Shown here one piece after another: positions 1-33,463 of a DNA stretch of 33,463 nt. The position numbers and the translations under genes are program-made. Positions within the stretch are counted from its first letter, which is position 1. Each line of letters opens with the position of its first letter. The notes beneath the pieces were generated by a model. The model ran no database searches and was not told the origin of the DNA. It saw only the letters and a program-made list of their open reading frames with translations. Source of the stretch: an uncultured Planctomycetaceae bacterium (GTDB lineage: Bacteria; Planctomycetota; Planctomycetia; Planctomycetales; Planctomycetaceae); NCBI GenBank assembly GCA_913031625.1, contig CAJWGB010000035.1, forward strand, positions 1 to 33,463, written 5' to 3'.

Positions 1-815
1 ACGAGCGTGAGAAACCATGGGAAGACAAAGTCAGATACATCGCTGACGTTGCCAGAGACAACGACTGTGCTCTGCGCGTCGGAGTCAACTGCGGATCGGT
101 CGACCCGGAGAAGAAGGCGAAGTACGACACGGAGGATTCCATCTCACCAATGCTGGAGAGTGCGTTCGATCACTGTCAGCTTCTGGATGACTATGACTTT
201 ACGCGTTATTGTGTTTCCCTGAAGGACTCAGATCCTCAGAAGGTGATAGAGGTCAACAAGCGATTCGCCGAACAGCGGTCTGATGTTCCACTCCACCTGG
301 GAGTCACCGAAGCGGGGATGCCGCCGGACGGCATCATCAAGACTCGCATCGCATTCGAACAGCTGATCAGCCGCGGCATCGGCGACACAATTCGTGTGTC
401 GCTCACCGTCCCCAACGGCCGCAAGCCTGAAGAGATTGATGCAGGGCGACAGATCCTTGAGGACATTGCCAACGGTCGCGTCCGTTCAGTCGTCGACTTT
501 GGACTCAATACGCTCAACATCATCAGCTGCCCAAGCTGTTCGCGTGTCGAAAATGAAGCCTTTGTTGAGCTGGCAGCTCAGGTTAAGGAAATGACCGAGT
601 ATGCCAAAGACCATGCAATTACAATTGCTGTAATGGGGTGTCGTGTAAACGGACCCGGCGAAACGGACGACGCCGACCTCGGTCTGTGGTGCGGCCCAAC
701 ACATGTGAACCTCAAGAAGGGGCCGGAACCGGTCGGGGCGTTCCCCTATGACGAGATTCTGCCAAAGCTAAAATCAGAGCTGGACCAGCTGATCGCCTCA
801 AAGCAGCCATCGTAA
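1..815 (+). CDS. ispG: 4-hydroxy-3-methylbut-2-en-1-yl diphosphate synthase, 3' part
   Basis: IspG (GcpE) makes HMBPP from MEcPP in the cytosolic MEP isoprenoid pathway using a [4Fe-4S] cluster. The frame is open from the window edge (first full codon at 3), so the start and roughly the first quarter of the protein are missing. About 270 residues are visible. Near the left edge is GVNCGSVDP, matching the family's GVN-x-GS-L segment, followed by LHLGVTEAG and GDTIRVSL. The three cluster cysteines are present: two in CPSCSR (codons at 528 and 537) and one in [10 protein letters not shown] (codon at 639). The conserved Glu of NGPGE is also there. Spacing fits the ordinary bacterial two-domain form without the large insertion of plant and chlamydial enzymes, as far as visible. 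The stop is at 813-815; the decayed glycosyltransferase fragment on the other strand ends against it. Identification is firm. Confidence 0.97.
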
Positions 816-820
816 GCTGA

Positions 821-1000
821 GCCGGGCAACAGTGAGTTAGGTGCTTCGCGAATCATATCCGGCGAGCCATCGTGACTGGCATTGTCAAAAACGACAGCTT
901 CGCAGTCAGATTCGTGTTTCCGCAATGAGGACAGGCAGTTGCGAGTCAGTTCTTTGGTGTTGAAGCTGACAGTTATGACAGACGCCAGATTTGGTCTTCC
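821..1000 (-). pseudogene. N-terminal fragment of a family-2 glycosyltransferase
   Basis: Reading the minus strand from about 1000 down to 821 gives an uninterrupted stretch with the classic GT2 (GT-A fold) opening: a hydrophobic strand ASVITVSFN, then TKELTRNCLSSL, and the donor-nucleotide-binding DNASHDGSPDMIRE. This matches the family pattern VDNASxDGSxEMI. No start codon fits well, and the homology breaks off after about 50 residues near the 3' end of ispG, where the rest of a roughly 300-residue enzyme should be. I infer a truncated gene. It lies in a different frame from the GT2 fragment just upstream (973-1290). No function should be assigned. Confidence 0.7.
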
Positions 1001-1290
1001 TGATAAACCGTGCGAACGCCAAAACGTCGCGACACATGAATAACAACCGGATAATTGGTCGTGCGCAGAGACTGACGGCCCACATCAACAAGCCATTCGA
1101 TCGTTCTGCCCGCAGTTGCTTCCAGCAGCTTGATATCGCTGAACTCATCGCAAATCGTCCGCACGCATCGATCAAAACTCTGATCCACCACCACAATCTC
1201 TGACTGGGGAAAGGACCGACGTGCTGTGCGAATGCAGTCCCGAACCGCCGGAACAGAGTCGTAGCTAATGATGACGAACGCTGGTTCCAT
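973..1290 (-). pseudogene. second GT2 glycosyltransferase, N-terminal fragment
   Basis: A 105-residue frame starting with ATG at 1290. Residues 4-55 look like the first half of a GT-A domain: FVIISYDSVPAVRDCI, then SEIVVVDQSFDRCVRTICDEF, which fits the family pattern VxVVD-x-S-xD-x(5)-I. Residues 55-90 (EATAGR through PVVIHVS) loosely follow the family's next helix and strand. The expected DxD region and the acceptor half are absent, and the frame stops where family members have another 150 or more residues. It begins 3 bases after the stop of the truncated GT4 gene, the tight spacing of a former operon. I see a remnant rather than a working small protein. Confidence 0.6.
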
Positions 1291-1293
1291 ACC

Positions 1294-1776
1294 TTACACC
1301 TCAATCGTTTCAGCCGGGGTGAGCTTTGAAGGAGCCAGCTTTCGGTCGGCAGGCAACTCCTGCCCCAGTCGTTCGCAAATAAAGTTTCGATACTTCGCGG
1401 CCTGAGCTTTCCAGCTTCCTTCGGCGATGACTCGTTCGTGGATCGCTGTGCCGAGTTCTGCACCTCTTACAGGCGAATGAAAGCTCTTCGTAGGCGTATT
1501 CGTTTCGGGAGAAGGAGATCGAAGGCCACTTCTCAGACTTCTCACGTGACGCAAACCGACACCGTGAGACTTAAGCCCTTCGGGAACGTCATCTCTCGTC
1601 GCGAACAGTTCCACGTCAATATCTTCGTACTGAGCCATCGCTCGCGCGACTTCAGGAAACGCTGTCTCGGCGCCGCGCTTTACGCGCCCGGGAAGAACAA
1701 AGGCAACTCGAATAGGTGGATCCGGCACGCCGATGGCTCCCGAAGAGACTGCGTTTCGAATTTGGACGGACGGCAA
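1294..1776 (-). pseudogene. family-4 glycosyltransferase with its central part deleted
   Basis: A 160-residue frame. Residues 22-75 are a recognisable GT4 N-terminus: IRVAFVLPGRVKRGAETAF followed by EVARAMAQYEDIDVELFAT, the usual first strand, Gly-rich turn and helix of GT-B enzymes. Residues 104-133 (RGAELGTAIHERVIAEGSWKAQ and the following AAKYRNF) look like the extreme C-terminus of the same fold, the helix pair after the second Rossmann domain. The intervening roughly 250 residues, including the E-x7-E sugar-nucleotide site, are missing with the frame kept, so I infer a large internal in-frame deletion. Enzymes of this type transfer sugars in polysaccharide assembly; this product cannot be expected to do so. 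The start chosen is the upstream-most; a later start near residue 22 is possible. Confidence 0.7.
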
Positions 1777-1821
1777 AACGGATTGCCGGGTTCTCTATCG
1801 GGGACCACTGATTCCACTTGC

Positions 1822-2013
1822 TCACTTTTCCTGATGCAGACAATCGAATTGGCAAATTGCTGCGAAGGACGTTGCGCTGACCCAAAGAGCTGTCCTGACT
1901 GAACTGCACTGTGTGGATTGCATAGTTCTCAAGATGACAATGGCACCTTTACGATGCGCGGCCTGAATTTCCGGCGTGATGACATATAACAGCCGTATCT
2001 TCTTCATTTCCCC
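1822..2013 (-). pseudogene. short reading frame resembling the first strand of a glycosyltransferase
   Basis: From ATG near 2007 on the minus strand the frame reads MKKIRLLYVITPEIQAAHRK before losing any recognisable pattern. It is preceded closely by an AGGGGA ribosome-binding-like stretch. The start resembles that of many GT4 enzymes (basic residues, then a beta strand ending in VIT). Given the GT fragments that follow on the same strand, I take it as another remnant, but the evidence is only about 12 residues. Confidence 0.25.
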
Positions 2014-2460
2014 TGAGTAGTATTTCAACCACCAGCAGCACTGATGTCAGTCGCGTACGGCTTGCCAGTGAGCTGTACCAACGCTTCGCCCGCGCGTCCG
2101 GTCTGCGTAACCGACTGCGATGGTGGTGCTATCCCCCATGTTTCTGGTGGTTGGATCAGGTGGACTATGGATTGACGGAAGCGGGTTCATCCCGAGTTCG
2201 ACTGACACGCGGATTTTCATCCAGCGAAAAGGATATCCAGTCATCAATTGAGGGAACCGCGCTGAGTGAACTCCGAACGGCTCTGGAAACGATTCTCGGA
2301 GAGCGTCACATCGATACGCGAATCCTGCCTGGCGATTCTGGCCAACAAACGTCTGGATTCACAGGACCCTGGCGTCATACCAACTCGTAGCGCCGGTAAG
2401 GAGCACCGATTCCCCTGCGAGCCTGTATCGGTCGATGTGAGTTATTCCGGCAGCAATGCT
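1983..2460 (+). pseudogene. degraded coding remnant, possibly the C-terminus of a GMC oxidoreductase
   Basis: The plus strand is open from 1983 to a TAG at 2388 in frame 3 and looks coding in composition. Residues such as SSRVRLTRGFSSSEKDIQSS and GPWRHTNS recall the GMC (glucose-methanol-choline) oxidoreductase C-terminal half, where a strand PRVxLxW is followed by a long helix and then the catalytic W-H-H-x-G-T-T segment. After the TAG, a frame-shifted stretch near 2430-2455 could be the decayed NLFVAGSS region. Such oxidoreductases occur in polysaccharide clusters, which would fit the glycosyltransferase remnants. The match is by eye, with stops and shifts needed, so this is a tentative call. 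Confidence 0.25.
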
Positions 2461-2568
2461 CCGGATAGACGAGACGTGCAGGTGTCGGGGTGAAACGTAC
2501 TGTTTGGCTGCTTGTTCACACGCGAGGCCTTGCGGCCTTCGGCTGGCAATTAACCTGCAGGCGAGGGA

Positions 2569-3741
2569 TCAGTGCTGGACCACGCGTCGAATCACAAAGA
2601 ACGAGACGATCGCCAGAAGCACGTTGGGGATCCACATTGCCCAGGACGGATCAACCGTTCCGTTCTTTCCCAGGTTGACCATCAGGAACGTCACTGGATA
2701 GTAGACCAGCAGGATGGGCAGAAAGCACATGATGAAACTGGTGATAAACTGTCGCCTGGCCTGGAGCACCGAGAATGGCCCTCCAAGGAGCGTGAAGAAC
2801 AGGCAGCTTCCAGCCATGGCATAACGGCTGTGAATCTCTGTATTGAAGCGTCTCAGCATTCTGTCTGCTTCACCGTCATATCCGGCGTACTGCTGCATCT
2901 CTGCACCTGTCAGTCGATGAAACTCTCCCGTCAACAGGGCCATTGCTGCTTCATGATCGCGCTGCTGCCGCATCTCCTGACGTTTGCTGTTGTATTCGTC
3001 CATCTGCGTATAGATGGTGTCGATTGTCATGTGCCGCGGTTTACGGCGTGACCGCTGCGGATCCATATCCAGAGTGATCACCTGACTGTCAAAAGATGCG
3101 CCTGCGTTCTGTCCCGGAATACTGCCTCTTGCGTTTCGCAGTTCGACTTCAGCCACATGATTCTCAAGATCAAAGTTGATCCTTGCATACTGAGCATTCA
3201 CGGTCACCTGATCGTGATTGCTGTTTCGATATCGAAACGTTGGATTGACCAGAACGTCTCCTTTGACGTCCTCCACGGTGATGGAGTACCCCTTCTCCGG
3301 TTCGCTGATGTGATGTTGTGCTCGCAGCATATCCAGAAAGATGTCTTCCATCGCCTGGCTGACAACGCGTTCGATATTATCCATCGCCCACGGGATGGCG
3401 TAGTTCGTCAGACCGAACGATGACACCGTGAGCACTCCTCCCAGAAGAAACGCGGGAGTCAGCAGCTTTATGGGAGAGACACCTGCAGCCTTCATTGCCG
3501 TGACTTCAAGATCTCCGGCAACACGACCGTAGACAACCGTAACGGCCAGCAGCAGTGTGGCAGGAATCGTGAACGGCAGCATGCTGGGAACAATGTAGGG
3601 CAGAATCTGAAGAATCTGCTTAGCTCCCAGACCCTCGTCAGCCGCTTCCCGCAGCAGCCCCACAAATACCAGCAGAATCGTGAGGACCACGACGAGGAGG
3701 GCGAACACCTTCAGCAGTTCCAGAAGGATGTATCTCTGCAT
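2569..3741 (-). CDS. LptF/LptG family permease (LPS export ABC transporter subunit)
   Basis: YjgP/YjgQ-type integral membrane protein of about 390 residues. In the LptB2FG complex two such subunits drive lipopolysaccharide out of the inner membrane toward the LptC/A bridge. The start at ATG 3741 (MQRYILLELLK) is preferred over an upstream frame because the first helix follows at once, as in the family. Three hydrophobic helices lie near residues 10-30, 48-72 and 92-115. A hydrophilic beta-rich periplasmic domain occupies roughly 120-290, and three more helices lie near 300-320, 325-348 and 365-385, the canonical 3+3 layout. KAAGVSPIKLL follows helix 2, at the family's cytoplasmic coupling loop. 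It is downstream of the GYF gene on the same strand (342-base gap). A second, divergent family member is at 9440-10558; the two probably partner. Which is LptF and which LptG cannot be told. Confidence 0.88.
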   Translation of the reverse strand: MQRYILLELLKVFALLVVVLTILLVFVGLLREAADEGLGAKQILQILPYIVPSMLPFTIPATLLLAVTVVYGRVAGDLEVTAMKAAGVSPIKLLTPAFLLGGVLTVSSFGLTNYAIPWAMDNIERVVSQAMEDIFLDMLRAQHHISEPEKGYSITVEDVKGDVLVNPTFRYRNSNHDQVTVNAQYARINFDLENHVAEVELRNARGSIPGQNAGASFDSQVITLDMDPQRSRRKPRHMTIDTIYTQMDEYNSKRQEMRQQRDHEAAMALLTGEFHRLTGAEMQQYAGYDGEADRMLRRFNTEIHSRYAMAGSCLFFTLLGGPFSVLQARRQFITSFIMCFLPILLVYYPVTFLMVNLGKNGTVDPSWAMWIPNVLLAIVSFFVIRRVVQH

Positions 3742-4083
3742 CAGCTTCACGCAACACCTCGGAGTGTCTGGTGATTGCTGATGGTGACGCGCATCTCTGC
3801 TTCCCTGCAGACGGACCAAGGGCGGAATTGTTTGTTTTCAGGCGGAAATCTAGGGATTTTGGCTGAGCCGAACAATGCCGTTCTGACACGTCGACCGCCT
3901 GCGTTAACCAGCCTCAGACAGCAGTTTCCCGCGATAACGGCGGCGGAATCGGAGAATCCGCCGGATTCATGCCTTTTTCCGCGCTGTGATTCGCCACAAA
4001 ATGGCACCAACAGCGGTTTCCGATAACGCTGCACGACGCTGCGGTCTCGTGAAACCAGATCTGTCGTGTGGTCAGTCCGCGAA
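3742..4083. other. intergenic stretch between two minus-strand genes
   Basis: No convincing gene. The one structural element is an inverted repeat at 3941-3963 (arms CGGCGGA and TCCGCCG around a 9-base loop). It has no adjacent T-run in either direction, so it is not an obvious intrinsic terminator. A promoter for the LptF/LptG-type gene may lie here but no clear -35/-10 pair stands out. Confidence 0.5.
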
Positions 4084-5439
4084 CTACTGGACTTTGATCA
4101 GCGCCGCCCAATACGGCTTGATCGCTTTTGTATTGGGATCTTCAAACCCGACACTTGCACGACACTCCTGGCCTGCGGTGAAGCCGGAAAACGGCTGGCC
4201 TCGCACAAGCTCAATTGTGGACGCATTCAGGACAATCTTTCCAGTCCCGTTCCATGAAGCCCGATAGTAGCTGTCGCCAATCAGTATGTGGATGGCATTG
4301 GGTGGAGAGGCACCGGCAGGCACTGTCATCGTGTATGGTGAGGTGTCGATCGAGAGCGCGGGACCTGCAGCCACGGTGTACGGCTGAGCGGTTCCGGCGA
4401 TCTGATTATGGACTTCATCCATCGTGATCACCGGTCCCTCCTGCTGAGCGCCGGCGTCCGGATTGCCACCACTCGGAGTCCCCGGCTGACCAGGGCCAGA
4501 GGGCTGTCCTCCCTGTTGCTGGTTTCGGTTACGAAGTGCCATCAGAGCGGTTCCATCATGGAACCGGATTTCTTTGGTGATCATTTCATCCAGCAACGTC
4601 AGCCGGACGCGAACACGATCGGCGGCATCCTCTTTGCCCTTCGGAAGCTCCTTGATCATCAGCGGCAGGTCGTCGCGCGCGGTGAATAGCAGTTCCTGCT
4701 TGACCATGTCCATGGAGTTGGCATTGTCCTGCAGACGTGCCACCATGGGCTCAAGCTCTGATTCCGTCGTTTCCAGCAGGCTGATCCATACCTGAGCGTT
4801 GGCATTGTTATCTCTGGTCGTGATGACCTTCTGCTGAATCGCCTGCAGAGTCTTCATGTCTGCAAGGTCCTGAGTGAAGTCTTCCGCCAAGAAGACGAAC
4901 CAGATCAGGCCACCAACCAGCGCCAGAGCAATCGGAGCGACAAGCACGACGCGACGTTCGATCCAGCGGAACATCCGTGGAAACAGGCCATCTACATAGC
5001 CGTCATCGTCTTCCCATTCTTCGTCGTCATCATCAGAGTCGGCTGAGACATCTTCGTCGTCATCATCATCATCATCCTCAGCCCGACGCCGGCGACTGGG
5101 GGATGAGCGTTTGCGTTCGGAAGTTGGAATGCTGGCCGGTGGATCGTCGTCCTCATCCGTAAAACCATCGTCAAACGGGGAGCTGCCTCCACCGAATGGG
5201 CTTTCGTCTTCAACGGGTTCCGGTCCTCCAGCGCCTGCAAAGAGCTCCGGGAACTCACTGGCGGGAAACCAGTTCCTGCGGTCTTCGGAGACGTGAAAAT
5301 GGCGATTAAATCGTCCTCGGCGCAGCAGGCCGTGGATCCGTTCCTCGGAAAACGGTCCCTGAACGCGACCGCGGTTTCTGATCCAGTATCTGGCCAACAG
5401 CGAAACTCCTGTCCGGCTCTCGATTTGCCGGTCATTCAC
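4084..5439 (-). CDS. GYF-domain single-pass membrane protein
   Basis: A 451-residue protein of unknown role. Residues 18-62 form a GYF_2-type domain: YWIRNRGRVQGPFSEERI, then LRRGRFNRHFHVSEDRRNW. The GPFS core and the trailing W are typical. In bacteria this domain is usually a peptide-binding or membrane-tethered module. Residues about 70-150 are disordered and strongly acidic (long Asp runs around 118-145). One transmembrane helix follows near 165-187 (LVAPIALALVGGLIWFVFLA). The rest is probably extracytoplasmic: a helical stretch (190-300), a Q/G/P-rich linker (305-340) and a beta-rich end with a tryptophan near the C-terminus. GYF followed by an acidic linker and one TM is common in planctomycete hypothetical proteins. 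The gene is divergent from ilvN. No enzyme motif was seen. Confidence 0.8.
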   Translation of the reverse strand: MNDRQIESRTGVSLLARYWIRNRGRVQGPFSEERIHGLLRRGRFNRHFHVSEDRRNWFPASEFPELFAGAGGPEPVEDESPFGGGSSPFDDGFTDEDDDPPASIPTSERKRSSPSRRRRAEDDDDDDDEDVSADSDDDDEEWEDDDGYVDGLFPRMFRWIERRVVLVAPIALALVGGLIWFVFLAEDFTQDLADMKTLQAIQQKVITTRDNNANAQVWISLLETTESELEPMVARLQDNANSMDMVKQELLFTARDDLPLMIKELPKGKEDAADRVRVRLTLLDEMITKEIRFHDGTALMALRNRNQQQGGQPSGPGQPGTPSGGNPDAGAQQEGPVITMDEVHNQIAGTAQPYTVAAGPALSIDTSPYTMTVPAGASPPNAIHILIGDSYYRASWNGTGKIVLNASTIELVRGQPFSGFTAGQECRASVGFEDPNTKAIKPYWAALIKVQ

Positions 5440-5591
5440 AGTCTAGTCCATGCCCCCATATGAAACAAAAGGCAGCTCTCCAAATCGGGGATTTGCCGGC
5501 CAACGGGCAAGACCGGGACGGAAGGTAGCTATTGGGGCGTCAATCCGGGTTAAAATGTACGGATACGCGGTTCTGCGCCTGGGAAAGGCCC

Positions 5592-5608
5592 GAATCCTGC
5601 CAGGATTC
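5592..5608. promoter_or_regulatory. 17-base palindrome upstream of ilvN
   Basis: Perfect inverted repeat GAATCCTG-C-CAGGATTC, centred about 107 bases before the ilvN start and about 160 bases from the divergent GYF gene. The dyad with a one-base centre looks like a dimeric repressor or activator operator; as RNA it could also form a 6-bp hairpin. There is no second copy I noticed in the window. Operator function is inference only. Confidence 0.35.
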
Positions 5609-5706
5609 AAAGTGTCTGGTTGCTGCATGCAGGGGCCGTTCGTAGACTGCCCTGCTAGGTTGCCGAGGTCCTTCGGCTATCTCCAACGATTTTCAGGCCA
5701 GATTCC

Positions 5707-6246
5707 ATGCGTCGTCACATTCTGTCAGCTTTGGTTATGAACCAGCCGGGCGTTCTCGCTCAGATCTCCGGCATGTTGGCAACTCGCGCGTTCAACATTG
5801 ACAGTCTCGCTGTGGGTGCCACCGAAAACCAGGAGTTTTCGCGTGTGACATTTGTCGTGATCGGCGATGAAAAGGTGCTGGATAAGGTCCGCAAGCAACT
5901 GGAGAAGCTGGTGACGGTCGTCACGGTTCAGGATTACCTGGACCAGGAGTATGTCGAGCGTGACCTGATGCTGATGAAAGTCAGCACTGCCGGGGGCCGC
6001 CGAGCCGAGGTACGCGAACTGGCCCAGATCTTTCGGGGACGAATCGTCGACGTGGGACAGGAACACGTGATGGTCGAAATCTCGGGTCGCGAGAGCAAAA
6101 TTGAAGCGTTCATCGACCGAATGCGAGATTTTGGGATCCTCGAAATGGTCCGCACGGGCCGCGTCGCCATGCTGCGAAACGCTACGATTACTCAGGATCT
6201 TCCTCCGGATGTAATTCCTGAAGTTTCAGAAGCATCGGCATCCTGA
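5707..6246 (+). CDS. ilvN: acetolactate synthase small (regulatory) subunit
   Basis: Regulatory subunit that binds branched-chain amino acids and activates the catalytic IlvB/IlvI subunit, first common step of valine and isoleucine synthesis in the cytosol. At 179 residues it is the usual long form. Residues 4-75 are the ACT domain: HILSALVMNQPGVLAQISGM, then FNIDSLAVGATE, with the conserved NxPGVL ligand loop and NI-x-SL motif. Residues about 80-165 are the C-terminal subunit domain (ERDLMLMKV, FRGRIVDVG, GRESKIEAFIDRM, RTGRVAM). ATG 5707 places the first beta strand right at the N-terminus as in homologues; no strong Shine-Dalgarno sequence precedes it. ilvC follows 138 bases later, suggesting co-transcription. 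No ilvB is in the window; the large subunit must be encoded elsewhere. Confidence 0.95.
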   Translation: MRRHILSALVMNQPGVLAQISGMLATRAFNIDSLAVGATENQEFSRVTFVVIGDEKVLDKVRKQLEKLVTVVTVQDYLDQEYVERDLMLMKVSTAGGRRAEVRELAQIFRGRIVDVGQEHVMVEISGRESKIEAFIDRMRDFGILEMVRTGRVAMLRNATITQDLPPDVIPEVSEASAS

Positions 6247-6384
6247 CCTGATCTGACTTCCGGACGGCGGTATTCTGGCATCAGAGCACTCGACAGTCCC
6301 GATTTTGCAATCATTGACGCACCCGAACGGTCGCGGTGCAGTTTTTAGTTTCCATAGTTCAATTCCAACCACAGGACCTGTTTC

Positions 6385-7389
6385 ATGGCAGCCAGGGTTT
6401 ATTACGACGACGACGCAGATCTGAGTCTGCTCAAAGACAAGACAATCGCCATCATCGGCTACGGTAGCCAGGGGCACGCTCAGGCACAAAACCTGCGTGA
6501 CAGTGGATGCAATGTGGTTGTGGGGCAGCGGCCGGGCGGTCCCAACTATGACCTCGCCAAGAGCCACGGCTTTGAGCCTCTTTCAGCAGCTGACGCTGCC
6601 AAACAGGGTGACCTCGTCAACATTCTGCTGCCGGACGAAGTTCAGGGAGCCGTTTACAACAACGACATTAAGCCCAACCTTGAGCCCGGCAATCTGCTGA
6701 TGTGCTCACACGGATTCAACATCCACTTTGGACAGGTAGTTCCCCCCGCAGGAGTGGACTGTGCTCTGGCCGCTCCGAAAGGGCCTGGACACCTTGTCCG
6801 CAGCGAGTACGAAAAAGGCGGCGGTGTGCCCAGCCTGATTGCTCTCAGTGATGGAGCATCAGAAACATCTCGTCAGCTGGCTCTGGCTTATGCCAAAGGC
6901 ATCGGCGGAACTCGTGGCGGTGTTATTGAAACAACCTTCGAAGAAGAAACTGAAACCGACCTGTTCGGCGAACAGGTCGTTCTTTGTGGCGGTGTTTCTG
7001 CACTTGTCAAAGCCGGTTATGAGACTTTGGTTGAAGCGGGCTACCAGCCTGAGATGGCCTACTTTGAATGTATGCATGAGCTCAAACTGATCGTCGACCT
7101 GTTCTATCAGGGCGGCCTGAACTACATGCGTTACAGTGTTTCCAACACGGCCGAGTACGGCGACTACAGCAGTGGCCCTCGGATCGTAACGGAAGAAACC
7201 AAAGCTGAAATGAAACGCATTCTGACTGAGATTCAGAATGGTCAGTTCGCTCGAGACTGGCTCCTCGAAAACAAGGCGGGACAGCCATCATTTCATGCAA
7301 CACGACGACGTGAACGCACCCATGAGATCGAAAAAGTGGGCAAAGAGCTACGTCGTATGATGAGCTGGATTGACTCCAAAGAAGTCTAG
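6385..7389 (+). CDS. ilvC: ketol-acid reductoisomerase
   Basis: Class I (short) KARI, 334 residues, converting acetolactate or acetohydroxybutyrate to the dihydroxy acid with Mg2+ and NAD(P)H. The N-terminal Rossmann fold has GYGSQG at 25-30. The cofactor-specificity loop after strand 2 reads [15 protein letters not shown] (44-58); R49 is kept, but the serines that usually grip the 2'-phosphate are replaced by G/P/N, so cofactor preference is uncertain. The knotted C-terminal domain shows all metal and substrate residues: D192 and E196 in ETDLFGEQ, E228 and E232 in AYFECMHEL, and S253 in [11 protein letters not shown]. It lies downstream of ilvN and ends in an intrinsic terminator. Start ATG 6385 gives [13 protein letters not shown], the standard beginning. 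Confidence 0.97.
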
Positions 7390-7402
7390 GACTGAACGAA
7401 AC

Positions 7403-7431
7403 ACCCCGTCATCTGGCGGGGTTCTTTTTTT
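7403..7431 (+). terminator. intrinsic terminator after ilvC
   Basis: Six-bp stem (ACCCCG pairing with CGGGGT), eight-base loop and a following T-rich run (TTCTTTTTTT), beginning 14 bases after the ilvC stop. This marks the end of the ilvN-ilvC transcript. Confidence 0.85.
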
Positions 7432-7440
7432 GCGGTACAC

Positions 7441-7459
7441 GAGTCGCTCCGAACGACTC
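7441..7459. repeat. short inverted repeat in the leader of the TIM-barrel gene
   Basis: GAGTCG and CGACTC separated by seven bases, between the ilvC terminator and the ribosome-binding site AGAGGGG (7467-7473) of the next gene. It could be a small operator or a 5'-UTR hairpin; nothing further supports either. Confidence 0.3.
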
Positions 7460-7479
7460 TTTCGATAGAGGGGAATCAC

Positions 7480-8418
7480 ATGTCACCAGGATCACGACGA
7501 GACTTTCTTGCCGCGTCTGCAACAGCGGCGGCTGCCGGACTGGCGCCTCAGGCGGTCAAAGCTGCTTTCGCACCCGCACCGAAATTCAAAATCTCACTCG
7601 CGCAGTGGTCTCTCCACAAGATGATCTTCAGCGGGAAACTGAATCACCTCGACTTTGCCGCGACCACAAAGAAGGAATTTGGAATTGAGGCCGTTGAGTA
7701 CGTCAATCAGTTCTTCAAAGACAAGGCAGGCGACAGCAAGTTTCTGGCTGAGATGAATAAGCGAGCTGAAGACAACGGCGTCACTCAGCTGCTGATCATG
7801 ATTGACGGAGAAGGACGCCTCGGCGACCCCAGCCTAACTAAACGTGCCCAGGCAGTTGAGAACCACTACAAGTGGGTCGAAGCGGCAAAGACACTTGGGT
7901 GTCACTCAATTCGAGTCAACGCCGGCAGCGCAGGAAGCTATGAAGATCAGATCTTCCGTGCCGCAGATGGATTGCGAGCTCTCTCCGAATTTGGAGACCA
8001 GCACGGGATCAACGTTATTGTTGAAAACCACGGCGGGCTCTCTTCCAACGGCAAGTGGCTGTCCACCGTGATTAAGACAGTTGATCACAAACGATGTGGC
8101 ACTCTGCCTGACTTTGGAAACTTCGGAATCAACCGAGGCAAAGACGAATGGTACGACCGCTACGAAGGCACAAAAGAACTGATGCCATTCGCAAAGGCAG
8201 TTAGTGCCAAGACATACGACTTCGACGATTCCCGTCCATTCGTCACTGTCGACACACGCTGGAAGAAAGAAACTGACTACAAAAAGATGATGAAGATCGT
8301 CGCCGATTCAGGATATGAAGGCTGGGTCGGAATCGAATACGAAGGCGGCAAGCTGGGCGAAGCCGAAGGAATCAAAGCCAGCAAGGCCCTGCTGCAGCGA
8401 GCAATCGAGTCGCTGTAG
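7480..8418 (+). CDS. Tat-exported sugar phosphate isomerase/epimerase-like protein
   Basis: Xylose-isomerase-like TIM-barrel protein (AP endonuclase family 2 fold), 312 residues. It starts with a twin-arginine signal, [19 protein letters not shown], with cleavage likely after VKA near residue 28, so it should act in the periplasm. Barrel features include [11 protein letters not shown] (strand 1), GIEAVEYV with a metal-ligand Glu, [17 protein letters not shown] (Glu), TLPDFGNF (Asp) and WVGIEYEGG (Glu), consistent with a divalent-metal site. Planctomycetes carry many such exported paralogues, presumed to act on sugars or oxidised sugars; the substrate is unknown. ATG 7480 is preceded by a strong AGAGGGG site six bases upstream. 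A single-gene unit bounded by terminators on both sides. Confidence 0.85.
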
Positions 8419-8487
8419 AACCAGTCCGAAGAGAAGCACCCGGTCGGCTGGCCTCTCGAGAAACGTGTCACGACCAGAAACGATTCT

Positions 8488-8517
8488 AAACGCGGCGGAT
8501 TCTCCGCCGCGTTTTTT
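8488..8517 (+). terminator. strong intrinsic terminator after the TIM-barrel gene
   Basis: Perfect 12-bp stem (AAACGCGGCGGA with TCCGCCGCGTTT) around a three-base loop TTC, running into six Ts, about 70 bases after the stop codon at 8418. Its A-flanked left side could weakly stop minus-strand transcription from the HAD gene as well. Confidence 0.88.
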
Positions 8518-8624
8518 CTGCGCGCCCAACCAGACACCGCAGGGTGACCTGTATCGCCATCTGATAAACGCCCTGAAATTCCCACCGATCCACATCCCAG
8601 AGGAGTGATGAGAGACAGTCGTGC

Positions 8625-9314
8625 CTAAATCAGATCTGTAAGTGTTGCCACAACAGTGGCGCCCTCCGGCGCTTGTAACGTGTCACCGTTTCGGCAGAGC
8701 CATACAGACTTCATGCCGGCTGTCAGTGACCCTTCCACATCATTAACCAGATCATCACCGACGAACAGGACTTGCTGAGGCCGAAGCTCCAGGTGGCGAC
8801 AAACGGCCTCAAAGAATCGGACGTCCGGTTTTCTCCACCCAACCACGGAAGAAATAACTCGGTGTGGCACATCCTTCAGTCCGGGTAAGCCATCGCACAC
8901 ACTGTTGAGACGCAGGTCAAAATTGGACGCGATCGCTGTCCTCAGGCCTGCTGAATGCAGACCGTCAATCGTCTCTTCCGTTTCCGGAAAACACCTCCAG
9001 TTGGCAGCGTCTGCAAAGTGGGCGAACAGGTGATCGAAACAGTCCTGAAAGCCCGAGGACTCGCCGGCAAGATCCTGAATCAGCCCCGCCCAGAAGTCTC
9101 GCTCTGCCGCCTCACTGGTCGCAAGGTCCCCGGACGCCCTGCCCTGGAGGGCATCACGGACGGCCGCCGAAACCGTATTGGCAGGAATATCCACGTGGCA
9201 GAATCGTGTCATCGCAGCGCAATATGCTTCCGCAACGGATGGATTCGGATACATGACTGTGCCGACGGCGTCAAAAACCACGGCCTGGATGTCTGAAAGG
9301 ATTGAATTTGGCAT
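8625..9314 (-). CDS. HAD-superfamily hydrolase
   Basis: Haloacid-dehalogenase-like phosphatase of about 229 residues from ATG 9314 (a longer frame reaches GTG 9422 but adds a region unlike the family). Motif I is VVFDAVGTV with nucleophile D15; the usual second Asp is replaced by Val, as in the FDAVGT subgroup, so phosphatase activity may be weak or altered. Motif II is IASNFD, motif III the Lys of WRKPDVRFF, and motif IV VGDDLVNDVEG. A helical cap domain fills about 25-110. The C-terminal VWLCRNG resembles HAD-IA proteins. Substrate unknown; such proteins act on small phosphorylated metabolites in the cytosol. It is transcribed away from the LptG-type gene, with about 125 bases between starts. 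Confidence 0.85.
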   Translation of the reverse strand: MPNSILSDIQAVVFDAVGTVMYPNPSVAEAYCAAMTRFCHVDIPANTVSAAVRDALQGRASGDLATSEAAERDFWAGLIQDLAGESSGFQDCFDHLFAHFADAANWRCFPETEETIDGLHSAGLRTAIASNFDLRLNSVCDGLPGLKDVPHRVISSVVGWRKPDVRFFEAVCRHLELRPQQVLFVGDDLVNDVEGSLTAGMKSVWLCRNGDTLQAPEGATVVATLTDLI

Positions 9315-9439
9315 CGCGGACAGCAGTCTGGCAGATTGGACGTGCGGACGGTCTTGACCTGAATTCGACACCTGAAGTGTAATTCGCGGATTACCGTATC
9401 GATTCTCATCCCGGTTCGCCACGCCCGGCGCAAGTCCTC

Positions 9440-10558
9440 TTGCTGACTACCTTCGACAAATATCTGCTTAACAGGCTGGTCCACACGTTCGCAGTTTTTT
9501 TCATTGCGACGTACGGTCTGTTTGTTGTCATCGACCTGTTTACCAATATCGATGACTTCATGCGTGACGGCGACTCCACACTGCATATGGCCGGCGGGAT
9601 CGCGAAATACTACGCGTATCGAGCTGTTGAATTTCTTGAAATGGCAGGTCCAACGCTCATCATCCTTGCAGCAGTTGCCGTGCTGGGCCTGCTGGAACGC
9701 CACTCAGAGTCGCATCCGATTCTGGCAGCCGGCGTCCCTGCCTTTCGGTTGCTGAAGCCGCTGCTGATTGGGGCGGGGGGCCTGAGTCTCCTGCTTGTCC
9801 TGAATCAGGAATTTCTAATGCCATCTCTGGCAGTCGAATTACAGACGCCTCGAGGAGGCAACAGTGCGCAGGTGCAGAAAGTCGACCCTGTCTACGACTA
9901 CACCAACTATCTGATGCACATTGATGGCCGCGAAGTCATTATCGAGGAAAGACGGCTGGTTCAGGCGAGCTTCAACCTGCCGCGCGAGCTGGCTCGGCAG
10001 AGTTATGCTCTCGAAGCTGATTCAGCCGTATTCCATTCCGCAACGGACAACCACCCTGCCGGCTGGCTGCTTGAGAATCTCACTGGTCTGTTCGATGAGT
10101 CGTTGCTGACGAAGGAAGGCCGTGAACGAGTCATCCCCAGAAACAATGGACGCGATGTATTCATCGTGTCTGATGTCAGCTTTGAGCACCTCTACAACCG
10201 AGGACGCAATCTTAAGCTGTTGTCATCGAAGGAACTGATCGAACGAATTCGCAATCCGTCAACAGGATTCATGCCGGTGCAAAGCCAGAGCCTGGCGCTG
10301 CACTCCAGGGTCACCCGGCCTCTGTTGACGTTGTTGTCCATCACCATTGCGCTGCCGTTGATCATGCGTCGCGAATCGAAGAGCCTGATTATGAATATGG
10401 CAACCTGCGCTCTTGTTCTTGGCGTTTTCTATGGCTTCTTTCAGGGATGCCTCGCCATGGGCAGCGGCCACTTCCTGCGACCCGACCTTGCCGCATGGCT
10501 CCCCGTGATCGTGATGGGCGGAACCAGCGTCTGGACAACCGGCTACGTCCAGACTTAA
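9440..10558 (+). CDS. LptF/LptG family permease, second copy
   Basis: 372-residue YjgP/YjgQ-type protein, presumed inner-membrane half of the LptB2FG lipopolysaccharide exporter. It opens MLTTFDKYLLNRLVHTF and FVVIDLFTNIDDF, matching the LptG N-terminus (first helix and the DLFxNxDxF loop). Helices lie near 13-35, 60-82 and 100-122. A periplasmic beta domain occupies about 125-285, and helices near 292-312, 318-340 and 345-368 complete the 3+3 topology. The start is TTG at 9440: the frame upstream has a stop at 9380-9382 and no ATG or GTG, and TTG gives the family N-terminus. No clear ribosome-binding site. Sequence is quite different from the copy at 2569-3741, so they are likely the two different subunits of one heterodimer. 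Confidence 0.87.
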   Translation: MLTTFDKYLLNRLVHTFAVFFIATYGLFVVIDLFTNIDDFMRDGDSTLHMAGGIAKYYAYRAVEFLEMAGPTLIILAAVAVLGLLERHSESHPILAAGVPAFRLLKPLLIGAGGLSLLLVLNQEFLMPSLAVELQTPRGGNSAQVQKVDPVYDYTNYLMHIDGREVIIEERRLVQASFNLPRELARQSYALEADSAVFHSATDNHPAGWLLENLTGLFDESLLTKEGRERVIPRNNGRDVFIVSDVSFEHLYNRGRNLKLLSSKELIERIRNPSTGFMPVQSQSLALHSRVTRPLLTLLSITIALPLIMRRESKSLIMNMATCALVLGVFYGFFQGCLAMGSGHFLRPDLAAWLPVIVMGGTSVWTTGYVQT

Positions 10559-10741
10559 ATGCGTGTCTCGGCTGCCAGACTGCGTTCCACGAAACTGTAC
10601 CCGTTCACCAGCCCGCCACGCCACAGGAAATTGCGTCCATCGTTGCCACTGGTTGCAACGATTGGCTTTGCTGCAGGAAGTACTCTTATTAGCGGAAGTG
10701 CGCAAGCACTCCAGCCGAACCACCCTCCGAGTTCGAATTGA
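10559..10741 (+). CDS. 60-residue hypothetical, possible signal-peptide remnant
   Basis: ATG directly follows the TAA of the LptG-type gene, so translation could re-initiate. The product has a basic N-terminus (MRVSAARLRSTK), a hydrophobic stretch SLPLVATIGFAAGSTLI near 29-45 and then GSAQA, which resembles a signal peptidase site, followed by only about ten residues. It may be a truncated secreted protein or a chance frame. I do not recognise it. Confidence 0.25.
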   Translation: MRVSAARLRSTKLYPFTSPPRHRKLRPSLPLVATIGFAAGSTLISGSAQALQPNHPPSSN

Positions 10742-10873
10742 CCAATCCGGCAGCCAACTCATAAGCGCACTCGGGCGGCTCGCGCCGCTCCGCTGTGAAG
10801 CTGTAATGAGATAGCCGAAGGCAAAGGCTCGGGCATCAACGATGCGACCAGACTGTGCGTTCTGCCTGGACGC

Positions 10874-11044
10874 TTACACGTCTCGGCTGACAATAGGCAA
10901 AGCTGCCAAACGACTCATGTCGACAGATACAATTTCTTCCCTCGCGTCGGGTGACCAATGAACCCAGCGCATAGTTGACCTGAATACCGCCACAGGTAAT
11001 CCAGCTACCGTGTACTGAATCCCCGGACTACGTTGATTCCGCAC
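10874..11044 (-). CDS. short unrecognised reading frame after the EAL gene
   Basis: Minus-strand frame ending in TAA at 10876-10874. From ATG 10972 it encodes 32 residues (MRWVHWSPDAREEIVSVDM and 13 more). The same frame stays open and coding-looking back to GTG 11044, giving 56 residues that include YTVAGLPVAVFRST, and would overlap the 3' end of the FHA-EAL gene by 17 bases. The balance of charged and hydrophobic residues looks like protein rather than noise. It could be a small conserved protein or the tail of a decayed gene. No family recognised. Confidence 0.35.
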   Translation of the reverse strand: MRNQRSPGIQYTVAGLPVAVFRSTMRWVHWSPDAREEIVSVDMSRLAALPIVSRDV

Positions 11045-12278
11045 GCTGGATCTGTCGCGACATCAGCTGCTGACTTTTCAACACCTGAGTTGGGTTGCCT
11101 GGTTCGCTGTCCGGAATCGCCTGCATGATCGCAGGACGGCTTAGTGCATAACCCTGAACAAGGTCGAAACCGGTTTGTTCACAGAGCTCGATCATCTGAG
11201 GCGTTTCGACACCTTCAGCGACTGTGATTGCTCCCTCTTCGCGAACTCCCTGGATGATTGATCGAAACAGTCGAAACTGCTCCTTTGAAACATCCTGCAG
11301 ATCGTGGATCAGTGCTGCATCGAACTTAATGTAATCTGACGGAGCACAGATGAGTTCTCGAATTCTTGCCTGCCCCGCACCAAAGTCATCAAATGCCAGC
11401 TGAACGTCTATTTCGTGCAGCGCTGCTCTGACGTTTCGAACCAATCCGGGTTCAGTGATTGCACCCTCGTGGATTTCAAGAACCAGAGGTCGCATGGGAA
11501 ATGCCCCGCGCAACTGTCTAAGTTGGGGAACGACCTGCTCGAGCAATGGTTCGGCCGGGTGAGTATTCAGAAACAGAGGCATACCGGCCGGCAGACAGGT
11601 GCTGTGCTGCGTTCCGACTTCGCGGCACATCATGGACAGCTCAACTTCCTGCCCGGCAGCTTCAGCTGCGCTAAACATAGCGGCCGGTCCGGTAACGCCA
11701 CTGACGTTGCTGCGGGCAAGATACTCGTATCCGCAGATATTCCGGTCAGAGAGCCGATGAATGGGCTGGAAGCAGGGTTCCAGCGACCGTTGTTCGAGCA
11801 GCTGAATGAGTCCTCGATGGGATTCCTTCTCATTGCCCAGATTCAGCAGACGCGATTTCTGAAAGTCCAATGCTTCGCGCGGACCGTCTTCTTTTACGGA
11901 GCCGACGCGCAGATGCACGTCGCCAATTTCAATCCAGTCGCCTTCCGAGAGAAGGGTGTCCGCTTTGATTCGCTTACCGTTGACGAACGTTCCGTTCGTG
12001 CTGTTGGAGTCTCGAATGCAGAGTACCCCGGCGACTTCAATCAGTTCGGCATGTGTACCACTGATGACCGGGGAACTCAGCGACAACTCATGATCCGGCC
12101 GTCGACCAATCCGAAACGGTGATGACCGAATCGGGACACGCTGAGGAGTACGATCTTTCTCGAATGTTCCACTGAGTGTCCAGATGATGCGCGAGTTTTT
12201 CCTCGACGTCATCTTTGTTCCAAGGGCTGTTATCATGGGTGCGGTTCTCTGGTGGTGCTGTTTAGGTTGACGAGTCAA
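11028..12278 (-). CDS. FHA-EAL protein, probable cyclic-di-GMP phosphodiesterase
   Basis: 416-residue cytoplasmic protein joining an FHA domain (about 45-125) to an EAL domain (about 155-395). The FHA part has the phosphothreonine-binding residues: R59/R60 in RIGRRPDHE, S73 and H76 in SGTH, and N95 in DSNSTNGTFVNGKRI. The EAL part keeps the catalytic set: E185 (EYL in place of EAL), N238 (FLNTHP), E268 (LEIHEG), D297-D298 (FDDFGAG), K318 (IKFDAALI), E355 (AEGVET) and Q375 (VQGYALSRP). It should therefore be able to hydrolyse c-di-GMP to pGpG. No GGDEF or PAS domain. Phosphopeptide binding by FHA suggests control by a Ser/Thr kinase, of which planctomycetes have many. The first ~22 residues are poorly family-like; starts at 12236 or 12212 are possible. 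Confidence 0.9.
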   Translation of the reverse strand: MTRQPKQHHQRTAPMITALGTKMTSRKNSRIIWTLSGTFEKDRTPQRVPIRSSPFRIGRRPDHELSLSSPVISGTHAELIEVAGVLCIRDSNSTNGTFVNGKRIKADTLLSEGDWIEIGDVHLRVGSVKEDGPREALDFQKSRLLNLGNEKESHRGLIQLLEQRSLEPCFQPIHRLSDRNICGYEYLARSNVSGVTGPAAMFSAAEAAGQEVELSMMCREVGTQHSTCLPAGMPLFLNTHPAEPLLEQVVPQLRQLRGAFPMRPLVLEIHEGAITEPGLVRNVRAALHEIDVQLAFDDFGAGQARIRELICAPSDYIKFDAALIHDLQDVSKEQFRLFRSIIQGVREEGAITVAEGVETPQMIELCEQTGFDLVQGYALSRPAIMQAIPDSEPGNPTQVLKSQQLMSRQIQRAEST

Positions 12279-12988
12279 CAGTCCGCCATCGTTACCAATA
12301 AACGAAGCTGACCTGTTCAGCGGCCCCGTTTTGGTGCCAGCTGTTTATTTACGGCTCCTTCCCGCACAACAAGCAAATTGGTGGATGACGAGTCCGGACG
12401 CCGCTGATATCCACAAGGTTCCGCAGACCGTACTTAAAGGAATCCTGTTGCGAATCAGACTTTATTCTGTTCGAGTAAGAGCCGTTCTTTTTGTGACCCG
12501 GTGCGATTCGTGGCCGTAGCAGCTTCAGGAGACAGGGGAGCGATGGCTCGGAGACATTGCCATCACTCCCCTTCCCCGGAGATGATTCAGGACGGTTCTC
12601 AGTTCCCGATCTGGTGTCTGTTGGTGTACTCCAGTGGTTGATGCCCGGCGATGTAGCCCTACCTCCTGCAAAGGCCGTACCCATTTACCGTTCCTTAACA
12701 AATTCGCCGGGATCCGACACTTATTACACGTGGACGTCCGAGAAACCTGCACCAAACCACGCACGGTGAACGAAATATGGTTGCTGATAAACAGGGCATT
12801 GAACGGGCGGAGTGCTGAACAATCGTGCTTGAGAAGAATCCTTCTGCAGGACTGAGTGATCGGCGACTTAAATCCGACAACGTGGGGAACAATTCTGTTC
12901 CGGGATGCAGCTACGGAGCGGGCTGGTTGTACGGTCCGCGAGGATTGTTAATCTGGTGCCTGGACTTTCCAGCTGAGCAATTGAGGCC
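12279..12988. other. 710-base intergenic region without a recognisable gene
   Basis: Lies between the divergent FHA-EAL gene and the two-TM protein. The longest frames (for example 12349-12684 minus) are Ser/Pro/Arg-rich with no pattern I recognise. It presumably holds promoters for both flanking genes. No tRNA-like cloverleaf, terminator or repeat array was seen. Confidence 0.5.
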
Positions 12989-13654
12989 ATGACTAAAGAG
13001 GAATTCATCGACTGGCTCGCAGCCCGGGTTTCCCGTCAGGAGCGGCTGACCATGTCCGCTTGCGCCGGGCTTGCCGTCGCCGGGCTCGGAGCATTTATGG
13101 TCACAGGAGGGCTGCTGTTTCTCATCATGTGGTCTCTCTATGGGGGAGTAACTCTGCCCTTTATGTTGCTGTCAATGCTCTATGGAATCTCCACCGTGTA
13201 TGTATTGTTCAGCGTGGGGCAGCACCTCTCGGAGCAGGAGCACGAGGCGGAGTGGAATGGAGAGGTCACCGAATTTCGACTGGCCACCCCCGTGTCGCAC
13301 TACTGGACCTATTCAATGGGGAGCATGGATACGGAACAGTCGATTCCCGAACGAATTTTGAACATCGCTCTCATGCCTCCTCGTTTTTTCTGGTCAGTCG
13401 TTCAGACATGGAAACGAATTGAAGATCTGAAGCAGGTGAACAACGAAGCGTGCGGCCGCGTACTCCGCCTGGCAGTCAAGAAGTCTGAAATGGTGCCGGC
13501 GAGTCTGATTCTTGAGAAGCTCGGCCGGGAGTACGACATGCCGAAGCTCTTTCGTGATCTGTCGATGATTAATGACGTCATTTTTCTGACACATAGTGCT
13601 GTCGGAGTGAGTCTTACTCAGGGTTTCCGTGACGACCTTGACAAGGCCTGCTGA
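12989..13654 (+). CDS. two-TM membrane protein of unknown function
   Basis: 221 residues. A short cytoplasmic N-terminus (MTKEEFIDWLAARVSRQERL) precedes two adjacent hydrophobic helices near 23-48 and 52-76. The rest is soluble: residues 80-110 are acidic (QEHEAEWNGEVTEF), and a helical C-terminus runs from about 120. No catalytic motif and no family I can name. GAGG lies four bases before the ATG, a short but usable spacing. The next gene starts about 130 bases downstream on the same strand, so a shared transcript is possible. Coding status is supported by length, clean membrane topology and sensible composition. Confidence 0.7.
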   Translation: MTKEEFIDWLAARVSRQERLTMSACAGLAVAGLGAFMVTGGLLFLIMWSLYGGVTLPFMLLSMLYGISTVYVLFSVGQHLSEQEHEAEWNGEVTEFRLATPVSHYWTYSMGSMDTEQSIPERILNIALMPPRFFWSVVQTWKRIEDLKQVNNEACGRVLRLAVKKSEMVPASLILEKLGREYDMPKLFRDLSMINDVIFLTHSAVGVSLTQGFRDDLDKAC

Positions 13655-13787
13655 CAGATCGGCCGCTTCGGACCAGTTTTAGGATTGGCGGGAGCGATTG
13701 ACCGTGCAACTTGCCAGGCACAGATCTTCGGATATCCTGCCTGCCCCCGGCTCATGCATCCCCTAACCCCCGAGTGCTTTGGTGTCC

Positions 13788-15557
13788 ATGTCTTCATCTG
13801 ATGTTGATTTTCTGCATGCTCTCAAAGTTCGACGTGGAGTTGATTCAAAGATTTCCACAGCCATCAGGTCGGGTGATGCCGATTTGCTGCAGTCAGCCGT
13901 GACGAGTCTTCATGCGAAGTTGAGCCGAAAGCTTCAGAAACACGTCTCTGAGAAGCACCTGCTGGCAGGATGGAGTATCAAATCGGACTCGACTGAAGCG
14001 CCACCACTGGTATCGGGGCAGGGAGCCACCAGGAAAGCTTCTGCAAAATCTGTTGAAGAGTCGGCCGAGTGGCTGCTTTGCGCGTTAACTGGAGACGGAC
14101 CTGAACAGCCGGTTGCAGTCACTGCCGCTGCGGAACTGCTGCTGCGTTGGGGGCTCAAACTGCCGTCGGAGACATGGTGTCAATTACTGTGCGGCCTGAA
14201 TGATCATCTGTCTGTCCTGACAGGGCGTTCCGGATACGACTCCGAAATGACGCTGGCCGCTGAATCAGCGTTTGTGCTGAGCCTTGTGCTGGAGCCGATC
14301 GTCAACGTGACAGCGCTTCGGAAGTCAGCGGTTAAAGCACTTTCGAGTTGTGTCGACGAATCAACCGACACGGATGGAATGTTTCATGCGTCCATCGCTC
14401 GTGAAGCTGATTTCTGGATCGCTCCTCTTGTGCGAGCGGCAAACTGGTCAAAAGCAGCCGGAACTCCATGGCTGGACGAAGAAATGGAGGATCGCTGGAG
14501 GATGGCCGTCGCACGGTTTGCCTCCCTGATGACTCCCGACGGAATCGTCAGCAGTTCCGGATCCGCTCTTAGCCGCGGCATTTTGCATCATGCCGTGCGT
14601 CTGGCAGGGTTTGCAGCCGATTCTCGAGTTGGTCAGCTGGCAGCGTCCCTGAACGGTGACAAATCGGCTCGCCGCAACAGCCAGAAATCCAAACGTCGCG
14701 CCGGGCGATTCAACTGTCAGTCAGACTGGGCCGAATCAGCCGTCCTGCGCAGCCGCATGACAGTGGATGCTGATGTGATGACCCTGAACTGGGACGAAGA
14801 TACGGCGGCGGTGCAGCTTGCCGCACTGGGGTCCCGCGTACTTGGTGGCGCATGGTCGAGTGACCTGAGAGTCAATGGAAAGCCCCCCAAAGTTGAACCC
14901 GGCTGGTCATGCACCTGCTGGTACAACGATAAAGACGCCTCATTTGCAGAACTGGAACTGATTGACTCAGACGAAGTACGCCATGTTCGACACGTGATGC
15001 TATCGATGAAAGATCATTACGCTGTCATTTCAGAAAGCGTCTCTGTAAACGATGCTGATGCAGAGATTGAATACCATAGTTCGTTATCACTCGATGACCG
15101 ACTCACGGCGGAGCCAGATCCGATCACACGTCAGATCCTCCTGAATTCCGACTGTCATTCCGTAAGGGTCGTGCCAGCATGGCTGGATGACGATCGAGTT
15201 CAACCAACGATTGGAGCATGTCGCGTTCAGGGAAAAACACTTGAGATGTCAGTGACAGGACGTGGGGGTGTCTGTTTGCCACTGGTCCTTGACTGGCATC
15301 CGGAACGTCGGATTCACGACGCTGACTGGAATCGGCTGACAGTGACTGAAGAGCGTGTGGTCATGACCGGACAACAGGCATCGGGGTATCGGATTCGGAT
15401 CGGGCAGCTACAGTTGCTGCTGTATCGAAGTCTCGAACAGGGAGAAACTCTGAGAGCCGTACTCGGTCACCACACGGCCAGCGAAACCGTTTACGGCAAC
15501 GTCACCAATGAGGGTGAAATTGAGCCACTTGTGGTGGTCGAGGGCGTAACCGAGTGA
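13788..15557 (+). CDS. hypothetical protein with heparinase II/III-like layout
   Basis: 589 residues from ATG 13788 (a TTG nine bases upstream is less likely). The first ~290 residues are alpha-helical with repeated AAE-LLLRWG and LVLEP-type helices. From about 315 (SDWAESAVLRSRMT) to the end it is beta-rich, with segments such as SWSCTCWY-like, HVMLSMKDHYAVISESV and RIRIGQLQLLLYRS. A helical toroid followed by a beta sandwich is the architecture of heparinase II/III-type polysaccharide lyases, and HYAVISESV sits where their sandwich begins. I see no signal peptide and cannot point to the catalytic His/Tyr, so lyase activity is not established. It converges on the alkA-like gene, with 20 bases between stop codons. 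Confidence 0.6.
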   Translation: MSSSDVDFLHALKVRRGVDSKISTAIRSGDADLLQSAVTSLHAKLSRKLQKHVSEKHLLAGWSIKSDSTEAPPLVSGQGATRKASAKSVEESAEWLLCALTGDGPEQPVAVTAAAELLLRWGLKLPSETWCQLLCGLNDHLSVLTGRSGYDSEMTLAAESAFVLSLVLEPIVNVTALRKSAVKALSSCVDESTDTDGMFHASIAREADFWIAPLVRAANWSKAAGTPWLDEEMEDRWRMAVARFASLMTPDGIVSSSGSALSRGILHHAVRLAGFAADSRVGQLAASLNGDKSARRNSQKSKRRAGRFNCQSDWAESAVLRSRMTVDADVMTLNWDEDTAAVQLAALGSRVLGGAWSSDLRVNGKPPKVEPGWSCTCWYNDKDASFAELELIDSDEVRHVRHVMLSMKDHYAVISESVSVNDADAEIEYHSSLSLDDRLTAEPDPITRQILLNSDCHSVRVVPAWLDDDRVQPTIGACRVQGKTLEMSVTGRGGVCLPLVLDWHPERRIHDADWNRLTVTEERVVMTGQQASGYRIRIGQLQLLLYRSLEQGETLRAVLGHHTASETVYGNVTNEGEIEPLVVVEGVTE

Positions 15558-15577
15558 CTCAGCTGCAAAGCAGTTGA

Positions 15578-16192
15578 TTACTGATCAAGGTGGCTCCACA
15601 GATACCACGATGCAACACTGCGCCAAGGTTTCCATGCGTCGGCGATCCGATTCATTTCTTCTTCGGATCGCTCAATGCCGTACAGGTCAATCATCGCATT
15701 CTGCAATCCGAGATCTCCGGTTGCGAAAATGTCAGGGCGTCCCAGCCCCGCGAGCAGAAACATTTGAGCCGTCCAGACGCCGACACCTTTCACCTGAGTC
15801 AATGCTTCAATCACCAGATTGTCTGAGAGACGTGGAAGAGCACGAAAATTCACCGTACCGTCCAGAGTCTTTTCGGTGAGGTCACGCAGGTACTTACGTT
15901 TCTGAGCCGACAACCCGACAGACTGCAACTGGTCATCGGTCACTCCGCGGATTGCAGTCGCAGAGAGTCGGGCACCCGGAAGCAGTGCCTTCAGTCGTCT
16001 GAAAATTGTGGCTGCTGCTGCCGTGGAAATCTGTTGCGAAACGATCGACCGGGCAAGAATCTCAAACCGTCCTCCTCGACGGATCAGCTGGCAGGGGCCA
16101 ACGGTCTGAATGACACTCGCCAAAACAGGATCCGCACGCTTCAGGTGCCGTTCAGCTTTCGCATGAGGACTTGCAGCACGACGTTTCTTCAC
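15578..16192 (-). CDS. DNA-3-methyladenine glycosylase II-type (AlkA/HhH-GPD)
   Basis: 204-residue cytosolic base-excision repair enzyme that removes alkylated purines. It carries the helix-hairpin-helix at about 131-146 (LTQVKGVGVWTAQMFL) and the catalytic Asp D160 in IFATGDLGLQNAM, the position used by AlkA. The upstream signature ILARSIVSQQIST (46-58) is the family's typical SIVxQQIS. It lacks the N-terminal AlkA-specific beta domain, as in the short, archaeal and Mag-type members. The start is GTG at 16192; it overlaps the TGA of the upstream 1143-residue gene (GTGA), so translation is probably coupled. The pairing of a DNA-repair enzyme with a large secreted protein is odd and may simply reflect tight packing. 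Confidence 0.92.
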   Translation of the reverse strand: MKKRRAASPHAKAERHLKRADPVLASVIQTVGPCQLIRRGGRFEILARSIVSQQISTAAAATIFRRLKALLPGARLSATAIRGVTDDQLQSVGLSAQKRKYLRDLTEKTLDGTVNFRALPRLSDNLVIEALTQVKGVGVWTAQMFLLAGLGRPDIFATGDLGLQNAMIDLYGIERSEEEMNRIADAWKPWRSVASWYLWSHLDQ

Positions 16193-19100
16193 GGAACTAC
16201 TTCTATCGCAAGACTGCCGGATTTCAAAAAAATGAGGGACGCTGTTGTTTCATCAAGCATCCGCTCGATCCGAAGTTCCTGTTCAATTCGGAAAAGACCA
16301 GGCTCAATTCCACGCGCAGTCATAGTTTCCCACGGAACGTTTTGACGTCCCTCAGGAATGAGCACAAGTCCGGGATGCTCCAGCGCGAGCACTTCTCCTG
16401 GCGCCAACACGAATTGCTGACGCTCATTACCACCACGTTGACCGTATTGGAACAGGTCCATCGAGACATCTTCGCCATTGTTGTTACTCACTTTGAACGG
16501 AGCGTCCCCGAAGCGAAGTGCCAGCCGAATCGTCCTGTCAGATGAACGGCTGTTGCAAAGATACAGTCGAATGGGAGTCTTCTGACCAATCCGAACAGTC
16601 GCCGAGGGGTCTGAAAGTCGAATGCCAAGCTGCAGGCCCTCGCGCTCCCGTCCCCATTTGGGGGCCGGATGGATCATGTCTGGAGTCGTCGTCCTGAGCA
16701 CGCGTGCACTGTTGTCCCGTGGAGGAGACTGACCATTCAAAACCGGATGCAGGGGAGCTTCCATCGGCATCAGGCCGACCTGACAGGCGACTCTTGTCAG
16801 GCGGATCTGTAACTTGCCAGCTTTGGAGACTCCAAGCGTACCGATTTCCGCAGACTGACTCCAGATCCTGCGTTCTCCATTGGGTGCGCGAAGAAGCTTC
16901 ACATCCACTGATGTGCCGATCTGCTTTCTGCCACTCCACCAACGCTGCGACAGAACTCCCGTACCATCGGCCATCAATGGATCAGCCGAAGCTACGGTGT
17001 ACATTAACTCTGCTGAGTCAGAATGAGCCTGCCATGTTCCCTGAGGCACCCCAACTTCGCCCGCGATATGGATCTTAGGTCGTCCGAACCGGGAGGAAAT
17101 ATGAGGCGTGTTGACCGGAATGAGATTCAGTGTTGCTTTGGCATTCTTCAGAGATTCAGCGGCGACGTCGAAGGTGTAACGCCCGACTCTGTCAAAGTGG
17201 ATAGGGTCCGACAACAACGGTGTCGCGCCTCGCTCAGGCGTGATCTCAATGCGAGCCGTCCGCCCCGTCACGAAATGGATGAAATGGTATTCATCGCGTA
17301 CCGTCCACAGAGCGAACTGTCCCAGTTCTTTGCCATGATGCTCGTACCGCAACTGGATTCTGTGAGGCAGCTTTACCGTTCCGTCGGCAAGTCTTGTATT
17401 CACACGCACCTGCGTCTCCGGGTGAAGAGTGAAATTCATTTCCCGAGGCTCTCCAGGATAAAGAGCGTCCGCCTTCTGAACCTGAAGCACAGAGTCGTCC
17501 TCGACTTCTCGTCGGCTGGCAACCAAAGCAGAAGATTCATTCCACGGCAGACAGGCGAAGCGACCTGCGTCGGATGCGCGGACTCGTACGAAAGCCGTCG
17601 GCAGTACGGTATCCATTCGCTCCGGAAATCCGAATCGCACAATATACCGACCCTGCAGGTCCGTCGGAGTGTATGCCACTCGCCCGAGTGATCCTGAAGT
17701 AATCCCATCCAGATAAACGCGAACCCATGCACCCGGTATTGGTTCTCCGGAAACGTCTGTTACACGGCCGTAGAGAACAAAGTCACGGTCGTTGGAACCG
17801 ACACGCTGGCTGGCAACTTTCTCTCGCTGCCACCAGTCATTCCAGTTGCTGAACGAGGTCTGCTCCATCGCATCCCCGAAATCGAGTCCGGACGCCTTTC
17901 TGAGAGCATCGACCGAAGCCGAACGCGAGTTCGCATCACGCAATCCCAGTATCAACCCTGAAACCTGTTCCTCCGAAATCTCAACCGGAGGCCACTCGGG
18001 CAACGATTCAGGTTCCTTGTAAGGACCCGGGATACACCTGCGCAGAGCTTCCCGTGCACCGTTACTCACCTTGCGATTGGGATCGGTGCGTGCCAGCTTC
18101 ATCAGCGTTGGGACGAAGAAAGAAGAACCTGATCGCTTCACAAACCCGATCGCCGCCAGTTGCAGCATCTCATTGTCGGCCACACGTTCATCCTGCCACG
18201 CAGGCTGAAGAGACCGCTGTACCTCAAATGCCGTCTTCCGATCGATCTCCGTAGGCATGTATTTCAGCCCGGCCGCCCGCAGCTGGGGCGAGGATGACAT
18301 CATCAGACTGTTCCAGCGATTCATCCATCCCCATGGCCGATACGACTCTGAATGGTGGCACAGCAGCATGAAAACGGCCTGAGGCGTTTTTGACACGGGA
18401 ACGCCAGCCCAATAGGCAATGGTGTCCCGGGACGGCGCGCCTTTACCATCACACAACAGATGCCATGTCAGGTCAGCATGCCATTCAAAATCAAATCGTT
18501 CACCGAACCTGATTGAATCGGCAGTTCGAGCAAAACCCTCGGCGTCTGCCAGTGTGCCAAAAGACCTGATGATGTGCTCAACGAACTGCTGCTGCTGCGA
18601 AACGGAAAGCTCCATGTGCTGCAACTGATCCAGCGCGAACTCCTCCCGAGTGACAATTTCCACAGCCAGACGCTGAGCTTCCTCCGACCACAACGTTCGA
18701 TTCAGCGGTTGTTCAGCCAGAGTCGCACTCAGCCGATCAAATGCCTTCCGCGCGGTATCTCTTCCGGCGTGCGTCGTGAGGTAAAGCAAAGCGTTGATGG
18801 ACTCCGGGCCCCTGTTGAGGCGAATGGCTTCCAGGATCTGCTCGTCCGCCCCATCGCGCAAGCCTGTAAAGTGCTTCGGAAGTGCGGGCAGCGACTCCCT
18901 GAATCGAAACGTTGTGAGGTCGATCTCATCGGGACCACGACCAATCTGTGCTCGAAACTGTAGCCTCGCCTGGTACTGCCCCAGCACAATCAGCATCTGA
19001 CCAGGGTTCGGCAGAATGATCTCAACCTGACACGATGCGCGAACGACGCCCTTTGGGGAGTCGGTTAGTTCGTCCGAGATTTTCTGTACTGGTAACAGTG

Positions 19101-19620
19101 CCTCTTCACTGAATCGATATTCCACAACCACTCGATAACGTCCCGGACTGGTAATATCACAGAATCGAAGCAGGGGGATTCTAAATGATGCAGACGCGTC
19201 CGGACGGATCACTGTCCTGTTCGCCTGCTGCTTCTTCGCCAGTCTGACTTCACGGCCCACGTAAAGCCCCGGAATCTTCTCCCCGGATTCGTCGAACGCC
19301 TGAACCCGAAACCTCAAAGGAACCGGGGACTCCCGGTCTCCATCCTGCCATGCCGTTACCGGATCGGGTCCGGAGTTTTTCAGGACCAATTCGAGATTGA
19401 TGTTCTCTCCCAGTAACCATGCTTTCTCGGACGAAAGCCGGGCGGCAATGTCTTCTCCCTGTGCTCTGCTGCACGAGATGAAGATCAGGATTGAGAGAAG
19501 ACGCTGCACGCGTGGATCCGGGTTGAGAAGGTGGTTTACACCATTATCCCGCAACAGGTTTGCCTCCACAATCGTCACCGACGAGCAGCCTTCCTCTGTG
19601 GTGACTGCTCTGGGTACCAC
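16189..19620 (-). CDS. large secreted multidomain protein (HEAT-like plus carboxypeptidase-regulatory-like)
   Basis: Up to 1143 residues; not recognised as a named protein. A hydrophobic stretch RLLSILIFISCSRAQG at about 39-54 looks like a signal peptide, so the true start may be GTG 19509 (residue 38) rather than the upstream codon used here. Regions in order: an N-terminal beta domain (~55-215) with NINLELVLKNSGPDPV; an alpha-helical, HEAT/armadillo-like part (~240-580) with NEMLQLAAIGFVKRSG and SNGAREALRRC; a carboxypeptidase-regulatory-like beta domain from about 612 (YGRVTDVSGEPIPGAWVRVY, then TDLQGRYIVRF); and further beta-rich domains to the end (RIGQKTPIRLYLCNSRSSDR). Probably extracytoplasmic and non-enzymatic, perhaps adhesive or structural. 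It is first in an operon with the alkA-like gene and divergent from the LEPxxL protein. Confidence 0.78.
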   Translation of the reverse strand: MVPRAVTTEEGCSSVTIVEANLLRDNGVNHLLNPDPRVQRLLSILIFISCSRAQGEDIAARLSSEKAWLLGENINLELVLKNSGPDPVTAWQDGDRESPVPLRFRVQAFDESGEKIPGLYVGREVRLAKKQQANRTVIRPDASASFRIPLLRFCDITSPGRYRVVVEYRFSEEALLPVQKISDELTDSPKGVVRASCQVEIILPNPGQMLIVLGQYQARLQFRAQIGRGPDEIDLTTFRFRESLPALPKHFTGLRDGADEQILEAIRLNRGPESINALLYLTTHAGRDTARKAFDRLSATLAEQPLNRTLWSEEAQRLAVEIVTREEFALDQLQHMELSVSQQQQFVEHIIRSFGTLADAEGFARTADSIRFGERFDFEWHADLTWHLLCDGKGAPSRDTIAYWAGVPVSKTPQAVFMLLCHHSESYRPWGWMNRWNSLMMSSSPQLRAAGLKYMPTEIDRKTAFEVQRSLQPAWQDERVADNEMLQLAAIGFVKRSGSSFFVPTLMKLARTDPNRKVSNGAREALRRCIPGPYKEPESLPEWPPVEISEEQVSGLILGLRDANSRSASVDALRKASGLDFGDAMEQTSFSNWNDWWQREKVASQRVGSNDRDFVLYGRVTDVSGEPIPGAWVRVYLDGITSGSLGRVAYTPTDLQGRYIVRFGFPERMDTVLPTAFVRVRASDAGRFACLPWNESSALVASRREVEDDSVLQVQKADALYPGEPREMNFTLHPETQVRVNTRLADGTVKLPHRIQLRYEHHGKELGQFALWTVRDEYHFIHFVTGRTARIEITPERGATPLLSDPIHFDRVGRYTFDVAAESLKNAKATLNLIPVNTPHISSRFGRPKIHIAGEVGVPQGTWQAHSDSAELMYTVASADPLMADGTGVLSQRWWSGRKQIGTSVDVKLLRAPNGERRIWSQSAEIGTLGVSKAGKLQIRLTRVACQVGLMPMEAPLHPVLNGQSPPRDNSARVLRTTTPDMIHPAPKWGREREGLQLGIRLSDPSATVRIGQKTPIRLYLCNSRSSDRTIRLALRFGDAPFKVSNNNGEDVSMDLFQYGQRGGNERQQFVLAPGEVLALEHPGLVLIPEGRQNVPWETMTARGIEPGLFRIEQELRIERMLDETTASLIFLKSGSLAIEVVP

Positions 19621-19763
19621 AGCCAGTTCCGCGGCAAAACGGTTGCCCGACTCTCGTTGACCGAAAATCCTCGAAAACTCTGAAAGGTCTCACTGACAAC
19701 CGTCATTTCACATTGAGCCAACTGATCTGGCTCCTATCCAACTCCCGTCTTCGAGGTGATCTG

Positions 19764-21896
19764 ATGAGTCTTATTCGCAACATCCGTAACTCCGTACCCT
19801 GTCTGTTTCGAGAATCGCGACGGTCACGACAACGCGGCGCTGCAGGCGTAGAACCTCTCGAACAGAGGCAATTGCTTACCGCTACGCCGATTGCAGAGCT
19901 CTCTGACGAATTTGACGACGGCGGATCTGTGGCTCAATGGAATCGATTGAACGAAGTCGAGGGCTGGAATGCCGATCAGCTGAATGTCTACGACATCAAC
20001 GATACGCAGGCCGGACGCATGGTGCAGCAGCCTCACACCGCGGTCTGGTATCAAAACTGGCGTGGGCCAATGGCATTTCAATCGGTCACGGGCGACTTTG
20101 CGATTACTTCGCAGGTTCATATCACCGACCGAGATGATGTCGGTGGAAGTGATGCGGATGATATCCCCGGAGATGCACAGTTCTCGCTGGGAGGCGTCAT
20201 GATTCGAACGCCTCGAGACATTTCCAACCCGGCCGAAGACTGGGCGCCTGGCAGCATGCTGGAAGACGGGACAAACAATGGAGAGAATTATGTCTTCCTC
20301 TCCGCTGGATATGGGGCTGCTCAAAACGAGTTCTCACTCGAAGCGAAAACAACTCGCAACAGCAATTCCCAACTGGAACTGACACCTCTGGGACAGGACG
20401 CCAACACGGTCACCGTCCAGATCGCCCGAATCGGTTCTCAGGTGATTACGCTGTATCAACTTCCGGGGCAGGACTGGCAGGTGCACCGGCGGTACAACCG
20501 ACCGGATTTGCCGGACACGATGCAGGTGGGTCTCGTGACATATACTGACTGGAGCAAAGCGAGTGATTTTGATCCATACGTTCAGAACAGCACGGTTCTG
20601 GTTCCTGGCGTTGCCGGAGACCCAACCCCCGCTGAACCATTTAATCCGGATATCACGGTTGGATTCGAATATGCTCGCTATGTTCGGCCGGATGTGCCAG
20701 ACGCACTGACAGGCGCAGACCTAACCAATCCGGCACAGGTCTCCGATGCGGAGCTGCTGTCTTTTCTTGGAGCGGGTTCAAACATTGCTGCCGGCGCTAA
20801 TTCTGCCCCGGTACTGGATCCCATCGCGGATCTGGAACTTTCATACAGCTCCGATCTGGTTGACGTCGTCCTGCCTGTTTCGGATGCGGACACCCCCGTT
20901 GAAGGCCTGCAGGTCGAAGCCATCATTATTGAAGATCTGGCCGCGGCGGCTGTCGGTGAGCACGGGCTGTATTCCCAATGGGCGAACTACGGGCAGAACT
21001 GGGGTGGTCAAAATGAGAAGTGGCTGCTTGCTGCAGATGGCGGATATTTCTTCCTGCTGCCTGATGGTCAATTAAGGGAGTGGCATGGCAGTTTTGAAAA
21101 CAGCTCTCTGATTGCTGAGCTGACCCCGGCGTTTCACGAAGCCCCGGAAAAACTTCTTGCCGCTCAACCAGCATTGGCGGCCGTCAACATCGATGGAATA
21201 ACGCTGACGGTAGATCCTGCCGGCGTTGAGGAGAGCTTTTCCGTTCGCGTCGTCGTGGATGACGGGACTGCTCAGGACAGTCAGACGTTTGGCGTCGTGA
21301 TTAATGGCTCTCAACTCATGCTTCGGGCGGGCGAATCACTGAGTGTCGTGCTCCCTGATGATGAACTTCCTGCCATCTTGGACTCTTTGGAAGTCAGCAT
21401 TCCGCGCAACACGGCCGCAGAACTCACGGAATCTGTCGGACTCTCGGCGGCGCCATGGCTCGTAAACGCGGACTACGGATTCAATTACCTTGGGAACGGG
21501 GAACGGTGGCTACAGAGCTCTGCAGGCTGGCACTTCATTGAGCAGGACGGCGCCGTTCACCAGTGGAGCGGTAACGCCGCCACGAGCCCGCTTGTCGCAA
21601 TGCTGACAGCCCGCTATCACGAAGACCCAGGCCTGATTCTTGACGCGGAATCGGTTTCGGTCGACGTCAGCGTCATTGGGAGCGTCTTGACTTTGAACTC
21701 GCTGGACGACACCGAGGAAGATGAATTCGACCTGCTCGTTCTGGGAACTGCGGGAGGGATGACGTACGCGTCACAGATCTCGGTGTCTCTTGTGGCTCCC
21801 GGAACTGCCTATGTTGACCATGACAGTTTTGTTGGTGACGACGCCGCAGAAGAAGACCTGCTCGATGAACTCTTCAGCGACTGGGCCGGCGTATAG
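19764..21896 (+). CDS. LEPxxL-type planctomycete surface/secreted protein with duplicated Trp-rich module
   Basis: 710 residues from ATG 19764, chosen because GAGGTGAT sits 3 bases before it (19753-19760); an upstream in-frame codon at 19713 has none. Residues 1-38 are arginine-rich and end in the planctomycete signature VEPLEQRQLLTA (29-40), the mark of a dedicated export or surface-anchoring class. Residues ~45-260 look like a LamG/DUF1349-type concanavalin domain (GDFAITSQVHI, SLGGVMIRTPR). A cadherin/Ig-like strand set begins APVLDPIADLEL. Two copies of a ~60-residue module follow at ~409-466 and ~571-629, each Y-G-x-N-[WY]-x-G-[QN]-x-[EK]-[KR]-W-L, then a Phe, DG, W, and AxLTxxxHExP. The C-terminus is acidic. 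Function unknown; likely carbohydrate-binding or matrix protein. Confidence 0.85.
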   Translation: MSLIRNIRNSVPCLFRESRRSRQRGAAGVEPLEQRQLLTATPIAELSDEFDDGGSVAQWNRLNEVEGWNADQLNVYDINDTQAGRMVQQPHTAVWYQNWRGPMAFQSVTGDFAITSQVHITDRDDVGGSDADDIPGDAQFSLGGVMIRTPRDISNPAEDWAPGSMLEDGTNNGENYVFLSAGYGAAQNEFSLEAKTTRNSNSQLELTPLGQDANTVTVQIARIGSQVITLYQLPGQDWQVHRRYNRPDLPDTMQVGLVTYTDWSKASDFDPYVQNSTVLVPGVAGDPTPAEPFNPDITVGFEYARYVRPDVPDALTGADLTNPAQVSDAELLSFLGAGSNIAAGANSAPVLDPIADLELSYSSDLVDVVLPVSDADTPVEGLQVEAIIIEDLAAAAVGEHGLYSQWANYGQNWGGQNEKWLLAADGGYFFLLPDGQLREWHGSFENSSLIAELTPAFHEAPEKLLAAQPALAAVNIDGITLTVDPAGVEESFSVRVVVDDGTAQDSQTFGVVINGSQLMLRAGESLSVVLPDDELPAILDSLEVSIPRNTAAELTESVGLSAAPWLVNADYGFNYLGNGERWLQSSAGWHFIEQDGAVHQWSGNAATSPLVAMLTARYHEDPGLILDAESVSVDVSVIGSVLTLNSLDDTEEDEFDLLVLGTAGGMTYASQISVSLVAPGTAYVDHDSFVGDDAAEEDLLDELFSDWAGV

Positions 21897-21935
21897 ACCG
21901 AAAGACGATCTCGAGCGGCTGACGACTCAATGTCC

Positions 21936-21983
21936 GCAGTACCACCAGGGAATCCCGGTCCCTGAACGTGCTGCGGGCTTTTT
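21936..21983 (+). terminator. probable terminator after the LEPxxL gene
   Basis: A bulged stem is formed by GCAG, CAC and CAGGGA on the left and TCCCTG, GTG and CTGC on the right around the loop ATCCCGG. After GGGC comes a T5 run at 21979-21983. It lies 40 bases after the stop of the LEPxxL gene, in the convergent gap before the MocA-type gene. The bulges and the four-base gap before the Ts make it less certain than the other terminators here. Confidence 0.5.
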
Positions 21984-22004
21984 CGTAGCTGAACTCGTGA
22001 GAAT

Positions 22005-23309
22005 TCAGGAAACCTTTGGTTCCCAGCCGGGCTCGTACTCTCGCTTCCACAGCTTCATCGCTTCCGGATTGTCGAGAATGTGTCCATTAGCAGGATCACA
22101 CGTGAGCGCATCACCAGTCCGGTGAGCAATATTCCCGAGGTGACATAGCAGAGTGCTCTTATGTCCTTCCTCAATCTCTGCATTCAAACTCTGCGGATCG
22201 TCCGTTCGGATTGCATTCACAAAATTGGCCACGTGATCCGCATCGGATCGCGTCCCGGCAACTTTCTTTAATTCCTTGCCACGTTGATCGTGCAGTGAGT
22301 AACCCCAGTCGGAAATGATGAGATTCTGTTTGTCGCCGTGGAACGAAACTCCAAAGCTGCTGCCACCTGGTCCGAAACGATTGCAGCTAAGGCCTTCCCA
22401 GACACACTGTTTGCCACCTTCAAATTTGAAGGACACGATATTCGTGTCGGGCGTCTGTTGATCATCATCGAATTGATAGCGGCCACCACTGGAAACAACA
22501 TGACTGGGGTAATCGGCCTGCAGCCCCCAACGTGAGAGGTCCAGAGAGTGCACGCCGTTGTTGCCAAGTTCCCCGTTGCCGTAGTGCCACACCCAGTGCC
22601 AGTGGTACGGCAATCGATTGCTGACAAACGGCTGCCGAGGCGCAGGTCCCTGCCACAGTTCATAGTCAATGTTTGGAGGAACGGGCGCGGGAATACCTTT
22701 TCCGATCGGACCTCGCAGGTTCGCGTACCAGCTTCGGCTGTAATGCACGTTGCCCAGTGCTCCACTGTGTACCATCTCAATCGCTTCCGCGATCGTTGAG
22801 GAACTGCGGCGCTGGCTACCCATCTGAACACAGCGATTGTGTTTACGAGCGGCCTTAATCAGCATCTCGCCTTCCCATGGATTATGGCTGCACGGTTTCT
22901 CAACATAGCAGTGCTTGCCGGCGTTGCAGGCCATAATTGCAGAAGGAGCATGCCAGTGATTGGGGGCCGCACAAATCAGTGCGTCGACCTCCGGGTCATC
23001 CAGAATATCGCGAAAGTTCCCTGTGGTCTTAAAGTCGTAACTCACCAGATCAGCGAACGCCTTCCGAGCAGCTTCCAGCCGATTGGTATCTGTTTCGCAG
23101 AGATAGCGAATTCGCACGTTCTCGGTCTGACTAAACGTGCGGACAAGCGACATTCCGCGACTGAGACCCATCACTCCGACAACCACTTCATCCGCAGCGC
23201 TGCGGGAATTTGAAGCGGCAGAAGCGAATGCTCCGGCGGCCAGGGTTGTTCCGGCAGCAGCGGCTACAAATCCACGGCGGGAAGGATTCTGGGATGGTGA
23301 GTCTGGCAT
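22005..23309 (-). CDS. Tat-exported Gfo/Idh/MocA family oxidoreductase
   Basis: 434 residues. A twin-arginine leader (PSRRGFVAAAAGTTLAAGAFA, residues 10-30) directs export. The Rossmann domain begins VVVGVMGLSRG in place of a canonical GxGxxG; LCETDTNRLEAA follows at strand 2. CAAPNHWHAP and YVEKPCSHNPWEGE carry the family's substrate-side Lys-Pro motif. The C-terminal domain contains WHWVWHYGNGELGNNGVHSLD, whose HYGNGELGNxGVHxLD run is characteristic of the exported planctomycete and Bacteroidetes subgroup and supplies the likely catalytic His. These enzymes oxidise or epimerise sugars and related polyols using a bound nicotinamide; the substrate here is unknown. Transcribed alone, between a convergent LEPxxL gene and the ABC operon upstream on the same strand. 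Confidence 0.9.
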   Translation of the reverse strand: MPDSPSQNPSRRGFVAAAAGTTLAAGAFASAASNSRSAADEVVVGVMGLSRGMSLVRTFSQTENVRIRYLCETDTNRLEAARKAFADLVSYDFKTTGNFRDILDDPEVDALICAAPNHWHAPSAIMACNAGKHCYVEKPCSHNPWEGEMLIKAARKHNRCVQMGSQRRSSSTIAEAIEMVHSGALGNVHYSRSWYANLRGPIGKGIPAPVPPNIDYELWQGPAPRQPFVSNRLPYHWHWVWHYGNGELGNNGVHSLDLSRWGLQADYPSHVVSSGGRYQFDDDQQTPDTNIVSFKFEGGKQCVWEGLSCNRFGPGGSSFGVSFHGDKQNLIISDWGYSLHDQRGKELKKVAGTRSDADHVANFVNAIRTDDPQSLNAEIEEGHKSTLLCHLGNIAHRTGDALTCDPANGHILDNPEAMKLWKREYEPGWEPKVS

Positions 23310-23443
23310 GGGAAGGAGCCTTGTGAATAGGAGGGATGTACGCCAATTAAATGGCGAATCTCGCGCGCTTGCAACTCAACGGCTCGACAGGTTGGAAATC
23401 CGCAATTCACGATTCTCGAATTCAATGGCAGACCCGCACGAAG

Positions 23444-23670
23444 TTACCTCTCATCGTGGATTCCCTTTGCATCGCGAACGACTCGATAGATCGCCGGGTA
23501 CACACCACTGGTGAGCACGCCGCTAATCAACCCGGCAGGAGCACACCGGCAACGCCGCCCATAAACCACGGCGTGCCCGCATCACCCCTAAGGTTGTGTG
23601 AACTGTTCCACCACATCCCGGCAGTAACGGCATCTGTAATGCGCTTTAGAACAACAAAGTCCGCAACCCG
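23444..23670 (-). pseudogene. frameshifted coding remnant downstream of the ABC permease gene
   Basis: Minus strand, overlapping the last 25 bases of the permease gene in another frame. From 23670 one frame reads through AVTAGMWWNSSHN, LRGDAGTPWFMGGVAGVLLPG to a TGA at 23529-23527. Removing the equivalent of one deleted base continues it as LISGVLTSGVYPAIYRVVRDAKGIHDER to a TAA at 23446-23444. Both halves look clearly coding: a helix-breaking Gly/Pro-rich hydrophobic segment, then a basic tail. The likely ancestral product is a membrane-associated segment, but I do not recognise the family. It could be the end of a gene truncated at its 5' side, or a former C-terminal extension of the permease. 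A sequencing deletion would mimic this. Confidence 0.45.
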
Positions 23671-24848
23671 TCAGACGCCGCCACACTGCAGCCCCATGCG
23701 GCCGCCAGTGCCAGCAGAGTTCCACAAAGCGTCATCAACAGAATCTCGGTTCCCACCAGCGACACCACCGTTCCCCGGCTGCAGCCAAGTTTGTGCATCG
23801 TGCGGATTTCCGGCGCTCGCAGCCGAATCGACAACAGAATCACCAGCCCCAGTAGGAGTCCGGTGACACAAACGGAAAGCAGTGAACTCAACTGAACAAG
23901 ACGCTCAACACGGAACACGATACTCATCAGGTCATCCACGACGCGAAACGGACGTACACACTGCGCCTTTTCTTTGCGGTCAGATGCGTAACGCCCCAGC
24001 AACAGTGTCTGGTGCTTACGAGAATCGGGATTGGCGATGATAGCAGTCACCGGCCAGTCTGCTTCATGACCGTGAAAGTGAAACGAACCAACGTTCTCAG
24101 AGGTTATTTCTGTATAGGGCAGAACGGCAGCACTGGCAGTCACCTGTCCGTCCTCCTTTTCCAGCAGCACTCCTTCCTCCACAGATTCCCTGCTCAGATC
24201 CTGATGACCATGACCAATCCCGTCGATAATCCATGCAGTGCGAATGTCGCAGAAAACCACTCCGTCGTCCGGAGAATGAGTGGGAGCAAGGACGCCCCTG
24301 ATCGTCATCTTGAGTGGATAATCACCAGCAAGGTTAAATGCGTTCTTCGGAGCTGAAAGGATCTGATCACCTGGTTCGAGATTCATGCTTTCTGCGACAT
24401 CACTGCCAAGAACACAATCGCCAAGCATCCGCAGTCCATGCCCTCTGACAATTCGCATGTCTCGAAATTCGAAGTACTCCAACACGGTGCCGACGATCGG
24501 CACTCCATCGACCTGATTGACAGACTGAGTCCGATATCTCACATGCAGCGGCATCGCGGTCGCAAAGCCCGAATCCTGAATGTAGTGCGACTCCGACATC
24601 GTCAGTTCATCCGGAGGCAGAGTGTCGAAGTACAGCGCGTTTAACGCGAGATCGATGCGACTTCCTTTTGCTCCGATGACCAGCGGAGTGGACTTTGCTC
24701 GTGAAACAATTTCAGTGCGAAATTGATTCAGCAGCAGCCGAACGGTCAAAGGAAGCCACAGGGTCAGTGTCAGGCACAGCACAATCGTAGTGGCACGACC
24801 TCGATACCAGCGAAGCGATCGCAGCGCAAGGAACAGTGTGTTCTTCAT
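23646..24848 (-). CDS. FtsX/LolE-like ABC transporter permease
   Basis: 400-residue inner-membrane subunit of a MacB/LolCDE-type mechanotransmission ABC system. Helix 1 is at about 17-40 (ATTIVLCLTLTLWLPLTVRLLL). A large periplasmic domain (45-310) contains TPLVIGAKGSRIDLALNALYF, DCVLGSDVA and SFHFHGHEAD. Then come helix 2 (~322-345, LLSVCVTGLLLGLVILLSIRL), the coupling segment RAPEIRTMHKLGCSRGTVV and helix 3 (~362-390). A typical fourth helix is not obvious before the stop, so the C-terminus may be short; the frameshifted remnant downstream should be considered here. Start ATG 24848 overlaps the ATPase stop (ATGA), showing translational coupling. Likely cargo is a lipoprotein, lipid or peptide; the substrate is unknown. 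Confidence 0.88.
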   Translation of the reverse strand: MKNTLFLALRSLRWYRGRATTIVLCLTLTLWLPLTVRLLLNQFRTEIVSRAKSTPLVIGAKGSRIDLALNALYFDTLPPDELTMSESHYIQDSGFATAMPLHVRYRTQSVNQVDGVPIVGTVLEYFEFRDMRIVRGHGLRMLGDCVLGSDVAESMNLEPGDQILSAPKNAFNLAGDYPLKMTIRGVLAPTHSPDDGVVFCDIRTAWIIDGIGHGHQDLSRESVEEGVLLEKEDGQVTASAAVLPYTEITSENVGSFHFHGHEADWPVTAIIANPDSRKHQTLLLGRYASDRKEKAQCVRPFRVVDDLMSIVFRVERLVQLSSLLSVCVTGLLLGLVILLSIRLRAPEIRTMHKLGCSRGTVVSLVGTEILLMTLCGTLLALAAAWGCSVAASDGLRTLLF

Positions 24849-25555
24849 TGCTGAGACTCCTGCCGTGCATTTGGAGAACTCAGAAACTGCAGGAAATCAA
24901 TTGTCTGATCAAACTGATTCAGGAGTGAATGGTCGTGTGTCACCATGACAAGAGTGGCACCTTGATCACGTACTGAATTCAAAAGCAGATTCATGATCTG
25001 CTGACTGGTTGTGGGGTCGAGATTGCCAGTGGGTTCGTCAGCAAGAATCAGTGCGGGAGACGTTAACAGTGCCCGGCAGATGGCAACACGCTGCTGCTCT
25101 CCCTGGGAGAGCTGAGTAATGTTTCGGCGAACCAGATGCTCAAGGCCACAGTGCGACAACAGCTCTCGAGCTCGATCGCGCAGTTCAGGGGTCAGCGGAA
25201 TGGAGGTGTCAATTCGACACGGCAGCAGAACGTTGTCCAGAACTGAGAGATATTCAATCAGCTCAAAGTTCTGAAACACCATCCCGATGTTTCGCAGACG
25301 ATGGCGCCGCCGGGCAGAATCTGACTCACCTGCCGGGTGAAACTCACCGATTGCGATGGAACCAGACCCCGGAATCAGGATTCCGGACAGAAGGTGCAGG
25401 AGTGTTGTCTTCCCGGAACCGCTCGGCCCAACAACGGCAGCAGACGTTCCCGCCGTGACAGACAGGCGGGAGACCTGCAGGCTGAACGGGCTGTCGGAAT
25501 TTTCCTTCCGACCTCCGTCGCCGTATTCAAATTTCAGGTCTGTCACTTCAATCAT
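24845..25555 (-). CDS. ABC transporter ATP-binding protein, LolD/MacB-like
   Basis: 236-residue cytosolic nucleotide-binding subunit. Walker A GPSGSGKT is at 43-50, the Q-loop in [14 protein letters not shown] (92-105), the signature LSQGEQQR at 149-156, Walker B LILADEP at 169-175, D-loop GNLD, and the switch His H207 in MVTHDHS. The phrase [19 protein letters not shown] is typical of the LolD/MacB/FtsE branch that pairs with FtsX-type permeases, and exactly such a permease follows with an ATGA overlap. It powers conformational change in the permease rather than classical transport. It is first in the operon; its start is 226 bases from the divergent cyclase-like gene, which leaves room for promoters for both. 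Confidence 0.95.
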
Positions 25556-25781
25556 GCAGGCAGTCTAACGGCCCTTGTTGTTGCTTTCCGTCCGATTCCA
25601 TCTGCATTCCCGAAGCCGGTCAAATCGCCTTGCAATGATGTTGATTGTGCTGAACCGACTGGTACGAGTTGAGCCTGAGAAATTCATTCCGCGCTCTGAA
25701 TTACGGTGAATCCAGTGTCCGAATTTCTGTCCGCAGCGCAATAAGTCTTCATGCCCCTCTCGCGCGCAGGTTTCCCGAACA

Positions 25782-27746
25782 ATGATTGTCAGTGCACGAC
25801 ACAAGCTGATTCAGACGCTGCGTGAGCAGGCAGAACGAGCGGCCGAAGCGTCCGTGCATCATGCGTCACTGTCTCAGCACTACCTGAACGTTTCTCAACG
25901 TCTCTCAGCACTTGCAGACCAGAGTGACGAGGTTGATGTTGCGGAACTTGAGCGGCAGCTGGTTACTCAATCGGAGCAGGCCGACGTCAGTACACAATTG
26001 CAGCAAACGCTGATTCTCAATCAGTCACTGCGTTCGATCTCCCGAGATAGTTTCTCTGCGTCACTGCAGGCACGCTCGGCCCCTGCTGCTGAACAGCAAC
26101 TGAGGGATAGGCGGACTACGCGTGCTCAGGAGACAGTCGCTCAGCCTCCCGGCAATCTGACGAAGCAGGGAAATGTCGATGAGTCAACAGACAGCCCGAC
26201 ACCTGTCCCGCAGCTCGAAATCCGGTCATCTCAAGGCCAGCCATCCAGTGGCGGGCTGGAACTCAAACAGCATGCGAGTTCGGTCTTCACCAGCTTATCG
26301 CTGATGTCGTCAATCCTGATTCTGCTTAGCCTGTGGAAGTGGCAGGTCGACATTGCTGTTCCCGCACCGCTGATTGAATGTTCATTCTCCTCCGCCACCA
26401 GGCCATTGGCAGGGGAAACAGCAGAGCACGAAAGCCTGTCCGAGTTTGTGACCGACGCAGAACCCGTGCCAGACGTTCCGGAGATCCCTCAACAGCTCAC
26501 CGAACCGGTCAGCGTCGAACCAGTCCCCGAACCCACACTTGTGCAGGTCGATTCAGCACCATCCATGTCAGAAGGCAGTTCCGTAGTCCCCACGGCGGCC
26601 GTGGGGCCAAAGGTCCCGGCTGCCGGCAATTCGCGCAACCCCGCACTGCGTCAGTTGCTGCTTCAGGAGTATGGCGGCAGCCCCGAAAGTGAAGAGGCTG
26701 TGCGGTTCGGTCTTAAGTGGCTTGCCAGCGTCCAGCATCCCGCAGGCTATTGGGACTTTCCGATTGTCGGTCCTGCGGGTGGCGGCGGCACGGTCAACAA
26801 TCCGATTGGAGGCACAGCATACGCACTGCTTCCATTCCTGTCCGCCGGCCACACGCACCGCGATGGCGAATATCAGCGGCAGATTGCATCTGCTCTCGCG
26901 TGGCTGACAAAGATCGGAATTCCAACGCCTGCGGGGTACGACTTACGTGGGATGATTAACAAACAAAGTAAAGACAAGGAACCGAATGAGGCGTATTACG
27001 TTCACGGCGCTGCGACGCTTGCCCTCTGTGAAGCATACGGTATGACCAAAGATCCGCATCTTAAACCCGCGGCGGAGGGAGCGATCCGCTTCATCGTCAA
27101 TTCCCAGGATCCACGTGGAGGCGGTTGGCGCTATGTCCCACAGGAAGCAGGTTCGACGTCAGTGACAGCAGTTCAGGTCATGGCACTCGTGGCCGCACAA
27201 AAAGCCGGCCTGGCAGTGCCTGAATCTGTCTTCGTCGGCGTTCGGCACTATCTCGACTCTGTGCAGATTGATGGCACGGGACGGTATGGGTACGAACGGC
27301 AAAAGAAACGGTACACGGGAGCCGTCACCTCGATGGCGCTGCTCTGTCGCATGTATCTTGGCTGGGGCCGCACTGACGGAGACCTACGCGCCGGCGTGGA
27401 ACTGCTCGACAGGGCCGGCCCTTACGACAACCTCTACAGCCTCTACTTTTCGACTCAGGTGATGAAACACTGGGGCGGTGAATCATGGGGCCGCTGGAAC
27501 ACGCGAATGCGGGACGACCTGATTGCAGCCCAGGAGAAAACCGGGCCGGGCAAAGGCAGCTGGCGTCCTCGAACCGGAGCAATCCATGCGAAACAGGGAG
27601 GTCGACTGCTCACGACTGTGTTGGCGACTCTGACACTGGAAGTCTACTACCGCTATAAGCCGATGCTGCCGCCCGAAAAGCCCTCACCGCAGGCCAGCCG
27701 GGTGAAGGTGCACAGCGCACTCGTTCACGAATCCCAGGATCCATGA
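25782..27746 (+). CDS. membrane-anchored squalene-cyclase/prenyltransferase-like repeat protein
   Basis: 654 residues in three parts. Residues 1-110 are helical and charged (coiled-coil-like, SARHKLIQTLREQAERAAEA). A single hydrophobic helix at about 168-190 (VFTSLSLMSSILILLSLWKW) is followed by a Pro/Glu-rich spacer (195-280). Residues ~285-635 form an alpha/alpha barrel of the terpenoid cyclase/prenyltransferase superfamily: FGLKWLASVQHPAGYWDF, then AIRFIVNSQDPRGGGWRY and YGYERQKKRYTGAVTSMALL show the repeated [QN]xxxGxW pattern. The DxDD acid of squalene-hopene cyclase is absent, so terpene cyclisation is unlikely; planctomycetes hold many such proteins of unknown role. ATG 25782 has no strong ribosome-binding site. 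It is divergent from the ABC operon. Confidence 0.82.
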   Translation: MIVSARHKLIQTLREQAERAAEASVHHASLSQHYLNVSQRLSALADQSDEVDVAELERQLVTQSEQADVSTQLQQTLILNQSLRSISRDSFSASLQARSAPAAEQQLRDRRTTRAQETVAQPPGNLTKQGNVDESTDSPTPVPQLEIRSSQGQPSSGGLELKQHASSVFTSLSLMSSILILLSLWKWQVDIAVPAPLIECSFSSATRPLAGETAEHESLSEFVTDAEPVPDVPEIPQQLTEPVSVEPVPEPTLVQVDSAPSMSEGSSVVPTAAVGPKVPAAGNSRNPALRQLLLQEYGGSPESEEAVRFGLKWLASVQHPAGYWDFPIVGPAGGGGTVNNPIGGTAYALLPFLSAGHTHRDGEYQRQIASALAWLTKIGIPTPAGYDLRGMINKQSKDKEPNEAYYVHGAATLALCEAYGMTKDPHLKPAAEGAIRFIVNSQDPRGGGWRYVPQEAGSTSVTAVQVMALVAAQKAGLAVPESVFVGVRHYLDSVQIDGTGRYGYERQKKRYTGAVTSMALLCRMYLGWGRTDGDLRAGVELLDRAGPYDNLYSLYFSTQVMKHWGGESWGRWNTRMRDDLIAAQEKTGPGKGSWRPRTGAIHAKQGGRLLTTVLATLTLEVYYRYKPMLPPEKPSPQASRVKVHSALVHESQDP

Positions 27747-27954
27747 ATTTCCGGGTTTGAAAGGAGTGGTCCACTGATGACCGATAGACTTCATCAATGA
27801 TGAAACCGTGTCGCGAGTAGTGACAAAGGAACCCGTATTGGTCTGAAACTGTGTAGAACGCAATCATCGGAGTGTCTGCCGCCATGAATCATAAGGTCAC
27901 TGCCGTCAGAACACGTCGTAGTTCGCTCATCCCCTGACCACTGCGCCGGGGCAC

Positions 27955-27988
27955 AAAAAAGGCGTCACCCCAAACAGGTGACGCCTTT
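27955..27988 (-). terminator. intrinsic terminator of the DUF1080-NIPSNAP operon
   Basis: A 12-bp perfect stem (AAAGGCGTCACC with GGTGACGCCTTT) around a seven-base loop. On the minus strand it runs into six Ts, and it begins 16 bases after the NIPSNAP stop codon. The plus-strand side has only TTT, so termination of the cyclase-like gene here would be weaker. Confidence 0.88.
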
Positions 27989-28004
27989 GGTGCTTTCAGA
28001 CGAA

Positions 28005-28748
28005 CTATTTGATCGCTGAATAGTCGGTCGATTTCATGTAAACCGACTCTGGTCGTTTGCTCAGGAATCGACCGTCCTTTTGAGACTCCCTGGCAACCTT
28101 CTTCCATTCAGGGTCCGATCCAAATGCCTTCCATGATTTGCCCGCAGCTTCACGGCTGTCATGACGAATGATGTAGATCAACTGGTTTTCGGATGCCGGC
28201 TTGTCAGTCGGATGCCAGTAGGCAACATTTTTGATGCCATGCTTTTCAAACAGCTTCATGGTGTGATCACGGAAACGAGAATCAAGGCCTTTCAGCTTGC
28301 CTTCATTCGTGGTGTAGGTCCGCAGTTCAAAAACACCGCCCGCTTTGTCATTCTTGAACTTCGGGTTGTAGTCCGTAGCTTCCATAAAGACAGACTTTGG
28401 AGCTTTTGACAACAAGGGTCCATCCGTCCGTGACGCAGCAAACGCGGCCATCCACTCCGGATCAGAAATAAAGGCCTTCCATGACGCTTTGGCAGCATCA
28501 CGACTCTTGTGCCGAAGCACATAGATCAAAGTGTTCTTTGAGTTGGGCTCGTCCTGAGGTACCCAATACCCAACAGATTCCATCCCGTGACGCTTAAAGA
28601 TCTTGATCGTATGGTCACGGAATCGAGCATGCAGATCGTCCAGTTTTCCTTCGTTGGTTGTATAGACGCGAAGTTCATAGACGTCCGCCTGCACCGTGGA
28701 GACCACAGCAGTAACTGCTGCAATCGCAGTCAGAAGTTGACGTTTCAT
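28005..28748 (-). CDS. secreted tandem NIPSNAP-domain protein
   Basis: 247 residues with a cleavable signal peptide (MKRQLLTAIAAVTAVVSTVQA, about 21 residues). The mature part consists of two NIPSNAP domains (dimeric alpha-beta barrel fold) at about 22-125 and 137-243. Each begins V-[YF]-E-L-R-x-Y-T-T-N-E-G-K-L and continues with RFRDHT-[IM]-K-[IL]-F, YW and the LIY-[VI]-[LI]-RH motif, so the gene arose by internal duplication. The biochemical role of exported bacterial NIPSNAP proteins is not known; the fold suggests small-ligand binding or an oxygenase-like activity. It starts 29 bases after the stop of the DUF1080/sugar-dehydrogenase gene on the same strand and is followed by a strong terminator, so the two form an operon. 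Confidence 0.92.
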   Translation of the reverse strand: MKRQLLTAIAAVTAVVSTVQADVYELRVYTTNEGKLDDLHARFRDHTIKIFKRHGMESVGYWVPQDEPNSKNTLIYVLRHKSRDAAKASWKAFISDPEWMAAFAASRTDGPLLSKAPKSVFMEATDYNPKFKNDKAGGVFELRTYTTNEGKLKGLDSRFRDHTMKLFEKHGIKNVAYWHPTDKPASENQLIYIIRHDSREAAGKSWKAFGSDPEWKKVARESQKDGRFLSKRPESVYMKSTDYSAIK

Positions 28749-28777
28749 ATCATTGACTTTCTCTGTTCAGCGTGAGC

Positions 28778-30706
28778 TTACTTGCGAACGAACTTGTAGA
28801 TTCCTTTGCCGGTCACCGTTTCCATGGTGTAGTACACTTCACCATCCTGGTCTTCGCCAAAGGCAAGCACAGGGAATCCGGTCGTGGCAATACTGCGGTT
28901 CTTCGAGGCTTTTCCGGAAGCGCGGTCATACTCCAGCGCCCAGATCTGACCACTGATAAAGTCAGCATACAGATAATTGCCCGCCAGCTCCGGCAGTCGG
29001 GAACCACGGTAAACGTATCCACCAGTGATCGACTTGCCCGCCTGATGGTCGTATTCCCAAACAGGATCGATCAGTTCTCCTTCTCCGGCAACATTGTTGA
29101 ACAGGAATGAAGCTTCCTGAACGCTCCAGCCGTAGTTGCCGCCCTTTGTCACAACGTTTACTTCTTCCCAGAAGTCCTGACCGACATCTGCCGCCCAGAC
29201 GTCACCTGTCTGTCGGTCAACCGACATACGCCAGATGTTGCGGAACCCGTAGGCAAAGATCTCCGGCTGCGCGTCTTTGACTTTCACAAATGGATTGTCT
29301 GCAGGAATGCCGTAGTTCTTACCGTCGGCTTTTGAATCCACGTCAATTCGCAGCATGCTGCCGAGCAGTGTGCCAAGATTCTGGCCGTTCTTCATCGGGT
29401 CATTTCGGCTTCCACCGTCACCCAGAGCGATATACAGATAGCCGTCTTTGCCAAAGCAGATTGAGCCGCCGTTGTGATTCGCAAACGGCTGCTTGAGCTT
29501 CATGATCACCTCTTCCTTCGGATCAGCCTTGTCAGGGTCATCCGAAACGGTGAACTTTGAAACAACCGATGTTCTCAGTTCCTTTTCAGAACTGTAGTAG
29601 ACGAAGAACTGTCCATTCTTTTTGTAGTCCGGGTGGAATGCCAGACCCAGCAGGCCTTCTTCGTTGTCGCGCTTCCATGGGTGAACTTTCTCCCGGATGT
29701 CCAGGAACAGCTTTGCTTCACCGGCGTCGTCACTCTTGGGGAAGACATAGATGGCTCCCCGCTGTGACGCCACGAAGATTCGATTCGATCCATCGTTACC
29801 ATGAGTCACAACAATCGGTCGGAAGTTCTGCACTTTGCCATTGTCATCCACACCTTCCCAGCCTTCCCAGGAGATGTTTGGAAAGGCTTCGACACCCTTC
29901 AGCGGCAGAGTATCGGTCTTTGCTCGGGTAGTTACTTCACCCTTTGCATTCAGTTCACGGACCTTGATGTTACGGAAAGCGACCTGATTGCCGTGATCCT
30001 GCAGACAGATGTGACCCTTCGTGGCTTTGCCGAATTTGGCCATCTTCGCGAACTTGCTCTTCGCGACACGTTTGTTCCAGTCGTCACTCCCTTTGTTGAA
30101 CTTGTAGTAGCTGACACCATTCATGGCGACTTCGCAGCCGCGAGGAGAGATTCGCAGATAGAGATGGTTCCACTGACCGGCCGGTCGCGTCGCGTCTTCG
30201 GTGTCCGGAGCTTCAAGACCAGCCTGTTTTTCAAACCCCTTTACCCATGCCGGTTTTCGCGGCTTATAGAGCTGATAGAGCCAGCCTGCTTTCTGTGGGT
30301 CGTGACCGTCGACGTTGTCCTGAATCTGAACTTCAGGGCCGGTCTGCCAGGGGCGTTTTTCCTCTTCGGTGACGTGGAACATCAGTCCGCTGTTGCCACC
30401 TTTTGAAATGCGGTACTCAAGAGTCAGCTCAAAGTTCTCGAACTGCTCATCCGTGATAATGTCACCGGCACCCTTCTTCGTCCATTCGATGACACCATCT
30501 GCAATCTTCCAGCCGTCGCCGAGAGCATCCTTCTGGTAGTTCCGCCATCCCTTGCCGGATTTTCCATCAAACAGCAGCCTCCAGCCACCGCGTTCTTCAG
30601 TTGGGCTCAACGTGTTCGCGGGACTGGCCGCAACACATGTATTCATCACGGGCAGCAGGCAGCTGACTGCCAGAACTGACCGCAGGAGGGAAACGGAAAG
30701 CTTCAT
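28778..30706 (-). CDS. DUF1080 (3-keto-disaccharide hydrolase) fused to PQQ-type sugar dehydrogenase
   Basis: 642 residues from ATG 30706, chosen because a signal peptide follows at once (MKLSVSLLRSVLAVSCLLP, cleavage near residue 25); a TTG 18 bases upstream is less likely. Domain 1 (~38-255) is the DUF1080 concanavalin-like fold, with GWRLLFDGKSGKGW, GNSGLMFHV and TGPEVQIQDN; proteins of this family include 3-keto-glucoside hydrolases. Domain 2 (~285-642) is the glucose/sorbosone dehydrogenase six-bladed propeller: EGLLGLAFHPDY, HNGGSICFGKDGYLYIALGDGG, YGFRNIWRMSVD, WAADVGQDFWEEV, and GNYGW. The cofactor-contact region (Asn-Gly-Gly and FRN) is kept. An exported two-step sugar oxidation/hydrolysis enzyme is plausible; the substrate is unknown. 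Upstream gene of an operon with the NIPSNAP protein. Confidence 0.92.
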   Translation of the reverse strand: MKLSVSLLRSVLAVSCLLPVMNTCVAASPANTLSPTEERGGWRLLFDGKSGKGWRNYQKDALGDGWKIADGVIEWTKKGAGDIITDEQFENFELTLEYRISKGGNSGLMFHVTEEEKRPWQTGPEVQIQDNVDGHDPQKAGWLYQLYKPRKPAWVKGFEKQAGLEAPDTEDATRPAGQWNHLYLRISPRGCEVAMNGVSYYKFNKGSDDWNKRVAKSKFAKMAKFGKATKGHICLQDHGNQVAFRNIKVRELNAKGEVTTRAKTDTLPLKGVEAFPNISWEGWEGVDDNGKVQNFRPIVVTHGNDGSNRIFVASQRGAIYVFPKSDDAGEAKLFLDIREKVHPWKRDNEEGLLGLAFHPDYKKNGQFFVYYSSEKELRTSVVSKFTVSDDPDKADPKEEVIMKLKQPFANHNGGSICFGKDGYLYIALGDGGSRNDPMKNGQNLGTLLGSMLRIDVDSKADGKNYGIPADNPFVKVKDAQPEIFAYGFRNIWRMSVDRQTGDVWAADVGQDFWEEVNVVTKGGNYGWSVQEASFLFNNVAGEGELIDPVWEYDHQAGKSITGGYVYRGSRLPELAGNYLYADFISGQIWALEYDRASGKASKNRSIATTGFPVLAFGEDQDGEVYYTMETVTGKGIYKFVRK

Positions 30707-31067
30707 CTTCTGAGTGTCTCTCAAAGGGAAGGAAGGAATCGCCTGAATTGACGGTCCATCTTATCGACTGAGATCCGAAGCGAAAGCAAGCACGGTGGTT
30801 CCTGAACAAGCCCACCGGCGATACGAAACGACACAGTGATCCGCTTGCCGATCGGTGGCAATCGGCCTGCCCGTCGACAATTCCTGTCCCTTTCCGTTCG
30901 TGCCAACGCGCACGAATCTGTTGTTTAACCGGTAGCCGCAGGCGCACGCGTCCAGACTATTCCGTTCGATCAGGTTCTCAGCGCGGGACCCGCCGGGCCT
31001 CCGGTTATACGAAAGGGGAACGAATTCCAACCAGAGTCATGCGTATTAGGCGTTCAGAAAATGCGCG
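30707..31067. other. intergenic region before the sugar-dehydrogenase operon
   Basis: No gene recognised. It separates the L-lactate permease stop from the next operon on the same strand and presumably holds that operon's promoter. One short inverted repeat (GCCGAT and ATCGGC, 30847-30866) has no T-run. Its competing form TTGCC/GGCAA overlaps it, a possible but unproven regulatory dyad. Confidence 0.45.
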
Positions 31068-32705
31068 CTAGACCATCAGGACAATCAGCATTCCCAGCAC
31101 ACCTGCCGTCAGTGCGTAATACGCAAAGACAGGCAGCGTTCGGCGAATTACGAAACCTTCTCGCCCGACAAGGCCAACGACCGCACAGGCAGCCACGACG
31201 TTATGGACGCAGATCGTATTTCCGGCGGCCCCTCCAACTGCCTGCAGGGCAACAATCCACAGAGGATCAAACCCGATCTGTCCGCCAACGTCATACTGAA
31301 ACTGAGACAGCATCATGTTGCTCACGGTATTGCTGCCCGCCACGAACGCACCCAGTCCACCGGCGACAGGTGACAACAACGGCCAGCCCTTCCCAACGAT
31401 GTCAGACATGGCTTTGGCAAGAACGACCGGCATTTTATCCAGCCCACCCTCCACACCCGAGTTCAGGAAGATCTTGACCATGGGAACGGTGAAGATGAGC
31501 GCGACCGATGCCTTTGCCGTTGTACGAAGTGAGTCTTTCACAGCGCGCCCGAGTTGTGGCGGCTTCATTCGATGCAGAAAGAATGTCGCACCCACAACCA
31601 ACAGGAAGATGGTGCCTGGAAGTTTGAGCGGCTGATGTTTCAGAGTTGCGGAGGTGCCGAAGAGGTTCTCCACCAGGAGTGTGACCGACTTATGTGTCAC
31701 CCAGTCTTTGACCGGGAGTTGCGGCAGTCGAAAACAGACCAGCAAAATGGCAAGCAGCAGATAAGGGAACCATGCCATCACGATCTCAGGCTTTCGATCC
31801 TCCACCGACACTGTCGAAACAGGATGAGCAGTTCCCGATGCCGGAAGCCAGTCTGCCGACCAGCTGGATTGTTCCTCAAAATCCCACGTCTCTTTAGGAA
31901 CGAGAAATCCCTTGCGAGCACAGGCAGCAGCCACCAGCAGCCCTATTCCTCCGCCAAAGAGTGACGGAAACTCGGGCCCTAACAGATGGGCTGTCAGGAC
32001 GGACGGGATCGTCAGGCAGAATGCAGCGAACAGCGCAAACTTCCAGCACTGCAGGCCTGCGCGGAAAGAACGTTCTTTGCCAAAGAATCGCGTCAGCGTA
32101 CAAGCGAGAATCAGCGGGATCATCGTCCCGAGGGCCATGTGCAGCAGGGCCACACGAGCACCCACAGTCATAAGATCGGCTGCGGTCGCGGTATCGCCAA
32201 GTCCCTCTCCCACTCCGATCAGGATTGGTGTCCCCAACGCGCCGAAGGACACGGGAGTACTCTGAATTGTGACCCCGCAAATGACTGCAGCCAGCGGCGG
32301 GAAACCCATGGCAACCAGTAGCGGAACCGCAACAGCTGCAGGAGTTCCAAAACCGGCCGCACCTTCAATAAACGCGCCAAACAGCCATGCAATGATGATG
32401 GCCTGAATTCGGCGGTCTGGTGATACGGAACGAAAGCCCTCGCGGATGACGTCAATCGCGCCGCTCTGAGTCAGCGTATTGAGTAGCAGAATGGCACCAA
32501 AAATGATGTAGAGCAGGTCAATTGAAGTCAGCAGGCCCTGGATGCCAAACGCCACAACCGTGAGCCCCGGAACCTTCCAGACAAAGAGCGCCAGCAGAAC
32601 GGCGGTGACGAGTGACAGCGGCATCGTGCGACTGGCAGGCCATCGCAGCCCCACCAGAAAGATGGCTACGACAACAATGGGAAGTGAAGCAAGCGCCGCG
32701 TACAT
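31068..32705 (-). CDS. L-lactate permease family transporter (LctP/LldP)
   Basis: 545 residues, close to the ~550 of E. coli LldP. It is almost wholly hydrophobic, with about 12-14 transmembrane helices. Family landmarks include [16 protein letters not shown], the [24 protein letters not shown] loop, [28 protein letters not shown] and [16 protein letters not shown]. Such proteins carry lactate, glycolate or similar 2-hydroxy acids with protons across the inner membrane. A soluble loop near 265-305 ([15 protein letters not shown]) interrupts the helices. ATG 32705 begins [19 protein letters not shown] at the first helix. It lies 25 bases after the stop of the PQQ-propeller gene on the same strand, so the two are probably co-transcribed; uptake of a product made by that protein is one possible reading. 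The loop itself is not diagnostic of substrate. Confidence 0.93.
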
Positions 32706-32730
32706 AGGCGAATGACCCGTTCCATTTTGA

Positions 32731-33463
32731 TCAGCGAGCGCCGATACAGAACAAATGCTTATTGCCGCGAATCAGGATTCGGCCGTTCGTGGGAACCGGC
32801 GAACCGATGACTGGTTCTCCCATATCGGTCTCGGTCAGCAGCTTGAATTCCCCGTTTGCGATGCTGGCCACGAAGACTGCTCCGTCCTCACGTGGTGCAT
32901 AAAGCAGGTCGCCGGCAATTAACGGAGACGCATAGTAGTTCGCGCGTCCTTTCGGCAGAGCGTCTTTCCAGATCGTCTTACCGGTTGCCGGATCAAGACA
33001 CTCCACCTGACCTCGATCACGAACAAGGTAGACAGATTTCTGATACGCAACCGGACTTGGAACAAATGTTCCGACGTCATCCCGCAGCCAAGCATGCGCC
33101 GAGTCGGTTACCTCACCATCGCCGGCCAGCCGAACGCCGTGCAGACGAGGGATCCCACGATCGTTTCGCCCAAACGCGATCACTGCGTGCTCGCCCACAA
33201 TCACGGGAGTGGCGATAGATGGCCAGAGTTTGTTTTCGTCCGGATTAAAGTTGCCACACTGCCAGACCTGAGCTCCGTCCGCCGCGTTATGAATCGTCAG
33301 GTGCTCCGCTCCCCAGACCAGAATGGACTCCGCACCATTGTGTTGAATGACCAGTGGGGTCGCGTACCCGTGATCACCTTCCACAGGAGTCTTGAAGTTT
33401 CGGTCCTGCTTCCAGGCAATGTCGCCCGACTTTCGATCAAAGGCGGCAAGCCACGATTCGCCA
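32731..33463 (-). CDS. PQQ-like beta-propeller protein, C-terminal part
   Basis: The frame is open from the right window edge, so its start is missing; about 244 residues are seen. It shows repeated PQQ/quinoprotein-type blades, each ending near [48 protein letters not shown] and [13 protein letters not shown], with the AxD-x-x-G-x-x-[IV]-W pattern of eight-bladed alcohol-dehydrogenase-like propellers. In planctomycetes these are often exported and may bind PQQ or act as structural propellers (WD/BamB-like); this partial sequence cannot tell which. It ends [18 protein letters not shown]. Upstream partner of the L-lactate permease gene (25 bases apart). Confidence 0.88.

Follow-up and report, generated by a model that had tools for sequence, protein, structure and literature searches.

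The interval between ispG and an LptF/LptG-family permease gene in an uncultured Planctomycetaceae bacterium is very probably the scar of a lost gene cluster of the exopolysaccharide or O-antigen type, which was brought to this place by rearrangement. The DNA analyzed (the window, 33,463 nucleotides) is the whole of contig C35 of a 6.7-Mb draft genome that comprises 444 contigs and is 96% complete, and it was compared with the genomes of seven congeners (eight genus members with its own), of which G005 is a complete genome of 8.92 Mb. The ispG (NCBIfam PRK00366/TIGR00612; stop at 815) is 85–88% identical to those of the congeners, and the permease, which matched NCBIfam TIGR04407 below the curated cut-off, has orthologues of 62–69% identity in all of them. 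Scans of the window with Rfam and for tRNAs gave no matches. None of the raw fragments found between the two genes (Table 1) matched a glycosyltransferase family of Pfam, and the frame at 1290–973 matched neither Pfam nor NCBIfam. Because the fragments have no Pfam family match on their own, their identity is drawn only from comparison with relatives.

Table 1. Features of the window from ispG to the LptF/LptG-family permease gene.
Feature	Position	Strand	Description
ispG, 3' part	3–815	+	Contig starts within gene; visible part intact; left border of scar
GT2a pseudogene	851–988	-	First 46 codons only; similarity may extend to ~827 by eye; ends next to ispG stop
Extra truncated GT2	973–1290	-	N-terminal ~85 residues GT2-like, ending abruptly; not present in the G003 and G004 clusters
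GT4a pseudogene	1294–1725	-	Residues 25–105 frameshifted; ~250 codons deleted; residues 356–394 kept
PGT remnant (divergent polyprenyl-phosphate sugar transferase)	2049–2179	+	Residues 26–50 and 81–102; ~30 codons deleted between them; rest lost
Stretch between PGT remnant and repeat	2180–2410		No match to any relative locus compared
Dispersed MITE-like repeat, truncated copy	2411–2568		Abuts permease end of scar; outside glycan cluster
LptF/LptG-family permease, intact	2569–3819	-	Right border of scar

When the relatives were searched at the DNA level with the window, two congeners matched, G004 (contig C148) and G003 (contig C59). The matches on C148 formed two colinear blocks, with identities of 74% over 854–987 and 68% over 1467–1717, and the GT2a match in the whole-genome search had an E value of 3.6e-16. 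Both contigs carry an intact, divergent polysaccharide cluster of 11–12 kb (L012:4303–16339 in G003 and L011:316–11386 in G004), with rmlD, GT4b, GT2b, GT2a and GT4a on the minus strand and, on the plus strand, PGT (a bacterial sugar transferase, PF02397), a nucleotidyltransferase-like gene with hexapeptide repeats and genes for an RsbW-like ATPase, a STAS protein and an HDOD protein. The GT4, GT2, Bac_transf, RmlD, STAS and HDOD domains of these clusters were confirmed by Pfam. Positions 851–2179 of the window are colinear with the middle of this cluster, such that homologues of GT2a, GT4a and PGT follow one another in the identical order and on the identical strands, mostly with 54–70% amino-acid identity. 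The clusters of G003 and G004 are complete, are located elsewhere in the genome and lack the extra GT2 frame, whereas the window holds a broken remnant with an extra GT2. The colinearity and the intact clusters bear out the proposal of an earlier note on this DNA that a polysaccharide cluster had once been present, was eroded by deletions and left fragments in their original order.

We also observed that the RsbW-like anti-sigma kinase, STAS and HDOD genes occur together with glycosyltransferases in the intact clusters of the congeners, which suggests, from gene content, that they may form a partner-switch module controlling polysaccharide synthesis. In addition, a reverse-transcriptase-like protein (L012:3092–4180), recognized by eye from its YADDITMSF motif, adjoins the intact cluster of G003.

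The GT2a remnant (988–851) aligns with GT2a residues 1–46, with 70% identity to G004 and 65% to G003 (E value of 4e-17 with the G004 query against the whole window); it is cut at codon 46, and the similarity stops about 10–35 bases from the ispG stop. In the numbering of the G003 protein, GT4a residues 25–78 are found at 1710–1555 and residues 79–105 at 1555–1475 in another frame, following a -1 frameshift near 1555, while residues 356–394 lie at 1467–1351 with about 250 codons gone before them. This agrees with the earlier description of a GT4 that kept both ends and lost its middle. The GT4a start and the PGT remnant are about as far apart as in the relatives, and 1780–2049 corresponds by position to their divergent intergenic space.

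The PGT remnant, which is split and cut short, is the weakest match among the remnants. It consists of two colinear N-terminal pieces (2049–2123 and 2114–2179) that scored 27.3 and 19.6 bits; when the region was shuffled 300 times, the better piece outscored every shuffle with the G003 query (27.3 versus 26.9 bits for the top shuffle) and did not do so with the G004 query. Given that the two pieces have the expected order, strand and place and that a 30-bp DNA match to G004 (87%) accompanies them, this stretch is best read as the putative N-terminus of PGT. A possible GMC oxidoreductase fragment noted earlier on the plus strand is not supported, since the plus-strand frames had no Pfam match and PGT was matched instead. 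Of the four minus-strand fragments counted in the earlier note, three were identified as glycosyltransferases, two of them GT2 N-termini as claimed, while a fourth was found neither in 1780–2049 nor in the unmatched 2180–2410.

The second GT2 N-terminus, the frame at 1290–973, aligns over about 80 residues with GT2a-like proteins at 29–30% identity (E value of 1e-7 in a search of a whole genome). This 105-residue frame is open, and its ATG lies three bases past the GT4a stop (GTG TAA GGT ATG), a gap that had been reported correctly, so it is an example of a short frame that could be taken for a functional small protein. Such a function is highly improbable: the frame stops after about 85 GT2-like residues and so lacks the part needed to complete a GT2 fold, the genes beside it are plainly broken, and of the 297 genomes of the class just one other gave a match, there inside a longer frame. 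We read it as a truncated GT2, and the remnant as a whole would yield no working enzyme.

Over 164 codons, the remnants share 65–66% amino-acid identity with G003 and G004, versus 78% between G003 and G004. Of the changes private to the window, 40 of 74 hit codon position 1 or 2, versus 32 of 98 of those private to the intact copies of the two congeners (same codons; Fisher p 0.005). Within its own genome, the remnants also exceeded ispG in the share of changes at these positions (21/77 in ispG; p 0.0009) and showed no excess over the intact permease (85/160). Because the intact permease has a similar share, the comparison supports an apparent relaxation of constraint only when the intact copies (same codons) or ispG serve as the reference.

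Three genes of the cluster were looked for in the rest of the assembly. In the genome (96% complete, 444 contigs), GT4a was matched, besides the window fragments, only by distant GT4 proteins, and an intact copy was not found; the nucleotidyltransferase-like gene had no match at 1e-8 and GT4b none at 1e-25. Given that the assembly is a draft of 444 contigs at 96% completeness, an intact cluster could sit in a gap. Other polysaccharide pathways probably remain in this genome, since more distant sugar transferases are present elsewhere in it.

The 3' flank of ispG had been suggested to be a site of repeated gain and loss, and comparison of this flank among the relatives speaks against it. Six of the seven congeners have a single conserved, unrelated convergent gene after ispG and no glycosyltransferases there. 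The closest match of this usual neighbour in the genome under study (75% identity) lies at the end of another contig, C289, and the intact clusters of G003 and G004 are not beside ispG. Moreover, ispG and the Lpt permease are adjacent in none of the seven congeners, lying on separate contigs or, in the complete G005, about 930 kb apart; the present junction is thus, as judged from these genomes, specific to this genome or lineage. It is unlikely that the cluster was gained by horizontal transfer already beside ispG and then decayed in place. Its patchy distribution, with GT4a intact in two of the eight genus members and fragmentary in this one, would fit such a history, but the conserved flank does not, and the divergence of the remnants fits common inheritance with faster change. 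The remnant came to its present neighbourhood by rearrangement in this lineage. It was also observed that the gene surroundings of both ispG and the Lpt permease (window 1–15557 versus L039–L052) are conserved among several congeners and not in this genome, pointing to unusual rearrangement here.

The repeat at the permease border (2411–2568) matched 31 places in its own genome, the window copy included, and none in the seven congeners at the threshold used. The other copies are 72–89% identical to the window copy and are bounded by inverted repeats CAGGAAATTGCATCCRTCG, as in MITEs, with about 190–340 bases between these (191–339 in the loci examined). The terminal-repeat core of CAGGAAATTGCATCCRTCG, with at most one mismatch, had 53 matches in the genome (27 forward and 26 reverse), versus none for the reversed control and 0–2 per congener. 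The family is, on these counts, an apparent lineage-specific expansion. In the repeat loci examined, no autonomous element was found, and no longer element carrying a transposase between its terminal repeats. The repeat also occurs at 10624–10939 of the window and at about 30 further places in the genome (L004, L006–L010 and L066–L088).

A repeat copy at the border, in a draft of 444 contigs, raises the question of an assembly artefact, through which a chimeric join or errors in the sequence could give intact genes the look of broken ones or bring unrelated pieces together. We consider this very unlikely, because sequencing error does not account for a gap of roughly 750 bases in GT4a or for the disappearance of most of GT2a and PGT, searches of the other contigs did not recover the missing genes, and the other repeat copies are too divergent to mislead an assembler easily.

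The favored explanation, genuine decay followed by relocation, would begin with an ancestor that had the divergent cluster still present in G003 and G004. In this lineage the outer genes would have been lost, with rmlD, GT4b and GT2b gone from one side and the nucleotidyltransferase-like, RsbW, STAS and HDOD genes from the other. Internal deletions and a frameshift broke the central genes, and genome rearrangement would have placed what was left, 1.3 kb, between ispG and the Lpt permease. The homology, the colinearity, the lesions and the lack of an intact GT4a in the assembly are observed, while the order of events is inferred, and the MITE-like repeat at the permease border may have taken part in the rearrangement. 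That the repeat family drove the rearrangements, one of which removed most of the cluster and left the rest between ispG and the permease, is a tentative and rather doubtful extension.

The relic is a mark of rearrangement and not of an insertion hotspot, which corrects its earlier placement. It records that one planctomycete species lost an entire surface-polysaccharide pathway, in a genus in which only some members kept it and intact sister copies are available for comparison, and it illustrates that synteny can identify short frames that are invisible to domain models. The literature searched by title and abstract held nothing directly on point on glycan pseudogenes in planctomycetes. That surface polysaccharide clusters can be lost through deletions and frameshifts is known, and the case described here is ordinary gene decay, well documented by synteny. 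In Yersinia pestis, the O antigen was lost because five genes of the O-antigen cluster are inactivated (review, PMC3521224). The two cases are alike in that a glycan cluster became non-functional through lesions in several genes; they differ in that five cluster genes were inactivated in Y. pestis (PMC3521224), whereas in the window only about 1.3 kb of 11–12 kb is left, at a rearranged place.
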